64,000 nt of DNA from Catenulispora acidiphila DSM 44928 (GTDB lineage: Bacteria; Actinomycetota; Actinomycetes; Streptomycetales; Catenulisporaceae). Below, one piece after another: positions 1 through 64,000 of this stretch. Every line of letters starts with the position of its first letter. The stretch's first letter is position 1. The stretch spans positions 7,750,001 through 7,814,000 of the forward strand of contig NC_013131.1 of NCBI RefSeq assembly GCF_000024025.1, read 5' to 3'. The notes under the pieces are model-generated. The model was not told the origin of the DNA, did not search any database, and was given only the letters and a program-made list of their open reading frames with translations. Made by a program: the position numbers and the translations under genes.

Positions 1-835
1 AGACCGCGGTGAACTCCCCGGCGGAGCCGTCGCGCAGCAGCTGCGCGACACGCTCGTACCCGAACCGCCGGCTGAAGGCGCCGGGCTGGATCAGCCGCTC
101 GTCGACCTCGAGCCCCCGGCTGGCGTGCGCGCGCCGGAAGCCCGCCACGCGCGCCTGGTGCACGGACAGCTGTTCCGGACCGCCGACGTACAGGATCCGC
201 CGGTGCCCGAGCCCGAGCAGGTACTCCGTTATGGCGTGCGCGCCGCCGGTGTTGTCGTAATCGACGACGCCGGCCGGGACGCCGTCCTCCAGCGCGGGAC
301 GGCCGCACAGCACCAGCCACGAGCCTTCGCGGCCCAGCGCCCGGGCGCGGTCGGCGAGCTTGCGCCGGTAGGCGGGGTCGTCCACGCCGCCGCCGACCAG
401 GATCACGGCGTCGGCGCGCTGTTCGTGCAGGGCGTCGATCAGGTCCAGTTCGCCGCCGACCACGCCGTAGGTGCTGCACACCAGGCACAGCTTCCCGTCC
501 TCGGCGGCTTGGCGCTGCACTCCGTGCGCGATGAAGGTGTAGAAGGGGTCGATGATGTCCTGGACGATGATGCCGACCGTCCGGGTCCGCGAGCCGGCCA
601 GAGCCCGGGCGTGCGCGTTCACCACGTAGCCGAGGGTGCGCACGGCTTGTTCGACCTTGCGGCGGGTCTCGGTGGCGACCGGATAGTTGCCGTTGAGGAC
701 GCGGGACACCGTGGCCGTGGACACCCCCGCGGCCTCGGCGACCTCCTGGACGGTGGCGCGCTTGGGCCCGTCGGTCTCCCGCGGCGTCCTCGGCGCCCTC
801 GGTGTCCGCGACGGTTTGCCCTGCGGCGTCGGCAC
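1..835 (-). CDS. LacI-family transcriptional regulator (C-terminus cut by window edge)
   Basis: DNA-binding sugar-responsive repressor. The minus-strand reading begins at a GTG (833-835) preceded by AAAGGAG. After a basic, proline-rich tail comes a LacI helix-turn-helix (ATVQEVAEAAGVSTATVSRVLNG), then the periplasmic-binding-protein-like effector domain (TVGIIVQDIIDPFY, later YVGGPEQLSVHQARVAGF). The C-terminal part lies beyond base 1. It sits 38 bp downstream of the dehydrogenase gene on the same strand, so the two probably share a transcript. Inference: it binds the three GTAAGCGCTTAC-like sites in this window, including the one upstream of its own operon, and so controls locus A. The family is certain; the effector is unknown but should derive from the PL8 substrate. 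Confidence 0.93.
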   Translation of the reverse strand, partial: MPTPQGKPSRTPRAPRTPRETDGPKRATVQEVAEAAGVSTATVSRVLNGNYPVATETRRKVEQAVRTLGYVVNAHARALAGSRTRTVGIIVQDIIDPFYTFIAHGVQRQAAEDGKLCLVCSTYGVVGGELDLIDALHEQRADAVILVGGGVDDPAYRRKLADRARALGREGSWLVLCGRPALEDGVPAGVVDYDNTGGAHAITEYLLGLGHRRILYVGGPEQLSVHQARVAGFRRAHASRGLEVDERLIQPGAFSRRFGYERVAQLLRDGSAGEFTAV

Positions 836-873
836 CCTGACCGCTCCTTTCGTCCTGCTGTTCGTCTGTGGCC

Positions 874-1944
874 TCACGCCAGCCGCTCCAGCTGGTCGGG
901 AAGTACCTCATACCGTAGTGGCAGACCGGCTACGTACCGTTCCACCTCTTCCACGGCCAGGCGTCCCAGCCGCAGGACTTCGCCGCCCAGCGCGCCGGCG
1001 ATGTGCGGCGTGAGGAAGACGTTCGGCAGCGTGAACAGCACCGAGTCCGGCGGCAGCGGCTCGGTCGCGGTGACGTCCAGGACCGCGTCGATGCGGCCGG
1101 AAACCAGTTCGGCGGTCAGCGCCGTCTGGTCGACGATCCCGCCCCGGGCGGTGTTCACCAGAACCGCGCCGTCGCGCATCAGCGCCAAGCCGCGCGCGTC
1201 GAGCATGCCGCGGGTGAGCGGGGTCAGCGGGGCGTGCAGGCTCACCACTTCGGATGCGGCCAGCAGCTCCTCCAGCGAGGTCAGCCGGACGCGCGGGTCG
1301 GCGGTCAGGTCGCCGGCGCCATAGGGGTCGTAGATCAGCACGTCGGCGTCGAGCACGTCGCGCAGCAGCCGCACGACCTTGCGGCCGATCCGCGAGGCGC
1401 CGACCACGCCGACGGTCATCCGGTGCGTGCCGATCGGGCTGATGCCGTCCAGGTTGCGGTGGGTGCCGTCGGCCGAGCGCAGGCCGCGCCGGTAGCGCGC
1501 GGCGGCGGTGAAGGCGCGCTTGGCGCCCAGGATGATCGCGGCCAGCGTGTACTCGGCGACCGGTACCGCGTTGGCCTCGGCGGCCGAGCAGACCCGCACG
1601 CCGGCGGCGAAGGCCTCCGGGGCCATCAGGAACTTCACCGTGCCGGCGGCGTGCACCACCAGGCGCAGCCTCGGCGCGGCGGCCAGCAGCTCGGCGTCGA
1701 TCCGCGGCGAGGACCACGACGTCAGCAGGATCTCGGTGCCGGCCAGCGCGGCGGTGAACGCCGGCTCCCCCAGGCTCGGGAGCGGGCCGCCGCTGACGAG
1801 GCCGGCGGTGGCCGCCAGCCGCTGGTGGCTCTCGGCGTCCAGGACCAGCGCGGACTCCTCGGCGGTCACCGCCAAAAGCAGGGTCGGGCGGTCCGGCGCC
1901 GTGGCCGGAGCCGGGACGGACGCGGCCGTGTGGGACGTGGTCAG
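874..1944 (-). CDS. D-2-hydroxyacid dehydrogenase (NAD-dependent), probable CTG start
   Basis: Oxidoreductase of the D-isomer 2-hydroxyacid dehydrogenase family, reducing a 2-keto acid or oxidising a 2-hydroxy acid with NAD(P). Seen: Rossmann glycine motif GVVGASRIG near residues 179-187, catalytic Arg near 267 (NTARGG), Glu near 295 (ATEP) and His near 314 (LTPHIAGA). No ATG fits the N-terminus. A CTG (1942-1944) follows GGAGGGGGAG at good spacing. GTG (1984-1986) and TTG (2014-2016) are alternatives, but the GTG overlaps the operator and neither has a good ribosome-binding site. About 356 aa, slightly longer than usual because of an alanine/proline-rich N-terminus. First gene of an operon with the LacI gene; likely processes an acid released from the imported polysaccharide (inference). 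Confidence 0.85.
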   Translation of the reverse strand: MTTSHTAASVPAPATAPDRPTLLLAVTAEESALVLDAESHQRLAATAGLVSGGPLPSLGEPAFTAALAGTEILLTSWSSPRIDAELLAAAPRLRLVVHAAGTVKFLMAPEAFAAGVRVCSAAEANAVPVAEYTLAAIILGAKRAFTAAARYRRGLRSADGTHRNLDGISPIGTHRMTVGVVGASRIGRKVVRLLRDVLDADVLIYDPYGAGDLTADPRVRLTSLEELLAASEVVSLHAPLTPLTRGMLDARGLALMRDGAVLVNTARGGIVDQTALTAELVSGRIDAVLDVTATEPLPPDSVLFTLPNVFLTPHIAGALGGEVLRLGRLAVEEVERYVAGLPLRYEVLPDQLERLA

Positions 1945-1980
1945 GATGATCTCCCCCTCCGCAGTGTGTCGGTGGGGATG

Positions 1981-1992
1981 GTACACGCTTAC
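1981..1992. promoter_or_regulatory. Predicted LacI-type operator, dehydrogenase side
   Basis: GTACACGCTTAC matches the palindrome GTAAGCGCTTAC at 10 of 12 positions. It lies just upstream of the probable CTG start of the dehydrogenase-lacI operon. A weaker AAACGCTTC half-site follows at 2034-2042. Confidence 0.55.
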
Positions 1993-2105
1993 TACAGTCC
2001 GAGCGCAAGACCACAACGCTGGGAACTGCGTGGAAACGCTTCTGGTACCGGGGGGTTGACAGAGATGCAGCTCAGTCGAATACTCCTGTCCAGCTCATCA
2101 CATTA

Positions 2106-2117
2106 GTAAGCGATTAC
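2106..2117. promoter_or_regulatory. Predicted LacI-type operator, transporter side
   Basis: GTAAGCGATTAC matches the palindrome GTAAGCGCTTAC at 11 of 12 positions and ends 15 bases before the TTG start of the first permease gene, where a bound repressor would block transcription. Confidence 0.7.
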
Positions 2118-2132
2118 CGGCGGGAGAGCAGG

Positions 2133-3185
2133 TTGACCGAGATACGTGCCGCGGACCGCCCGGTCCCCAGGTCAGTTCCTGAAAAGGCCGCTTTCGGCGG
2201 CCGTCCCCGCATCCGCGCTCGACGCAGCCGGAGCAGTCGGCGAGCCGGCGCCGCCGCGCGCCGCCCCTCGCTGACGCTCTGGCAGCGGATCAAGCGCGAC
2301 AAGGTGATGCTCGCGCTGATGCTGCCGGGGTTCTTGTACTTCGCGGTGTTCAGCTACGCGCCGCTGTTCGGGTATTTGGCCGCGTTCGAGGACTACCAGC
2401 CGTACACCGGCTTCGTGCACAGCACATGGGTCGGTCTGCAGAACTTCACGGATCTGTTCGCCGACCAGGCGTTCTGGTCCGCGCTGACGAACACCTTCGT
2501 CATCAGCTTCATCCAGCTGGTCCTGTTCTTCCCGGCGCCGATCGGGCTGGCGCTGCTGCTGAACTCGGTCGCCTCGGCGCGGATCCGCAAGTTCGTGCAG
2601 AGCGTGGTCTACCTGCCGCACTTCATCGGCTGGGTAGTGATCGTCTCGATCTTCCAGGAGGTCCTGGGCCCGACCGGCGCGATGCAGCACATGATGACGT
2701 CGGTCGGCCTGCCGCGGTTCGACTTCATGTCGAACCCGGGGTTCTTCCCGTGGCTGGTGGCGATCCAGGCGATCTGGAAGGACTGCGGCTGGGGCACGAT
2801 CATCTTCCTGGCCGCGCTGCTGTCCATCGACCAAGGGCTGTACGAGGCCGCGGCGGTGGACGGCGCGGGACGCTGGCGCCGGTTCCGCAGCGTCACCATG
2901 CCCGGGCTCATGCCGGTCGTCATCCTGCTGCTGATCCTGCGCCTGGGGACGATCCTGTCGGTCGGCTTCGAGCAGATCCTGCTGCAGCGCGACACCGTCG
3001 GCGCCAAGGCCGGCGAGGTCCTCGACACCTACGTGTACTACCACGGCGTGGCCACCCAGCAGTGGGGCACCGCCGCGGCGGCCGGCTTGATCAAGGCCGC
3101 CGTGGGACTGGTGCTGGTGCTCGGCGCCAACAAGGTCGCGCACCGCTTCGGACAGGAAGGGATCTACAGCCGTGGCGAGCGTTGA
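2133..3185 (+). CDS. ABC sugar importer permease, LplB/COG4209 type
   Basis: First inner-membrane subunit of a carbohydrate importer, 350 aa. Starts at TTG with GGGAG six bases upstream; the first 45 residues are basic and cytosolic. Six membrane segments are expected; the first (VMLALMLPGFLYFAVFSYAPLFG) has the pattern typical of LplB-type permeases for poly- or oligosaccharide uptake. The EAA loop that contacts the ATPase is seen as EAAAVDGAGRWRRF. No ATP-binding subunit is encoded here, as is usual for actinobacterial sugar importers that share a distant MsiK-like ATPase. Its 3' end overlaps the next permease by 14 bases, so the two are co-translated. Confidence 0.93.
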   Translation: MTEIRAADRPVPRSVPEKAAFGGRPRIRARRSRSSRRAGAAARRPSLTLWQRIKRDKVMLALMLPGFLYFAVFSYAPLFGYLAAFEDYQPYTGFVHSTWVGLQNFTDLFADQAFWSALTNTFVISFIQLVLFFPAPIGLALLLNSVASARIRKFVQSVVYLPHFIGWVVIVSIFQEVLGPTGAMQHMMTSVGLPRFDFMSNPGFFPWLVAIQAIWKDCGWGTIIFLAALLSIDQGLYEAAAVDGAGRWRRFRSVTMPGLMPVVILLLILRLGTILSVGFEQILLQRDTVGAKAGEVLDTYVYYHGVATQQWGTAAAAGLIKAAVGLVLVLGANKVAHRFGQEGIYSRGER

Positions 3186-4080
3186 TGTGGAAGCCAGACC
3201 CGCGCTGACCGGACGGCCGCCGTGGATGGAGCGGCCCGGCTGGTTCGGGCGCGGCGGCAAGATCCTGGCGATCGTGCTGATCAGCGCCGTGGTGGTCTAT
3301 CCGTTCCTGGCGGTGGTCGCGACCAGCCTGTCCTCAGAGTCCGACATCGCTGCTTCCGGCGGGCTGGTGATCTGGCCCTCACACCCGACGTTCGAGGCCT
3401 ACCGCTACGTGTTCAGCGGCGGCATCGTCTCGCAGGCGCTGTGGATCAGCTTCCTGGTCACGGTCGTCGGCACGGCGTTGAGCATGGCCGCCACGATCGG
3501 CATGGCGTACGGGTTGTCCCGCAGCGGCGTGGTCGGCGGACGGTTCTTCCTGGCCACCGCGCTGTTCACGATGCTGTTCACGCCGGGCGTCATCCCGATG
3601 TTCCTGACCGTGCAGAAGCTCGGTCTCTACAACACCCTGGCCTCGCTCGTGGTACCCAGCCTGGTCAGCGCGTTCAACCTGGTGGTGCTGCGCTCGTTCT
3701 TCATGAACCTGCCCGCCGAGCTGTTGGACGCCGCACGGATCGACGGTCTGGGCGACTGGCGGATCCTCACCCGCGTGGTGCTGCCGCTGTCCAAGGCGGT
3801 GCTCGCGGTGGTGGCGCTGTTCTACGCGGTGTCCTACTGGAACGCCTTCTTCAACGCCCTGCTGTACCTGAACGACACCAGCAAGTGGCCGCTGGCCCTC
3901 GTGCTGCGCGGCCTGGTGATCGGCGGCGAGGCGACCAGCGCGGCCAACGAGGGGATCGTGCCGCAGCAGGCAGTGCAGATGGCCGTCGTCGTGGTGAGCG
4001 TCGTGCCGATCGCCGCCGTCTATCCCTTCCTGCAGCGCTACTTCACCAAGGGCGTGCTCACCGGCGCCGTCAAGGGCTGA
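3172..4080 (+). CDS. ABC sugar importer permease, LplC/YtcP (COG0395) type
   Basis: Second inner-membrane subunit of the locus A importer, 302 aa. GTG start with AGGAAGGG upstream, inside the end of the preceding permease gene. Multiple hydrophobic segments are visible (ILAIVLISAVVVYPFLAVV at the N-terminus; MAVVVVSVVPIAAVYPFL near the end). The EAA loop appears as LLDAARIDGLGDWRIL. The C-terminus (FLQRYFTKGVLTGAVKG) is the standard end of this family. Pairs with the LplB-type subunit and the binding protein encoded next. Confidence 0.94.
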   Translation: MASVDVEARPALTGRPPWMERPGWFGRGGKILAIVLISAVVVYPFLAVVATSLSSESDIAASGGLVIWPSHPTFEAYRYVFSGGIVSQALWISFLVTVVGTALSMAATIGMAYGLSRSGVVGGRFFLATALFTMLFTPGVIPMFLTVQKLGLYNTLASLVVPSLVSAFNLVVLRSFFMNLPAELLDAARIDGLGDWRILTRVVLPLSKAVLAVVALFYAVSYWNAFFNALLYLNDTSKWPLALVLRGLVIGGEATSAANEGIVPQQAVQMAVVVVSVVPIAAVYPFLQRYFTKGVLTGAVKG

Positions 4081-4123
4081 GCCCGCTTTCGACCACATCA
4101 GGCACGCACTCATCGGAGGAAGC

Positions 4124-5815
4124 ATGCACACACCGCAGAGCCTCGGGCGCCGCGGATTCCTGCGCGGCGTCGGCGCCGCGGCGGCCCTCACCGCGGGCGG
4201 CTCGACGCTGGCCGCGTGCGGCAGCGGCAAGGCCGCGGCCGTGAACGAGGCGGGCAGCGCCGCGCAGGTCCAGCTGCCGACGTACACGCCGCTGGCCAAC
4301 GGTCCGACGCCGGACCTGCCGGGCACCGACGCCGGCGTCCCGGCCGGGTTCTACGACTACCCGGCGTCCCCGACCGCGGCGTTCGCCAGCCCGCCGCTGT
4401 CCGGCGGCAAGTTCTCGGCGATGACGCCGCTGTTCACCGCTCCCCCGCCGGCCCGCGGCTCGAACCCGGCGTGGCAGGCGATGGAGAAGAAGCTCGGCGC
4501 GAGCGTCGACATCACGATGGTGGTCGGCGACGACTTCGACACCAAGCTCTCCACCCTGATCGCCGGCGGCGGACTGCCGGACCTGATCCAGTACGACGGC
4601 CTCGGCGGCGTCCCGACCATCAGCAACCTGCCGCAGTTCCTGGACTCGCAGATCGCCGACCTGACCGCGCTGATCGGCGGCGACAAGGTCAAGGAATACC
4701 CGCATCTGGCCGCCATCCCGAAGGTGTTCTGGGAGCAGTGCACGGTCGCCGGGAAGCTGTACTTCATCCCCATCCCGCGCGGCATCAGCGCCGGCGCCGG
4801 GCTGTACCGGCAGGACCTGTTCGCCGCCGCCGGAGTCACCAGCAACAAGGACATCAAGAACTCCGACGACTTCTTCACGCTTCTCAAGGAGCTGACGAAC
4901 CCGGGCAAGGACCGCTACGCGCTGGCCGGCAACTCCGGCAACGGCGGCTATTCCGGGGCGATCTTCGAGCAGATCTTCGGGGTCCCGAACAAGTGGCGGG
5001 TGGACGGCGGCGGCAAGCTGACCGCGGACATCGAGACCGACGAGTTCCGGGCGGCGCTGGAGTTCATGGTGAAGGTAGCCAAGGCCGGCTGCTTCTATCC
5101 GGGCGCGCAGGGCTGGACCAAGGCCAAGATGGAGGACGCCTTCCAGTCCGGTAAGGCGGCCATGATCTACGACGGTCTCCCGGCGCTGTCCACCAGCGTC
5201 TGGGCCACCGCGCAGAAGATCGACCCGAACGCCAAGCTGATGCCGTTCGTCCCGTTCGGCGCCACCGGCGGACCCGGCGTCGCCTGGCAGGACAACGTGG
5301 TCTTCGCCGGCACGATGCTGAAGAAGGCGGACCCGGCGAAGCTGGCGGAGGTCCTGAAGCTCGCCGACTTCCTCGCCGCGCCGTTCGGCACCGAGGAGTA
5401 CCTGCTCAAGACCTACGGCGTCGAAGGCGCGGACTACACGCTGGACGCCAACCACAACCCGGTGCAGACCGCCCAAGGCAAGAACGACGCGAACGTCACC
5501 TGGAAGTACGTCGCCGCGCCGCAGCTGGTCACCTACAACCCCGGTGTCAATGCTCTGACGGACGCGGTCCACCAGGCCTACACCGAGCTGGTGCCGATCG
5601 CCGTGCCGAACCCGACCGCGACGCTGTACTCGCCGACCTTCGGCAAGCAAGGCGTGGCGCTGTACAAGGCGGTCACGGACACCGTGACGCAGGTGATCGG
5701 CGGGCAGTCGAGCATGAGCGCCTTCGACAACGCGGTGAAGACCTGGCGCAGCGGCGGCGGCGACCAGATGCGGTCGGAGTTCGAGCAGGCGTACGCGAGC
5801 GCGCCGAAGAGCTGA
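4124..5815 (+). CDS. Extracellular solute-binding lipoprotein, LplA-like
   Basis: Substrate-capturing protein of the locus A importer, 563 aa, the size of LplA-type binding proteins. ATG with GGAGGAAGC upstream. The N-terminus carries a twin-arginine-type motif (RRGFLR, residues 9-14) and a lipobox LAAC with the lipidated Cys at 32, so it should be exported, probably by Tat, and anchored outside the membrane. Body features fit the family (GGGLPDLIQYDGLGG, FQSGKAAMIYDG). The large size suits oligosaccharide ligands. Given the adjacent PL8 gene, the ligand may be an unsaturated uronate-containing oligosaccharide (inference). Confidence 0.93.
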   Translation: MHTPQSLGRRGFLRGVGAAAALTAGGSTLAACGSGKAAAVNEAGSAAQVQLPTYTPLANGPTPDLPGTDAGVPAGFYDYPASPTAAFASPPLSGGKFSAMTPLFTAPPPARGSNPAWQAMEKKLGASVDITMVVGDDFDTKLSTLIAGGGLPDLIQYDGLGGVPTISNLPQFLDSQIADLTALIGGDKVKEYPHLAAIPKVFWEQCTVAGKLYFIPIPRGISAGAGLYRQDLFAAAGVTSNKDIKNSDDFFTLLKELTNPGKDRYALAGNSGNGGYSGAIFEQIFGVPNKWRVDGGGKLTADIETDEFRAALEFMVKVAKAGCFYPGAQGWTKAKMEDAFQSGKAAMIYDGLPALSTSVWATAQKIDPNAKLMPFVPFGATGGPGVAWQDNVVFAGTMLKKADPAKLAEVLKLADFLAAPFGTEEYLLKTYGVEGADYTLDANHNPVQTAQGKNDANVTWKYVAAPQLVTYNPGVNALTDAVHQAYTELVPIAVPNPTATLYSPTFGKQGVALYKAVTDTVTQVIGGQSSMSAFDNAVKTWRSGGGDQMRSEFEQAYASAPKS

Positions 5816-5832
5816 GGACGGGACTGGCACTC

Positions 5833-7563
5833 ATGCGGGAAGCGATGTTCGAGGAGCTGCTCGTCCGGTACGAGCAGCGGCTCCGCCGGCGGACCGAGGC
5901 CGCTGCGATCCAGCTGGACCTCGACGTGTCCGACGAAGGACACACCACCTTGAGTTACGCACAGCTGCGGACGCTGGCGGCGGCTTCGGCCGACGACGCT
6001 TCGGCGGCGACAGTCGTAGAGGCTCTGCGCTTCCTGCATGAGAACGCCTTCCACCCCGAGGCGGAGGAGACCGGCAACTGGTGGCACTGGGAGATCGGGA
6101 CGCCGCGCATCCTGCTGGATATCTGTGTCCTGCTTCGCGCGCACATCCCGGACGCCGATCTGAAGCGGTATCTCGCGACAGTGCAACGGTTCTGCCCGGA
6201 CCCCGACCGCCGGGTCAAGACCGGACCGTGGTCGCCACTGACGGAGACCGGGGCGAACCGCGCTGACAAAGCCCTGATCGTCGCGCTGGCAGGACTGCTC
6301 GCCGGAGACGCCGATCGGGTCGCGCTGGCGCGGGACGGGTTGTCGAGCCTGTTCTCGTACGTGGCCTCCGGCGACGGTTTCTACGAGGACGGCTCGTTCG
6401 TCCAGCACGACACGGTCGCGTACACCGGTTCCTACGGCGTCGTGCTGCTGACGTCGGTCGCGGAGATCCTGGCGCTGCTGCGCGGTTCGCCGTGGGAGGT
6501 CGTCGATCCGGGCGTGTCAGTGGTCTTTGACGCAGTCGAGAAGGCGTTCCTGCCGTTCCTTTTCGAGGGCCGGATGATGGACGCGGTGCGAGGTCGGGCC
6601 ATCGCTCGGCAGCATTCGCGGGATCTGGACATCGGCGCCGCGACTCTTGACGCGATTCGGCTGCTGGCAGAAAGCGCTCCGGCTTCCTACGCCGAGCGGT
6701 GGGCGTCTTTGGCTCGGCCCGAGGGGTTCCACGTCTTCGGCTCGATGGATCGGGTGGTGCACCACCGGCCGCGCTGGTCCGCCGCGCTGTCGTTGTCGTC
6801 GGAGCGCATCGCGCGGTATGAGTGCGGCAACGGCGAGAACCTGCACGGCTGGTACACCGGCGACGGCATGCTGTACATCTACGACCTCGCCGATCCTGAC
6901 CACTACACCGACGAGTTCTGGGCGACGGTCGATCCGTACCGGCTGCCCGGGACGACGGTCGACACGCGGCGACGTGAGGACGTCGGACGCGGGTCGGGCC
7001 GGGGCACCGGCGCGATCACGGCACCGAACCGGATCGCCGGCGGGACGATCGTCACCGGCGGATTCGGTACCGCCGACCTCGATCTGCACGGCGAGGGAAG
7101 CACGCTGCGCGCCCGCAAGAAATGGCACTTCCTCGACGACGCGGTGATGGCTCTCGGGACGGACATCTCCGCATCCGACGGCCGCCGGATCGAGACGATC
7201 GTGGAGAACCGGAACCTGCGGTCCGACGCCGGGCGGCGGTTCGTCGTGGACGGTGTCGCGCAGGCTCCCGGGCTCGGAGTCGAGCGGCGGCATCACGGCG
7301 TGCAGTGGGCGTATCTGGAGGGCGTCGGCGGCTATGTGTTCCCCGGCGGCGCGGATCTGATGTCGCTGCGCGAGGAGCGCGTGGGGACGTGGCATGCCAT
7401 CGACGTGGGAGTCGGCACCGAGGGTGACGACGTCGAGATCCGGCGGATCTTCCACACCTTGTGGCTCGATCACGGCGTCTCGCCGCGGCGGGCCGGATAC
7501 ATGTACGTGCTCCTGCCGGGAGCCAGCGAAGAGGGGACGGCGAGACGTGCTGCTCAGCTTTGA
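5833..7563 (+). CDS. Polysaccharide lyase family 8-like enzyme, no signal peptide
   Basis: PL8 enzymes cleave hyaluronate, chondroitin or xanthan chains by beta-elimination. The 576-residue product shows the family pattern: NWWHWEIGTPR near residues 82-92 with the candidate catalytic Asn, DGSFVQHDTVAYTGSYG near 180-196 with the His and Tyr, and ECGNGENLHGWYTGDG in the central sheet domain. It is shorter than the usual 700-800 aa, mainly through a reduced C-terminal sheet region. It has no signal peptide, so it probably acts in the cytoplasm on imported oligosaccharides. Follows the binding-protein gene by 17 bases and overlaps the next gene by 17. Family well supported; substrate not determinable. 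Confidence 0.88.
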   Translation: MREAMFEELLVRYEQRLRRRTEAAAIQLDLDVSDEGHTTLSYAQLRTLAAASADDASAATVVEALRFLHENAFHPEAEETGNWWHWEIGTPRILLDICVLLRAHIPDADLKRYLATVQRFCPDPDRRVKTGPWSPLTETGANRADKALIVALAGLLAGDADRVALARDGLSSLFSYVASGDGFYEDGSFVQHDTVAYTGSYGVVLLTSVAEILALLRGSPWEVVDPGVSVVFDAVEKAFLPFLFEGRMMDAVRGRAIARQHSRDLDIGAATLDAIRLLAESAPASYAERWASLARPEGFHVFGSMDRVVHHRPRWSAALSLSSERIARYECGNGENLHGWYTGDGMLYIYDLADPDHYTDEFWATVDPYRLPGTTVDTRRREDVGRGSGRGTGAITAPNRIAGGTIVTGGFGTADLDLHGEGSTLRARKKWHFLDDAVMALGTDISASDGRRIETIVENRNLRSDAGRRFVVDGVAQAPGLGVERRHHGVQWAYLEGVGGYVFPGGADLMSLREERVGTWHAIDVGVGTEGDDVEIRRIFHTLWLDHGVSPRRAGYMYVLLPGASEEGTARRAAQL

Positions 7564-9289
7564 CGATCTCGACACCGCGCAGAGCGAAGTTCGGCGACTG
7601 CTTTCCGGCGGGCTGGAGGAGGACCTAGAGGTAAGGCTCGGCGCTAAAACGTATATGAGGACTCGTCCTCTCGTTTTCACCGAGCTGGATTCGGGGCGGG
7701 ACGGGCACACGGTGACGTGGAGCGCCGAGCCTGGTGGTCACGTGGAGCTCTCCGGCGGCGTCGCGCTGGACGGATGGCAGCCGGAGGGGGACGGCCGGTG
7801 GGTCGCCATGGTTCCGGACGTGATTTCCACGCCGCGCCAGCTGTACGTCAACGGGCTGCGAGCGTCGTGGGCTCGGAGCGACTGGCTGGATCACGCGGAC
7901 TGCAAGATCGGTCCGGAGGGGATAACCGGCGCCGGCGCGCTCGGGATCGCGGCGTATGCGCGGCCTTCGGACGTCGAGGTGGTGTTCCGGGTGCGGTGGC
8001 GTGACTACCACTGCCCGGTCGCCAGCATCGCGGACGACCTGATCCGTTTCGCAGAGCCCTGTTGGACGAACGCCTTGCCCGGCACGGGTCGCGTCGGACC
8101 ACATTGGGACAACACGGCGGTCGGTACCGAGATCCATGGCTGGTCGATGTTCGCGACCAATGCCTTGGAACTGCTGACCGATCCTGGTTTCTTCGTCTGG
8201 AACTCTGAGGAGCGGACGGTCACCTACCTGCCTCGCGAGGGCGAGGACATGGAACGCGCGGACGTTGTCGTCCCTTGCACCGAGCAGTTGGTGGTGGTGG
8301 AAGGTGCGCATGATCTCGTACTCAAGGGTCTGAGTTTCGCGCACACCGCCTGGCACCTGCCCGACGGGTACGTCGGAGCGCAGGCGGGATTCACGCTGAC
8401 CGGCGCCTCGGGACCGCTGGGCGAAGCCGGATCCCACTACACGAAGCCGGTCGCGGCGCTGAGCGTGCGGGGCGGGCGTCGGGTGACGGTGAGCGGCTGC
8501 GCGTTCGTCCATCTCGGCGGCGCGGGAGCTGTGCTGGAGGCGGGGACCAAGGACAGCACGGTCACGGCGTGCTCGTTCAGCGATGTCTCGTCCGGCGGTG
8601 TCTATGTCGGCGACATCGATCCGCATCCCGCGCCGGGGCTCGCGGACGAGGGCAACACAGTGTCCTTCAACACCTTCCACGGCACCGGTGCGGAGTTCAC
8701 GGACTCGGTCGCGATCTGGGCCGGCTACACCCGAAACCTGACCATCGACCACAACACGCTGGAGCAGCTGCCCTATTCGGGGATCAGCGTCGGCTGGGGA
8801 TGGAACCAGCCCGAGGCGCAGGATCCGTGGCTCGGGGACAACCGGATCACCGCGAACCGGATCGTCGACGTGCTGCGCGTCGCCGAGCGCCAGCACGACG
8901 GCGGCGCGATCTACACGCAGGGTCCACAGCGCGGGACGGTCGTCGAAGCCAACTACATCGACCGGTCCGAGTACGGCACCACCGCGAACGACGGCAACGG
9001 GATCTACCTGGACGAGCAGAGTTCGCACATCCTTGTCGCGGGCAATGTCGTCACGCGGGTCGGCTACAAGTGGGTGTCGAACTGGGCCGAATACGGGGTC
9101 GAGAACCGCGCGGCCGGCAATTGGACGGACAACACGATCACCCCTGCGTTCTCCGGCGCCGGAAGCGTCATGGAGGACAACGCCGAGGGGTTGACCGAGC
9201 TGCCGCCCGAAGCCGTCCGCGTCGCCGAGGGCGCCGGAGCCGGGCCGTGGCCCGCACCGGTGGCTGCGCTCGGCATCCCAGAGCCCTGA
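7547..9289 (+). CDS. Right-handed parallel beta-helix protein, GH141-like glycoside hydrolase candidate
   Basis: Product of about 580 aa. GTG start inside the end of the PL8 gene, preceded by GAGGGGAC. The N-terminus has the lead-in of large beta-helix glycosidases (ELSGGVALDGWQPEGDGRW, then RQLYVNGLRASWARS). The middle and C-terminal half show repeating beta-helix rungs (TVTACSFSDVSSGGVYVGD, NLTIDHNTLEQLPYSGISVG, GTVVEANYIDRSEYG, HILVAGNVVTRVG). No signal peptide, so intracellular like PL8. Family knowledge: such proteins include GH141 and related exo-acting glycosidases. In this operon it may trim the oligosaccharides from PL8. Fold is confident, activity is not. Confidence 0.82.
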   Translation: MLLSFDDLDTAQSEVRRLLSGGLEEDLEVRLGAKTYMRTRPLVFTELDSGRDGHTVTWSAEPGGHVELSGGVALDGWQPEGDGRWVAMVPDVISTPRQLYVNGLRASWARSDWLDHADCKIGPEGITGAGALGIAAYARPSDVEVVFRVRWRDYHCPVASIADDLIRFAEPCWTNALPGTGRVGPHWDNTAVGTEIHGWSMFATNALELLTDPGFFVWNSEERTVTYLPREGEDMERADVVVPCTEQLVVVEGAHDLVLKGLSFAHTAWHLPDGYVGAQAGFTLTGASGPLGEAGSHYTKPVAALSVRGGRRVTVSGCAFVHLGGAGAVLEAGTKDSTVTACSFSDVSSGGVYVGDIDPHPAPGLADEGNTVSFNTFHGTGAEFTDSVAIWAGYTRNLTIDHNTLEQLPYSGISVGWGWNQPEAQDPWLGDNRITANRIVDVLRVAERQHDGGAIYTQGPQRGTVVEANYIDRSEYGTTANDGNGIYLDEQSSHILVAGNVVTRVGYKWVSNWAEYGVENRAAGNWTDNTITPAFSGAGSVMEDNAEGLTELPPEAVRVAEGAGAGPWPAPVAALGIPEP

Positions 9290-9335
9290 TTCTCCGGGCT
9301 CGCCGCACTACGGTTCCTCTTTGTTTCACTGTCAA

Positions 9336-9347
9336 GTAAGCGCTTAC
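9336..9347. promoter_or_regulatory. Predicted LacI-type operator, perfect palindrome
   Basis: GTAAGCGCTTAC, a perfect 12-base palindrome, lies 24 bases before the ATG of the secreted propeller/ricin gene. It is the best of the three copies in locus A and implies a separate promoter for this gene under the same repressor. Confidence 0.72.
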
Positions 9348-9371
9348 TACGACGGAAAGGAACGTGCGCGC

Positions 9372-11510
9372 ATGCATCGGCATCTCCGCCGCCGCACCCA
9401 GGCGAGGCGTCTCAGCGCCCTGCTCAGCGTGGCCGCTTTGGGGATCGCGGCACTGGCCGCGACCCCCGCGCAAGCCGCGACCCAGTTGTATCCGACCTAC
9501 ACCCTGGACCACACCGGGAGCCTGAACTCCGGGCTGACCGGCGACATCGCGGGCTCGGCGTTCACCGACGCCGACGGCCAGTTCCACTGGCTGAGCTCGT
9601 ATGCCACCTACGCCGGCACCGACACCGGCTCGGACACGAACACCTTCACCAACACCGATCTGGGCGCCCTGACCAACCAGGTCGGCGCCGGGACCACCGA
9701 GACCACGGCCGACACCTACTGGAACAAGTCCGGCGCGCTGTGCTACCAGATCGACAAGGCGGCACAGCACGCGGCACCCTCGCCGTACGAGGACGACCAC
9801 TGCGACGTGGTCGGCGTGTGGGTCGATCCGGGCAGCGGCGCGTGGTACGGCGTCGTCAACGACGAATACGACTTCAACCCCTGGGGCAGCAGCACCCAGA
9901 CACAGAACCAGCGGATCGGTACCGGCATCCACGGCAACCGGATCCTCACCGCTTCCTCCACCGACAAGGGGAAGACGTGGGACTACGGCGGGGAGATCAT
10001 CACCTCGCCCTACCTGGGCAACGACTCCGAGGACGCCTCCTCGCAGCCCGGCAAGACCTGGAACTACGGCGTCGCGGGCTGCCGGCTGTTCGTGGACTAC
10101 GCGACCGGCTACTTCTACGTGGTCTACAACACCCAGATCAAGTTCAAGCCGAACTACACGACCTTCGCCTACTGGCCGGCGGTGGCGCGCGCGCCGATCA
10201 GCGGCAAGATGGCGCCGGGGACGTGGAACAAGTGGGACGGCGGGACCTGGACCCAGCCGGGCGTCGGCGGGTACGAAGGCATCGCGGGTAGTGCGCTGCA
10301 CCTGGATCCGTCCTATGCCCCGGCGACGGACCAGGTCGACTTCGCCGGGACCGGCGCGGACGGCTCGACGGTGGACTACCGCGCCTACTACGCGAACCAG
10401 AACGGCAACACGTTCACGTTCGACGACGCCTCGGGCGACGCCTTCACCGCGAACACCTCGACCGGCGTGATCACCAACGCCGCCGGCACGACGGTGACCT
10501 CGGTCAGCTACCACGACCCGGCGCTGAACAGCTCGGTGACGGTCTCCACGGTGAGCGCGAAGGTCACCGTCGCGGTGACGGACGCGACCGGCGCGACGAA
10601 CACCGCGACGCTGGGCGGCGCGGTGTTCCTGGACACGGCCACGCACCGGCTGTACATCACGCCGAACGTGGTCCAGGAGACGGCGTTCACGTTCAACCCG
10701 TTCTCCCTGACCTACCAGGGCGTCGGCTACGACACCAACGTGTACCAGACCCCTGACCTGGGCGACCCGGACAGCCTGGCGATCGTCGGGACGGAACCGG
10801 CGGGCGCGTCGAACTCCTACCTGACGAGCATCGACTACGGCAGCCTGACCAACCAGAACGTCAGCAGCCGCTCCTACCGCATGGTGTCCGCCCTGACCGG
10901 CGGCATGTGGGACGTCAGCATGGCGCCGCACTCCGCCAGCCAGACGCACTTCTCGGCGCAGGCCACCCCGGTCGACGCCACCGGAGCCGCGGTCAGCTTC
11001 GCCTCCGGCGCCTCCTACGGCCTGGCGGTCGGCGGCACGGCGCTGAAGGACGGCAGCGGCTCGGCGTGGCGCCTGGTCCCGGTGATGGACCAGTGGTCGA
11101 CCGCCTACCGCACCGGCTTCTACAAGCTGGTCAACGTCAGTACCGGCGCCTACCTCCAGTCCACCGGCAGCACGGTCCAGCAGACCCGCGCGATCGGCTC
11201 GGCGGTGGCGACCGGAACACAGCAGGCGAACTTCAACCCGAGTGGCAACGGAGGCAGCGGCTCCCCCGGCGGCACCGACCAGTGGTACCTCCAGCCGATC
11301 GGCAAGGACACGCCGCAGACGCTGAGCACCTCGTCGTCGGCGTCAGCGATCGCCGCCGCGACAAACACCTCGCTGGCCGGCGTCGGCCGCTACAAGCTGG
11401 TCAACCGCAACAGCGGCCTGGCGCTGGAGTACGTGAACGGCGCGTGGAAACTGGCCGGGCAGGCGTTCGGCGACGCGGGGCAGGCGGTGGCGATCACGAA
11501 GGTTTCGTGA
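9372..11510 (+). CDS. Secreted protein with Asp-box beta-propeller-like domain and C-terminal ricin-type lectin domain
   Basis: 712-residue exported protein. ATG chosen because GGAAAGGAA lies about 10 bases upstream; a Sec signal peptide follows (basic start, then LLSVAALGIAALAATPAQA, cleavage near residue 35). Around residues 195-203 is an Asp-box (STDKGKTW), the turn motif of sialidase-type propellers, within a region typical of five- or six-bladed glycosidases. The last 180 residues carry two ricin beta-trefoil repeats (FYKLVNVSTGAYLQS; YKLVNRNSGLALEY), a carbohydrate-binding module. Probably the extracellular depolymerase or debranching enzyme of locus A, under its own operator. The catalytic family is not recognised, so the activity is inferred only from domains and context. 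Confidence 0.82.
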   Translation: MHRHLRRRTQARRLSALLSVAALGIAALAATPAQAATQLYPTYTLDHTGSLNSGLTGDIAGSAFTDADGQFHWLSSYATYAGTDTGSDTNTFTNTDLGALTNQVGAGTTETTADTYWNKSGALCYQIDKAAQHAAPSPYEDDHCDVVGVWVDPGSGAWYGVVNDEYDFNPWGSSTQTQNQRIGTGIHGNRILTASSTDKGKTWDYGGEIITSPYLGNDSEDASSQPGKTWNYGVAGCRLFVDYATGYFYVVYNTQIKFKPNYTTFAYWPAVARAPISGKMAPGTWNKWDGGTWTQPGVGGYEGIAGSALHLDPSYAPATDQVDFAGTGADGSTVDYRAYYANQNGNTFTFDDASGDAFTANTSTGVITNAAGTTVTSVSYHDPALNSSVTVSTVSAKVTVAVTDATGATNTATLGGAVFLDTATHRLYITPNVVQETAFTFNPFSLTYQGVGYDTNVYQTPDLGDPDSLAIVGTEPAGASNSYLTSIDYGSLTNQNVSSRSYRMVSALTGGMWDVSMAPHSASQTHFSAQATPVDATGAAVSFASGASYGLAVGGTALKDGSGSAWRLVPVMDQWSTAYRTGFYKLVNVSTGAYLQSTGSTVQQTRAIGSAVATGTQQANFNPSGNGGSGSPGGTDQWYLQPIGKDTPQTLSTSSSASAIAAATNTSLAGVGRYKLVNRNSGLALEYVNGAWKLAGQAFGDAGQAVAITKVS

Positions 11511-11604
11511 GCTGAGTCAGGGAGCTGAGAGTCAGGATCGGGATCGGCCGTCGCGCTTTCGGGCGCGGCGGCCGACGCCGTTCGCCGGCCGCTGTCTGCC
11601 CTCA

Positions 11605-12123
11605 TCACGCAGGAAAGTTGGGCACCTGCTCCAAATGCCGCGCCGAGATCGCGCTCTCCTGAAACTCGATCGCCCCCTCGCCGCTGCGGGCCGTGAGCCA
11701 GTCCCTCAGTGCGCGGTAGTCGCCGTCGGCGGGGACGTCCACGGCCAGCAGGGCGGCGAACTGCGCGGCGGTCTCCCAGGAGCAGCCGGCTGCGCGCAGG
11801 CGGTCCTGCACGTCGCGGCGGGCCCGGCCGTCGAGGAGGGTGATGCGGACCGTGCTGTGGCCGGATTCGCCGTTCAGTCTTTCGAAGACCAGCTCGCGGC
11901 GGTCGTGGTCGGGGCGGACGTGGACCAGGTCGCCGTAGGCGACGCCGCGGGCGAAGAAGGGGACGTTCAGCAGGCGCAGCTCGGAGTCCACCGCCGTGCG
12001 CTCGCCCCAGAGGCGCTCCACGGCGACCGGCGGCCAGTCCGGTGCCTCAGGCGACAGGTCGAAGGCCACCTCGAAGGTGGTCCGACTGGTGCCGGAGGTC
12101 TGCTGCCCGTTCGCCGTTGCCAC
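11605..12123 (-). CDS. DUF4265 domain protein
   Basis: 172-residue cytosolic protein of the DUF4265 type, function unknown. Start set at GTG (12121-12123), which has a near-ideal ribosome-binding site (GGAGGAGG, six bases away); an ATG 36 bases upstream has none. Family-like segments are LRLLNVPFFARGVAYGDLVHV and STVRITLLDGRARRDVQDRL. It stands alone, convergent with the ricin-domain gene, and a plausible promoter lies upstream. No role in the sugar loci is implied. Confidence 0.82.
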   Translation of the reverse strand: MATANGQQTSGTSRTTFEVAFDLSPEAPDWPPVAVERLWGERTAVDSELRLLNVPFFARGVAYGDLVHVRPDHDRRELVFERLNGESGHSTVRITLLDGRARRDVQDRLRAAGCSWETAAQFAALLAVDVPADGDYRALRDWLTARSGEGAIEFQESAISARHLEQVPNFPA

Positions 12124-12171
12124 TGTCGTCCTCCTCCGAGCCGGTCCGGGTCGCTGCATTCCCGGCGTACC

Positions 12172-12199
12172 ATTGTCCCAGCCTTTTCGACTATTTCAA
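12172..12199 (-). promoter_or_regulatory. Possible sigma-70-type promoter for the DUF4265 gene
   Basis: Read on the minus strand, TTGAAA (12199-12194) and GACAAT (12177-12172) are 16 bases apart, leaving a leader of about 48 bases to the GTG start. Match quality is moderate. Confidence 0.35.
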
Positions 12200-12348
12200 C
12201 CCGAATACACCTTCTAATGGCGATACACACCATTCGGCGAACCCTCGAGCACCCCGATAATCCGTTCGCCGCCGCCCAGCGAGCCCACTACCGTTAGATA
12301 CGTTCCCAGGCGCAAACGGGCCAGGGGCACCAACTCAATAGTCTTACT

Positions 12349-12489
12349 CCCGCCGGGTGCGCAGGAGAGGGTTACTTCCACCTTTCACGTGGGTGACGCA
12401 GGTTCGAATCCTGCCGGTCCTGTCCGCAGGACTGTCGTCTAGCGGCCAAGGACACTTCCGTACCTTCCCCGACTCGATCTCCGGCGGGA
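12349..12489 (+). ncRNA. Paired flanks enclosing the permuted tRNA-like gene
   Basis: The sequences on either side of the tRNA-like core can base pair. Outer helix: TCCCGCCGG (12348-12356) with CCGGCGGGA (12481-12489), nine perfect pairs plus a G-U. Inner helix nested inside it: GGAGAGGGTTAC (12364-12375) with GTACCTTCCC (12460-12469), ten pairs including one G-U, with two single-base bulges. Together they would bring the two ends of the permuted tRNA next to each other, as expected for a precursor that is trimmed or spliced at the anticodon stem. These helices are my own pairing by eye; no covariation support is available. Confidence 0.5.
12378..12455 (+). tRNA. Circularly permuted tRNA-Glu(UUC)-like gene
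   Basis: All parts of a tRNA-Glu are present but in permuted order. The 3' part comes first: anticodon arm CCAC, loop CTTTCAC (anticodon TTC, 12384-12386), GTGG(G); variable TGAC; T arm GCAGG, TTCGAAT, CCTGC (12398-12414); 3' acceptor strand CGGTCCT (12415-12421); discriminator G12422. A 5-base linker TCCGC follows. Then comes the 5' part: acceptor strand AGGACTG (12428-12434), TC, D stem GTCT and GGAC around loop AGCGGCCAA (12437-12453), A12454, C12455. The acceptor strands pair in all 7 positions (one G-U). Joining C12455 to C12378 gives a perfect CCCAC/GTGGG anticodon stem and a normal 73-base tRNA. No CCA is encoded. No normally ordered copy is present: no matching 5' half lies upstream and no anticodon arm lies downstream. 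Confidence 0.78.
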
Positions 12490-12535
12490 TCTGCGCTTCC
12501 CCTCTGGGTGCGCGGGCGGCCGCGAAAGGGTTCGG

Positions 12536-12844
12536 ATGATCGCGCGGATGTGGCGGGGATGGGCTTCGGCGGCGACCGCCGACGACTACCAGCGGCACTA
12601 CGAATCGGAGGTCGCCGAGCATCTCCGGCAGGTCCCGGGCTTCCGCGGCGCCCGCCTGCTCCGCGGTGCCGACGGCGAGGAGGTCCTGTTCACCTCGATC
12701 GTGGTCTTCGCGAGCATGGACGACGTGCGCGGGTTCGCCGGCGACGATCCCGGCCGCGCCGTCGTCGAGGAGACCGCCCGCCGCGCGCTGACCCGCTGGG
12801 ACGAGCGCGTCACCCACCACGACGTCGCCGTCGATCTGGGCTGA
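12536..12844 (+). CDS. Small antibiotic-biosynthesis-monooxygenase-like (ABM fold) protein
   Basis: 102 residues, ATG with GAAAGGG upstream. The pattern MIARMWRGWASAATADDYQ, the VPGFRGARLLR strand, the central FTSIVVFASMDDVRGF and a final HHDVAVD fit the ferredoxin-like ABM fold, a family of heme-degrading or cofactor-free monooxygenases and stress proteins. Closest neighbour is the permuted tRNA-like element 80 bases upstream on the same strand, which might share a transcript. Substrate unknown. Confidence 0.78.
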   Translation: MIARMWRGWASAATADDYQRHYESEVAEHLRQVPGFRGARLLRGADGEEVLFTSIVVFASMDDVRGFAGDDPGRAVVEETARRALTRWDERVTHHDVAVDLG

Positions 12845-12859
12845 GCCGGGAGGCATCCG

Positions 12860-13723
12860 CTACCCCTTCACCCCGGAGCTCATCTGGCTCCGCACGATCT
12901 GCCGCTGGAAGATGAAGAACAAGATCGCCACCGGGATCGTGGACAGCAGTGCCGCGCCGAGGGTGACCGGGAACTGGTTCCCGGAGCCCAGGGAGCCGCC
13001 GCTGAACTTGGCCAGGCCGGTGGTCAGGGTGTCGTACTTCGGGTCGGAGGTGGCGACCAGGAAGAAGCTGAACTCGTTCCACGAGCCCTGGAACGACAGG
13101 ATCGTCAGAGTGATCAGACCTGGTTTCACCAGCGGTAGCGCGATGTCCCAGTAGGTGCGGAAAGCACCGGCGCCGTCGATGCGCGCGGCTTCCTCGATCG
13201 ACTGCGGGACCTGCATGAAGAACCCGCGCATCAGGAAGATGCCGGCGGCGTCCATCGCGATCGGCAGGATCATGCCCGCGTAGGAGTTGTAGAGGCTCAG
13301 TTCCTTCAGGACCAGGAAGCGCGGGATCAGCAGCACCACGTTCGGGACCGCGAGCGTGCCCAGGATCAGCATGAACACCGCGCGCCGGCCCGGGAAGCGC
13401 AGCCGTGCCAACGCGTAGCCGGCCAGGCTGTCCAGGAAGACCCGCAGCAGGGTGATCGAGGTGGCCACGATGATGCTGTTGCGCAGCCAGGTCCCGAAGG
13501 GGACCGGCTGGTCGGTGCTGTAGCCGAAGATCCGCTTCCAGGACTCCAGGGTCGCCGGGTGCGGGACGATGTTCAGCGGGTGGTTGGTGGCGTCGGGGTC
13601 GGTCTTGAACGAGGTCGCGATCTGGATGACGAAGGGTCCGAGGAACAGCAGCGCGAACAGGGCCAGCGCGACGTACATCAGGACCCGGCGGGACGGCGAG
13701 CGGCGCTCGCGGACGGCGGCCAT
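12860..13723 (-). CDS. ABC sugar importer permease, MalG/COG0395 type
   Basis: Second permease of locus B, 287 aa. ATG (13721-13723) shares one base with the stop codon of the preceding permease, so translation is coupled. First membrane segment VLMYVALALFALLFLGPFVI. EAA loop EEAARIDGAGAFRTYWDIALP near residues 180-200. C-terminus FIFQRQIVRSQMSSGVKG is the standard family ending. Last gene of the minus-strand operon; like locus A it lacks its own ATPase gene. Confidence 0.94.
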   Translation of the reverse strand: MAAVRERRSPSRRVLMYVALALFALLFLGPFVIQIATSFKTDPDATNHPLNIVPHPATLESWKRIFGYSTDQPVPFGTWLRNSIIVATSITLLRVFLDSLAGYALARLRFPGRRAVFMLILGTLAVPNVVLLIPRFLVLKELSLYNSYAGMILPIAMDAAGIFLMRGFFMQVPQSIEEAARIDGAGAFRTYWDIALPLVKPGLITLTILSFQGSWNEFSFFLVATSDPKYDTLTTGLAKFSGGSLGSGNQFPVTLGAALLSTIPVAILFFIFQRQIVRSQMSSGVKG

Positions 13724-14736
13724 CAGTCGATCTCCTCGGGAATGAGACGCCGCTGCAGCAGGGTCAGGCCCATGATCAGCGCGAAGAGCAGGAAGGCGAT
13801 CGCCGATCCGATGCCGAAGTGGTTGTTCTGGAAGCTCTGGTCGAAGGACATGAACGCCGGCGTCCGGGTCGCCGGGTTGTTGCCGGTCAGATAGATCTGG
13901 TCGAACACCTGCCAGGTGCCGATCAGTCCGAGGGTGAGCACCAGTAGCAGCGTCGGACGCAGGCTCGGCAAGGTGATGTAGCGGAAGCGCTGCCAGCCGC
14001 CGGCGCCGTCGAGCTCGCCGGCCTCGTACAGGTCCTCGTTCACGTTCTGCAGCGCCGCGAGGAACATCAGCATGAACGTGCCGGCGGTCGTCCAGATCAC
14101 CAGGATGATGATCACCATCATCGCGATCGACGGACCGCTGAACCAGTCCCACACCGACTGGCCCATCACCGAGTGCCGCGTCCAGCCCGGCGGTTTGCTC
14201 ACCCCGATGCCGCTGAGCCAGACGTGCACGACCCCGCGCGGATCGGCGAGCCAGTTGGGACCCTTGACGCCGAACCAGTTCAGGATCCCGTTCACCGCGC
14301 CGCCGCCCTGGAACAGGAACAGGAAGACCAGGGTGATGGCGATGCTGGAGGTGATCGACGGGAAGTAGAACGCGGTCCGGAAGAAGCCGCGTCCGCGCAG
14401 GTACTTGTTGTTCACCAGGACCGCCAGCCACAGCGCCAGCGCGGTCTGGGTCGGCACGACGAACAGCACGAACCAGAAGTTGTTGCGCAGCGCCCCGGCG
14501 AAGGTGGTCCGGGTCAGCCCGTCGTGGGTGAGCAGCTGCTGGTAGTTGTGCAGTCCAACCCACTTGACGTCGCCGCCAAGCGGGTTGGACAGGCCGTCCC
14601 AGTTCGTGAAGCTGACGTAGAGCGCCAGCACGATCGGGACCACCAGGAAGACGATCAGGCCGAGCAACGCCGGCGAGACGAAGAGCCATCCGGCGAGGGC
14701 TTGACGCCGGTCCTCCTGCGATCTTGTTCTGCTCAT
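13723..14736 (-). CDS. ABC sugar importer permease, MalF/COG1175 type
   Basis: First permease of locus B, 337 aa, ATG start. N-terminal segment WLFVSPALLGLIVFLVVPIV, and a periplasmic loop longer than usual (GVKGPNWLADPRGVVHVWLSG and neighbours) between membrane segments. EAA loop EAGELDGAGGWQRFRYITLPS. The 20 bp between it and the binding-protein gene contain the perfect palindrome CGAAAGGCCTTTCG (14742-14755), a small hairpin that could temper expression of the permeases relative to the binding protein. Confidence 0.93.
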   Translation of the reverse strand: MSRTRSQEDRRQALAGWLFVSPALLGLIVFLVVPIVLALYVSFTNWDGLSNPLGGDVKWVGLHNYQQLLTHDGLTRTTFAGALRNNFWFVLFVVPTQTALALWLAVLVNNKYLRGRGFFRTAFYFPSITSSIAITLVFLFLFQGGGAVNGILNWFGVKGPNWLADPRGVVHVWLSGIGVSKPPGWTRHSVMGQSVWDWFSGPSIAMMVIIILVIWTTAGTFMLMFLAALQNVNEDLYEAGELDGAGGWQRFRYITLPSLRPTLLLVLTLGLIGTWQVFDQIYLTGNNPATRTPAFMSFDQSFQNNHFGIGSAIAFLLFALIMGLTLLQRRLIPEEID

Positions 14737-14756
14737 CTTCCCGAAAGGCCTTTCGC

Positions 14757-16034
14757 CTAGTTGTTGCTCAGCGCGTCAGAGGCGTTCTTCTGGAGGCTGG
14801 ACAACATGCTCTTCGGGTCCGAGGAGCCGTCCGACAAGCCCTGGATCTTGGAGTCGAAGTCCTTCTGCACGGCGTCGAAGCCGGGGAAGCCGACCGGTCC
14901 GAAGGCGTTGTCCGCCCCGGTGACGAACGCCGCCTGGTCCGGGAAGGCGGTCGTGAACTGGCTCTTGGCGGCCTGCCGCGAGGGCATGACGCCGAAGGCC
15001 TTGGCGAAGCTCATCTGCTGGTCGACGGTCGTCAGGTAGTCGATGAAGTCGACCGCGGCGGCCTGGTGCGAGCTCTTCTGCGCCACGCCCCAGCAGTTGG
15101 TGAAGGACAGCGTCGCCTTGCCCGCCGGGCCTGCCGGCAGCGGGACGACCTTGTAGTGGACGTTCGGGTAGTCCTTCTGCATCGAGCCGACGATCCAGTT
15201 GCCCTCGATCGTCATCGCCGCCTTGCCCTTGCCCAGCGCCTCGCCGCCCCAGCCGGCGTCGACCTGCTTGGGGAACTTCAGAGCGCCCTCCTTGCCCAGC
15301 TTCTGCAGGTACTGCAGCGCGGCGAGGTTCTGCGGGGAGTCGGCGGTGACCGTCTTGCCGTCGGTGGAGACCACCGAGCCGCCCGCCTGGCGCATGAAGG
15401 CGCCGATGCGGTCCAGGGTGTCGCTCATGACCAGGCCGGTGACGCCGTTGCCGGTCAGCTTCTTGGCGACGGTCTCCAGCTGGTCCCAGGTCGTCGGGAC
15501 GTCGGCGTCGGTCAGACCGGCCTTCGTCCACAGGTCGCTGTTGATCTCCAGCGCGAGCGTGGAGAAGTCCTTCGGGACGCAGTAGTACTGCCCGTTGGCG
15601 GTGAACGCCTGCTGCAGGTTCGGGTACATGTCGGCCGAATCAGTGATCTTCGATCCGACGTCGGCCAGGGCGTTGCCCTTGACCAGGCTCTGGAACTTGG
15701 AGGCGTCGACGTAGAAGATGTCCGGCGGGGTCCCGCCGGCCAGCGACTGCGTGAGCTGCTGGGTGAGGTCCTTGGCCGGGGTGACGACGACCTTGTTGCC
15801 GGTCTTGGCGGCCCAGGCGTTGCCCGCGGCGACCACCGCGTTGGTCTCGGCGTCGCCGGAGGACCCGATCAGCACCTGCAGGGTGACGCCCGAGGTGGCG
15901 CCGCCGGTTCCGCCGCCGGAGGAAGAGGACCCGGTGCTCTTGCTGGGACCGCTGCTGCCACACGCCGCGGCGGTCACCAGCACCGCCGCGGCACCGGCGA
16001 CAGCGACGATCCGCCTGGTGCGAACTGACTTCAT
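14757..16034 (-). CDS. Sugar-binding lipoprotein of ABC importer (COG1653)
   Basis: Extracellular binding protein of locus B. ATG (16032-16034) with AAAGGAA upstream. Sec lipoprotein signal (MKSVRTRRIVAVAGAAAVLV) with lipobox TAAAC, lipidated Cys at 25, then a Ser/Gly/Thr linker. Family patterns: TPPDIFYVDASKF, GKGKAAMTIEGNWIVGS, FTNCWGVAQKSSH. About 425 aa. Co-transcribed with the two downstream permeases and the upstream LacI gene; the nearby debranching-like hydrolase suggests an alpha-glucan oligosaccharide ligand (inference). Confidence 0.94.
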   Translation of the reverse strand: MKSVRTRRIVAVAGAAAVLVTAAACGSSGPSKSTGSSSSGGGTGGATSGVTLQVLIGSSGDAETNAVVAAGNAWAAKTGNKVVVTPAKDLTQQLTQSLAGGTPPDIFYVDASKFQSLVKGNALADVGSKITDSADMYPNLQQAFTANGQYYCVPKDFSTLALEINSDLWTKAGLTDADVPTTWDQLETVAKKLTGNGVTGLVMSDTLDRIGAFMRQAGGSVVSTDGKTVTADSPQNLAALQYLQKLGKEGALKFPKQVDAGWGGEALGKGKAAMTIEGNWIVGSMQKDYPNVHYKVVPLPAGPAGKATLSFTNCWGVAQKSSHQAAAVDFIDYLTTVDQQMSFAKAFGVMPSRQAAKSQFTTAFPDQAAFVTGADNAFGPVGFPGFDAVQKDFDSKIQGLSDGSSDPKSMLSSLQKNASDALSNN

Positions 16035-16108
16035 TGTCGTTCCTTTCGAATAGCCCGCTTCGTCGAGGATCGTGGCTCGGGGCGCTGACACTCTGGTGGC
16101 GGGGAGTA

Positions 16109-17173
16109 TCAGGCCTCGTCATCGGGGGCGGGGTGAGTGGGATCACTGCTGCCGCGCGCTATGACCGTGGGCTCCACGACGGAGGTGGTCACCGCGCTGC
16201 GGGGGTCGTCGATGCGCTCCAGCACCAGGTCCACGCACTGGCGCGCGATGGACTCCAGCGGCTGGCGCACACTGCTCAGGGCGGGCTGGACGACGGTGGC
16301 CAGCGGGCTGTCGTCGAAGCCGATCACCGCGACGTCGCGGCCCACGGCCAGCCCGCGGTGCTCCACCGCGTGCATCACGCCGACGGCCATCGCGTCGCTG
16401 ACGCAGACGAACGCGGTCGGCGGATGCGCCTTGTCCAGCAGCGCGGCCGCGAGCTTCGTGCCGTCGCCGATGCCGTTCAGCCCGCGCACGGTCAGCCCGC
16501 GGGTGGGCAGGCCGAGTTCTTCGGCGGCGGCGAGATAGCCGGCGTACCGGTCGTCGCCGACCTCGCTGCCCTCGGGCCAGCCGAGGAAGGCGACGCGGCG
16601 GTGGCCGGCGGCGGCCAGATGCCGGGTCGCGGCCAGCGTGCCGGCGTGCCCGTCGACGTCGAGCCAGGAGTACTCGAACGCGGTCTTCTCCCACGGCCGG
16701 CCGAAGCTGACGAACGGCACGTCCCGCTCGGCGAGCCAGGCGGTGCGCGCGTCGTGCCGGTGCGAGCCGAACAACACGAAGCCGTCCACCGCGCCCCGGC
16801 TGACCAGGTCCTCGAACATGGCGATCTCGTCCTCGTCGCCGTCGGCGGCGAACAGGATCACGCCGTACCCGCGATCGCGCGCGGCGGAGGTCAGCGCGTA
16901 CAGGAACCGGTCCTCGATGGCGCCGATATCGCGCCCGCCGGAGCGCGTGGACCGGAACCCGATCAGCCGCGTGGTCTGCAACCGCAGGTTGCGCGCGGCC
17001 TGCGTGGGCCGGTAGCCGAGGTCCTCCACCGCGCGCAGCACGCGCGCCAGGGTGTCCGGACGCAGGCGCTCCGGGGCGTTCAGCGCGTTCGACACGGTTT
17101 GGTAGGACACCTGCGCGTGTTTGGCGACCGCCTTGATCGTCGGGCGGGCCGGCGACTGTTCGGGCTGTGACAT
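16109..17173 (-). CDS. LacI-family transcriptional regulator of locus B
   Basis: 354 aa. ATG (17171-17173) with GGAGG upstream. Helix-turn-helix near residues 12-31 (TIKAVAKHAQVSYQTVSNAL), hinge RPTQAARNLRLQTT, then the sugar-binding domain (TAFVCVSDAMAVGVMHA; VAVIGFDDSPLA), which is intact. First gene of a minus-strand operon with the binding protein and permeases, divergent from the debranching-like hydrolase. The paired palindromes in the shared upstream region are its probable operators, so it would control both directions and itself. Confidence 0.95.
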   Translation of the reverse strand: MSQPEQSPARPTIKAVAKHAQVSYQTVSNALNAPERLRPDTLARVLRAVEDLGYRPTQAARNLRLQTTRLIGFRSTRSGGRDIGAIEDRFLYALTSAARDRGYGVILFAADGDEDEIAMFEDLVSRGAVDGFVLFGSHRHDARTAWLAERDVPFVSFGRPWEKTAFEYSWLDVDGHAGTLAATRHLAAAGHRRVAFLGWPEGSEVGDDRYAGYLAAAEELGLPTRGLTVRGLNGIGDGTKLAAALLDKAHPPTAFVCVSDAMAVGVMHAVEHRGLAVGRDVAVIGFDDSPLATVVQPALSSVRQPLESIARQCVDLVLERIDDPRSAVTTSVVEPTVIARGSSDPTHPAPDDEA

Positions 17174-17195
17174 GGCGTTTCCTCCTTTCGGCGAG

Positions 17196-17207
17196 TTGAA
17201 CGTTCAA
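17196..17207. promoter_or_regulatory. Predicted LacI operator 1 of locus B
   Basis: TTGAACGTTCAA, a perfect 12-base palindrome, 23 bases upstream of the lacI start on the minus strand. A second copy is centred 36 bp away. Confidence 0.75.
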
Positions 17208-17231
17208 AGTATCTGGAGTGGAGTGTTTCAT

Positions 17232-17243
17232 ATGAACGTTCAA
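17232..17243. promoter_or_regulatory. Predicted LacI operator 2 of locus B
   Basis: ATGAACGTTCAA shares the core TGAACGTTCA with operator 1. It lies 46 bases before the hydrolase start. The 36-bp centre spacing is near 3.5 helical turns, so two dimers would sit on opposite faces unless the DNA bends. Confidence 0.72.
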
Positions 17244-17289
17244 ATGGATAGAGTGCGAGTGAACGACGACGCACCATGAGGGGCACTCC

Positions 17290-19416
17290 ATGACCGACGG
17301 TCCGGCCGATTTCCCAGCTCAGCAACCCTATCTGCACGATCTCCAGACCACGGTGAAGGCTCCGGTCTTCGGCTTGTCCGGGACCGGCGGCGCTTTGTCG
17401 GGGCAAGGCGTGGCGGGGGTTTTCGCCGACGACAGACGCGTCCTGAGCGTTTCGGAGATCGCCCTCTCGGGTGCGCGGCTCGTTCCTATCGCGAGCGAGC
17501 TCGTCGGCGCGGATGCGACACGCAGCGTGCTGGTGGCGCGCGGACTCGGCGAGGACGGCGCGGATCCGGCGGTGTGGGTGGAGCGGTCGCGGGTGCTTGT
17601 GGATGGCTCCGATTCCGATTCCGATTCCGATTCCGGCTCGCGGGCGGTCGTGCGGGAGATCGTGGAGATCCGGTCCGCTTCGCGCCGTCGCGTCCAGACC
17701 ACGCTGAGCATGACGTTGGGCTGCGACCTGGCCGAGATCTCGGCGGTGAAGTCTGGCTACTCCCCCGGCGCGCTGCCGGCTGAAGCTGTTCACAGTGGTC
17801 TGCAATGGGTCGGGCTTGGTGCGGAGAACCGGGACATCGTTCAGGCGATCGCTCAGCACGCGCCCGCCGTCGTGGATGCGAAGCAGGGTCGGCTCAGCTG
17901 GCCGGTCAAGCTGGAGCCCGGCGAGAGCGCCCGCTTCAGTATCGAGGTGAGCGCTGCGGTTTTCGACTCCTCTGTAGTGCTGGGCACCGCGGGCGAATCA
18001 GTGCTCGGCGACCTGCGCGTGGACAGCGGCGACATCCGTATCGGACGCTTCGTCGAGCGCTCACTGTCCGATCTGCGCGGGCTGGAACTGCGCGATCCTT
18101 CGGCGCCGGAGGACCACTTCCTGGGCGCCGGTGCGCCGTGGTTCCTCACGTTGTTCGGCCGCGATTCGCTCATCGCCGCGCGCATGTTGCTGCCGCTGGG
18201 CACGGAACTGGCCGCCGGCACGCTGCGTACGCTGGCCCGGCGTCAGGGTACGAAGACCGACCCGGAGACCGCCGAGCAGCCGGGCAAGATCCTGCACGAG
18301 ATCCGCCGCGCGCCGGCCTCCCACGACGCGGTCGGCAACACCGGAGGGCCGATGACGCTGCCCTCGACGTACTACGGCACCGTGGACGCCACGCCACTGT
18401 GGATCATGCTGCTGCACGACGCCTGGCGCTGGGGCATGCCCGCCGACGAAGTGGAGAAGCTGCTGGATCCGCTGGGCGCCGCGCTGGCCTGGATGCGCGA
18501 CCACGGCATGGACGACGCCGGCTTCCTGAGCTACGTCGACGAATCGGGCCACGGCCTGGCGAACCAGGGCTGGAAGGACTCCGGCGACTCGATCCAGTTC
18601 ATCGACGGCCGGATCGCAACAGCGCCACTGGCCCTAAGCGAGGTCCAGGGCTACGCCTACGAGGCGGCAATGAGCGGCGCGGCACTGCTCGACGCCTTCG
18701 GCCGCCCCGGCGCCGACGAGTGGCGCACCTGGGCCGCACAACTCGCCGCACGATTCCGCGCCCGCTTCTGGATCAGCGACGCGGACGGACCGTTCCCAGC
18801 GATCGCCCTGGACCGCGACGGCAAGCCCGTGAACACGGTCGCCTCGAACATGGGACACCTGCTGGGCACCGGAATCCTGAACCCCGAGGAGTCGGCGCTG
18901 GTCGCCGCACGCCTCGGATCGGCAGCGCTGTCCTCGGGCTATGGACTGCGAACCATGGCAACCTCGGCAGCCGGTTACAGCCCACTGAGCTACCACGGCG
19001 GCTCGGTATGGACCCACGACACCGCGATGGCCGTGCAGGGACTGGCCCGAGCAGCGGCAGACGGCGTGCCAGGCGCGGCAGAATCGGCACGCGCACTGAT
19101 CGACGGCCTGCTAGAGGCAGCCGCAGGCTTCGAATACCGCATGCCGGAGCTGTACGCAGGCAGCCCAGCCCGCACCGGCGGCCGCCCGACCCCCTACCCG
19201 GCTGCGTGCCGCCCACAGGCATGGGCCGCGGCGGCAGCGATCGCGGTGGTCTCGACGCTGGTCGGGGTGCGACCCGACGCGCCCGCGAACGCGATGGCGT
19301 TCCAGCCGCTGCCCGGCGGGGACTGGGACGGGCTGACCGTGCGCGGATTGCGGGTCGGCGCGGATGCGGTGGACGTGCGGCTGGATGCGGGGGATGTCCG
19401 GGTGCTGGATTCCTGA
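17290..19416 (+). CDS. Glycogen-debranching-type glycoside hydrolase (amylo-alpha-1,6-glucosidase-like)
   Basis: 708 aa, ATG with GAGGGGC upstream. N-terminal 220 residues match the bacterial glycogen-debranching N-terminal domain (GVAGVFADDRRVLS; VEIRSASRRRVQTTLSM). The rest is an (alpha/alpha)6-barrel hydrolase: GAPWFLTLFGRDSLIAARM, the NTGGPMTLPSTYYGTVDATP loop, SYVDESGHGLANQGWKDSGDS, and MATSAAGYSPLSYHGGSVW. No signal peptide, so cytoplasmic; it probably hydrolyses branched oligosaccharides brought in by the locus B importer. An in-frame run of GATTCC hexamers encodes SDSDSDSDS near residue 110. The 3' end of the gene has been copied downstream. Confidence 0.9.
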   Translation: MTDGPADFPAQQPYLHDLQTTVKAPVFGLSGTGGALSGQGVAGVFADDRRVLSVSEIALSGARLVPIASELVGADATRSVLVARGLGEDGADPAVWVERSRVLVDGSDSDSDSDSGSRAVVREIVEIRSASRRRVQTTLSMTLGCDLAEISAVKSGYSPGALPAEAVHSGLQWVGLGAENRDIVQAIAQHAPAVVDAKQGRLSWPVKLEPGESARFSIEVSAAVFDSSVVLGTAGESVLGDLRVDSGDIRIGRFVERSLSDLRGLELRDPSAPEDHFLGAGAPWFLTLFGRDSLIAARMLLPLGTELAAGTLRTLARRQGTKTDPETAEQPGKILHEIRRAPASHDAVGNTGGPMTLPSTYYGTVDATPLWIMLLHDAWRWGMPADEVEKLLDPLGAALAWMRDHGMDDAGFLSYVDESGHGLANQGWKDSGDSIQFIDGRIATAPLALSEVQGYAYEAAMSGAALLDAFGRPGADEWRTWAAQLAARFRARFWISDADGPFPAIALDRDGKPVNTVASNMGHLLGTGILNPEESALVAARLGSAALSSGYGLRTMATSAAGYSPLSYHGGSVWTHDTAMAVQGLARAAADGVPGAAESARALIDGLLEAAAGFEYRMPELYAGSPARTGGRPTPYPAACRPQAWAAAAAIAVVSTLVGVRPDAPANAMAFQPLPGGDWDGLTVRGLRVGADAVDVRLDAGDVRVLDS
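17611..17634 (+). repeat. Hexanucleotide GATTCC x4 inside the hydrolase gene
   Basis: Four perfect tandem GATTCC units encode alternating Ser-Asp in a surface loop of the N-terminal domain. Copy changes would stay in frame. Confidence 0.9.
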
Positions 19417-19611
19417 GCATGAGGGAGCGCAGGTGTGGCGCCGGTCGGCAAGGCATGCGAGGCGTTTGCGTCTGCGCGGACGCTGTGGATGTGCGGCTGG
19501 GTGAAGTGAATGTCTGGGTGCTGAGTTCCTGAGCTTGAGGGAGCGCAGCTGTGGCTGCGGCCAGTCGGGCATGAGGGGCGCGTCTGAGTTCCTAAGCTTG
19601 AGGGAGCTCAG
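19360..19611 (+). repeat. Decayed tandem copies of the hydrolase gene 3' end
   Basis: The last 57 bases of the hydrolase gene plus about 22 bases beyond its stop (19360-19438) are repeated 116 bp downstream at 19476-19555 with substitutions. Translated, ADAVDVRLDAGDVRVLDS becomes ADAVDVRLGEVNVWVLSS, again followed by a stop. A third shorter copy (19585-19611) keeps only the stop-region sequence (GAGTTCCTAAGCTTGAGGGA). The rest of the 19417-19792 gap holds no convincing gene. Confidence 0.82.
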
Positions 19612-19792
19612 GCGGCGGGTCATGCATGAGGGACGTTGGCGAGCGTGCTGTGTCGGCCGTCGTTCGTGGCGGCGCGGATGCTGAGAAGTCTGCGGCTGGA
19701 GGCGGGGGTCTTTGGCGGGGCATGCGGGGCGTTTTCGGGAGCTGCTGTGCCGGCTGTCGTGCGTGTCGGGAGGGGTGGATACCTTTTCCCGC

Positions 19793-21586
19793 ATGGGTGA
19801 GTTTGAGGTTGGCGGGTTGTTGCAGCTGATGCGGGGTGCTGATCCTGCGGATCCGGGGACGTGGGCGGGGTGGCGGGGTGGGTGGGAGGAGCTCGTCGAT
19901 GAGTTCCTTGATGAGGGTGCGTTGGATGATGGCGCTTATGTGGTGATTCCGCAGGTGATTGATGCGGCGGTTGGGTTGGCGCCGGAGCATATGGTCGATT
20001 TCTGGATACGGCTGGGGTATGCCGTTGCCGCGCCGGATTCGGGGGCGGTTCCTGCTGACCTTGCGGCGGGGTACGTGGCGGCGTTGCGGCGTGCGGAGCA
20101 GGCTGTGGTGCGGGTGCTGGCTGCTGCTGATGTTCCTTTCACCAGGTGCACCGACTTGGTCCTGTCGGGAGTGGCGTTCAGCGGGCATCGCATCGGGCGT
20201 GCGTTGTGGGCGATCAGTGATGTGCTCAGCGATCACGTTCTCCATTGTCCGGGCTGCGACTGGGAGTGCGACTACAGCACGGTGGTTCCGGGTCTGCCCT
20301 CGCGGGCGGAGGGGCACATGTGGACGGAGAGCGGCATCCCACTGGACGCCTCACCTCAGGCAGTCCTCGCCATGGCCGCCAGCCTTGTCGCCACGAAGGG
20401 GACGCCTACGTGGGCCGCCGAGGAGGCGGCGGAGCAACTCAGTGTGCTCATGGGGTGCTTCCAGTGCGCACACTGCGGAAACACATGGTCGATCGCCGAC
20501 AGCTTGGCGCCGCCGCCGGACGGCGCGCGTCCGCTGGATCCCGATTCTCTGGTGGTGCTCGATACTCCGGTGCCGGCCGGGCAACCCGTCTCACCGACCG
20601 AGGAGACGGCGATGATGGCGGTGACGGCGTTGCTGGGCTGCGACGCCGGCGTCAACGCGGTGGCGATCGTGGCGGGCTCGGACCGGCCGACGCTGGTGGT
20701 GGGCGGCGGAGATCGTGGGCTGATTCATGTGTGGGACATGGCGACCGGTCAGGCTCTGCGCGAGCCGCTGGCCGGACACCCCGACCGGATCTTGACGCTC
20801 GCCGCGATCCCCAAACCGGACGGCGGCGCGTGGCTGGCCAGCGGCGGCGAAGGCGGCTCGATCGGTCTGTGGGATCCGTGGACCGGGGAGAAGATCCGAC
20901 AGCCGGAAGTGACATGGGCAGGCGGCGTCAGCGGCGTGTGCGCGGCAACCATGCCCGACGGTCGCGTGCTCCTCGCGTCAGCCAGGACACGCGGCGCGGT
21001 GCGGGTGAGCGAGCCGGTCAGCGGCGACATCCGAGCACGCTTGAATCCCTTTGGGCATCCCATCGCATCGATCGCTCCGCTCCCGGTGGCTGCCGGCTAC
21101 ACGACGATCGCAGGGACGGACCAGTCCGGCCGTGTATACGTGTGGGATCCGAGCATCAGCGACCCGCACGAGTGCGAACACGGAGCAGCTCTCGCGCCCT
21201 CGAAGGATGGGCTCGCCGACGCCGGCCACACGTTCGTCCAGGCGGTCGCCGCCGTACCGCTGCGCGGAAAGACGCTGCTGGCCACCGGCGACCGCAAAGG
21301 CAACCTCGCGCTGTGGGACCCGGCGACCGGGACCGCGACCGGGCAGACCCTGCCTTCCGACGTCAAAGGTCGGACGCTGAGCGCCCTGACCGCGACCGAG
21401 CTCCCAGACGGGCGCACCCTCGTCATCACCGGCAGCACCCAAGGCAGTACCCTGCGATGGTGGGAGCCCGAGACCGGCGCCGTCTCGACGATCGACGTCG
21501 GCGCGGCGGTCACGTCCCTGGCCGTCACGGGCTCGACGCTGGTCGTCGGGCACACCCGCGGAGTGTTCATCATGCAGCTGGCTTGA
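19793..21586 (+). CDS. WD40-repeat protein with N-terminal cysteine-pair region
   Basis: About 597 aa. ATG at 19793 chosen, though no good ribosome-binding site is seen; an in-frame GTG at 19775 directly behind GGGAGGG is the alternative. The N-terminal third has no family I recognise but carries CPGCDWEC near residue 150 and CFQCAHCGNTW near residue 220, which could form zinc-ribbon sites. The C-terminal 320 residues form a WD40-type beta-propeller, with blades such as GLIHVWDMATGQALREPLAGH, GGSIGLWDPWTGEKIRQPE, GRVYVWDPS and GNLALWDPATGTATGQTL. Intracellular scaffold or sensor; partner unknown. The N-terminus is unusually rich in non-optimal third positions compared with the propeller part. 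Confidence 0.82.
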   Translation: MGEFEVGGLLQLMRGADPADPGTWAGWRGGWEELVDEFLDEGALDDGAYVVIPQVIDAAVGLAPEHMVDFWIRLGYAVAAPDSGAVPADLAAGYVAALRRAEQAVVRVLAAADVPFTRCTDLVLSGVAFSGHRIGRALWAISDVLSDHVLHCPGCDWECDYSTVVPGLPSRAEGHMWTESGIPLDASPQAVLAMAASLVATKGTPTWAAEEAAEQLSVLMGCFQCAHCGNTWSIADSLAPPPDGARPLDPDSLVVLDTPVPAGQPVSPTEETAMMAVTALLGCDAGVNAVAIVAGSDRPTLVVGGGDRGLIHVWDMATGQALREPLAGHPDRILTLAAIPKPDGGAWLASGGEGGSIGLWDPWTGEKIRQPEVTWAGGVSGVCAATMPDGRVLLASARTRGAVRVSEPVSGDIRARLNPFGHPIASIAPLPVAAGYTTIAGTDQSGRVYVWDPSISDPHECEHGAALAPSKDGLADAGHTFVQAVAAVPLRGKTLLATGDRKGNLALWDPATGTATGQTLPSDVKGRTLSALTATELPDGRTLVITGSTQGSTLRWWEPETGAVSTIDVGAAVTSLAVTGSTLVVGHTRGVFIMQLA

Positions 21587-21665
21587 GGCCATGGCCAGGT
21601 CGTGACACCGCGCTTACTGTGAACGCCGTCTCGCAGTGCCCGGATATACGACCCTTGGAGCGCAG

Positions 21666-22628
21666 ATGAATCCCACTCGTCGCAATGTCCTGAAATGGGG
21701 ACTCAGCGGCACCGTCCTGGCCGCCACCTCGCTCGGGCTGCCCGCCACGGCGCGCGCCGACTCCCCCGTCACGCCGGGCGGCAAGCCCACGGACCGCTGG
21801 ATGAGCTATCTCGACCCGAACCTGTCGCTGCTGGGGATGACGGTTCCCGGGACGCACGACACCTGCTGCACCAATCCCGCGAACGGCACCGAGTGGTCGC
21901 ACACGCAGAACTGGGGGATCCCGCAGCAGTTGTCGGAGGGCGTGCGGTTCGTCGACATCCGCTGCAACGGGTTGCAGGGGACGGCCAGCGAGATGGGCAT
22001 CTACCACTCCAGCTACTACCAGGGCATCCGGCTGCAGGACGTGCTGGACCAGTGCAAGGCGTTCCTCGCCTCGCAGCCGACCGAGACGATCGTCATGCGG
22101 CTGAAGAACGAGAACGCCGGAGGCCAGGCGCTCAGCGACGCGGAGTTCCAGCGCCGGGTCACCTACTACTTCGACACGCTCGGGTATCGGGACCTGTTCC
22201 ACATGTACGGCTGGCCGACGCTCGGTCAGGCGGCCGGCAAGGTGGTGCTGCTGGCGGACTTCGCGTTCCCGGCGTCGTGGAATCTGATCGGCTGGGCGGA
22301 CAGCGCGAACTGGCAGTTCAACGTGCAGGACACGTATACCGGGGTGTCCACGGGCTCGAAGGGTCAGCTGATCACGCAGCAGTTCGACAACGCGTACAGC
22401 AACCCGGCGCCGACGACGATGTACGTGAACTTCCTCAGCCTGGCGCCGTCGATCAACGACGGTCTGGGGTTTCCGAAGAACCTCGAGCAGACGCTGATGG
22501 ACAACTCCATCTACCCGTATCTGCGTGCCCGGACCGGGCAGCGCGCGCGGTTCGGGATCGTGCCGATGGACTTCCCGGACTTCCACGTGAACGTGCTGGA
22601 GATGTTGATCGACAAGAACTTCGCCTGA
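21666..22628 (+). CDS. Secreted PI-PLC X-domain (phosphatidylinositol-specific phospholipase C-like) protein
   Basis: 320 aa, ATG with TTGGAG upstream. Tat-type signal (RRNVLKWGLSG, residues 5-15; cleavage near ATARA at about 31). The PI-PLC fold pattern includes MTVPGTHDTCC with the general-base His at 64, FVDIRCNG near 95-102, and IYHSSYYQG with the second His at 114, followed by LKNENAGG. Bacterial PI-PLCs cleave phosphoinositides to inositol cyclic phosphate without calcium. At 320 aa it matches the bacterial single-domain form. Same strand as the C39-like gene 114 bp downstream. Confidence 0.88.
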   Translation: MNPTRRNVLKWGLSGTVLAATSLGLPATARADSPVTPGGKPTDRWMSYLDPNLSLLGMTVPGTHDTCCTNPANGTEWSHTQNWGIPQQLSEGVRFVDIRCNGLQGTASEMGIYHSSYYQGIRLQDVLDQCKAFLASQPTETIVMRLKNENAGGQALSDAEFQRRVTYYFDTLGYRDLFHMYGWPTLGQAAGKVVLLADFAFPASWNLIGWADSANWQFNVQDTYTGVSTGSKGQLITQQFDNAYSNPAPTTMYVNFLSLAPSINDGLGFPKNLEQTLMDNSIYPYLRARTGQRARFGIVPMDFPDFHVNVLEMLIDKNFA

Positions 22629-22741
22629 GAGACCAGTCAAGATATCGCATGGATTTGCTTCCGATCATGCTGGGTTGAGGGCTAATCTTCAACAGCATTC
22701 AACATGGTGGCGGCAGTCTGGCGCGCGGTCTTGGAGGACTG

Positions 22742-24196
22742 ATGTCGGCGAGCTCTCAAGCAGATCGGCAGGATGCGGGCGGCTCGGTGCGCCGCCGCGC
22801 GGTGCTCGCCGGCGGGGCGGCTGTGGGCGCCGCTATGGTCGGAGTCGCGGGAGCGGGGACGGCGGCAGCGGCGACGAACGGCACGGAGGCCGCGATGAGC
22901 AATGCGGCGGCAGAGGCAGCGACGACGACAGCGACGGCAGAGACGAAGAGCAAGGACTCGGGCCCGGCCCGGGTCCGCTTCGACCGGTGGACGACCTGGG
23001 CCGACTTCCGGTCCGGGAAGTCCGCCGGCGTGCTGCCGCTGCCGGGACCGCGGCTGGGCGTCGTCATCGCCGAGCCGACGGGGACCACGTCCTACACCGA
23101 CCCCTACCTCAACACCACCGCAGAGTACGAATACGCGACCTGGACCTCCCCGACCCGGCAACTGGACTTCGGCGCCACGCAGCTGACCGCGCACTGGAAC
23201 GCCGACACGCCGAAGGGCACGTTCCTGAAGGTGGAACTGCTCGCCACGATGGAGGACGGCCACCGCGACACCTGGGTCATGGGCGTCTGGACCCGCGACG
23301 ACAGCGAGCTGAACCGTACCTCGGTCAACGGGCAGAGCAACGCCTACGGCGAGATCGACACCGACACATGGAGCTCTGAGACCGGGCACTCGATGCGTTC
23401 CTACCAACTGCGCCTGACTCTGTTGCGCCGCCCCGGTTTGCGGGCGACGCCGCGGGTCTGGCAGATCGGCGCGACGGCCTCCATGGTCCCGGCGCGTACC
23501 ACCGTTCCGGCGAGTACGCCGGGCCCGGCGACCGGCATCACGCTCGCGGTCAAGCCGTACGCGCAGAACCTGCACGACGGCCAGTACATCCAGTACGGCG
23601 GCGGCGGTGAGGCGTGGTGCAGCCCGACGTCGACCGAGATGGTGGTCGAGTTCTGGGGCAAGGGCCCGACCGCCGAGGATCTGGCGTGGGTCGATCCCAG
23701 CTACGTGGACTCCTCGGTGGACGAGGCGGCGCGCTACAGCTACGACTACGGATATCAGGGTACTGGCAACTGGCCTTTCACCTGCGCCTACGCCGCGTCC
23801 TACGGGTTGGACGCGATGGTCGTGCGGCTGAACTCGCTGACCGAGCTGGAAGTGCTCGTCGCCCACGGCTTCCCGGTGGTCACGTCGCAGTCCTTCACAC
23901 TCGCCGAGAACGGCTACTACGCGAGCGCCGGACACCTGTGGTGCGTCATCGGGTTCACCGACACCGGCGACGTGATCGTCAACGACCCGGCCAGCAACAG
24001 CGACTCCAACGTCTACACGGTCTACCCGCGGCGGATGTTCGAGACGGTGTGGCTGCGGACGAACTACACCAAGGCCGACGGCTCGCCCGGGTACGGCTCC
24101 GGCGGGGTCGCGTACCTGATCAAGCCGCACGACAAGGCGCTGCCGCCGGTCGTGGACCCGCGCAATCCCAGCTGGCCGTCCGACCCCTGGGGATGA
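22742..24196 (+). CDS. Secreted C39-family peptidase-like protein
   Basis: 484 aa, ATG. Tat-type signal (RRRAVLAGGAAVGAAMVGVAG). A low-complexity Ala/Thr linker is followed by a beta-rich domain (residues ~80-250) and a C39_2-type papain-fold domain: candidate catalytic Cys near 292 (GEAWCSPTS), His near 397 (SAGHLWCVIGF) and Asp/Asn just after (VIVNDPAS). Such proteins cut extracellular peptides or cell-wall crosslinks. Ends in a strong terminator shared with nothing else. Confidence 0.87.
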   Translation: MSASSQADRQDAGGSVRRRAVLAGGAAVGAAMVGVAGAGTAAAATNGTEAAMSNAAAEAATTTATAETKSKDSGPARVRFDRWTTWADFRSGKSAGVLPLPGPRLGVVIAEPTGTTSYTDPYLNTTAEYEYATWTSPTRQLDFGATQLTAHWNADTPKGTFLKVELLATMEDGHRDTWVMGVWTRDDSELNRTSVNGQSNAYGEIDTDTWSSETGHSMRSYQLRLTLLRRPGLRATPRVWQIGATASMVPARTTVPASTPGPATGITLAVKPYAQNLHDGQYIQYGGGGEAWCSPTSTEMVVEFWGKGPTAEDLAWVDPSYVDSSVDEAARYSYDYGYQGTGNWPFTCAYAASYGLDAMVVRLNSLTELEVLVAHGFPVVTSQSFTLAENGYYASAGHLWCVIGFTDTGDVIVNDPASNSDSNVYTVYPRRMFETVWLRTNYTKADGSPGYGSGGVAYLIKPHDKALPPVVDPRNPSWPSDPWG

Positions 24197-24201
24197 GACC
24201 G

Positions 24202-24250
24202 ATTGAGGCCCCGGCGTGGCGGGCGTCAGGGGCCTCAATCACCTTTTTCC
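24202..24250 (+). terminator. Rho-independent-like terminator after the C39 gene
   Basis: ATTGAGGCCCC (24202-24212) and GGGGCCTCAAT (24229-24239) form an 11-bp stem, followed by CACCTTTTT. Confidence 0.85.
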
Positions 24251-24285
24251 GGCTGGGCTCGGCTTTGCCCGGCTGGGTTTTCCGG

Positions 24286-24553
24286 CTAGGAAGGCAGTTC
24301 GACGGACAGGGCGTGGCGGAAGACGTCGCGTGGGTCCCCGTCGCCTTGATCTGCTGGAGCTTCGGGTAGTTCTCCTTGTAGTAGAGCTCGTGCCAGGGAC
24401 GCCGGAGATGTTCCACGCCGGGTCGGCGAGGTCGACATCCGGGTAGTTGATGTATGAGCCGTCGCTCACGGCGTCCGGGACCGGGACGCCGCCGGTCGCC
24501 GCGTAAATGCTGCGGTAGTACTCGCGCATCCACTGGACGTTCGCGGCGAGCGC
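24286..24553 (-). pseudogene. C-terminal remnant of a BBE-type FAD-linked oxidase
   Basis: Minus-strand fragment matching only the end of berberine-bridge-type FAD oxidases: NVQWMREYYRSIYAATGGV and DGSYINYPDVDLADPAW in one frame, then WHELYYKENYPKLQQIKA in another, then DPRDVFRHALSVELPS and stop in a third. Two frameshifts within 270 bases and loss of the FAD-binding N-terminus show that it is dead. Its truncated edge abuts the next plus-strand gene. Confidence 0.85.
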
Positions 24554-24567
24554 CTATGCTGCCGGAC

Positions 24568-25023
24568 ATGACCGCCGACGCTCCGGACCCAGCCGTCGAG
24601 GCGGACACCGCGCTGATCGGCGGCGCGCTCCGCAGCCGCGAGGACGACGGCGCGCCCTGGTCGGTGGCGTGGGGCATGCTGCCGCCGGGCGTGGAGGCAG
24701 TGCACGTGACGTTCCGCGACGGCCGCCGCTCGGAGCCCGCGGCACGCGTCGGCATCCTGGGACGGCACTGGGCCGCCGAAGTAGCCGGACGGTTCGACAA
24801 GGCGGTGGTGACCGCCGGCGAGATCCGCGAGACGGTGAAGATCAGGATGCGAGACAAGACCCCGGCGCCGCGCAGGTTCTCCCGCAAGAAGGACGCGCTC
24901 CCGACCGACCCGCTGGAGCGGATGAAGCACCACTGGGGACTCGCGGCGGTGATTCTGCAGCCGGGAAGCGAGGACCGTCCGGTGCTGCCGGACATCCGCA
25001 GCGCCGGCGGAGACCTGGCTTAG
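24568..25023 (+). CDS. Hypothetical protein
   Basis: 151 aa from ATG 24568; an ATG four codons upstream is also possible and neither has a clear ribosome-binding site. No family recognised. The N-terminal half contains APWSVAWGMLPPGVEAVHVTFRDGR, which looks like a beta-sandwich strand pair. The middle has a basic stretch (RDKTPAPRRFSRKKD). No signal peptide or membrane segment. Coding is supported by typical high GC3 and by the clean gap between the pseudogene and the convergent operon. Confidence 0.6.
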   Translation: MTADAPDPAVEADTALIGGALRSREDDGAPWSVAWGMLPPGVEAVHVTFRDGRRSEPAARVGILGRHWAAEVAGRFDKAVVTAGEIRETVKIRMRDKTPAPRRFSRKKDALPTDPLERMKHHWGLAAVILQPGSEDRPVLPDIRSAGGDLA

Positions 25024-25033
25024 CCCGAACCTG

Positions 25034-26254
25034 CTAGACCGGGAACTCGATGTGCGGCAGCACGGACAGGCCCGGACCGTAGCGCGGCGGTATCGGCGGC
25101 TCGGCGCCGGCGGCCACCACCGGCGGCTCGACGAAGTCCACCTCCAGCTCGGACCGGTGCAATGCCACGACGTCGGCGGCAGCGGGCAATCCGGGCTGCT
25201 CCACCACCAGCAACGGCCGCTCCAACACCGGCGCCAGCAGATCCAGCACGTTGTCGACCGGCGCTGGCGTCGGAGGCTGGTGCAGATCCAGCCCGGTCCA
25301 CGGATCCTCCTTCGCCACCGCCGCCTGCCGCGCACGCCGATCAGCCGCCGCGACGGCGGTCGCAGCGGCGTGGATGGTGGCGATGACGTCGTCGGCGGTC
25401 TCGGGGACCGCGACGAGGGTCGAGGCGGAGGCGGCGGAGGCGGAGAGGTCGGTGGCGACGAGGTAGGGCGCGGTGGGGGTGTCGACGCTGCTTTCGGCGG
25501 CCGGCACGAGGTCGGTGGAGGTGGCGGAGGCGGCGGATTCAGACTCGACCGGCGAGTCATCGACAGGGTCGGTACCGGCCGGGTCGGGGTCGACAGGCTC
25601 GGTATCGGTCAGCTCGGGGTTGGCAGGATCGATGTCGGCTGGCTCGGGGTCAGCAGGGTCGATGTCGGCGGGCTCGATGTCAGCCGGCTGAGTATCGGCA
25701 GACTCCTCAGCTATGGCCCGCTTGACCTCCGCCAGATCGAGCGAAACTGTGGCTGTCGCATCCGAGGCGGCGAGTCCTTCGGCGACGGCGCGCTTCACGG
25801 CCTCCACATCCAGGGCGACCGTCTCGGTCCCATTGGGGGGCAGGACGACCCGCTCCATCCCGACTGTGGGAGCCTCCGCATTCGAGCGCGGCACCGACTC
25901 GGCGGTCAGCTCGGCGGTGTCGTCCGAATCCGCGCCGTCGCTCGCACTCGCCTCACCACCATCGCCCGCATCAGCGTCGGCGTCATCGCTCGAAGCATCA
26001 TCGTCGTTCGTGCTCGTCGCAGCGCCATTGCTCGCACTCGTGCCAGCACCGTTACCCGCACCCGCACCCGTAGCTCCCGCATCCACCGCTCCCGCATCCA
26101 CCGCCGTGAAAGCAACCGTGTCCGCCTCCGCGATGCCCCTGCGCGGGGGCGTGGCGGCGGCGTCGAGGTCGACGGGAGGGAGTTCGCGGGTGTTCGCCGT
26201 CGCGGCGGTGGCGGCCGGGCGGGTGTGGTGGGGCGTCGGTTCGTTCAACAGCAT
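25034..26254 (-). CDS. Ala/Asp-rich low-complexity protein coupled to the TPR gene
   Basis: 406 aa. ATG (26252-26254) overlaps the stop codon of the TPR gene by one base. Mostly disordered and acidic: Gly/Ala/Ser/Asp runs, then Pro-Ala-Asp repeats (EPADIDPADPEPADIDPA and degenerate copies near residues 195-240). Two related 15-residue segments are seen: VALDVEAVKRAVAEG and VSLDLAEVKRAIAEE. The last 90 residues look folded (NVLDLLAPVLERPLLVVEQPG; VVALHRSELEVDFVEPP). No catalytic family recognised. The coupling suggests a physical or regulatory partner of the TPR protein. Confidence 0.72.
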   Translation of the reverse strand: MLLNEPTPHHTRPAATAATANTRELPPVDLDAAATPPRRGIAEADTVAFTAVDAGAVDAGATGAGAGNGAGTSASNGAATSTNDDDASSDDADADAGDGGEASASDGADSDDTAELTAESVPRSNAEAPTVGMERVVLPPNGTETVALDVEAVKRAVAEGLAASDATATVSLDLAEVKRAIAEESADTQPADIEPADIDPADPEPADIDPANPELTDTEPVDPDPAGTDPVDDSPVESESAASATSTDLVPAAESSVDTPTAPYLVATDLSASAASASTLVAVPETADDVIATIHAAATAVAAADRRARQAAVAKEDPWTGLDLHQPPTPAPVDNVLDLLAPVLERPLLVVEQPGLPAAADVVALHRSELEVDFVEPPVVAAGAEPPIPPRYGPGLSVLPHIEFPV

Positions 26255-29200
26255 CAGGTGCTCGCGGGGTCTTCGGGGGCGGCGCTTCGGGCGTGGAGTT
26301 CTCGGAGTTCGTCGTCGTCGGGGTAGTGGTCCACTGTGCGCTTCAGGAGGGCGCGGGCTCGCGGGTAGCGGTGCCAGTGGAACGGTTGCATGCCTCCGGA
26401 GCGGGGGTCGTCGGGGCTGGGGACGCGCAGGTTCAGGGTGGTGGAGGCGTCGGGGTTGGCGTTGCCGGAGTCGAGGGCCTCGGCCTCCTCCAGCAGGGAC
26501 GCGCACAGGCCGTAGTGGCGGGTCTCCCACTGGAAGGTCGCCTCGTTCCTCCACAGTGCGGCCATCAGGTCCCGGAGTTCCTTCGTGTCGCGGTACGCCA
26601 GTGCGGTGCGCAGGCGGTGCGCGCGGTCGTTGAAGGGACGCTGGGTGCGCTCGTCCATGGCGTCGGCGATCAGGAGGGTCGCTATCACCCGCGGCGCCTC
26701 CAGGTCGGGGTCGCCGGTCCACGTCTTGTCGGCCAGCAGCCCCCACGTCATCCGGTCCACCGCCAGGGCACGGCGTCCACCGAGCGCCGCCGAGCACGCC
26801 AGCAGCTTCAGCGCGTACGACAGCCCGGCGTGGTACTCGGACTTCGAGCCGTCCATCTCGCTGAGTTCCTGCCACCACTGCACGGCTTCCAGCAGGTCGC
26901 CGTCGGGTCCGGGCTTGGTCAGCGCACCGGCTCGCTCGGCGAGCACGACCTCCAGCAGCGCCGCGGCTTCCTTGTCGTCCGGCCGCAGTTCGACGGCGCG
27001 CCGCGCGTGCGACAGCGCCAGCACGTAATCCCGCACCTCGGAACGCAGTTCCCTGGTCCGCCGCATATGCGCGACACCCAGTTCTCTCTGCAACGCCGTG
27101 ACATCCGGAGCGACGGACAAGGCGCGCTCCAACACATCCACCACGCTCTGCAACACGCTGACCGGCGCCGGCACGTCCCCGTCGCCAGAAGCAGGAGCAG
27201 AAGCAGAAGCAGCGCCACTGGCGCTGTCACCAGTGGCACTCGCCGCCAGGCCCGACAAACCAGCCGCCGCGATGTTCACCGTCTTGGTCGCGTCGGCGAT
27301 GAAAGCCGTGCTGGTCGCCGCCATGTTCACGGTCGGCGTCGCGTCCACCGAAACCGGACGCTCCCCCTCCTCGGCACGCCGCATCAGCTCCCGCGCCGCG
27401 TTCAGCCCGGACTCGGCGGCGATCTCCACCCACACGCCTTCGGGCTTGCGGTCCGGATCCAGCGACGCCGCCCGGGCTATGCACTCCAGCGCCGGCGCCC
27501 ACTGCTCGTCCAGATGCAGCTCCATGCCCCGCATGACCAGCGTCTTGCGCAGCAGCGCGGTCCACGCCGCGTCGCGGTCGCTCTCGGCGACCGTGTCCAG
27601 CGCCGCGATGGCCGGCTCGAACTTGCTGTCCTCATACAGGAAGTGCTGCGGTCCCAAGGGCCCGTACAGCGCGGCGATCCGCACCGACTCGTCGTCCTCG
27701 GCGCCGTCGGAGTCCGCCGCGTGCGTGGCGTCGGCGAGTTCGCGCCACTCCGCGAGCGCAGGTGTCTCAGGCTGCTGACGCAGCAGCGCCTCCAGCGTCG
27801 GGCTGATCCGTATCGGACTCAAGGCGGGCAGGTCCGCCTCGCAGGCGAGCACGTCCATCCCGAGCCGCACGCTCCAGGCGTCCACCTCGTCGCCGCCCCG
27901 GTACGCCGCGAGGTCGGCGAACCGCAGGTCGTTCTTCAACTCGTCGATCAGCGTGCGCCGGGTCTGCTCGATCTGCCCGCGATCGGCTTCGACGTCGCCG
28001 ACTCCGACGACCTGCGTCCAGAAGTCGGGCGCGTACAGCGCCGTCACCAGGCAGCCGATCGTCCACATCCAGTGCTCGTCCTTGTTTCCGGACCGAGCCA
28101 GCTGGTACGCGGACAACCCGAGCGCGTGCAGCAGCCGGGCGTTCGTCGGTTCCTCGCGCACCAAGGCGAGATACCCCGCGAACGCCTCTTCATGACGCCC
28201 CTCGTCAGCATGCTGACGCGCGGAGTACTCCGACAGAGCCTCCAGCGCGGCCAGCGCCTCGGGCTGGTCCGGCTGGATCTGCAGCGCGCTGCGCAGATCG
28301 CCGAGCGCCCGGTAGGGCTCGCTCTTCTCGATCGCCGACGCCGCGCGCCGGATGAGCAGCTCGACGCGCTCGGTCTGCACGTCGGCGGGCAGCCGGACCA
28401 GCGCGCCGTCCAGGTCGCCGGCCTCGGCGCGCATCAGCGCGAGCTGGCGGCGCAGCGGCGGAGTCAGGGCACTGCTGACCAGGGCATCGGCCCACGACGT
28501 CAGCGTGCGCTCGGCCTCGTCCGGGACGCCGGCCTTGCGCGCGGCGTAAAGCAGCGATTGCAGTGCTGGTCCGGCGCACTTCTCGCATCGGTAGGAATTG
28601 AGCCCAGAAGGGCGGAAAAGGTGCGTCCGGCATCCTTCGCGTCCGCAGCCGGCACACGAGCCGACCGCGTCCTTCCCGCACTCGACGTCCGCGACCGCGA
28701 CACACGGCAGCGGCGGCTCCTCGTCGTCGGGCTCGGCCTCCGCCGCCAGCCGCTCGGCGGCGACCAGCGGTCCGGCGTTGGCGATCTCCTGGATGTCCAG
28801 GCTCTGGGTGTCGTCGTCGCGGAGCTCGTAGCCGGTGTCCGCGCCGGAGTCCGCGTCGGCGTCGACATCCTGCGATGCGGCGGAGCCGTTGGCGATGTCG
28901 TTGCCCAGAAAGCGCTGGTACCACTGCACGGCGTCGTACCAGTGCCCGGTCCGCTCGGCGTACAGCGCACGCGCCCGGGCGACCGCCGGGTCGCAGTCCG
29001 GGTCCTCGGGCAGTTCGGCGAGCAGCGTCTCGGCGTCCTCGATCCGGTCGTCCAGCAACGCCGCCACAGCCAGGTGGCAGCGGTCGCGCATCCGGCCGTC
29101 GGGAGCGAGGAACGTCTCCAGGTCGGTCGTGGTGCCGCCGGCCAGGTCGACCAGCGCCCGCAGCCGGTTCTGCCGGCCGCGCGTGCCGTCGCCGCGCCAG

Positions 29201-30690
29201 TCGGTCGGCATCGAGGCGGCCAGGTCGAGCGCGACGGCCGCTTTCTCCCGGTTGTCGGGTATCTCCCGTCCGGACATCAGCATCCAGGCGGCCTCGCGCA
29301 GCGCGGCTTCCCGCAGCGCTATCCGGTGCTCGATGACCTCCGGCGAGTCCAGATACGCGATCTGCCACTGCAACCGCGCGGCGGTCGGGTCGCTGCCGAG
29401 GCGCTTGCGCGCTTCGCGATCCCGCGCCACGGCGGTCCAGTCCCGCAGTTCGGTGGTGCCGAGCCGGTCCCAGGTGTCGATGGCGCCGGCCGGGTTGTTG
29501 GCACGCAGCTGCGCCAAGCCGTAGTGGAACGTGGCCATGCCGCCCCAGTAGGACGACTGTCCGGACTCCGGCTCCAGCAGGCCTTGCGCCTCTTTGCGGC
29601 GTCCGGCGGCCAGCAGTACGGCACCGAGCCGAATGCGCGCGGCGCGCGAATGCGCGTCGTGCCGCAGCGCCGCCTGGTAGTGCGCGATCGCCTCGGCGGG
29701 GCGTCCGGACTGCTCGCGCAGCAGCGCCAAGCCGAGCCGTGCCGGGGCGAAGGCCGCCTCGACCGCCAGGGAGTTGCTGAAGTGGTTCCACGCCAAATCG
29801 TCGGCGCCGAGTTGCACGGCGAGCCGGCCCAGCGAGTAGTGGATGCGCGGATCCTGCGGCGCGTACTGCGAGGCGGTGCGCAGGTCGGTCTCGGCCTGGT
29901 CGGTGCGCCCCATCTGCTGGTGCGCCAGCCCGCGGAACAGCAGCGCCTCGGGGCGCAGCCAGGCTCCGCGCGACCACGGCGAAGCCGGGCCGGTGCCGCG
30001 GCGGAACGCCTCGTCGTAGGCGGAGATCGCGTCGTCGTAGCGCAGCAGGGTGCTGAGCTGGATGCCCCAGCGGAACCACAGCTCGCCGCTGCCGCCGGGC
30101 ACGGCGGCGGCGAGCAGGTCCTCGGCCTCCTTCACCCGGCCGTCGCGGCGCATCATCGTGGTCAGCGCCAGCACCGGCCAGTCCACGCCGGGCAGCGCGG
30201 CCAGCGCGGCGCGCGCGGTGGCCTCGCGCTGCGCGGTGGGTCCGGTGGTGCAGGCCTTCTGCAGCCACATGACGGTGCGGATGGCTGTGTCCTCATCACC
30301 CGGCTCCAGGCCGTAGGTGATCGCCTTCAGGAAGTCGATGATCGGCTTGAGGTCGCCGTCCTCGGCGCGCAGCCGCTCCTCGGCGAACTGCCGCACAAGC
30401 CAGCGCGGCAGCTGCCGGAAGGGCTCGGTCAGCAGCGGGTAGGCCTCGCGGAAGCGCGCCATGGCGTCGGTGAAGATACCCAGCGCCAGAATGGTCTCGG
30501 CCTCGCCGAGCAATGCCAGACCGCGATAGTGCTGCAGGTCTTCGGGCACGGAGGACAGACGGCGGGCCAGGCGCGCGTATCGGTCGCGAGCCCGCTCCTG
30601 CTGACCCACAGCCGCCAGGTCCTCCGCCTTAGCGAACTCCTGGGTGATCCACTGCGGGTCCGTCCCTCGTCCACGCCCCAGCAAGGCCAC
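26254..30690 (-). CDS. Giant TPR-repeat protein with B-box-like zinc-finger cluster
   Basis: 1478 aa, GTG start at 30690. Numerous tetratricopeptide helices along the length, e.g. ALLFRGLAHQQMGRTDQAETDL, PRIHYSLGRLAVQLGADDLAW, RLGLALLREQSGRPAEAIAHY, so it is an extended protein-interaction scaffold. Near residues 660-705 the spacing C-(8)-C-x2-C-x4-C-x2-H with a later CEKC resembles a B-box/zinc-binding finger. Ala/Thr-rich linkers lie near residue 1130. No enzymatic domain, signal peptide or membrane helix. Forms a two-gene operon with the acidic protein. Function unknown; TPR plus zinc finger suggests assembly of a protein complex. Confidence 0.85.
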   Translation of the reverse strand: MALLGRGRGTDPQWITQEFAKAEDLAAVGQQERARDRYARLARRLSSVPEDLQHYRGLALLGEAETILALGIFTDAMARFREAYPLLTEPFRQLPRWLVRQFAEERLRAEDGDLKPIIDFLKAITYGLEPGDEDTAIRTVMWLQKACTTGPTAQREATARAALAALPGVDWPVLALTTMMRRDGRVKEAEDLLAAAVPGGSGELWFRWGIQLSTLLRYDDAISAYDEAFRRGTGPASPWSRGAWLRPEALLFRGLAHQQMGRTDQAETDLRTASQYAPQDPRIHYSLGRLAVQLGADDLAWNHFSNSLAVEAAFAPARLGLALLREQSGRPAEAIAHYQAALRHDAHSRAARIRLGAVLLAAGRRKEAQGLLEPESGQSSYWGGMATFHYGLAQLRANNPAGAIDTWDRLGTTELRDWTAVARDREARKRLGSDPTAARLQWQIAYLDSPEVIEHRIALREAALREAAWMLMSGREIPDNREKAAVALDLAASMPTDWRGDGTRGRQNRLRALVDLAGGTTTDLETFLAPDGRMRDRCHLAVAALLDDRIEDAETLLAELPEDPDCDPAVARARALYAERTGHWYDAVQWYQRFLGNDIANGSAASQDVDADADSGADTGYELRDDDTQSLDIQEIANAGPLVAAERLAAEAEPDDEEPPLPCVAVADVECGKDAVGSCAGCGREGCRTHLFRPSGLNSYRCEKCAGPALQSLLYAARKAGVPDEAERTLTSWADALVSSALTPPLRRQLALMRAEAGDLDGALVRLPADVQTERVELLIRRAASAIEKSEPYRALGDLRSALQIQPDQPEALAALEALSEYSARQHADEGRHEEAFAGYLALVREEPTNARLLHALGLSAYQLARSGNKDEHWMWTIGCLVTALYAPDFWTQVVGVGDVEADRGQIEQTRRTLIDELKNDLRFADLAAYRGGDEVDAWSVRLGMDVLACEADLPALSPIRISPTLEALLRQQPETPALAEWRELADATHAADSDGAEDDESVRIAALYGPLGPQHFLYEDSKFEPAIAALDTVAESDRDAAWTALLRKTLVMRGMELHLDEQWAPALECIARAASLDPDRKPEGVWVEIAAESGLNAARELMRRAEEGERPVSVDATPTVNMAATSTAFIADATKTVNIAAAGLSGLAASATGDSASGAASASAPASGDGDVPAPVSVLQSVVDVLERALSVAPDVTALQRELGVAHMRRTRELRSEVRDYVLALSHARRAVELRPDDKEAAALLEVVLAERAGALTKPGPDGDLLEAVQWWQELSEMDGSKSEYHAGLSYALKLLACSAALGGRRALAVDRMTWGLLADKTWTGDPDLEAPRVIATLLIADAMDERTQRPFNDRAHRLRTALAYRDTKELRDLMAALWRNEATFQWETRHYGLCASLLEEAEALDSGNANPDASTTLNLRVPSPDDPRSGGMQPFHWHRYPRARALLKRTVDHYPDDDELRELHARSAAPEDPAST

Positions 30691-31004
30691 ACCGTCCCAT
30701 CAAACCCGTATCGCTGCCTACAGCTTGACACAAGCGCGCCCGCCCGCGCCGGGCTAGATGTCACCCGGTGCGCACCGACCAGTTGTTTTCTCCTGGCGGT
30801 GCAACGCAGTTCACCCGGGCTCCATCCCAAGATCACCCGGCGTGTGCGCGCTGTGCCCCTTCGCTGTCCTCCGACGAGGCCGTATACCCCGTAACGACGC
30901 GGTGATCGTCGTCGAGGTTCCTCTATCGGAGGGCCGGAGGCAATTTTGACTCGGTTTTGACGAACAAAACGGGCCGATACGTCAGACCTTGATGGTCATG
31001 CTCT
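30691..31004. other. Intergenic stretch without a supported gene
   Basis: 314 bp upstream of the TPR gene and downstream of the ester cyclase gene. It should hold the TPR-operon promoter on the minus strand. I see no convincing promoter match, RNA or repeat. Confidence 0.5.
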
Positions 31005-31439
31005 TCAGTGCTTGATCTCGGGGATCAGCCCCAGCTGCCGCATCTGAGCTGCGGTGTCGACGACTCCCCAGGTCTGCGCGATCCGCCCGGACTCGTCCAG
31101 GCGCACGATGAAGATCTCGTTGTAGGTGATCTTCTTCCCGGTCGGTTCGACTCCCATGTATGTCCCCCGATGCGTTCCCGTGACGACGTTGCGGTAGACG
31201 ATCTTGTCTCCGTCGACGAGCCGGTCCTCGGTCTCGATGTGCAGATCGGGGAAGGCGGACAGCAGGATCCGGAAGACGACCTTCTGCGCCTCGACGCCGC
31301 TGACCGGGAGCTTCAGCGGAGTGCTCAGGATCATGTCGGGCGCGCAGACTTCGTCGATCAGCTTCAGGGCGAGATCGAGTTCTCCGTTGTTGACGGCGGC
31401 CTGGACGCGGTCGAGGGCGGAGAGGTTGTCGGTGGTCAT
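31005..31439 (-). CDS. SnoaL-like ester cyclase family protein
   Basis: 144 aa, ATG with AAGGAG upstream. Small alpha+beta barrel of the SnoaL/ester-cyclase type: LPVSGVEAQKVVFRILLSAFPDLHIETEDRLVDGDKIVYRNVVTGTH is the hallmark region (split here as one conserved stretch followed by GTYMGVEPTGKKI). Members catalyse aldol or ester cyclisation or simply bind small hydrophobic ligands. Next to the PHP-domain gene on the same strand, 103 bp apart. Confidence 0.85.
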   Translation of the reverse strand: MTTDNLSALDRVQAAVNNGELDLALKLIDEVCAPDMILSTPLKLPVSGVEAQKVVFRILLSAFPDLHIETEDRLVDGDKIVYRNVVTGTHRGTYMGVEPTGKKITYNEIFIVRLDESGRIAQTWGVVDTAAQMRQLGLIPEIKH

Positions 31440-31542
31440 GGTGCGCTCCTTGGCGTCTTGATCGGTGGGTGGTTCCCCTTACCGGGACGAGGGAGCGCCG
31501 CCGGCGGTGACATGCCGCGCATGCCACCGCCGAACGAGCAGG

Positions 31543-33168
31543 TCAGCCGGTTTCCTTCAGGAACACCGGGTTGGTCAGCGCGGCCATCGGGCCGAACAGC
31601 AGCGCGTCGCCCATCGTGTTGCCCTGCCCCGGCGTGCCGTCGGCCATGGGGTGGCGGACCTCGGCGCGGACGTAGGCGGCCAGCGAGGGCGTGGTGCGCC
31701 AGACGACGACGCCGTCGCCGGCGGCGTCCAGCGACTGCTGGAACATCTGCCCCTCGTCGGTGATCAGGCGGACGGTGCCGTTGGGGACGCCGTGCACCTC
31801 CAGCCGGACGTCGACCGGAGCCTGCGCCGAGGCCTTGAGCGTCTCGCCGACACCGGCCTGCTTTCCGGCGCCGGTGACGGTGAAGTCCAGCGTCACCGCA
31901 CTGGATTCGGCGATCCAGGTGCGGCCGGCGCGCAGACCGTCCATCAACGCGTCGGTGCGCAAGTCGTCGGCATAGACGACGTTGTGCGGCAGACCGATCA
32001 CCTGCGGCTCGCTGTGCGCGTCGCTGTTGCCCACGGCCGGAAGCCAGCGCTTTCCGGAGCGGACCGCCTCGCCGAGCTTCTGGTCCCAGGTGCTGACGGC
32101 GTGTTCGTCGTCGTACGTCCAGGGACCGGTCCACACCTCGGTGACGTCGGCGTCGTCGAACCCGAACTTCCACTGGCAGGCGACGTAGGCGCAGTACATG
32201 TGCGCCGGCGCGACCAGACCGCCGTGCTTGCGCACCTCGCGGGCGAAGCGCGGGAAGGCGTCGTCGCGGTTGCGGTAGCGCCAGTCGATCCACTCCCCGG
32301 CCGGCAGGCCCATCGCGACCCAGTGGCCGTTGCGGGTGGTGATCTCCTCTCCGGTGATGATCAGCAGATCCGGGCCGGCGTACTGACCCCAGACGCCGTG
32401 CGAGGAAGAAGTGTTGTGGTCGGTGGAGACCATGAAGTCCAGCTTCGCCGCGCGGGCGCCGGCGGCGACCTCGCCGGGCAGCCGCTTGCCGTCGGAGTAG
32501 ACGGTGTGCAGGTGGCAGTCGCCGCGGTACCAGGACCGGCCGCGGCCCTTGGCTCGGGTCGGCGGGTAGTTCGGGACGAACGGGGTGCCCGGCTTGCCGT
32601 AGGTCAGGGTGACCTGGACCTGGTAGTTCATGCCGACCTGCGCGACCTGGTACGGACCCAGGGCGATGTGCCACGTGCCCTTGTTCACCGGACCGGGCAG
32701 GTAGCCGGGCGTCGCCTCGCTGGCGCTGATCGAGAACGCCGTCCGGAAACCGCCGGACCAGCCGCGGAAACCGGGACCGCCCAAGGCGATGCCGCGCTCG
32801 TCGAAGACGCCGATGTCGCAGGAGTTCGTCTTGTCGCCGGCGGTCACCGCGGGGTGGTCGTAGGAGTAGGAGACGTCGATCTGCTTCACCCCGGCCGGGA
32901 TCACCACCGGCAGGTAGACGAAGTCGGCGGCGCCGGTCTCGAGGTGGCCGGTGATGGTCTGGGAGACCTGCGTGCCGTCGGCGGGAGTGCCGGAGGCGAA
33001 GCCGTCGCTCTTGTCGGCGGCGTGGGCGAAGGTCATGGGACCCAGGGTGAGCGCCGCGGTCGCGGCACCGACCGTCAGGACGCCCCGGCGGGACAGACCC
33101 GCTGCGGAGGGGTCGGCCGACTCGGGCAGCGGAGCAGCGTTGTGCTCGCAATAGCCATCAGTGCACAT
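31543..33168 (-). CDS. CehA/McbA-type PHP-domain metallohydrolase, Tat-exported
   Basis: 541 aa. ATG; Tat motif SRRGVLTVG near residues 25-33, then a hydrophobic stretch. After an N-terminal beta domain (residues ~60-200), the PHP metal-binding motifs appear: GDCHLHTVYSDGK, VSTDHNTSS, ITGEEITT, LVAPAHMY, and VGNSDAH. These bind two or three metals and hydrolyse phosphoesters or carbamates in characterised relatives. A C-terminal beta domain follows. The natural substrate is not predictable. Confidence 0.88.
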   Translation of the reverse strand: MCTDGYCEHNAAPLPESADPSAAGLSRRGVLTVGAATAALTLGPMTFAHAADKSDGFASGTPADGTQVSQTITGHLETGAADFVYLPVVIPAGVKQIDVSYSYDHPAVTAGDKTNSCDIGVFDERGIALGGPGFRGWSGGFRTAFSISASEATPGYLPGPVNKGTWHIALGPYQVAQVGMNYQVQVTLTYGKPGTPFVPNYPPTRAKGRGRSWYRGDCHLHTVYSDGKRLPGEVAAGARAAKLDFMVSTDHNTSSSHGVWGQYAGPDLLIITGEEITTRNGHWVAMGLPAGEWIDWRYRNRDDAFPRFAREVRKHGGLVAPAHMYCAYVACQWKFGFDDADVTEVWTGPWTYDDEHAVSTWDQKLGEAVRSGKRWLPAVGNSDAHSEPQVIGLPHNVVYADDLRTDALMDGLRAGRTWIAESSAVTLDFTVTGAGKQAGVGETLKASAQAPVDVRLEVHGVPNGTVRLITDEGQMFQQSLDAAGDGVVVWRTTPSLAAYVRAEVRHPMADGTPGQGNTMGDALLFGPMAALTNPVFLKETG

Positions 33169-33255
33169 GGTTTCCGACCATCGGCGACGCCGGTGAACCA
33201 GGCGTGAGCGTCAAGAGAAAGGTTGGAACGTCCCGCCCCGCACCGGGCAGTACGG

Positions 33256-33756
33256 CTAGCCGAGCCGGAGTCCGGGATGGTCCGGGGAGTCCGGATAGGT
33301 GTCCGACACGGCTTCGGTCAGCGCGCGCAGGCTGTGCACCAGTCCCGCACGCTCGGCCGGTGTCAGCCTGCCGACCAGGGCGGTCACCTCCTCCGAGCGC
33401 CGGTCCATGACGCGGTGCACCAGGTCGCACCCGGTCTCGGTGAGGCTGAGGAGCTGTTCGCGGCGGCTGGCCGGATTCGGCTGGCGCTCCAGCAGGTCGG
33501 CCGCGGCGAGGCGGTCGGCCATGCGCAGGACGGTCGAGGGGTTCACGCCGAGTTCGGCGGCCAGGTCGCTCTGCTTCATCGGCGGGCGGTCGGCCAGGAC
33601 CACCAGGGTGCGCAGCTGCGGCAGGGTCAGCGAGTCGTCGACGTCGGCCAGGGCGCGCGCGGACATGCCGACGATCATGCGGGAGGCCGCCAGGACGGCG
33701 GCCACGACTTCCTGCGTGTCGGCTTCCGGTGTGGCGGGGTGAATGTCCGGCTGCAC
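33256..33756 (-). CDS. MarR-family transcriptional regulator
   Basis: 166 aa, GTG start. Winged helix core: LTLPQLRTLVVLADRPPMKQ, SDLAAELGVNPSTVLRMADRL (recognition helix), then the wing LERQPNPASRREQLLSLTETG. Acts as a dimeric repressor responding to small ligands. It diverges from a small zinc-ribbon gene, and a 23-bp palindrome lies between them, the likely operator. Confidence 0.93.
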   Translation of the reverse strand: MQPDIHPATPEADTQEVVAAVLAASRMIVGMSARALADVDDSLTLPQLRTLVVLADRPPMKQSDLAAELGVNPSTVLRMADRLAAADLLERQPNPASRREQLLSLTETGCDLVHRVMDRRSEEVTALVGRLTPAERAGLVHSLRALTEAVSDTYPDSPDHPGLRLG

Positions 33757-33789
33757 ACCCTGAAGCTACCGCATTGCCGCCGTAGACTG

Positions 33790-33812
33790 AACCATTGCAT
33801 AATGCAATGGTT
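33790..33812. promoter_or_regulatory. Predicted MarR operator, 23-bp palindrome
   Basis: Arms AACCATTGCAT and ATGCAATGGTT are perfect inverted repeats around a single A. The site is 34 bases upstream of the marR start and 33 bases upstream of the divergent gene's start, and it is AT-rich relative to its surroundings, as expected for a MarR site overlapping promoters. Confidence 0.85.
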
Positions 33813-33845
33813 GAGGGGGGACCGCACCATGGGGAGGACGACGCC

Positions 33846-34106
33846 GTGGAGGAAGCACCTATCCGGGAGTCCTACTCCTTCCTGTGCCAGGCCTGTGGGC
33901 ATGGGTGGCAGGAGGTCTATGAGATCCGGCGCGTGCACGACAGCCGCGGGCTCATCCAGTCTGCCTTCTTCCTCAACGGACGGCGTACTCCCTCGCCCTT
34001 GACCCAGGGGCGGTGTGCCGTCTGCGCGAGCGCACGGGTGCTGGTCACGCAGCGCACTCGGGGGCGCCGTCCGCGAGGCGGCGCGATGATGGAGGTGTCT
34101 CCATAA
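33846..34106 (+). CDS. Small zinc-ribbon-like protein
   Basis: 86 aa from GTG 33846, which has GGGGAGG upstream; earlier in-frame starts would lie inside the operator. Two CxxC pairs (FLCQACGHGW and GRCAVCASAR) spaced by about 45 residues suggest one zinc ribbon. Basic C-terminus (RTRGRRPRGG). Likely nucleic-acid or protein binding. Divergent from marR and probably controlled by it; followed 22 bases later by another small gene. Confidence 0.75.
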   Translation: MEEAPIRESYSFLCQACGHGWQEVYEIRRVHDSRGLIQSAFFLNGRRTPSPLTQGRCAVCASARVLVTQRTRGRRPRGGAMMEVSP

Positions 34107-34128
34107 GCGCGAGGAATGGGAGATCGAG

Positions 34129-34620
34129 ATGACCGGTATCGAAGTCCTCACCGCGGGCCGCTACGGCTACGCCGACCGGCGCATCCACCGCGACGACTTC
34201 GCCCACCAGCTGGCGATCATGCTGCCCGCCGACGACGGCGAACGGCTGCGTCCGGCCGTGGCCGTCACGGCGGAGGACCTGGTCAGCGCGGCGAAACTGT
34301 GCCGCCACCTGGCCGAGCGATATCCCGCCGAACCGCTGGGCCGGCTCGCCGAGCAGATCGCCTACCGCCTTGAACACCCGATCACCCACCCCGGTGCGAT
34401 GGTGTTCTACGCCGCCGCACTGCTGTGCCGGGAACAGGAGGCCCTGAGCAGGGTCGAGAGCGCGACCATGGTCGCCGCGGTGCTGGAGGCGCGGGCCGCC
34501 GCCCACGCCGCCGACATGCTGGAGGCCACGGCTCCCCAGACCCTGCGCTACACGGTCAAGTCCGCGATCGACGGGGACTTCGTGCGCGGCGCGCGCCATA
34601 TGAAGGCCCACCAGAACTGA
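34129..34620 (+). CDS. Hypothetical helical protein
   Basis: 163 aa, ATG with GGGAGA upstream. No family recognised. Predicted mostly alpha-helical (EDLVSAAKLCRHLAERYPAE; GRLAEQIAYRLEH; ATMVAAVLEARAAAHAADML), soluble, without signal peptide. Ends 14 bases before a terminator, so the two-gene unit with the zinc-ribbon protein is probably one MarR-regulated transcript. Confidence 0.7.
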   Translation: MTGIEVLTAGRYGYADRRIHRDDFAHQLAIMLPADDGERLRPAVAVTAEDLVSAAKLCRHLAERYPAEPLGRLAEQIAYRLEHPITHPGAMVFYAAALLCREQEALSRVESATMVAAVLEARAAAHAADMLEATAPQTLRYTVKSAIDGDFVRGARHMKAHQN

Positions 34621-34633
34621 CGAACCGCCCGCC

Positions 34634-34664
34634 GGGCCGCTGCCGTCGAGGGCGTCAGCGGCCC
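34634..34664 (+). terminator. Hairpin terminator after the MarR-controlled unit
   Basis: GGGCCGCTG (34634-34642) pairs with CAGCGGCCC (34656-34664). A second hairpin, CGGCGTCCTG (34724-34733) with CAGGACGCCG (34749-34758), lies downstream and could serve the convergent methyltransferase gene. Nothing else is seen in the 292-bp gap. Confidence 0.65.
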
Positions 34665-34912
34665 TGAAAGACGGCGTCCATCCGGATGAAAACCGCGCGG
34701 GCCGTGCGCCCTGGCGGTGAGTACGGCGTCCTGCGTCCGTCCGCGACACAGGACGCCGCACTCCGCTTCTCACAGCACGGCACGCTCCCGACGCCGACGA
34801 ATCCGCACTCTGATATCGCCTGACAGCCCCGCACAGCGCCCGAGGGCCCGGCGCGGGGCGGGATCCTGGCGCCGCGCCCGCCCGGTCGGCAGCGGGCCCA
34901 TGGCGGCTCCGC

Positions 34913-35746
34913 TCAGCGCTTGATCCCCACCCCGACCAGACCCCAGATCTCCTGCCAGTCCTCGCGGACCTCGCCGTCGGGGCGCCACAGCGGCCGCGGC
35001 ACGATGCCGGGCTGGATGATCTCGGTGCCGGTGAACAGGTCCCTGATCTCCTTCTCGCTGCGCATGTACATCGGCGAGGTCGCCTGGTCCCAGGCGCGGA
35101 CCGCCGCCTCGGCCTGGACCGGGCGGCCGCCGTCGGTGATGTGCGAGACCACCAGGGCGCTGCCGGCGGGGACGGCGGCCAGGAACTCGGCGACCATCGC
35201 GTGCGGGTCCTCTTCGGGCGCGATGAAGTGCAGCAGGGAGTTCATCACGATCGCCACCGGCTGCTTCAGGTCCAGCACGCGGCGCAGTTCCGGGTCGGCC
35301 AGCACCTCGGCGGGGCGGCGGACGTCGGCCTCGACGACCGCGGTGTGCGTCGGGTCGGCGGCGGCCACCAGGGCGCGGCCGTGGACGGCGACCATCGGGT
35401 CGTAGTCGACGAAGACGATGCGCGCCTGCGGGTGCGCCTCGCGGGCGGTGTCGCCGATGTTGTCCGTGCCGGGCAGGCCGCTGCCGAGGTCGAGGAACTG
35501 CGTGATGCCGGAGGCGGCGAGGAATCTGGTCGCGCGATTGAGGAACGCGCGGTTCTCCTGGAGGATCTCGCGGGCTTGCGGAACGTGGCGCAGCGCCGTC
35601 TCGGCGGCCTCGCGGTCCACGTCGAAGTAGTGCATCCCGCCGAGCAGGTATTCGTAGATACGCGCGGTGTGGGCCCTGGTGGTGTCCAGCTCCGGGGGCA
35701 CCCAGCCGGGGATCAGTGTGCTGTCGATGGTGTCGACGACGTCCAT
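34913..35746 (-). CDS. DUF574-type SAM-dependent methyltransferase
   Basis: 277 aa. ATG (35744-35746) with a run of six G upstream; longer readings lack a start signal. Pattern of the actinobacterial S-adenosyl methyltransferase family (PF04672): DTTRAHTARIYEYLLGG at the N-terminus, FLDLGSGLPGTDNIG (SAM motif I), RIVFVDYDPMVAVHGRALV (motif II acid), VEADVRRPAEVL, and VSHITDGGRP. Streptomycetes carry many copies, often near regulators; substrates are mostly unknown. Confidence 0.93.
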   Translation of the reverse strand: MDVVDTIDSTLIPGWVPPELDTTRAHTARIYEYLLGGMHYFDVDREAAETALRHVPQAREILQENRAFLNRATRFLAASGITQFLDLGSGLPGTDNIGDTAREAHPQARIVFVDYDPMVAVHGRALVAAADPTHTAVVEADVRRPAEVLADPELRRVLDLKQPVAIVMNSLLHFIAPEEDPHAMVAEFLAAVPAGSALVVSHITDGGRPVQAEAAVRAWDQATSPMYMRSEKEIRDLFTGTEIIQPGIVPRPLWRPDGEVREDWQEIWGLVGVGIKR

Positions 35747-36015
35747 GGTCCCCCCGCTGCCGGCTCCGAGTTCCGTACTGTCCACCGAGGTCGCGGCGGG
35801 TTCGGGTGGCCCGCCGGTCTTCGAGGCCTGATGTTCGTCAACCACCCGCGAGAGCCTAGCGGACAACCCTGTGAACCGGACCCGCGAACAATGACCGAGA
35901 TCGGGTCTTGACACCCGGCGACACTCGCGCTCTGACGGCTCGTCATTGTCCCGATACGTATTCGACCCGAGTTGTCCGTCGTATTGTGGCGCCGCAGCTG
36001 GTAGAAATTTTGGTC

Positions 36016-38682
36016 ATGTCGAAGAATGCCAGCGCCCGACGAGTCCGCCGCCGCCTCATAGCCGGGGTGGCGGTGTCCACCATGGTCAGTGCGGCTTCGG
36101 TGGCGACCACGGTCAGCGCACAGGCCGACGCGACCCCGTCCGGTGGCCAGTCGTCGCCGGCGGCGGCTCCGTCAACGCCGTCGTCGTCGAGCCAGCCGGA
36201 TCCGACGTCGGGCAGCACGACCCCGGCGCCCACGCCGACCCCGACTCCCACACCGACGCCGACACCCACGCCGACTCCGACACCCACGAGCCCTCCCTCC
36301 TCGTCCTCGTCGTCGGCGCCGCCCACGACGGGCCCGACCCAGCTGCCGCCCACGCCGACGGCGCCCCCGACGACGCAGCCGGTCGTCCCCTCGGCGCCCC
36401 CGAAGACCCCGGCGCCGGCGCCCGTCAAGGTCAAGCCGGCGCCGCCGGCGGCGAACCCGGCGCCCTACATCCCGCCGCCGGACCCGGTCCCGGTCCCGGT
36501 GCACCCGCCGGCCGGCGCGGGCCAGTTCGACAACTCGCTGATCGCCACCACCGCCCTGGCCTACGTCGGCCGGTGGGGCGGGCAGGCCTGCGTGGACGCC
36601 AACCGCTTCCGCTCCGGCCAGTGCCGGGAGTTCGTGGACTGCGTGGTGTCGCTGGCCAGCGGCGGCAAGATCTGGCCGGTCGACCCGGGCGGGAACTACC
36701 AGGTCGGGTTCAGCTCGGTCGGCGCGGTCCCGGTGGCGCCCGCCGCGGCCGCCGAGGGCGACATCATCCAGATCGGCGACCACGACGAGTCCAACCCGCT
36801 GCACACCGCGATCGTGCTGACCAACCACGGCAACGGCACGTTCACCGTCGTGGACTCCAACTGGGTCGGCGAGCCGCTCGTCAAGGAACTGGTCGGCGTG
36901 CACGACTGGACGCCGCCGGCCGCCGCGCAGTTCTGGCGCCTGGGCGCGGTCAACCCGAACAACCCCGGCTGGCACATGCCGAAGGGCGGCCTCACCGGCG
37001 GCTCCGGTCTGATCGGGAACCAGGCTCCGGACACCGCGATCAACCCGCCGCCGCCGGCTCCGACGGCGAGCACGAACACCGTGAACGGACTGGCTTCCGG
37101 GATCATCACGGTGCGTTCGGCGGACGCCGATCCGGCGCACCCGGCGGTCCGCATGCAGTACTGGATCGACGGCAAGTCCGGCCAGGCGCTCGACAACGCC
37201 CCCGGCGGCGCGCTGCTCTCGCTGGACACCACGAAGCTGTCGGACGGCCCGCACGTGATCACCACGCAGGCGATGGCGGCCGACGGCGCCATCTCCCCGC
37301 TGTCGGCACCGGTCACCATCACTGTCACCAACCACCAGCTGACCATCGCCGTCGCCGCCCCGAACGCGCCGCTGCTGTCCGGCACGGTGCCGCTGGGCGT
37401 CGGCGCGGCTCCGGCCGCAGACCTGGCCACCGAGACGTTGACGCTGGACGGCGTGGCGCAGCAGGAGCCGATGACCACCAGCAACCAGCTGAATCTGGAC
37501 ACGACCACCCTGACCGCCGGCCAGCACCAGATCAAGGTCGCGGTGACCAACCGCGAGGGCCAGACGGTGACGTGGGGACCGGTGATCGTGACGGTCACCG
37601 GCGCGGCCACCGGACCCCGGGCCGTGCTGCCCTCGGCCACCGCCGGGCACGCCGACCTCGTCGCGGTCGACGCCACCGGGCGGCTGCTGCGCTACCCCTG
37701 GGTCTCCGACGGGACGTTCGGCGTGCCGCAGCCGGTCGCCGACGGGTTCGCGGACGTCACCTCGCTCGTGGCCGGGCACTTCGCCGGCCCGGCCGGGGCG
37801 GTCCAGCTGCTCGCGGTGCGCAAGGACGGCAGCGCGCACCTGTACAGCTTCGACGCCGCCGGCAAGGCGGTGGATCAGGGTGCTGTCAACGGGCCGATCT
37901 GGAACAACTACACGCGTCTGACCGCCGGGGTGTTCACCAAGGGCGGGCAGGAGCAGCTGGTCGGGACCGACGCCGTCGGGCACGCGCAGCTGATCACGAT
38001 CACGGTTCCGCCGGCTGTCATTCCGGCCACGCCGGCGACGCCTGCCACACCGACGGTTCCGGCCACTCCCACGGCCGCGACTTCACCGGCTTCACCGGCA
38101 TCGCCGACTTCCCCGGCGTCTCCAGCGTCCCCGGCCTCCCCGGCCTCCCCGGCCGGAGCGCTGCCCGGCGCCGCCACGACGTCCCTGCCAGGCTCCGGCG
38201 ACACGCCTCTGTCCCGCCGCACCGACCCCCATCCGGCGGTCGCACCGGCTGCCGTGGTCACGGCGAAGCCCGCGATCACCACGGCGATCCAAGGACTGCC
38301 GCAGAGCCCGGTGCTCGCCGGCGCGGTGACCATCCAAGCCGTTCCGGGCGCCGACGGGATCGACGAGCTGGTGTCCGCCGACGCTACCGGCGCGGTCGCC
38401 ACCTTCACCTTCGGCGGCGCGCAGGGATTCGTGCCGGTCGCGAGCGCGCCCGGCGCGCCCGCCGCCGTCCGGCTGCCGGCTCCGGTCGGCACCCCGGTCG
38501 TCGGCGGATTCGTCGGCAAGGACCAGGAGATCCTCGTCACGGGAGCCGACGGGCAGACCTGGCTCCTGTCGCTGGCGCATCCCGAGCGGCCGGCTCAGGG
38601 TGCTGCGTTCCAGTCGGACGCCGTGGTCCCGCCGACCCAGCCCGCGCAGAGCCAGCACCGGCTCAGCCAGCCCGCGGGATGA
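36016..38682 (+). CDS. Large secreted modular protein with CHAP-like domain, PT-rich linker and repeat-containing C-terminus
   Basis: 888 aa, ATG. Signal peptide: basic start then LIAGVAVSTMVSAASVATTVSAQA. Residues ~40-170 are a Pro/Thr/Ser linker with a PT dipeptide run. Residues ~175-320 resemble an amidase/CHAP domain: RSGQCREFVDCVV with the candidate Cys, GDIIQIGDHDESNPLHTAIVLTN with the His, and FTVVDSNW. Then come two Ig-like or bacterial-surface domains (DTTKLSDGPHVITTQAMAADG; TTLTAGQHQIKVAVTNREGQ) and a propeller-like region (GHADLVAVDATGRLLRYPW; AVQLLAVRKDGSAHLYSF) interrupted by a second Pro/Ala/Thr/Ser linker. Probably a wall-associated peptidoglycan-acting protein. Confidence 0.82.
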   Translation: MSKNASARRVRRRLIAGVAVSTMVSAASVATTVSAQADATPSGGQSSPAAAPSTPSSSSQPDPTSGSTTPAPTPTPTPTPTPTPTPTPTPTSPPSSSSSSAPPTTGPTQLPPTPTAPPTTQPVVPSAPPKTPAPAPVKVKPAPPAANPAPYIPPPDPVPVPVHPPAGAGQFDNSLIATTALAYVGRWGGQACVDANRFRSGQCREFVDCVVSLASGGKIWPVDPGGNYQVGFSSVGAVPVAPAAAAEGDIIQIGDHDESNPLHTAIVLTNHGNGTFTVVDSNWVGEPLVKELVGVHDWTPPAAAQFWRLGAVNPNNPGWHMPKGGLTGGSGLIGNQAPDTAINPPPPAPTASTNTVNGLASGIITVRSADADPAHPAVRMQYWIDGKSGQALDNAPGGALLSLDTTKLSDGPHVITTQAMAADGAISPLSAPVTITVTNHQLTIAVAAPNAPLLSGTVPLGVGAAPAADLATETLTLDGVAQQEPMTTSNQLNLDTTTLTAGQHQIKVAVTNREGQTVTWGPVIVTVTGAATGPRAVLPSATAGHADLVAVDATGRLLRYPWVSDGTFGVPQPVADGFADVTSLVAGHFAGPAGAVQLLAVRKDGSAHLYSFDAAGKAVDQGAVNGPIWNNYTRLTAGVFTKGGQEQLVGTDAVGHAQLITITVPPAVIPATPATPATPTVPATPTAATSPASPASPTSPASPASPASPASPAGALPGAATTSLPGSGDTPLSRRTDPHPAVAPAAVVTAKPAITTAIQGLPQSPVLAGAVTIQAVPGADGIDELVSADATGAVATFTFGGAQGFVPVASAPGAPAAVRLPAPVGTPVVGGFVGKDQEILVTGADGQTWLLSLAHPERPAQGAAFQSDAVVPPTQPAQSQHRLSQPAG
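36229..36288 (+). repeat. Pro-Thr dipeptide microsatellite in the secreted protein
   Basis: About ten near-perfect 6-base CCCACG/CCGACx units encode alternating Pro-Thr, a flexible wall-spanning linker. A similar Pro-Ala-Ser run lies at 38030-38160. Confidence 0.85.
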
Positions 38683-38719
38683 TCGCGCGGGCTCTGCGAG
38701 CGTAGAGAAAATGGTGACA

Positions 38720-38752
38720 GCCGCCCGGGAACTGGGAGGTCTCCCGGGCGGC
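38720..38752. terminator. Bidirectional hairpin between convergent genes
   Basis: GCCGCCCGGGA (38720-38730) pairs with TCCCGGGCGGC (38742-38752), 11 bp, loop of 11. There is no strong T run. Confidence 0.7.
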
Positions 38753-38769
38753 CGTCTACGCCTTGTTTA

Positions 38770-38964
38770 TCAGGTTCGCCGTTCCGGCGCTACGGTCCCG
38801 GGCTCGCTGCGGACGGGTGACGGTTGCGCGGCCGCGCTGCTCGCGCCCTCCCCGACGCGCTCCTGACGGTGATCCGCGCACCGATCCGTCAAACGCAAAA
38901 CCAACACGATGTTCGCCAGGACCAACACGGCGACGAGGGTGGCCAACACGGACGGAAGGGACAT
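38770..38964 (-). CDS. Small single-span membrane protein
   Basis: 64 aa, ATG (38962-38964) with AAGGAG five to six bases upstream, which makes the short gene credible. One membrane helix at residues ~4-23 (LPSVLATLVAVLVLANIVLVL) and a soluble polar tail. No family recognised. The 306-bp gap from here to the ahcY stop holds only a terminator. Confidence 0.6.
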   Translation of the reverse strand: MSLPSVLATLVAVLVLANIVLVLRLTDRCADHRQERVGEGASSAAAQPSPVRSEPGTVAPERRT

Positions 38965-39187
38965 GCGCACTCCTTGCCGAGCACCACGGCCGAGGGACCG
39001 GCGCTTACGGGTGATCAGGTGCGGATGCTACCAAAGCCGGACCCGCGCAGGTAAGGCTCTGATTCGCAGGATGACCCACACTTCTTCCTAAGAATTCCCA
39101 GGGTGTTCGCCCGAGTACCCCGAGCGATGTTTTCTCCGCCCGGAATGTCGCGAAGTGCCGGATACGAAACCGCGGCGAGGCGTTGAT

Positions 39188-39223
39188 CGGGAGCTGACCG
39201 GCCCGCAAGCCGATCAGCTCCCG
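39188..39223 (-). terminator. Hairpin terminator of ahcY
   Basis: CGGGAGCTGA (39188-39197) pairs with TCAGCTCCCG (39214-39223), about 50 bases after the ahcY stop on the minus strand. Confidence 0.7.
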
Positions 39224-39270
39224 CAGAGCCTCAGTGTCGCCTAGTTCTGCTTAGCGCCGTTTAATACCGC

Positions 39271-40731
39271 TTAGTACCGGTAGTGCTCGGCCTTATAAGG
39301 GCCCTCAATCTCCACGCCGAGGTACTCCGCCTGCTCGGCGGACAGCTCGGTGAGCTGCACGCCGAGCGCGTCCAGATGCAGCCGCGCCACCTTCTCGTCG
39401 AGGTGCTTGGGCAGGCGGTACACCGCGTCCTGGTAGCGGTCGGGCTGCGTGAACAGCTCGATCTGCGCCAGGACCTGGTTCGCGAACGACGCCGACATCA
39501 CGAAGCTCGGATGGCCGGTGGCGTTGCCGAGGTTGAACAGGCGCCCCTCGGACAGCACGAGGACCGCGTGCCCGTCCGCGAACGTCCACTGGTGGACCTG
39601 CGGCTTGATCTCGGTCTTGGTCACGCCGGGGTGCGCGGCCAGGCCGGCGAGGTCGATCTCGGTGTCGAAGTGGCCGACGTTGCCGACGATCGCGTTGTGC
39701 CGCATGCGCGCCAGGTGCTCGACGCCGATGGCGCCGGTGCCGCCGGTGGCGGTGACGAAGATGTGCCCGTCGGCGACGACCTGCTCCAGGCGCGCCACCT
39801 GGAAGCCGTCCATCGCCGCCTGGAGGGCGTTGATGGGGTCGATCTCCGTGATCACGACGCGCGCGCCCTGGCCGCGCAGCGCCTCGGCCGCGCCCTTGCC
39901 GACGTCGCCGTAGCCGCAGACCACGGCGACCTTGCCGCCGAGCATGACGTCGGTGGCGCGGTTCAGGCCGTCGGGCAGGGAGTGGCGGATGCCGTACTTG
40001 TTGTCGAACTTGGACTTGGTGACCGAGTCGTTGACGTTGATCGCCGGGAACAGCAGCCGTCCTTCTCGCGCCAGCTTGTACAGGCGCGCGACGCCGTTGG
40101 TGGTCTCCTCCGACACCCCGCGCAGCCCGGCGGCGATGCGGGTGAAGCGGCGGTCGTCCTCGGCGAGGCTGTCGGCCAGCAGCCGCAGGATCTGGCGGCG
40201 CTCCTCGTGATCGCCGGGCTCCGGCTCCGGGACACCGCCGGCGGTCTCGTACTCGGCGCCGAGGTGGACCAGCAAGGTGGCGTCGCCGCCGTCGTCGACG
40301 AGCAGGTCCGGACCGCGGCCGTCGCCGAAGTCGAACAGCTGGCGGGTGCACCACCAGTACTCCTCGAGGGTTTCGCCCTTCCAGGCGAACACCGAGGTGC
40401 CGGTGGGCTTGCCGGGCGTGCCGTCCGGACCGACGACGACCGCGGCCGCCGCCTCGTCCTGGGTGGAGAAGATGTTGCAGGACACCCAGCGGACCTCGGC
40501 GCCGAGCGCGGCGAGAGTCTCGATGAGGACCGCGGTCTGCACGGTCATGTGCAGGGAGCCGGCGATCCGGGCGCCGCGCAGGGGCTGCGCCGCCGCGTGC
40601 TCGGCGCGCAGCGCCATCAGGCCGGGCATCTCGTGCTCGGCCAACTGGATCTGGAGGCGGCCGGACTCGGCCAGGTCGAGGTCGGCGACGGCGAACCGCA
40701 GGCCGCCGATCTCCTTCAGGTGGTGCTTCAT
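39271..40731 (-). CDS. ahcY: Adenosylhomocysteinase
   Basis: Cytosolic NAD-dependent enzyme of the methyl cycle that splits S-adenosylhomocysteine into adenosine and homocysteine, relieving inhibition of methyltransferases. 486 aa from ATG (40729-40731). Family motifs: [56 protein letters not shown], and the NAD-binding [13 protein letters not shown] near residue 272. The C-terminal KAEHYRY, which reaches into the neighbouring subunit, is intact. An SAH riboswitch lies 68 bases upstream of the start, so expression should rise when SAH accumulates. Confidence 0.98.
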
Positions 40732-40798
40732 GCTCGCTTTCCCGTCTTCGCATGAGGTGGTGGAACCTCGGGGAAGCACGAAGTGCGCCTCCACGAGG

Positions 40799-40871
40799 GA
40801 GGCGCCCTTGGGAAAGTCGTCGGGACCGAGCGTGGCGGATCCTCGAGATCCGTTGCAGCGCCTCTCAGCTC
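40799..40871 (-). promoter_or_regulatory. SAH riboswitch upstream of ahcY
   Basis: Read on the minus strand the leader contains GAGGCGCTGCAACGG, a GATC-TCGA-GGATC hairpin, CCGCCACGCTCGG, and finally GGGCGCCTC. This matches the order of conserved elements of the S-adenosylhomocysteine riboswitch (GCGCUGC-AAC, then GCCAGGCUC with one change, then GGCGC). The first GAGGCGC and the final GCGCCTC are complementary. Position directly ahead of ahcY is the known context. Confidence 0.88.
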
Positions 40872-40917
40872 CGGCGGCGCCTGCACAAGCGGCGCGTTTT
40901 CAATGTAGCCGATCGCC

Positions 40918-41358
40918 TCATAGGTCGCGCAGGAACACCACGCGCGCCTCTCCCGGCCCGGCGTAGTCCTCGACGACCTGCGCGCTGAAGCCGATCGCGG
41001 TGTGGAACGCGACGCTGTTCGTGTTCACGACCCCGGTGATCGCCTTCAGCCGCGTGGCGCCCTGCGCGGCGGCGAGGCGGGCGAACTCCTCGTGCAGCCG
41101 GCGTCCCAAGCCCGTGCCGCGCGCGTCGTCGCGGGTGGCGATGAAGTGGATGTAGCCGACGTGGTCGGGGTTCACCCAGCCCATCAGGTAGCCGCGGATG
41201 CCCTCGGGGGAATCGGCGACCATACACGTCGCGCCGAACTCGTGGACGATCGGGAACATGTGCCCCCAGCGCATATCGCGCTCGCCCCAGTAGCGCGGCA
41301 TGTCGGCGACGATCTGGCTGAGGTCCGCGACGGTCATCGGACGCATGGTCTCGGTCAT
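40918..41358 (-). CDS. GNAT-family N-acetyltransferase
   Basis: 146 aa from ATG (41356-41358); an ATG four codons later is possible. Acetyl-CoA-binding pattern VGYIHFIATRDDARGTGLGRRLHEEF (R/Q-x-x-G-x-G/A as RGTGLG), then GATRLKAITGVVNTNSVAFHTAIGF. Single-domain acetyltransferase; acceptor unknown. Ends immediately upstream of the SAH-riboswitch promoter region on the same strand. Confidence 0.9.
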   Translation of the reverse strand: MTETMRPMTVADLSQIVADMPRYWGERDMRWGHMFPIVHEFGATCMVADSPEGIRGYLMGWVNPDHVGYIHFIATRDDARGTGLGRRLHEEFARLAAAQGATRLKAITGVVNTNSVAFHTAIGFSAQVVEDYAGPGEARVVFLRDL

Positions 41359-41543
41359 GGGGCGATCTTGACACAGGGGCGCCGCGCCGAGTCCGGGACC
41401 GGCGGGGCGAGCGCCGGTCCCGGACCCTGTGGCGGGTCGGGCAGGTCTGTGTTTGCCGAATAGTGCCGTGTGTGCCAAGGAGCGCCGTGTTTGCCGGGTG
41501 TTGTGATGGCGTTGTCTGTCAGCTCACCGCGGCCACGGGTTCA

Positions 41544-42692
41544 TCATGCCTCCGTCTTGGTGTCCTGCGATACACCGGTGAGCAATGGCAGGCGGCTGAC
41601 GGCCCTGCCACCGACGTCCAGCTCCGCCAGCGTCGCGTCCGGGTACGGGTCTCCCAGGGGTCCGTTGGCGGAGGAAGTGCTGCGCAGCCAGGCGGTACCC
41701 GGGGTGCCGTTCGCCGTGACCAGGACGTCGTAGCACTTCCCTGGCGCCAGGATCAGCGTGCCCACGGTGGTGACGTCGGCAGCCGGGACGCCGTCCTCGC
41801 CGACGACGGTGAAGGCGTAGCCGTCCATGCGGAGCCGGTAGGAGATGTCGGCGCCGGCGTTGATCAGGCGCCACAGCTGCGTCTCGTTGGGAGCCATCGT
41901 GACGACCGGTCGCAGTTGGCTGTTGACCAGGCGGACCGTCGTGGCGGCGGCGCCGGTCTGGAAGTCCTTGAGGATGAACGTGTGGGCGATGATGTGCTGG
42001 TAGGCGGCGGGCAGCAGAGTCCGGTCGTCGCCGACGATCAGCGCGCCGGACAAGCCGGCGAAGACCTGGTTCTCAGTGCCGCTGCCGGAGCCCGTACTGG
42101 CAGCACAGTTCGCTCCCATGGCGTGCGAGTGGTACCAGTACGTGCCCTGCGGATGGTTCGCCGGGATCACGAGGTGGTAGGTGGAAGTACCGCCGGGGGC
42201 GACGCACACGAACTCGTCGCCGGAGTGGTCCGCCGGATCGAGGTGCAGCCCGTGGAAGTGCACGTCGGTGGCCACCGGGAGGTGGTTCACCAGGCGGACG
42301 TCCACCTGCGCGCCGGGGTCGAAGCGGATGGTCGGGGCGACGTAGGAACCGTTGTAGGACTGGCCGATCACGGTCTTGCCGGCCAGGTCGAACTGCGTGT
42401 CGTGGGCGTCGAGGGTGACGGTCAAATCGCCATTGGAGCCGGCGGCCATGTCGGCCTCGGGCGGGTCTTGGAACGGCGCACCGGATCCCATGCGCTGGTC
42501 CTGGTCCGTCGCCGCGGGCGAGGCGTTCAACGTCCCTGTCGAGGACGCCAACGCCACCGCGCCGGTGGCGGCGGACAAGATGGCCAGGACTGTGATCACG
42601 AGTACGGCGCGGCTTGCTATCAGGCTTCTTAACGAGGTGTCGTGGTGTCCGTTTTCGGGCGCGGGCGAGCGCCATCGATGGGCAGCGGCCAC
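41544..42692 (-). CDS. Multicopper oxidase-like protein lacking the third cupredoxin domain
   Basis: About 382 aa. GTG (42690-42692) chosen for AGGAAGG upstream; an ATG 99 bases earlier has no such site. A signal anchor (RAVLVITVLAILSAATGAVALAS) is followed by cupredoxin domain 1 with copper ligands VHFHGLHLDP and GTYWYHSHAMG, then domain 2 (ETQLWRLINAGADISYRLRMDG; LILAPGKCYDVLV). The protein stops just after domain 2. Normal three-domain laccase-like oxidases carry the type 1 copper and the HCHxxxH motif in domain 3, and no such sequence follows in any frame before the next gene. Either a degraded gene or an electron-transfer-dead remnant. Confidence 0.82.
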   Translation of the reverse strand: MAAAHRWRSPAPENGHHDTSLRSLIASRAVLVITVLAILSAATGAVALASSTGTLNASPAATDQDQRMGSGAPFQDPPEADMAAGSNGDLTVTLDAHDTQFDLAGKTVIGQSYNGSYVAPTIRFDPGAQVDVRLVNHLPVATDVHFHGLHLDPADHSGDEFVCVAPGGTSTYHLVIPANHPQGTYWYHSHAMGANCAASTGSGSGTENQVFAGLSGALIVGDDRTLLPAAYQHIIAHTFILKDFQTGAAATTVRLVNSQLRPVVTMAPNETQLWRLINAGADISYRLRMDGYAFTVVGEDGVPAADVTTVGTLILAPGKCYDVLVTANGTPGTAWLRSTSSANGPLGDPYPDATLAELDVGGRAVSRLPLLTGVSQDTKTEA

Positions 42693-42937
42693 GGCGGATG
42701 TCCTTCCTGGGTGGCAGGGGCGGGAGGTGGCGGAGCCGGGTGACGCTGTGAATCCGAACCATTCGCTGAACCGCTGTAGCTTTTCAGCCATCCGTGCTCG
42801 AATTTAGGACCTGTGCGGCTTTTGGTCCAGGGGACGACGAATCGGCGCCGCGGCGGCCATACGGCAGAAACGAGCCTGAGCGTCCACTTCCTTGACGCTC
42901 GCGTCTGACGCACAGGGTTGTTCCCTAGCGTCGCGGC

Positions 42938-44209
42938 ATGAACAGCATCTCTGTGCGGGATCAAATCTGGCCGGCGCACGCGGCGTGGGCCGACGGCGAG
43001 CTCACGGTCGCCGGACACGGCGTGCGCGCGCTCGCCGCCGAGTTCGGCACGCCGCTCTACGTGCTCGACGCCGCCGACTTCCGAGCGCGCTGCTCGGCGT
43101 GGCTGGACGCATTCCCGAACGGAGACGTGCACTACGGCGGCAAGGCGTTCCTGGCGCCGGCGGTGGTGGGGTGGTTGGCGGAGCTGGGACTGTGCCTGGA
43201 TGTGTGCAGCGGCGGGGAATTGGCGGTGGCGCGCGTCGGCGGGATGCCGCCGGAGCGCGTGGTGTTCCACGGCAACAACAAGTCGGTGGCGGAGATCCGG
43301 CAGGCGGTGGCGTGGGGCGTCGGCTGCATCGTGCTGGACTCGCTGCACGAGGTCGAGCGCGTGGCGCGGGCAGCCGCAGAGGCGGGCACGCGACAGCCGG
43401 TCATGGTGCGGGTGAAGCCCGGAATCGATGCCGCCACCCACGCTTCGTTGGCGACCGGTGGCGAGCGCACCAAGTTCGGGATGTCGATGGCCTCCGGCGA
43501 GGCGATGGAGGCGGTGCGCCGGGTACTGGGGGAATCAGCACTCGAATTCATCGGGCTGCACTCGCACATCGGCTCGCAGATCTTCGACCTGGACTCGTTC
43601 GCCGAAGCCGCGCGCCGCATGGTCGGCTTCCTGCGCGACGTCGAGCGCCGGCAGGGGATCGTCGTCGGCCGCCTGGATCTCGGCGGCGGCCTCGGTATCC
43701 CTTATCTGCCCGGGGAAAAGCCCGCCTCGACTCCGGCGGATCTCGCCGACGTCCTGCACGCGGTGGTCCCTGCCGGCATCCGTCTCGCCGTCGAACCCGG
43801 TCGCGCCATCGCCGGCCCGAGCACCGTCGCGGTCTACGAGGTCGGCACAGTGAAGGGCGGCTTCGTCGCGGTGGACGGCGGCATGAGCGACAACCCGCGC
43901 CCGGCGACCTACGGCGCCGTGTACACCGCGGTCCTCGCCTCGCGGCACAGCGCGGCGCCGGTCGAGCCGGTGACGGTCGTGGGCAAGCACTGCGAGAGCG
44001 GCGACGTGCTCATCGAGGACATCGCGCTGCCGGCGGACCTGGCGCCCGGCGATCTGATCGCGATCCCGTGCTCCGGCGCCTATCAGCGTTCCACTGCCAG
44101 CAACTACAACCTGGTGACGCGGCCGCCGGTGGTCGCGGTGCACGAGAACGCGGCGCACGCCATTGTGCGCCGCGAGACTGAGGAGGATCTGCTGCGGCTC
44201 TATCCCTGA
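42938..44209 (+). CDS. lysA: Diaminopimelate decarboxylase
   Basis: PLP enzyme of alanine-racemase fold (type III) that converts meso-diaminopimelate to lysine. 423 aa. Motifs: VHYGGKAFLAP with the PLP lysine, FHGNNKS, HSHIGSQIFD, LDLGGGLGIPY, VEPGRAIAGPSTVAVYEVGTVK, VDGGMSDNPRPATYGAVY, GKHCESGD, GAYQRSTASNYN. Slightly shorter than streptomycete LysA but complete, ending in the typical VRRETEEDLLRLYP. Its last 10 bases overlap the end of the convergent LD-carboxypeptidase gene. Confidence 0.92.
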   Translation: MNSISVRDQIWPAHAAWADGELTVAGHGVRALAAEFGTPLYVLDAADFRARCSAWLDAFPNGDVHYGGKAFLAPAVVGWLAELGLCLDVCSGGELAVARVGGMPPERVVFHGNNKSVAEIRQAVAWGVGCIVLDSLHEVERVARAAAEAGTRQPVMVRVKPGIDAATHASLATGGERTKFGMSMASGEAMEAVRRVLGESALEFIGLHSHIGSQIFDLDSFAEAARRMVGFLRDVERRQGIVVGRLDLGGGLGIPYLPGEKPASTPADLADVLHAVVPAGIRLAVEPGRAIAGPSTVAVYEVGTVKGGFVAVDGGMSDNPRPATYGAVYTAVLASRHSAAPVEPVTVVGKHCESGDVLIEDIALPADLAPGDLIAIPCSGAYQRSTASNYNLVTRPPVVAVHENAAHAIVRRETEEDLLRLYP

Positions 44210-45147
44210 GCCAGCACTTGATCCAGGAAGGTGAGCGTACCGGCATCGGCGTCGAGCCGGGCGCGCACCCCCACCGGATAGGTCTGCATCTGGCAGTTGT
44301 GCCCGATGTTCACCCCGGCGAGCACCGGCACGCCGAGGTCGCCGAAGCGCTCGGCGAGCAGTTGGTCGAGCTGCTCGGGGTCGCCGCATTCGGAGAACGT
44401 GCCCAGGATGATGCCGCGGACGCCGTCCAGGTAGTCCTTGGCACGGCGGAACTGCGTGAATATCCGGTCGAGGCGGAACGGGAGTTCGTCGACGTCCTCC
44501 AGGAACAGGATCGCGTCGCGGACCGGGAACGAGGTGTCCGTGCCGAAGTTCGCCGCGATCAGCGTCGCGGTTCCGCCGAGCGTCAGCCCTTCGGCGACGC
44601 CGGAGACCAGAGCGCGCGAGCCCGGGAAAGTGAGCCGGCTGACCGCCGAGGGCGCGTAGAGGAGCTTCATCAGCTCTTTGAAATCGTATTCGTCAGGGCC
44701 CTGCCAGAAGCCGCTGCACGCCACCATCGGACCGAACAGTGACACCCAGCCGAGCTTGACCGCTATAGCTTCCAGCAAGGCAGTGACATCGGAGTACCCG
44801 ACGACCACTTTCGGCGCGGCGGCGTTGATGCGGCTCCAGTCCATCAACTCCAGCGTGCGCTGCATTCCGTAGCCGCCGCAGGCGAGGAACACCGCGGCGT
44901 ACTTGGGGTCGGTCAGGGCGCGTGTCAGGTCGGCGGCGCGTTCGGCGTCGGTACCCGCCAGGTAGTCATAGAGGCGATCGGCGCGGGTCGTGGCGAACAC
45001 GTCGGGTTTGAGTCCGACGGATTCCATCGCGCGCAAGCCCGATTCCAGCTGCGGCTGACCTGGCACCGGCGAGGAGGCGCAGAGTACTGCGACGCTATCC
45101 CCCGGTTTGAGCGCGGGCGGGCGAAGCAGGGTTCGAAGCCCGGTCAT
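44200..45147 (-). CDS. LD-carboxypeptidase (peptidase S66)
   Basis: 315 aa, ATG overlapping the M20 gene stop by 4 bases (ATGA). S66 serine peptidases remove terminal D-amino acids from muropeptides during wall recycling. Seen: LKPGDSVAVLCASSPV at the start, FLACGGYGMQRTLELMDW, the nucleophile region VVGYSDVTALLEAI, ILFLEDVDELPFRLDR with the Glu, and NIGHNCQMQTYPVG with the His. Third gene of a minus-strand operon with M20 and S9 peptidases. Confidence 0.92.
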   Translation of the reverse strand: MTGLRTLLRPPALKPGDSVAVLCASSPVPGQPQLESGLRAMESVGLKPDVFATTRADRLYDYLAGTDAERAADLTRALTDPKYAAVFLACGGYGMQRTLELMDWSRINAAAPKVVVGYSDVTALLEAIAVKLGWVSLFGPMVACSGFWQGPDEYDFKELMKLLYAPSAVSRLTFPGSRALVSGVAEGLTLGGTATLIAANFGTDTSFPVRDAILFLEDVDELPFRLDRIFTQFRRAKDYLDGVRGIILGTFSECGDPEQLDQLLAERFGDLGVPVLAGVNIGHNCQMQTYPVGVRARLDADAGTLTFLDQVLAQG

Positions 45148-46550
45148 GCGCGCGTCCCGGGGTCGGTCATCAGGTAGGTGGCCAGGACACCGGAGCCGAA
45201 GGCCAGACTGTCGGTGAGGACGTGCTCGTCGACGCCGTGGACGTACTGCCAGGCGTTGAAATCCTTGGGAGTGCGTCCTGGGACGAAGCCGAAGCCGGGG
45301 ATGCCGATCTTGGCGAAGGCCTTGGCGTCGGTGCCGCCGGTCATGCAGAACGGCAGGACGAGCGCCTCGGGGTCGAAGGCGCGCAGGGCGGCGGCGATCG
45401 CGGCGAAGTCCGGGGCGGTGAAGTCGGCGCTGACCGGCGCGCTGTGGTCGCCGACGCGGGTGGCGTCCGGGCCGAGGAGAGCGTCGACGGTGGCGAAGAA
45501 CTCGGCCTCGGTGCCCGGCAGCAGGCGGCCGTCCAGGGCGACGCTGGCCTCGGAGGGAATGACGTTGTGCTTGTAGCCGGCACGCAGCATTGTCGGGTTG
45601 ACCGAGTTGCGCAGGGTGTCGGCGAGCAGCGGGGCGGCGGCTCCGAGTCCGGACAGGTCTTGCGGGGAGATCTCGCGGCCGAAGTGCTCGGACAGGCCGT
45701 CCAACAGGGCTCTGACGATCGGGACGACCCGGACCGGCCATTCGTACTCTGCGAAGCGCGTGATCAGCGCGGCGAGCTTGGCGATCGCGTTGTCGTCGTT
45801 GCGGCGGGAGCCGTGCCCGGCGGTGCCGCGCATCGTCACGGTCATCCACGCGCTGCCGCGCTCCCCCGCCGCGATCGGGTACAGGCGCGCGCCGTCGGAC
45901 AGGTGCACCGAGTGCCCGCCGGACTCGCTGATCGCGCTCGCCACGCCCTCGAACAGGTCGGGGTGCTCGCGGCACAGGAAGCCGGCGCCGAAGTCGCCGG
46001 TGTCCTCCTCGTCGGCGACGAACGCCATGACGATGTCGCGCGGCGGCCGCTGCCCGGTGCGGGCCAGGTGCTGGACGAACGCGAGCATCATCGCGTCCAT
46101 GTCCTTCATGTCCAGCGCGCCGCGTCCCCAGACCGCGCCGTCGCGGACGTCGCCGGAGAAGGGGTAGGACCGCCAGTCGGCGGGCTCGGCCGGGACGACG
46201 TCGAGGTGGCCGTGGACCAGCAGCGCGGGCGCGCCGGGGTCGGTGCCGGGGATGCGGACCACGGTGTTCGCGCGGCGGGGCGCCGATTCCAGGACGATCG
46301 GATCGAAGCCGGCGTCGGTGATCTGCTCGGCGACCCATTCGGCGCAGGCGCGCTCGCCGCGGCTCTCGCCGGCGCCGAAGTTGCTGGTGTCGAAGCGGAT
46401 CAGGCGGGAGCAGGCGGCGACGGTGTCGGCGGCGAGCTTTTCCAGGTCGGCTTCGGCGGGGCGGGGTGTGGCGGCGGAAGCCCTGGTGTGAGGAATGCGA
46501 ATGCCGGGGGTCTGAATCTCAGGAGTCTGTGTGTCAGGGCTCTCGGTCAC
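45144..46550 (-). CDS. M20-family metallopeptidase
   Basis: 468 aa from GTG (46548-46550), which overlaps the S9 gene stop by 4 bases (GTGA) and has GGAG upstream. Two-zinc peptidase/deacylase: LLVHGHLDVVPAEPADW (first ligand), WGRGALDMKDMDAMML, VADEEDTGDFGAGFL (catalytic Glu), TAGHGSRRNDDNAI in the dimer lid, and TGGTDAKAFAKIGIPGFGF with the last ligand nearby (QYVHGVDEHV). Likely removes N-acyl or N-terminal residues from small peptides. Cytosolic. Confidence 0.93.
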   Translation of the reverse strand: MTESPDTQTPEIQTPGIRIPHTRASAATPRPAEADLEKLAADTVAACSRLIRFDTSNFGAGESRGERACAEWVAEQITDAGFDPIVLESAPRRANTVVRIPGTDPGAPALLVHGHLDVVPAEPADWRSYPFSGDVRDGAVWGRGALDMKDMDAMMLAFVQHLARTGQRPPRDIVMAFVADEEDTGDFGAGFLCREHPDLFEGVASAISESGGHSVHLSDGARLYPIAAGERGSAWMTVTMRGTAGHGSRRNDDNAIAKLAALITRFAEYEWPVRVVPIVRALLDGLSEHFGREISPQDLSGLGAAAPLLADTLRNSVNPTMLRAGYKHNVIPSEASVALDGRLLPGTEAEFFATVDALLGPDATRVGDHSAPVSADFTAPDFAAIAAALRAFDPEALVLPFCMTGGTDAKAFAKIGIPGFGFVPGRTPKDFNAWQYVHGVDEHVLTDSLAFGSGVLATYLMTDPGTRA

Positions 46551-48538
46551 TTGCCCGCTCCGAGGACGTCGGCGTACAGGTCGAGTTCGGCTTGCAGGCA
46601 CACGGACATCGTCTCGTCCTTGCGGAAGCCGTGCCCCTCGCCGGGGAACCGGTGATAGGCGCGGACCAGCCCGGGGTTGACCCTCTCGACCGCCCACACC
46701 AACCGGTCAGCCTGGTCCGGGCGGCAGATCACGTCGTCCAGACCCTGCAGCATGATGAACGGCGCGGTGATCTCCGCGGCGTGGGCCAGCGGCGAGACCT
46801 TGGCGAAGCGCTCGGCGTCCTTGTCCGGATCGCCGATCAGGTAGTGGACATAGCGGCTCTCGAAGTCGTGGGTCTGCTCGTCGAACCAGGTCCCGGGGTC
46901 GCTGATCGGGAAGTAGACGGTCCCGCAGGCGAAGTAGTCGCTGTGCGCGAGCGCCGCCAGGGTGGCCCAGCCGCCGGCCGAGCCGCCGCGGATGCCGGTG
47001 CGCCGCGGGTCCGCGAGCCCGGCGTCGGCCAGGGCGCGCGCCACGGCGACCGAATCCTCGACGTCGGTGACGCCCCAGGTGTGGCGCAGGCGGTCGCGGT
47101 AGGCGCGGCCGTAGCCGGTGGAGCCGCCGTAGTCGACCGAGGCGACGGCGTAGCCGCGGGAGGTGAACAGCGCGAAGGCCAGGTGGCGCGTGGCGACGGT
47201 GCTGCTGGTCGGGCCGCCGTGGACGTCGATCAGCAGCGGCGGCGGGGTGTCGGACGGGCCGCGGTACCCGGGATTGGTCGGCGGGTGGTAGATGTACGGG
47301 ACCTGCCAGCCGCCCTCGACCTGGACGTGGCGGCGTTCGGGGACGCCGACCCAGGCTTCGTGGGGGTACTCGGCGCGCTCGACGCAGCGGACGGTGTCGC
47401 GGCGCGCAACGTCGATGCGCAGCGGGGTCGAGGGTTCGGTGGCGCTGGCGGCGACGACGGCGATCGAGCCGGCGCTGCCGGACACGGAGCTGGCGAACTC
47501 GGTCCACCCCGGCGCGAGGTCGGTGGTCTCGCCGGTCTCGGGGTCCCACAGGATCAGCGTCTCGTCGCCGAGGCTGCGGCGCAGGACCACGCCGGCGTCG
47601 GTGACCGCGAAGGAGGTGGAGCCGACGCGCCAGATGGCGTGGCCGCACTCGGTCTGCGTCGGGAAGACGTTGGTCGCGGTCGTCTCCTCCCCGGCGAGGT
47701 CGACGCGGAACAGGTTCCACCAGCCGTCGGGATCGGCGAGCGCGTACAGGGTGTCCGCGTCGGCCCATTCCGCCTGCGCGACGGAGACTTGTGTGTCGAT
47801 GCTGCCCTGGCTGTCGACGCCGCCGCTGCCCTCGTCGCCGCCGAGCACCCGGACCGGCGCGACCGCGACGCCGTCGAGGATCGAGGCGACCATCAGGTCG
47901 GTGGTCTCCCACGGCATCACGGGGTGGTTCCAGCCGAGCCAGGACAGCCGCGTGCCGTCGGGACTGAGGCGGATCGTCGACAGGAAGTGGTGCGAGCGGG
48001 CCACGATGCGCAGCGCGTCCGGATCCTCGGCGGCGGCGCCGGACAGCGGGATCGCGACGATCTCGCGCGTGGTGCGCGGCGCGGGGTCGGTCAGCCGGTT
48101 CGTCTGGGGGATCTCGTAGACCTCGCGGATCGCCCAAATCTCGGTTCCGGTCGGGCCCAGGATCATGTCGGAGTAGTTGGAGCAGCGGACGCCGTCTGGG
48201 TCGGCGGGCGTCAGCGGGACCGGGACGTCGGCGAGCCGATACAGCCGCTGATCGCGGGAGCAGGAGAACACCGCGAGGTCGGGCGTGGCGAGGTAGGGAC
48301 GGCCGCCGTATCCGATGGCCTTGTTGCCGACCGGCCAGTCCGCTCCCAGCACCGAACCGACCTCGCCGTCCGCGCCGCGGCGCATCAGACCCACGGTCGC
48401 CGTCGCCGGATCCGGCGCGCACCACCAGGTCTGCTCGCCGACGACCGAGGGCCACTGCGGCGCGCCGGGCGCGGCGGCGACGTCCTCGGGCGTGATCGGC
48501 GAGGGCCAGCTGCCGTAAGGCTTGTCGACCTTTGTCAC
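46547..48538 (-). CDS. S9-family prolyl oligopeptidase-type peptidase
   Basis: 663 aa, GTG (48536-48538) with AAGGAG upstream. N-terminal seven-bladed propeller (residues ~50-380, e.g. LSPDGTRLSWLGWNHP, NLFRVDLAG), then an alpha/beta hydrolase: LLIDVHGGPTSS (oxyanion), VASVDYGGSTGYGRAYRD, nucleophile RGGSAGGWATLA, acid LQGLDDVICRPDQ, and HRFPGEGHGFR with the His. Acyl-peptide-hydrolase-like, probably cytosolic (no signal peptide). First gene of the three-gene peptidase operon. Confidence 0.94.
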   Translation of the reverse strand: MTKVDKPYGSWPSPITPEDVAAAPGAPQWPSVVGEQTWWCAPDPATATVGLMRRGADGEVGSVLGADWPVGNKAIGYGGRPYLATPDLAVFSCSRDQRLYRLADVPVPLTPADPDGVRCSNYSDMILGPTGTEIWAIREVYEIPQTNRLTDPAPRTTREIVAIPLSGAAAEDPDALRIVARSHHFLSTIRLSPDGTRLSWLGWNHPVMPWETTDLMVASILDGVAVAPVRVLGGDEGSGGVDSQGSIDTQVSVAQAEWADADTLYALADPDGWWNLFRVDLAGEETTATNVFPTQTECGHAIWRVGSTSFAVTDAGVVLRRSLGDETLILWDPETGETTDLAPGWTEFASSVSGSAGSIAVVAASATEPSTPLRIDVARRDTVRCVERAEYPHEAWVGVPERRHVQVEGGWQVPYIYHPPTNPGYRGPSDTPPPLLIDVHGGPTSSTVATRHLAFALFTSRGYAVASVDYGGSTGYGRAYRDRLRHTWGVTDVEDSVAVARALADAGLADPRRTGIRGGSAGGWATLAALAHSDYFACGTVYFPISDPGTWFDEQTHDFESRYVHYLIGDPDKDAERFAKVSPLAHAAEITAPFIMLQGLDDVICRPDQADRLVWAVERVNPGLVRAYHRFPGEGHGFRKDETMSVCLQAELDLYADVLGAGK

Positions 48539-48572
48539 GGAGTCTCCTTGGCTCGGTCGGTGGTGCGGGTGC

Positions 48573-48636
48573 GGTGTTTTGGGTCTGTTCGGTGCTCTGA
48601 GTCTGTTCGTTGTTCTGGGTCTGTGCGGTGCTCCGG
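48573..48636. repeat. 18-bp tandem repeat between divergent operons
   Basis: Three full units at 48573, 48591 and 48609 plus a partial fourth, consensus GGTGCTCTGGGTCTGTTC. It lies between the S9 gene and the divergent decarboxylase gene, near where promoters should be. Confidence 0.85.
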
Positions 48637-48758
48637 CTGCGGCGTCAGCCTTCCCGCCGGAGGCGGATCGGCAAGGCGTCTGCCGGGTTTTGGAGTGTGA
48701 GCGGCGAGGTTTTCGAGGCTCGCAGCCCCGGCGGCGTCCAGGTCCCACGCTGGGTCGC

Positions 48759-50081
48759 GTGACCCATGACCACCATGCCCGCCGTATCCGCCGGGACCGA
48801 GCCGTGCACGCCGCGGTCGCCCAGGACCTGCTCGATCCGCATGCCACACCGGTCGCGGCGTTCGTCGACCTGCAAGGGATCGAGCAGACGGCGGCGGAGC
48901 TGCGGGCCGCCTGGCCGCGCGAGACGGAGGTGCTGCACGCCTTCGCCGCCAAGGCGAACCCGATGGTGCCGATCCTCGCGCTGCTGCTCCGGCACGGCCT
49001 CGGCTGCGAGGTGAGCAGCCCCGGGGAGCTGGCGCAGGCGCGCGCCGCCGGGTTCCCGATGGCGCGGGTTGTGCTCGACTCGCCGGCGAAGACCCAGGCC
49101 GAGCTGGCGGTCGCGCTGCGGGACGGCATCGCGCTGAACATCGACAACTTCGAGGAACTGGAGCGCGTGGACCGCCTGGTCGCCGACGGCGCGGCGGCGG
49201 TGCGGGTCGGCGTACGGATCAACCCGCAGGTGGGGATCGGGTCGATCGAGGCGATGTCGACGGCCGGGCGGACGACGAAGTTCGGCATCGCGATGGCCGA
49301 CCCGGGCAACCGGCAACGGCTGCTCGCGGCGTACGCGGCCCGGCCGTGGCTGCGCTGGGTCCACGTCCACGTCGGCTCGCAGGGCATCCCGCTGGAGCTG
49401 AACGCGGCGGGCGTCGCCGAGGCGGTGCGCTTCGCGCAGGAGGTCAACGCGCGGCGGGACGGGCAGATCGAGGGCATCGATATCGGTGGCGGGCTGCCGG
49501 TCGACTTCAGCACGGACGGGGACAGTCCCACCTTCGCCGATCATGTGGCGGTCTTGCGGGACGCCGCGCCGGAGTTGTTCACCGGCGGGTTCAAGGTGGT
49601 GACGGAGTACGGCCGCTCGGTGATGACGAAGAACGGCTTCATCGCCTCACGCGTGGAGTACACGAAGCGCACTGGCGGGCGCGCTATAGCGTTGACGCAC
49701 GCGGGGGCACAGGTGGCGGCGCGTACTGTGTTCGCTCCTAAGTCCTGGCCACTGCGGGTGCTTGCTTATGACCGCCATGGGCTGCCCAGTACTGCGGAGC
49801 TGGAAGTGCAGGACGTCGCGGGACCGTGCTGCTTCGCCGGGGACCTCGTGGCTCGGGAGCGCAAGCTGCCGCGGCTCGCTACGGAGGACATCGTGGTCGT
49901 GCCGGATACAGGTGCGTACTACTTCTCCTCGCCGTTCCAGTACAACAGTCTGCCGATGCCGCCGGTGTTCGGGTTCGAGGTGTCGGACGGGGATGTGGTG
50001 CGGTTCCATGTGCTGCGCGCCGCGGAGAGCCTCGATGAGGTGGTGGCCCGGAGCGGGGTGCTGCCGGCGAGTCTGCGGTGA
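48759..50081 (+). CDS. Fold-type III PLP decarboxylase/racemase-like enzyme (DAPDC/Y4yA-like)
   Basis: 440 aa from GTG 48759; ribosome-binding site weak. Same fold as LysA but clearly different: LHAFAAKANPMVPILALLLRHGLGCEVSSPGEL with the PLP lysine in AFAAKAN, HVHVGSQGIPLELNAAGVAEAV, IDIGGGLPVDF, VVTEYGRSVMTKNGF, GPCCFAGD, and DTGAYYFSSPFQYNSLP instead of the usual GAY-x-x-S-NYN ending. Overlaps the next gene by 4 bases (GTGA), so it is co-translated with an N-acyl-D-amino-acid deacylase. Likely acts on a free D- or unusual amino acid released by that partner (inference). Confidence 0.85.
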   Translation: MTHDHHARRIRRDRAVHAAVAQDLLDPHATPVAAFVDLQGIEQTAAELRAAWPRETEVLHAFAAKANPMVPILALLLRHGLGCEVSSPGELAQARAAGFPMARVVLDSPAKTQAELAVALRDGIALNIDNFEELERVDRLVADGAAAVRVGVRINPQVGIGSIEAMSTAGRTTKFGIAMADPGNRQRLLAAYAARPWLRWVHVHVGSQGIPLELNAAGVAEAVRFAQEVNARRDGQIEGIDIGGGLPVDFSTDGDSPTFADHVAVLRDAAPELFTGGFKVVTEYGRSVMTKNGFIASRVEYTKRTGGRAIALTHAGAQVAARTVFAPKSWPLRVLAYDRHGLPSTAELEVQDVAGPCCFAGDLVARERKLPRLATEDIVVVPDTGAYYFSSPFQYNSLPMPPVFGFEVSDGDVVRFHVLRAAESLDEVVARSGVLPASLR

Positions 50082-51628
50082 GCGGGTTCTCGCTGGTGCT
50101 GCGCGGCGGGCTCGTCGCCGACGGGACTGGCGCGCCATTGGTCCCGGCGGATGTGGCGGTGTCTCGCGGGCGGGTCACAGTGCTGCCTCCCGGAACGTTC
50201 CCTCATGATGCCGGTCCCTTTACCGAACTCATCGACGTCTCAGGCTTGGTCGTCGCTCCGGGCTTCATCGACGCGCATACACACTCGGACACTGCTTCCA
50301 TCGACGCTGCGGAAGGCTTACTCGATGAGGCGCAGGTATATGCCTCGGTCCTCCAGGGGGTGACGACGGAGATCGCGGGGAACTGCGGTCATAGTGCGTT
50401 TCCCGGGAGGTATGCGGGGTTCGACGCCTTAGGGCGCGCGCATAGCGTTGTCGGGCGGGCGAACCACTTGGCGTCCCTGGTAGGGCACGGGACTCTGCGC
50501 GCTGCGGTGGTCGGGGAGGAGGCGCGCGCTGCTCGTGCGGCGGAGATCGCTTGGATGGCGGAAGCGCTAGACGAAGCTCTAACGGCGGGCGCAGTCGGGT
50601 TCTCTACTGGGCTCATCTACACGCCAGGCTCTTATGCGGATACTGCGGAGATCACTGCGTTGGCGGCAGTCGCGGCGCGCCATGGGAAGCCTTATGTGAC
50701 GCACCTGCGGGACGAGATGTCGGGTGTCGAGGGCGCCCTAGAGGAAGCGGTCGCTATAGCGCGGGACAGTGGCGCGGCGCTGCACGTGTCACACCACAAG
50801 ACGGCTGGGAAGTACGCATGGGGACGTACCGAGGTAACGCTGGCGCGGCTGGCTGCGCTTCGGGAGTCGGGGATGGATGTGACGTGCGACGTCTATCCCT
50901 ATACAGCCGGCAGTACGGCACTAGCTGCGATGCTGCCTCCCTGGGCTCATGACGGCGGCAAGGACCAACTACTGAAGCGCCTACGCGACCCGGCTCAGCG
51001 CGATTCCCTGCGCAAGGCGATCGCCGAAGGCGTCCCCGGCTGGGAGAACACGGTCGGCAACGGCGGCTGGGACCGCATCGCCGTCGCTGGCGCCCCCCAC
51101 CACCCCACCTACCAGGGCCACACCATCGCCGAACTCGCCGCAGCCGCAGGCACGGACGCGCTCGACCTGGTAGCGGACCTCCTCCTCGGCGAAGACGGCG
51201 ACGTAACGATCATCAGCCACTCCATGCGCGAAGACGACGTCCAACGCGTCCTGACAGCCCCCTTCACCATGATCGGCTCCGACGGCGTCCCCACCCCCGG
51301 CCTCCCCCACCCCCGCTGGGCCGGCACCTTCACCCGCGTCCTAGGCCACTACACCCGCGACCTCAACCTCCTCCCCCTCCCCGAAGCAATCCGCAAAATG
51401 ACCACCGCCCCAGCCACCCGCTTCAACCTCCCCCACCGAGGCACCCTCCGCACCGGCGCCCACGCGGACATCACAGTCTTCGACCCAGCGCACGTAGCCG
51501 ACCGAGCAACCTTCGCCGAACCCCGCAGGACACCAGAAGGAGTCCACCTGGTCATAGTCGACGGCACAATCGTGGTCCGCGACGGAGCCCTAACCGGCGC
51601 ACGCCCAGGACAGGTGTTGAGGTGCTGA
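50078..51628 (+). CDS. N-acyl-D-amino-acid deacylase (amidohydrolase)
   Basis: 516 aa, GTG overlapping the preceding stop codon. Amidohydrolase-superfamily metal enzyme, D-aminoacylase type: VVAPGFIDAHTHSDTAS (first metal ligands), VTTEIAGNCGHSAFP with the bridging Cys, GAVGFSTGLIYTPGSYADT, VTHLRDEM, LHVSHHKTAGKYAWG, MIGSDGVPTPGLPHPRWAGTFTRVLG. The N-terminal strand SLVLRGGLVADGTGAP is typical. Releases D-amino acids from N-acylated forms. Third codon positions switch visibly from mixed to strongly C-ended after about 50930. Confidence 0.93.
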   Translation: MSGFSLVLRGGLVADGTGAPLVPADVAVSRGRVTVLPPGTFPHDAGPFTELIDVSGLVVAPGFIDAHTHSDTASIDAAEGLLDEAQVYASVLQGVTTEIAGNCGHSAFPGRYAGFDALGRAHSVVGRANHLASLVGHGTLRAAVVGEEARAARAAEIAWMAEALDEALTAGAVGFSTGLIYTPGSYADTAEITALAAVAARHGKPYVTHLRDEMSGVEGALEEAVAIARDSGAALHVSHHKTAGKYAWGRTEVTLARLAALRESGMDVTCDVYPYTAGSTALAAMLPPWAHDGGKDQLLKRLRDPAQRDSLRKAIAEGVPGWENTVGNGGWDRIAVAGAPHHPTYQGHTIAELAAAAGTDALDLVADLLLGEDGDVTIISHSMREDDVQRVLTAPFTMIGSDGVPTPGLPHPRWAGTFTRVLGHYTRDLNLLPLPEAIRKMTTAPATRFNLPHRGTLRTGAHADITVFDPAHVADRATFAEPRRTPEGVHLVIVDGTIVVRDGALTGARPGQVLRC

Positions 51629-51644
51629 GAACAACACGGCAGCA

Positions 51645-52434
51645 CTCAAGCAGCAGCCACACAGACGGAGACGGTCGCGCAGTCAGCACTCGAGCAGCAG
51701 CCGATGCAGCAGCGCGAACTAGCCGCGCCGATGCCCAGCCAGCGGCGAACAGATGATGGCGCGGCAATGCTCAAGCAGCAGGCAAGCAGCAGCTGGCGCG
51801 GCAATACTCGGGACGGCCAGTGAGTAGGAGCTGGTGCAGCGAGCACAAGCTGGCGCGGCGATGCTCGGGCGATGTGCGAGCAGGAGTTGGCGCAATGGCG
51901 CTCGGGCATTGTGCGAGCAGGCGTCGGCGCGGCGATGCTGAGGCAGTCATCGAGCAGAAGCTGGTGCGGCAGGCACAAGCTGGCGCGGCGATGCTCGGGC
52001 GGCACGCGAGCAGGAGTTGGCGCAATGGTGCTCGGGCAGCGTGCGAGCAGAAGTCGGCGCGGCGAGCGCAAACAGGCCCAGCGGTGCTGAGGCGGTCGGC
52101 GAGCAGAAGTTGGTGCGGCAGGTGCAAGCTGGCGAGGCGGTGCTCGGGCAGCGTGCGAACAGGAGTTGGCGCGGCGAACGCAAACAGGCCCGGCGATGCT
52201 GAAGCGGTCGGCGAGCAGAAGTTGGTGCGGCAGGTGCAAGCTGGCGCGGCGATGCTCGGGCAGCGTGCGAGCAGGAGTTGGCGCGGCGAGCGCAAACAGG
52301 CTCGGCGATGCTGAGGCGGTCGGCGAGCAGAAGTTGGTGCGGCAGGTGCAAGCTGGCGCGGCGATGCTCGGGCAGCGTGCGAGTGGGAGTCGCCGTGGTC
52401 ATGCTGGCGCGGCATATGAGCGGGAGGTGTTGTG
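51645..52434. repeat. Modular tandem array of 56-bp and 37-bp units
   Basis: Consensus unit begins GAGCAGGAGTTGGCGCGGC and the full form ends GATGCTCGGGCAGCGTGC. Clear unit starts: 51822, 51878, 51915, 51952, 52008, 52045, 52101, 52157, 52213, 52269, 52325, 52381, 52418; spacings are exactly 56 or 37 (56,37,37,56,37,56,56,56,56,56,56,37). More diverged units start near 51645, 51692, 51747 and 51784. The 37-bp form lacks an internal 19-bp segment. Neither length is a multiple of 3, so the long open frames on both strands are not genes. It fills the space from the deacylase stop to the next ribosome-binding site. Confidence 0.95.
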
Positions 52435-53247
52435 GTGAGCGGCCCTGATTTCCCTGATGTGAGTGCTCTGCCGGGGACTCTCGCGTATGCGGTGCCCGGC
52501 TGGGGCGAGTACTTGGCCGATGAGGTGATGCCGCTGGCCAGTGTTGGGAAGCTGCTGTTGCTTGCTTCGGTGGCGCAGGGTTTTGTGTCCGGCGAGCTGG
52601 ATCCTGGGGAGCCGTTGGGGCTGCTCGAGCAGGACTTCAGTGCGGGCTCGGGGTTGCTGGTCACGTTGTCGCCGCGGCGGTGGACCCTGCTTGACCTGGC
52701 GCGGCTGACCGCTGCCGTCAGTGACAACACCGCTACCAATGCGCTGCTGCGGCGGGTCGGGGTGGAGCGGGTGGCGGCGGATGCTGGGGCGTTGGGGCTG
52801 GAGCGGAGTCGCGTTCTGGATCGGATTCGTGAGCCTCGGCTGGCGGGCCATCCGCCGGCCTTTGCCGTCGGCACGGCGCGCGAGGTGGCGGCGCTCGCGG
52901 CCGTTGCCGCCGGCGATCGGGGGTGGGGTGCGGTGCTTCTGGGGTGGATGGCGGGGTGTCTGGATCGGAGCATGGTGGCTGCCGGGATTGCGCACGATCC
53001 TGAGGACTCGGTGGTGCGTGATGTGCCGTTGTCTGGGCTGTGGGTCGCGAACAAGACTGGCACCGATGTCGGGACGCGCTGCGATGTCGGCGTCGTGCGC
53101 GGCGCGCGGCAGGTTTGCTACGCCGTGCTGACGCGCTGCGCCGCCGGGCGTGAGTTCGACATGGTGCTGGCGATGCGCGATGTCGGCGCCGTGGTGGGGC
53201 GGCTCGCGGGGGCGGGAGGGTCAGCCTCGGCTGAAGCGGACGGCTGA
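52435..53247 (+). CDS. Class A beta-lactamase-like serine hydrolase, no signal peptide
   Basis: 270 aa, GTG 52435 with GGGAGG seven bases upstream (GTG at 52432 is an alternative). All three class A motifs are present: SxxK as ASVGKLLLL near residue 35, SDN as AVSDNTATNALLRR near 97, KTG as VANKTGTDVGTR near 207. The Glu of the omega loop (RIREPRLAGHPP) is plausible. There is no signal peptide, so it would stay cytoplasmic, unlike true resistance enzymes; many actinobacterial relatives act on unknown esters or peptides. The ribosome-binding site is formed by the last unit of the upstream tandem array. Confidence 0.87.
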   Translation: MSGPDFPDVSALPGTLAYAVPGWGEYLADEVMPLASVGKLLLLASVAQGFVSGELDPGEPLGLLEQDFSAGSGLLVTLSPRRWTLLDLARLTAAVSDNTATNALLRRVGVERVAADAGALGLERSRVLDRIREPRLAGHPPAFAVGTAREVAALAAVAAGDRGWGAVLLGWMAGCLDRSMVAAGIAHDPEDSVVRDVPLSGLWVANKTGTDVGTRCDVGVVRGARQVCYAVLTRCAAGREFDMVLAMRDVGAVVGRLAGAGGSASAEADG

Positions 53248-54096
53248 AATCGAGTCGCCGTAGCGGTTTCCGTCTCCGTCGGCGTGTGCACATTGGATGG
53301 AGATGTCCGGGTTCGGCACGGCGGGGAGGGCGCCGCCGAACCACACCATCACGTAGCGCGTCGTCACCGGTTGCGCCGGCGTGAGCACCGTCGTCGCGGT
53401 GGCGGCGTCGGTGGTGGCGACCTTCGTGAAGCCGGCGGGGGGCTGGCCGGGGCGGACGGCCGGCGGGGTGTGCAACGACGGGTCGGCGGCCCACATCTCT
53501 AGTTCGGCGCCGGGGACGCCGATGTCCACCGTCGCGGCGGCGATGGGAGTGGGCGTGCCGAGGTCGAAGATCACGCCGGTGCCCTTGGGGCGGCCGTCGC
53601 TGGTCGCGACCTTCTGGCAGTACTGGTTGGTCACCCAGGCACCGGTGCCGGACAGTAGCTTGTGCACGCTCTGCCCGCCCTCCGTGCCGGCGGCGGAGTC
53701 ATAGACGGAAACGCCCGTCGGCACGACAACGTCCGCCACCGCCTTCGACGGCGCAGCAGTCACCGCAGTCACCGCAGTCGCGGCACTCACCGTCGGGGAC
53801 GCCACCCCCGAACCGGTCCCGCCCGGAACCCTCGCCGTCCCGCCACCGCCGCCATACATCGCAACCGTCGCCGCGACGAGCGCCACCGAAAGCACGCCCG
53901 CCACAACCCCGCCCTCGGACAACCGATGCCGCCGCCGAGCCCGCAGCATCCTCGCCGGATCCACCCGTACCCCGCCGATGTCCGCAGTGGCCTGCGCCAT
54001 CGCGGCATACAGCTGCGTCGCGTCCCCGCTCCCCCAGCCGTCCCCGCCATCGCCATCGCCCGCGCCCCCGCCCGACCCCGCAAAGCCCTCGCTCAT
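53221..54096 (-). CDS. Membrane-anchored partner of the sigma factor with extracytoplasmic galactose-binding-like domain
   Basis: 291 aa, ATG overlapping the sigma gene stop by 4 bases. A Gly-rich start, a short helical N-terminal domain (YAAMAQATADIGGVRVDPARML) then a membrane helix (GGVVAGVLSVALVAATVAMY), a Thr/Val/Ala linker, and a beta-sandwich C-terminus resembling discoidin-like domains (AWVTNQYC; GTGVIFDLGTPTPIAAATVDIGV; RYVMVWFGGALP). Position and topology suggest an anti-sigma factor or sensor, but no zinc anti-sigma motif is present. Ends overlapping the convergent beta-lactamase-like gene by 27 bases. Confidence 0.75.
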   Translation of the reverse strand: MSEGFAGSGGGAGDGDGGDGWGSGDATQLYAAMAQATADIGGVRVDPARMLRARRRHRLSEGGVVAGVLSVALVAATVAMYGGGGGTARVPGGTGSGVASPTVSAATAVTAVTAAPSKAVADVVVPTGVSVYDSAAGTEGGQSVHKLLSGTGAWVTNQYCQKVATSDGRPKGTGVIFDLGTPTPIAAATVDIGVPGAELEMWAADPSLHTPPAVRPGQPPAGFTKVATTDAATATTVLTPAQPVTTRYVMVWFGGALPAVPNPDISIQCAHADGDGNRYGDSISAVRFSRG

Positions 54097-54674
54097 CGCT
54101 CACTCCTCGCTTCCGCGGTCATCAGTTCTCGAAGACGCGCCAAGCCGCGCGCAGCCTGCGACTTGACCGTGCCGGCCGAGCACCGCCGCAGCTCAGCGAC
54201 CTCCTGCACGCTCAGCTCCTCCCAGTACCGCAGGACGACGATCGTCCGCATCCCGTGCGGCAACTCGTCGAGCGCACGCAGCAAGCTGTCCCGCAGCGTG
54301 ACGTCCTCGGCATGGTCACCGGCAGCAGTCGCAACGGAAGCAGCGGCAAGCGCCGGGCTGTCGGATCCGCCAGGCAACTCCACCGTCGGCAGCCGCTTCG
54401 CCGAGCGCCACGCAGCATGCGCGTTGTTGACGACGATCCGCCGCACATACGCCTCAGGCGTATCCATCCGCCGAACCCGCGACCAGCGCGGAAAGGTCTT
54501 CTCCAGCGCCGACTGCACCAAGTCCTCGGCGCCCTCCCGGGTACCGACGAGCAAAAAAGCCGTGCGCATCAGGGATTGCGAGCGTGTGGCTACGAACTCC
54601 TCGAACCCTCGTAAACGTTCTGTCGTGTCGTGGGCCACCCTGGTTCCACTCCCGTCGTCCGGCCGGTCCGTCAC
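54093..54674 (-). CDS. RNA polymerase sigma factor, SigE-family ECF
   Basis: 193 aa from GTG 54674; an internal GTG at 54638 (VAHDTTERLRGF) is possible. Region 2: FEEFVATRSQSLMRTAFLLVG, AEDLVQSALEKTFPRW, EAYVRRIVVNNAHAAWR. Region 4: ALDELPHGMRTIVVLRYWEELSVQEVAELRRCSAGTVKSQAARGLARLRELM, whose helix-turn-helix lies in VQEVAELRRCSAGTVKSQAAR. Actinobacterial SigE-family group, usually paired with a membrane protein encoded next to it, as here. Confidence 0.94.
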   Translation of the reverse strand: MTDRPDDGSGTRVAHDTTERLRGFEEFVATRSQSLMRTAFLLVGTREGAEDLVQSALEKTFPRWSRVRRMDTPEAYVRRIVVNNAHAAWRSAKRLPTVELPGGSDSPALAAASVATAAGDHAEDVTLRDSLLRALDELPHGMRTIVVLRYWEELSVQEVAELRRCSAGTVKSQAARGLARLRELMTAEARSER

Positions 54675-54722
54675 TGTCTCAAGTCGCAGAGAGGACCGGT
54701 GGTTGCACGGGAGGCAGAAGAT

Positions 54723-55634
54723 TCAGTGCCCGGCGCGCAGATTCGCTGCCGTCGAAGCCAGATACGCCAGGAACGAAGCCAGCACCGGGTTCGGATTCGT
54801 CGGCCGCGAGGCGACACCTATCTTCCGGTACAGCCGCGGCCCGGAGATGCGCGTGGTCTCCACCCCGCTCGTGTCGCTGATCCCCAGGCTCGGGATCAGC
54901 GCGATGCCGAGCCCGGCGCGCACCAGCCCCGTGATCACCTCATAGTGATCGCTGCGGCACCGGATGGTCGGCACGAACCCCTCCAGCGCGCACGCCCGCT
55001 CCAGCACCGACAGCACCGGCGACCCGGTCCCGAAGCTGGTGATCCACTGCTCCCCGGCGAGCTCGTCCAGCCGCACCTGCCCGCGCCGCCCCGCGGGGTG
55101 CCCCGTCGGCACCACCAGCAGCTGCGGGTCGTTGAACAGCTCGCGCACCTCCACGCCCTCCGGCGGGCTCCACGGGTCCAGCGCGTGTTCGAACATCACC
55201 AGCACGTCGATCTCGCCCTGCTGCACGGCCGGCGCCAGCTCGTGCGGCTGCCCCTCGACCAGGTCCAGCTCCACCGCCGGGTACCGGCGCGCGAAGCGCG
55301 ACAGCGCCTGCGGGACCAGGCGGCGGCCCGCCGAGGCGAAGTAGCCGATGCACAGGTGGCCGGTGTCGGCGCGGGAGTGCGCCATCAGGTCCTTCTCGGC
55401 GGCGTCGAGCAGCGCCAGGATCTCCTGGCCGCGCAGCGAGAGCCGGCGCCCGGCGGCGGTCAGCCGCAGGCTCTGCGCCCCGCGCTCGACCAGGCTGACC
55501 CCGGCTTCCTTCTCCAGCTGCGACAGCTGGTGCGACACCGCCGACGGCGACAGCTTCAGCTCGCGCGCCGCCCCCGCGATGCTTCCCGACCGGTGGATCT
55601 CGGCCAGAATGCGGAGGCGGTGCGTGTTGAGCAT
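54723..55634 (-). CDS. LysR-family transcriptional regulator
   Basis: 303 aa, ATG (55632-55634). N-terminal winged helix LRILAEIHRSGSIAGAARELKLSPSAVSHQLSQLEKEAGVSLVER with the usual LysR spacing, then a periplasmic-binding-like effector domain (LCIGYFASAGRRLVPQAL; VLVMFEHALDPW; VRAGLGIALIPSL). It diverges from the M6-like protease gene, a plausible target across the 211-bp gap. Confidence 0.95.
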   Translation of the reverse strand: MLNTHRLRILAEIHRSGSIAGAARELKLSPSAVSHQLSQLEKEAGVSLVERGAQSLRLTAAGRRLSLRGQEILALLDAAEKDLMAHSRADTGHLCIGYFASAGRRLVPQALSRFARRYPAVELDLVEGQPHELAPAVQQGEIDVLVMFEHALDPWSPPEGVEVRELFNDPQLLVVPTGHPAGRRGQVRLDELAGEQWITSFGTGSPVLSVLERACALEGFVPTIRCRSDHYEVITGLVRAGLGIALIPSLGISDTSGVETTRISGPRLYRKIGVASRPTNPNPVLASFLAYLASTAANLRAGH

Positions 55635-55845
55635 GCGGGCAGGCTATCCCTTACCGCAGCGCACCGACCGGCGGCTGTCCCAGATGCCGAACGGAGAAGC
55701 GTTCGCGCTCACCAGTGGGCCACCGGTTAGACCTCCGTTCCCTCCTTTGGAGGATCAGCGGTCGCCAGGAGGAGGAACCGAGGTGTGCATCGGTCTCCTC
55801 CGGGCAGTTCTGGTCCGGTCACCCAGTCCAGACGGAAGGACCCGC

Positions 55846-57096
55846 ATGCGCACGCTCCCCCGCCGGTTCGGCTCCCGGCGAGCGCTCCGCCTGGCCGGCC
55901 TGACCAGGGTGACCAGGGTGACCAGGGTGACCCGCCTGGCCTGCGCGATAGCACTGGTGAGCACCCTCGTGCCGCTGCTCGGCGCCGGACCGGTCCAGGC
56001 CGACAAGCGCGCCCCGAGCACGCAGTGCGCGCTGCCGAACCCCAGCGGCTGGACCGGCGAGGGCGAGACCACCGACTACCACCAGTTCGAACGGCCACAG
56101 GGCACGAAGAAGGCCGCGATGCTGTTCGTCGACTTCCCCGACGCGCCGGCCATGGACTCCACGGACGCCTACTACAAGTTCCTGGCTCCGGCGCACGACC
56201 TGATGACGCAGTTCTCCGCCGGCGCCGTGGACCTGAGCATCACCCCGGTGAGGCACTGGCTGCACATGCCGCAGGACTCGGCGTCCTACGACTTCGAGCG
56301 CGGGATCAGCTGGCCGCAGCAGGCGCTGTACGTCAAGCAGGCCGGGGAGTTGGCGGCGCAGTACGTGGACCTGTCGAAGTTCGACCTCATCTACATCGTC
56401 CCGCCGAAGAACGCCACGGCGATCACCTTCTCCCCCGCCTACGTCTTCGACCCGAAGCAGCCGAACCTGATCGTGCACGGCAAAGAGGTGAAGTGGGGCG
56501 TCACCCTCGGGCAGGACATGTACGTCTGGGGACCGAAGGTCCTGGTGCACGAGACCAGCCACACCTTCGGGCTGCCCGACCTGTACTCGTTCACCGACTC
56601 CGACGTGCACCACTGGGTCGGCGGGTTCGACGTCATGGGCAACATCATCGGCGACGCGCCGCACCACTTCGGGTGGGAGGACTGGAAGATCGGCTGGCTC
56701 GCCAACTCCCAGGTCGCGTGCCTGGACGCGCCGGGGACGTTCGCGGTGCGGCTGAAGCAGGTCGAGTCCCTCGGCGGGACGAAGATCGCGGTGGTGCGGA
56801 CCGGGCAGACGACGGCGGTCGTCGCGGAGTCGCGCCGCCCTTACGGCGTCGACAAAGGGCTCTGCAAGAGCGGGGTCGTGATCTACAAGGTGAACTCCGC
56901 GACCATCAGCGGCAGCGGCCCGATCCGGGTGCAGAACTCCTCGCCGCACACCCCGACGACGACCGCCTGCAACGAGGCCGTGGACTGGGGCGCCTACGAG
57001 CCCGGCCAGACGTTCCACGACACCGCCGCCGGGGTGACGATCACGGTGAACTCGGCATCCACCACCAGTGACGTGGTGACCGTCACCAAAACCTGA
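55846..57096 (+). CDS. Secreted M6-like zinc metalloprotease
   Basis: 416 aa, ATG with GGAAGGA upstream. Long basic n-region with a TRV triplet repeat, then a signal peptide (LACAIALVSTLVPLLGAGPVQA). Catalytic domain: AAMLFVDFPDAPAM, IYIVPPKNATAITFSPA, zinc site KVLVHETSHTFGLPDLYS near residue 234 (HExxH), GGFDVMGN and HHFGWEDWKIGWL, as in immune-inhibitor-A-like M6 peptidases. C-terminal beta domain (AVRLKQVESLGGTKIAVVR). Probably an extracellular protease. Confidence 0.88.
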   Translation: MRTLPRRFGSRRALRLAGLTRVTRVTRVTRLACAIALVSTLVPLLGAGPVQADKRAPSTQCALPNPSGWTGEGETTDYHQFERPQGTKKAAMLFVDFPDAPAMDSTDAYYKFLAPAHDLMTQFSAGAVDLSITPVRHWLHMPQDSASYDFERGISWPQQALYVKQAGELAAQYVDLSKFDLIYIVPPKNATAITFSPAYVFDPKQPNLIVHGKEVKWGVTLGQDMYVWGPKVLVHETSHTFGLPDLYSFTDSDVHHWVGGFDVMGNIIGDAPHHFGWEDWKIGWLANSQVACLDAPGTFAVRLKQVESLGGTKIAVVRTGQTTAVVAESRRPYGVDKGLCKSGVVIYKVNSATISGSGPIRVQNSSPHTPTTTACNEAVDWGAYEPGQTFHDTAAGVTITVNSASTTSDVVTVTKT

Positions 57097-57212
57097 CCGT
57101 CACCAAATCTTGATCGGCAGCGGATCGGCGCCGCCGCCGTAAGGGGAGCAAGGTCGGTACGCTCCTGATGAGGCCGCCCCGCCGCGCGCCTCCCACCGCC
57201 TGGAGGAGTGCC

Positions 57213-57791
57213 GTGTTCGCGATACCGCTCACCGACGACGCCGAGCTGCGCCCCTTGGAGGTGTGGCAGACCGAGGAGTTCTTCGCCCACATCGAGCGCG
57301 CCCGCGAACAGTTGGACCGCTGGATCGGTTTCGCCGCCGCCTCCCCGGACCTGGACGGCGCCCGCGCCACGCTCCAGCGCTACGCCGACAGGCAGGCCGC
57401 CGACGCCGGCCGGCTGTTCGGCATCTGGGACCGCGGCACGCTGGTCGGCGGCTGCATGTACCCGACCTTCGACGCCAAGAGCGGCAACTGCGAGATCGGC
57501 GTCTGGACCGAGCCGGCCGGCCAGGGCCGCGGCCTGATCACCGCCGCCGTCCGGCTGCTGCTCGACCACGCGCTGCTCGAGCGCGGCCTGGCGCGCGCCG
57601 AATGGCACTGCGACCCGCGCAACGAACGCAGCTGGGCAGTCGCCAAGCGAGTGGGGATGACGGCCGAGGGGATCCTCCGCTCGAGCTATCCCTACCGGGG
57701 CGAGCGGCAGGACGCGCAGATCTGGGGCATCCTGCGGGACGAGTGGATCGCGGTGCGCGAGGCGGAACCCAAGGCACACAAGGCATCCTAG
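57213..57791 (+). CDS. RimJ/RimL-type GNAT acetyltransferase
   Basis: 192 aa, GTG 57213 with GGAGGA upstream. Pattern of ribosomal-protein-type N-acetyltransferases: LEVWQTEEFFAHIERAREQLDRWIGF, GRLFGIWDRGTLVGGC, CEIGVWTEPAGQGRGLITAAVRLLLDHAL (acetyl-CoA loop), ARAEWHCDPRNERSWAVAKRVGMTAEGILRSS. Single gene closed by a strong terminator. Confidence 0.92.
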   Translation: MFAIPLTDDAELRPLEVWQTEEFFAHIERAREQLDRWIGFAAASPDLDGARATLQRYADRQAADAGRLFGIWDRGTLVGGCMYPTFDAKSGNCEIGVWTEPAGQGRGLITAAVRLLLDHALLERGLARAEWHCDPRNERSWAVAKRVGMTAEGILRSSYPYRGERQDAQIWGILRDEWIAVREAEPKAHKAS

Positions 57792-57831
57792 GCCTGTAGG
57801 GCACCCAAGACAGAGCTCTGAGAAACGCGAC

Positions 57832-57866
57832 GCGGGCCGGCTCCGTAGGCATCGGAGCCGGCCCGC
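57832..57866. terminator. Strong bidirectional terminator
   Basis: Perfect 14-bp stem: GCGGGCCGGCTCCG (57832-57845) and CGGAGCCGGCCCGC (57853-57866), loop of seven, between convergent genes. Confidence 0.88.
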
Positions 57867-57900
57867 TGTTGCCGTCGATCGCGCAGAACCGCGAAAACCC

Positions 57901-58953
57901 TTACGGACGCACGAAACCCACAGCGGGCATCTCGTTCATCGGGATGTACTGGACCCCGGAGGCCGGGTTTCCGGCGTGGATCACCATGCCGTCGCCGACG
58001 TAGATGCCGATGTGGTGCATGTCCGAGTAGAACAGGACCAGGTCGCCCGGCTGGAGCTGGGACTTGGAGACCTTCGGGAACGCGGCGTACTGGTCGCGCG
58101 AACCGTGCGCCATCGCCACGCCGGCCTTGCCCCAGGCGGCCATCGTCAGGCCGGAGCAGTCGTAGGCGTTCGGTCCGGCGGCGGCCCAGATATAGGGCTT
58201 GCCGACCTGCGCCTTGGCGAACGCCACGGCTATCGCCGCGCGGGCGTCGGTGGGGACAGGCAGGTTGCTGATGGTGCTCTTGGACACGCCGCTGTTGCTG
58301 TTGGACACCATGCGGTTGTACTGCGCGCGCTGGGTGGCGGTGAGCTGGTTCAGCAGGTCTTTCGCCTGCTTCTCCTTGGCGTCGATGTCCGCCTTCTGCT
58401 GCCCCATCACGGTCCGGGTCTTGGCCAGCATCGCCAGCTCGTCGCTCGCGCTGGCCTTGTCCTGGTTCAGCTGCCGCTGGATCTCCGCGGCGCTGCTCAT
58501 GGTGGCCTTCTTGGAGTCGGTCACCTGAGCCAGCGACGTCGCCTGCTGCAGGTACTGGTCCGGCGACTGCGTCAGCATCAGTTGCAGAGCGCTGTCGATA
58601 CCTCCGGACTCGTACTGCGCGGCCGCCAGTCCGCCCAGCGCACCGCGCGCCGAGTCCAGCGAACCCTGCTCGGCCGTGATGCGGGACTGCAGCTGGTCCA
58701 CTTTGTGCTGCAGGTCCGACAGGCTCGTGTTGGCCTCGTTGTAGGCCTCCGACGCCTGCTCGGCCTCCTGGTGGAGCTTGTCCACCTGAGCCTTCACGTC
58801 ATTGATGTTCGCATTCGGGTCGGCCTCAGCGGTCGGCAGCAGAGCCACCGAGCCCGCAGCCGCCGTCGCCAGCGTCACCGTCATCGCGGTCCGGGAAACC
58901 GGAACGTACTTCTTGGGCGCGCGATGTGCCGCTTCCTTGGGCGACGTCACCAT
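57901..58953 (-). CDS. NlpC/P60 peptidoglycan hydrolase with coiled-coil N-terminus
   Basis: 350 aa, ATG (58951-58953) with GGAGG upstream. Signal peptide (AMTVTLATAAAGSVALLPTAEA). Residues ~45-215 form a coiled coil (VKAQVDKLHQEAEQASEAYNEA; LQHKVDQLQSRI), as in RipA/cwl-type proteins that need activation. C-terminal NlpC/P60 domain: VGKPYIWAAAGPNAYDCSGLTM with the catalytic Cys near 264, HHIGIYVGDGMVIHAG with the His near 312. A D,L-endopeptidase for wall remodelling. Diverges from the ABC exporter gene. Confidence 0.95.
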   Translation of the reverse strand: MVTSPKEAAHRAPKKYVPVSRTAMTVTLATAAAGSVALLPTAEADPNANINDVKAQVDKLHQEAEQASEAYNEANTSLSDLQHKVDQLQSRITAEQGSLDSARGALGGLAAAQYESGGIDSALQLMLTQSPDQYLQQATSLAQVTDSKKATMSSAAEIQRQLNQDKASASDELAMLAKTRTVMGQQKADIDAKEKQAKDLLNQLTATQRAQYNRMVSNSNSGVSKSTISNLPVPTDARAAIAVAFAKAQVGKPYIWAAAGPNAYDCSGLTMAAWGKAGVAMAHGSRDQYAAFPKVSKSQLQPGDLVLFYSDMHHIGIYVGDGMVIHAGNPASGVQYIPMNEMPAVGFVRP

Positions 58954-58995
58954 GTTTGTAGCCTCCGCTTCACCGAAAGGTCGGCAACACCATAG

Positions 58996-59008
58996 CCCCC
59001 TAAGGGGG
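58996..59008. promoter_or_regulatory. GC palindrome in the leader of the NlpC/P60 gene
   Basis: CCCCCT-A-AGGGGG, a perfect inverted repeat 43 bases upstream of the NlpC/P60 start. Could be a protein site or a short leader hairpin; role unknown. Confidence 0.4.
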
Positions 59009-59162
59009 AGGCGGACCAGAAAGTCCCGGCAAAGTCGGCGGGCATGAGACAACGCCCGAGCGGTGCGCTCGCGGGCTGGAACCCGGCTGACAAGGCTCGA
59101 CGCGCTCTGAAAGACTTGATCCGTATATCCCGTCCGCCCGCCAGTATTCGCGGAGTGCGTCC

Positions 59163-60932
59163 ATGGCTTTGCCATCCGCCGATCCCCTCGACCACCACTA
59201 CCGCGGCGAGCACCCGATCCGCACGCTCGCCTACCTCTTCCGGGAGGACCGAGGCCGGCTGGCTCTCGGCGTCCTGGCCTATTTCGTCAAGCACAGCCCC
59301 ACTTTTCTGCTTCCGTTGGTGACGGCGGACGTCATCGACATCGTGGTCAAACACCGCCCGATATCCGGCCTCTGGATCGATTCGGGCATTCTTCTCGTCC
59401 TTCTCCTGTTCAACCTTCCGGGACATCTTCTGTACGTCCGCTGCTTCAGCCACTCGATCCGGCGGATGGGCGTCCGACTCCGCTCGGCGCTGGTCTGGCG
59501 GCTGCAACACCTCACCATCGGCTACCACGCGCGGGTCAGCGCCGGTGTGTTGCAGGCCAAGGTGATCCGGGACGTCGAGGCCATCGAGCAGGCCGCGCAG
59601 CAGACCTCCGACACCGGCATCGGCGCGCTGGTGACGATGGTCGGCGCGACGGTCATCATCGCCTTCCGCGACCCGGTCTGGCTGCCGGTGTTCGCCGCTC
59701 TGGTGCCGGTGACGGTGCTGCTGGCGATGGCGCTGCGCAAGCCGATGAAACAGGACAATGAGTCCTTCCGTGCGGAAGTGGAGCATTTGTCGTCAAGGGT
59801 CGTCGAGATGACGAATCTGATCCCCATCACCCGCGCGCACGGTCTGGAGCGCGACGCCTACAAGCGGGTCGACGGCACGCTGCGCCGTGTGCTGGCCGCC
59901 GGGCTGCGTCTGGACCTCATCAACGGCACGTTCGGCGCGATGGCGTGGATCGCGTTGAACTTCATGGGCGTCGCGTGCCTGACGGGAGCCGCCTGGGCCG
60001 CGTACACCGGAGCGCTGGGCACCTCCCCCGGCGACGTGGTGATGCTCAGCGCGTTCTTCACGACACTGGTCGGCTCGGTGACCGCGCTGATGAACCTGAC
60101 GCCGGTCATCACCCGGGGGCTCGCCTCGGTGCGCTCGGTCGGCGAAGTCCTTCAGGCGCCGGACATCGAGGAGAACGAGGGCCGCGAGGCCGTCGAGGCG
60201 GTGCGCGGCGAATTCCAGTTCGAGGGCTTGCGGTTCGAGTACCCGGACGCCGACCGGCCCTCGGTCGCGGACTTCGATCTGGTGGTCCGGCCCGGGGAGA
60301 CCGTCGCCTTCGTGGGAGCCTCCGGGGCGGGCAAGTCCACGGTGCTGAACCTGGTCATCGGCTTCATCCGGCCGACCGCCGGGCACATCCTGCTGGACGG
60401 CCGCGACATGGCCGGGCTGGACCTGCGGACGTACCGCAAGCACCTGTCGATCGTGCCGCAGGAGACGACGCTGTTCGACGGGACGATCCGGGACAACGTG
60501 CTCTACGGCCTGACCGGCGTGGACGACGAGGAGCTGCGCACGGCGCTGCGCGACGCGAACGCGCTGGAGTTCGTCGATCGGCTGCCCGAGGGTCTGGACA
60601 CCCGGGTCGGGGAGAAGGGCGCGCGGATGTCCGGCGGGCAGAAGCAGCGGCTGGCGATCGCGCGGGCGTTGGTGCGCGATCCCAGGGTCCTGATTCTCGA
60701 CGAGGCCACCTCGGCGCTGGACACCCAGTCCGAGCGGCTGATCCAGGAGGCGCTGGGCCGGCTGGTCAGCGGACGCACGACGTTCGTCGTGGCGCACCGG
60801 CTGTCCACGGTGCGCAACGCCGACCGGATCGTGGTGATGGAGGGCGGCCGGATCGTGGAGACGGGGACGCACGAGGAGTTGGTGGCGCGGGACGGGGCTT
60901 ATGCCGCGCTGCACGGTGTGCGGGCTTCGTAG
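59163..60932 (+). CDS. ABC exporter with fused membrane and ATPase domains
   Basis: 589 aa, ATG. N-terminal six-helix membrane domain (residues ~25-320, e.g. LWIDSGILLVLLLFNLPGHLL) and C-terminal ATPase: Walker A GASGAGKST near 386, Q-loop SIVPQETTLFDG, signature RMSGGQKQRLAIARAL near 489, Walker B VLILDEATSALD near 515, H-loop VAHRLSTV. Homodimeric or half-transporter exporter for lipids, peptides or drugs. Closed by a 16-bp terminator stem. Confidence 0.95.
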   Translation: MALPSADPLDHHYRGEHPIRTLAYLFREDRGRLALGVLAYFVKHSPTFLLPLVTADVIDIVVKHRPISGLWIDSGILLVLLLFNLPGHLLYVRCFSHSIRRMGVRLRSALVWRLQHLTIGYHARVSAGVLQAKVIRDVEAIEQAAQQTSDTGIGALVTMVGATVIIAFRDPVWLPVFAALVPVTVLLAMALRKPMKQDNESFRAEVEHLSSRVVEMTNLIPITRAHGLERDAYKRVDGTLRRVLAAGLRLDLINGTFGAMAWIALNFMGVACLTGAAWAAYTGALGTSPGDVVMLSAFFTTLVGSVTALMNLTPVITRGLASVRSVGEVLQAPDIEENEGREAVEAVRGEFQFEGLRFEYPDADRPSVADFDLVVRPGETVAFVGASGAGKSTVLNLVIGFIRPTAGHILLDGRDMAGLDLRTYRKHLSIVPQETTLFDGTIRDNVLYGLTGVDDEELRTALRDANALEFVDRLPEGLDTRVGEKGARMSGGQKQRLAIARALVRDPRVLILDEATSALDTQSERLIQEALGRLVSGRTTFVVAHRLSTVRNADRIVVMEGGRIVETGTHEELVARDGAYAALHGVRAS

Positions 60933-60990
60933 ACCCTTCACAGCCTCCTGAGTAGCCTCCTGCGCAGCCTCTGATCAAGCGTTCGACGGC

Positions 60991-61029
60991 GAGGGGCGCG
61001 CACGGCGAAGTCTGCCGTGCGCGCCCCTC
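60991..61029 (+). terminator. Strong terminator after the ABC exporter
   Basis: GAGGGGCGCGCACGGC (60991-61006) pairs perfectly with GCCGTGCGCGCCCCTC (61014-61029), loop GAAGTCT. Confidence 0.88.
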
Positions 61030-61087
61030 CCCCATTCGGACGAGTGGAGTTGGCCCGACCCGCGCCGCTGCCTGATCGTGGCCTGCG

Positions 61088-62266
61088 ATGAGCACCTCAG
61101 CCGAGCAGCGCCTTCCCGCCTGGGCCGTGTGGTCCAACGCCGTCCCGGTGCTGGCCGGCGTGCTGCTGGCGTTCACGTGGGGGCGCGACATGCCGCCGTG
61201 GGTGGTGGCGGTCATCGCGGCGCTGCTGTTCGGTGCGGTGCTGGCGGCGGTGCACCACGCGGAGGTGGTGGCGCACCGGGTCGGGGAGCCCTTCGGCTCG
61301 CTGGTGCTGGCGGTCGCGGTGACGGTCATCGAGGTGGCGCTGATCATCACCATGATGTCGGCGAAGGGCGCCAAGGGCGCGGGACTGGCCCGGGACACGG
61401 TGTTCGCGGCGGTGATGATCACCTGCAACGGCATCGCGGGCCTGTGCCTGCTGCTCGGGGCGCTCAAGCGCGGGCTCGCGCTGTTCAACGCCGACGGGAC
61501 CTCGACGGTGTTCGGCGCGATCATCACCCTGGCCGGGCTGACGCTGGTGCTGCCGACGTTCACCACCTCGCAGCCCGGTCCGGAGTTCAACGACACGCAG
61601 CTGACGTTCGCGGCGCTGGCTTCGATCGCGGTGTACGGGCTGTTCATCAGCGCCCTGACGGTGCGGCATCGGCCCGACTATCTGCCGGTCGGCAGGGATG
61701 GCGGCGGAGCTGGCTCTGGCTCTGACAGCGATGCAGGCTTTGAGAGTGACACCGGTTTCGAGAACGACACCGGCTTCGACGAGGACGGCTATGAAGGCGA
61801 GCGCCCGACCGCGCGCCAAGCCCTGATCAGCCTGGGCCTGCTCGTGCTCGCCCTGGTCGCGGTGGTCGGCCTGGGCAAGGGCGTGTCGCCGACCATCGAG
61901 CGCGGCGTGGACCGGGCCGGGCTGCCGGCCTCGGTGGTCGGCGTCGTGATCGCGCTGATGGTGCTGCTGCCGGAGGCGATCGCGGCGGTGCGGGCGGCGC
62001 AGCGGGACGAGGTGCAGACCAGCTTGAACCTGGCGCTGGGGTCGGCGATGGCGAGCATCGGGCTGACGATCCCGGCGATCGCCGTGGCGACCGTGTGGCT
62101 GTCCACGCCGCTGCTGCTGGGCCTGGACGCCAGCCACATGGTGTTGCTGGCGATGACCGTCGCGGTCGGGACGCTGACGTTCGTGCGCGGCCGGGCGACG
62201 CTGGTTCAGGGCGGCGCACACCTGGTGCTGTGCGCCGGATATCTGGTCCTCGCGGTCAGTCCCTAG
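61088..62266 (+). CDS. chaA: Ca2+/H+ (or Na+/H+) antiporter, ChaA-type CaCA family
   Basis: 392 aa, ATG. Two inverted halves with about 11 membrane helices. The two alpha-repeat motifs that bind the cation are GEPFGSLVLAVAVTVIEVALI near residues 69-89 and LNLALGSAMASIGLTIPAIA near 314-333. Between the halves is an acidic Gly/Ser/Asp loop (SDSDAGFESDTGFENDTGFD) with a repeated DTGF element that could itself bind calcium. Exports cations using the proton gradient. Overlaps the convergent ligase gene by 11 bases. Confidence 0.92.
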   Translation: MSTSAEQRLPAWAVWSNAVPVLAGVLLAFTWGRDMPPWVVAVIAALLFGAVLAAVHHAEVVAHRVGEPFGSLVLAVAVTVIEVALIITMMSAKGAKGAGLARDTVFAAVMITCNGIAGLCLLLGALKRGLALFNADGTSTVFGAIITLAGLTLVLPTFTTSQPGPEFNDTQLTFAALASIAVYGLFISALTVRHRPDYLPVGRDGGGAGSGSDSDAGFESDTGFENDTGFDEDGYEGERPTARQALISLGLLVLALVAVVGLGKGVSPTIERGVDRAGLPASVVGVVIALMVLLPEAIAAVRAAQRDEVQTSLNLALGSAMASIGLTIPAIAVATVWLSTPLLLGLDASHMVLLAMTVAVGTLTFVRGRATLVQGGAHLVLCAGYLVLAVSP

Positions 62267-63779
62267 GCTTGCCGAAGCGGTCGCGCAGCTCGCGCTTGAG
62301 CACCTTGTGGCTGGGACCCAGCGGCAGCGCGTCGACGAACTCCACCCGGCGCGGGTACTTGTGGCGTCCGAGGTGTTCGTTGCCGTAGGCGAGGATCTCC
62401 TCGGCCGGGGGCACGGCGTCCCCGGCTACGACGACCGCCACGATCTCCTCGCCGTGGACGTCGTCGGGCACGCCGATGACGGCGACCTCGGTCAGACCGG
62501 GCATGCGCAGCAGCGCGTCCTCGACTTCGCGGGGGTAGACGTTGAAGCCGCCGCGGATGATCAGGTCCTTGGTGCGGTCGACGATCGAGATGAAGCCCTC
62601 GGCGTCGCGGCGTCCCAGGTCGCCGGTGCGGAACCAGCCGTCGACGACCGCGGCCGCGGTGGCCTCGGGGCGGCCGAGGTAGCCGGTGAAGACGTTGTGG
62701 CCGCGGATCACGATCTCGCCGAGTTCGCCGCGCGGCAGCAGCCTGATGGCCTCGGGGACGTCGGGGTCGGCGATCTCGACGTCCACGCCCCACAGCGGAT
62801 GGCCGACCGTCCCGGCGCGCGTGCCGATCGAGAGCTGGTTCACCGAGGCCACCGGCGAGGTCTCGGACAGGCCGTAGCCCTCGAGCACCTTGGCGCCGAA
62901 GGCCGCCTCGAAGCGTTCCAGCACCGGCACCGGGAGCGAGGCGCCGCCGGAGACGCAGCGGCGCAGCGTCGGCATCCGCTCGGCGCGCGCCGCCGCCTCG
63001 ATGAGCGTGACGTACATCGTCGGGACGCCGTGGAAGGTGGTGACGCGCTCCTGGACCATCAGCGCGATGGCGGCGTCGGGATCGAAGCGGGGCAACAGGA
63101 CGACGGTGTTCCCCAGGCGCCAGGAGGCGTTCATGCTGACGGTCTGGCCGAAGGTGTGGAACAGCGGCAGAGAGGCCAGGACGATATCGTCGCGTCGGAT
63201 GTCGTCGCGGGCGTCGTAGGCGTCGGTGGTGGCGTTCAGCACCAGGTTGAGGTGAGACAGGACGGCGCCTTTGGGCGTGCCGGTGGTGCCGGACGTGTAG
63301 AAGATGACCGCCGGGTCCTCGGGCTTGCGAGTGAGGAAGGTGGCGAGCGGGGTCGCTTGCTCGGTGAGCTCCTCCAGACCGCCGCCGGAGCCTGCGGTGA
63401 GCAGCTTCACGCCGATGTTCTCGGCGGCTTTCGCCGCGGTCTCGGCACACATCGCGTGGGCGATGACGAGGCTGGCGCCGCTGTCGCGCAGCACGGTCTC
63501 GGCCTCGTCGGCGGTGAGCAGCAGATGCACGGGGACGACGACGCCGCCCGCGGCGAGGATCGCGTAGTAGGCGCGCGGGAATTCGGCGGTGTTCGGACAC
63601 ATCAGCGCGACCTTGTCGCCGGGGCGCACGCCCTGCTCGACGAGCGCGCCGGCTTGGCGGAGGACCTGGTCCCAGAGCTCTGCGAAGGTGTAGCGGCGGT
63701 CGCCCTCGATCAGCGCGACGCTGTCGGGGCGGCGCCAGGCGGGTTCGGCGAGGATGCTGGCCAGCGAGAGGGAGGTCAT
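62256..63779 (-). CDS. Long-chain fatty acid-CoA ligase (AMP-binding)
   Basis: 507 aa, ATG. ANL-superfamily adenylating enzyme: P-loop VIFYTSGTTGTPKGAVLSH near residues 155-173, VLEGYGLSETSPVASVN, GELGEIVIRGHNVFTGY, GWFRTGDLGRRDAEGFISIVDRTKDLIIRGGFNVYPREVE, and the C-terminal lysine region HKVLKRELRDRFGKP. Activates a carboxylic acid to acyl-AMP then acyl-CoA. Downstream of an acyl-CoA dehydrogenase gene on the same strand, so part of a fatty-acid degradation unit. Confidence 0.95.
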   Translation of the reverse strand: MTSLSLASILAEPAWRRPDSVALIEGDRRYTFAELWDQVLRQAGALVEQGVRPGDKVALMCPNTAEFPRAYYAILAAGGVVVPVHLLLTADEAETVLRDSGASLVIAHAMCAETAAKAAENIGVKLLTAGSGGGLEELTEQATPLATFLTRKPEDPAVIFYTSGTTGTPKGAVLSHLNLVLNATTDAYDARDDIRRDDIVLASLPLFHTFGQTVSMNASWRLGNTVVLLPRFDPDAAIALMVQERVTTFHGVPTMYVTLIEAAARAERMPTLRRCVSGGASLPVPVLERFEAAFGAKVLEGYGLSETSPVASVNQLSIGTRAGTVGHPLWGVDVEIADPDVPEAIRLLPRGELGEIVIRGHNVFTGYLGRPEATAAAVVDGWFRTGDLGRRDAEGFISIVDRTKDLIIRGGFNVYPREVEDALLRMPGLTEVAVIGVPDDVHGEEIVAVVVAGDAVPPAEEILAYGNEHLGRHKYPRRVEFVDALPLGPSHKVLKRELRDRFGKPRD

Positions 63780-63824
63780 GCGTGCTCGCTTCCTGAACTT
63801 CGGGCGGTCGGTGTCTTCATGGTT

Positions 63825-64000
63825 TCAGAAAGCGCTGACGCCGGTCAGGGCGCGGCCGAGCAGCAGCTTCTGGATCTGGGACGTGCCTTCGTAGAGAGTC
63901 AGGACTCTGGCATCGCGCAGGTATTTGCCGACCGGGTACTCGTCGATGTAGCCGTAGCCGCCGAAGACCTGGATCGCGTTGTTGGCGGCGCGGACGGCGG
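63825..64000 (-). CDS. Acyl-CoA dehydrogenase, C-terminal fragment (continues past window)
   Basis: Only the last 58 residues are in the window. They end in the family signature: AANNAIQVFGGYGYIDEYPVGKY, LRDARVLTLYEGTSQIQ, KLLLGRALTGVSAF. The YEGTSQIQ stretch and GGYGY loop are diagnostic of the FAD-dependent family. Stop at 63825-63827; 45 bases separate it from the ligase start. Confidence 0.92.
   Translation of the reverse strand, partial: AVRAANNAIQVFGGYGYIDEYPVGKYLRDARVLTLYEGTSQIQKLLLGRALTGVSAF

Follow-up and report, generated by a model that had tools for sequence, protein, structure and literature searches.

Y RNAs are partners of Ro60, in humans a lupus autoantigen, and of its bacterial orthologue Rsr. 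YrlA, one such RNA, is composed of an Rsr-binding stem and a tRNA-like domain, works together with PNPase and is reportedly modified by DusA and TruB (PMC8394870). Its structure can be overlaid on that of tRNA once a circular permutation is allowed for (PMC11472068), a role as competitive inhibitor of an anticodon nuclease has been proposed for it (PMC7790460), and the Salmonella molecule is available as PDB 6CU1, with Chen 2014 and Wang 2018 as its sources. Permutation is also known from the tRNA genes of algae and archaea, which carry the same order of parts and whose transcripts are excised and ligated to normal tRNAs (Soma 2014, PMC3978253). The permuted two-piece tmRNA likewise has adjacent acceptor strands in reverse order. 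Since YrlA is itself a tRNA mimic with circular permutation, the RNA described here, at 12348-12489 of the window (the whole 64-kb stretch of Catenulispora acidiphila DSM 44928 DNA that was analysed), is of a known kind. Its form with a whole anticodon arm appears to be new: an anticodon hairpin in YrlA is not mentioned in the literature found, a set to which the primary YrlA papers (Chen 2014; Wang 2018) do not belong.

The preliminary description of this DNA had claimed tRNA-Glu-like parts in permuted order at 12378-12455. Such parts, namely the anticodon arm, T arm, acceptor strands and D arm, are indeed all found where they had been placed, and the two acceptor strands (12428-12434 with 12415-12421) pair at all seven positions. 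Rotating the sequence by joining 12428-12455 to 12378-12422 gives a 73-mer that ARAGORN reports as tRNA-Glu(TTC), as had been anticipated, and of the tRNAs recovered for this genome the 73-mer is closest to the normal tRNA-Glu(UUC) (alignment score 28.7), the second-best match being a tRNA-Arg (17.7). A scanner for the permuted order, requiring a 5-bp T arm, 7/7 acceptor pairs and 4/4 D-stem pairs, returned one match in the window, at this very site, and 0 matches in 60 Markov-simulated 64-kb windows. All cloverleaf parts are thus present in the order of a circularly permuted tRNA gene. The proposed join of C12455 to C12378 holds in that the rotated 73-mer passes as a tRNA, but the anticodon arm is undivided: the 5′ half holds the whole hairpin, and the tRNA is broken between this arm and the D arm. 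The claimed extent, too, is right for the parts but short of the structured RNA, which reaches from 12348 to 12489 (Table 1). Without rotation, tRNA calls over the locus are made by ARAGORN (12354-12425) and by the Rfam tRNA model (29.2 bits against a cut-off of 29); both lie near threshold, and we rejected the unrotated tRNA-Glu at 12354-12425 as spurious. Annotations of other actinobacterial Y RNAs may contain false tRNAs of this kind, and the case warns that tRNA finders report part of such RNAs as tRNA.

Table 1. Features of the 142-nt RNA (window positions) and loci of the DUF7873-linked RNAs.
Feature	Position	Strand	Evidence
Whole Y-RNA-like ncRNA, 142 nt	12348..12489	+	Model R2, 83.9 bits, E 4.7e-15; 19-sequence alignment A2
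Conserved leader CCAACUCAAUAGUCUUAC, directly upstream	12330..12347	+	Near-identical in 4 species; DNA further upstream diverges
Outer basal stem P1, 5′ strand (UCCCGCCGGG)	12348..12357	+	Pairs with 12479-12489; 4/8 pairs compensatory
Ro-site-like motif GUGCGCAGG, 5′ side	12357..12365	+	Nearly invariant in 19 sequences
Upper basal stem P2, 5′ strand	12364..12372	+	Pairs with 12462-12470; 6/9 pairs compensatory
Anticodon arm, intact hairpin, loop CUUUCAC, triplet UUC at 12384-12386	12377..12393	+	2/4 counted pairs compensatory
T arm GCAGG-UUCGAAU-CCUGC	12398..12414	+	3/5 pairs compensatory
3′ acceptor strand CGGUCCU and discriminator-like G	12415..12422	+	Sequence; acceptor helix compensatory
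Loop UCCGC, joining the acceptor strands where a tRNA has free 5′/3′ ends	12423..12427	+	Sequence
5′ acceptor strand AGGACUG	12428..12434	+	7/7 with 12415-12421; compensatory in relatives
D arm GUCU-AGCGGCCAA-GGAC	12437..12453	+	2/4 pairs compensatory; 100% paired
Upper basal stem P2, 3′ strand	12462..12470	+	Pairs with 12364-12372; covariation
3′ partner GAUCU of the GUGCGCAGG motif (pair also given as GUGCGCAGG/GAUCUC)	12476-12480	+	
Outer basal stem P1, 3′ strand (CUCCGGCGGGA)	12479..12489	+	Pairs with 12348-12357; covariation
DUF7873-linked loci, C. acidiphila (L150, L161, L166)	G000:C1:3313552-3314596, 6402192-6403222		
Further DUF7873-linked loci	L151, L152, L157-L166, L173-L252		

Conservation of the locus does not stop at the tRNA parts: it includes the flanking sequences, which base-pair, and the basal stem made by the two RNA ends is similar to the stem by which Y RNAs bind Ro60. 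A BLAST search with 100 bases returned orthologues from four species of the genus as well as more weakly matching relatives from Streptomyces-like genomes. In two species of the genus the RNA lies between a DUF4265 gene and a sugar ABC permease gene, and in two further species, for which the permease side alone is available, that side matches. Covariance model R2 was built from 14 sequences, all outside the genus, with a structure derived de novo by RNAalifold; searched against the window, it places the RNA as in Table 1, the runner-up scoring 9.1 bits. Covariation was assessed in 19 aligned sequences over 37 pairs in seven helices, including two basal helices and those of the anticodon, T, D and acceptor arms. 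Paired cells amount to 96.4% against 76.5% in shuffled alignments, 23 of the 37 pairs are changed on both sides (16 in the shuffles), and covariation scores 0.572, compared with 0.195 for shuffled alignments and no more than 0.094 for slid ones. A search of relatives, suggested in the preliminary description, thus bears out the permuted order, which is conserved, and the acceptor, D, T and anticodon stems, which covary. The basal stems P1 and P2 show compensatory change in 10 of their 17 pairs together with a conserved internal-loop motif, as is characteristic of Y RNAs, and we take the GUGCGCAGG motif to resemble the Ro site of vertebrate Y RNAs. The loop that closes the acceptor stem differs in length and letters among the aligned relatives. 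The minimum-energy fold of the single sequence retains the basal stem and T arm and departs from the alignment structure in a shifted anticodon hairpin and in favouring other pairs in the acceptor and D regions. A sigma-70 promoter consensus and an intrinsic terminator were sought for the 142-nt RNA and neither was found; the conserved leader CCAACUCAAUAGUCUUAC is a possible promoter or 5′ end.

The Rfam YrlA model (RF02553) aligns to 12394-12453, comprising T arm, acceptor strand, loop, acceptor strand and D arm in the same permuted order, so the YrlA-type module is present beside a basal stem of the Ro/Rsr-binding type. The alignment scores 14.7 bits, well below the gathering cut-off of 69, which was passed by none of the 10 actinobacterial genomes tested; at that threshold Rfam finds no Y RNA in any tested locus. 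Unlike YrlA, the RNA keeps a complete anticodon hairpin, is longer (142 nt against the 114 positions of the Rfam model) and is linked neither to rsr nor to an rtcBA operon. We conclude that the locus is very probably a Y RNA and a partner of the Rsr (TROVE protein) of C. acidiphila, an assignment drawn from sequence comparison and co-occurrence. More broadly, Streptomyces, Catenulispora and related actinobacteria commonly carry Y RNAs, frequently as sets of two or three, none of which is found at the Rfam cut-off.

The distribution of the RNA follows that of Ro60. In a sample of 297 genomes of the class, a strong match (E<=1e-9) was obtained in 39 of the 43 genomes with a TROVE gene and in 0 of the 254 without one (Fisher p about 1e-44, with genomes counted without correction for relatedness); eight families are represented among the 39. 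In 37 of these 39 genomes the TROVE gene is no more than 3.5 kb from the best match, a count that is favoured for Streptomyces and less so for other families, since more than half of the 19 sequences used to train model R1 came from beside TROVE genes. Many of the Streptomyces-like TROVE genes examined adjoin an RNA of the same anatomy. The C. acidiphila genome has one TROVE gene (G000:C1:361027-361212), whose product is identified through matches to Pfam and to a PHROG RNA-binding family and through its similarity to TROVE proteins in the PDB. Proximity to rsr is a common, optional feature of such RNAs, and the RNA at 12348-12489, 7.4 Mb from its own TROVE gene, is one of the two exceptions among the 39. 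Two further Y RNAs occur in the same genome: a minimal Y RNA without a tRNA head adjoins the TROVE gene (G000:C1:362090-362164, L093), and a third, with a permuted tRNA-like head, lies at G000:C1:3472924-3473077 (L092). The minimal Y RNA stands beside the Ro60 gene in the same layout in several species of the genus. The third Y RNA has no anticodon hairpin, and its basal stem enters at the anticodon loop.

The anticodon arm is formed by pairing of T12377/C12378-C12381 with G12389-G12393 around the loop 12382-12388. In the 19-sequence alignment, selected without regard to the anticodon loop, C32, U33 and A37 are invariant (19/19) while the triplet varies. Within the genus it reads UUC, GUC, GUC and AUC in four copies, three of them shown to be syntenic, and the anticodon is therefore not conserved even among orthologues. 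A scan by strict criteria found the hairpin in at least 25 distinct Y RNAs of four families, with 11 triplets; because the scan itself demanded U33 and A37, the evidence that these two are invariant comes from the 19-sequence alignment. Many other rsr-linked Y RNAs are without the hairpin. Invariant loop bases around a freely varying triplet indicate a mimic of anticodon-loop shape and not a decoder, and suggest that the arm may be read by its shape and not by codon. Some actinobacterial Y RNAs thus imitate a whole tRNA, anticodon loop included, and the free triplet within a conserved hairpin offers a direct test of Y RNAs as decoys for enzymes that damage or modify tRNA.

The preliminary description had gone on to propose that the RNA yields a tRNA-Glu, either ligated or held together as two pieces. 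Its permuted tRNA-Glu stands as a real, conserved and covarying structure, but not as a tRNA gene: the basal stem unites the two halves, the triplet drifts and the RNA tracks Ro60. For the product itself we find no support, as the acceptor end is closed by a loop, the basal stem covaries and a normal tRNA-Glu(UUC) is present; with the permuted topology of YrlA already known, a ligated or two-piece tRNA need not be invoked. A functional permuted gene, circularised and cut or used in two pieces for decoding or another role of an aminoacyl-tRNA, would agree with a rotated sequence acceptable as tRNA-Glu(UUC) and with the RtcB ligase gene of the genome. We nevertheless regard it as very improbable, given that at least one normal tRNA-Glu(UUC) is encoded in the same genome, that the ends are tied by a covarying stem which processing would have to remove, that the variable acceptor loop offers no conserved processing site, and that the triplet changes among syntenic copies while presence of the RNA follows Ro60. 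Much the same low standing is given to a two-piece RNA resembling permuted tmRNA, in which RNase P and 3′ processing would cut the acceptor loop and the pieces, held by the stems, would possibly be aminoacylated. Seven acceptor pairs with a short loop recall permuted tmRNA precursors, and G12422 could serve as a discriminator base; against this, neither the length nor the sequence of the loop is constant, some relatives (L067, L085) have an extended acceptor stem, there is no conserved CCA, and A1-U72 and other identity elements drift. The C. acidiphila RNA, in contrast to the permuted two-piece tmRNA, lacks a tag and any mRNA-like domain, and ARAGORN makes no tmRNA call in the window, so that neither the tag-encoding region nor the fold of a tmRNA is recognised there.

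A dead remnant of tandem tRNA-Glu genes truncated on both sides, or the scar of an integration site, was considered on account of ACTTCC at both ends of the block (12374-12379 and 12454-12459), and can hardly be credited at all, in view of compensatory changes across genera and families, synteny kept within the genus and conserved flanking stems. The repeat itself was rejected as a recombination footprint, its first copy being the conserved 5′ linker UACUUC of these RNAs and its second copy unconserved in relatives. The remaining alternative shares the Y RNA identity and differs in the effector alone: the full tRNA head would serve as a specific decoy for enzymes of the anticodon loop, be they anticodon nucleases or modification enzymes, and not as a PNPase tether. 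Recurrence of the hairpin across families and triplets, and the inhibitor role proposed for YrlA, speak for such a decoy, and the many rsr-linked Y RNAs without the hairpin speak against it; we regard it as possible, though on balance rather unlikely.

The most likely reading is that the RNA binds Ro60 by its stem and presents a tRNA decoy or tether. As sequence comparison shows, a module derived from tRNA-Glu tops a covarying basal stem that carries the Ro-site-like motif; the stem is inserted between D arm and anticodon arm and the acceptor ends are joined by a short loop, which is why the tRNA reads as circularly permuted. Rsr, encoded elsewhere in the genome, would bind the basal stem and stabilise the RNA, and the exposed tRNA-like head would either tether a tRNA-binding effector, which in the best-studied case, Deinococcus, is PNPase, or decoy enzymes that act on tRNA. 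Neither ligation, CCA addition nor decoding would be needed. With the Deinococcus Y RNA of RYPER (Rsr-Y RNA-PNPase), the RNA would share the presumed role of tether and gate on the TROVE protein (PMC4726728, PMC8394870); the PNPase partner is a feature of the Deinococcus complex and is putative for C. acidiphila. Whereas the permuted tRNAs of algae and archaea are processed into normal tRNAs, in C. acidiphila the permuted form would be the final fold, and its opening holds a putative protein-binding stem.

The Y RNA model also matched permuted tRNA-like RNAs that occur in tandem and differ in their basal stem, in C. acidiphila and in two relatives that lack TROVE. Genes for DUF7873 (PF25283) lie directly upstream of one or two such RNAs, whose basal stem is unlike the Ro site. 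A permuted tRNA-like RNA stands beside all 10 DUF7873 genes in a class sample of 118 genomes; in named Streptomyces, Kitasatospora and Catenulispora genomes it is found at no fewer than 78 of 80 DUF7873 loci, against 0 of 80 control stretches for those loci. The de novo consensus structure of the linked RNAs has 36 pairs, 29 of them compensatory. For the protein, the AlphaFold model has a mean pLDDT of 55, and searches returned neither a solved relative nor any literature. DUF7873 and its permuted tRNA mimic look like a second, Ro-independent RNA-protein pair. A wider view, which we offer tentatively and with more doubt than belief, is that actinobacterial Y RNAs of the present form mimic a whole tRNA, with an anticodon arm that does not decode and acts as bait for enzymes of the anticodon loop (anticodon nucleases, for example), that the same design is used independently by the Ro-free RNP of DUF7873 and two RNAs, and that circularly permuted tRNA mimics make up a general class of bacterial RNA, for the most part uncatalogued.

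Tandem arrangement is also seen among the Y RNAs proper. Just downstream of the C. acidiphila RNA, CTCTGGGTGCGCGGGCGGCCG at 12502-12522 looks like the beginning of another Y RNA in tandem, which is complete at this place in three relatives (L033, L034, L035) and seemingly truncated in C. acidiphila, where a short ABM-like ORF (12536-12844) takes its place. In Streptomyces-like genomes two or three different Y RNAs stand in a row (L036:1240-1636, L067, L069, L089), and their heads derive from different tRNAs.
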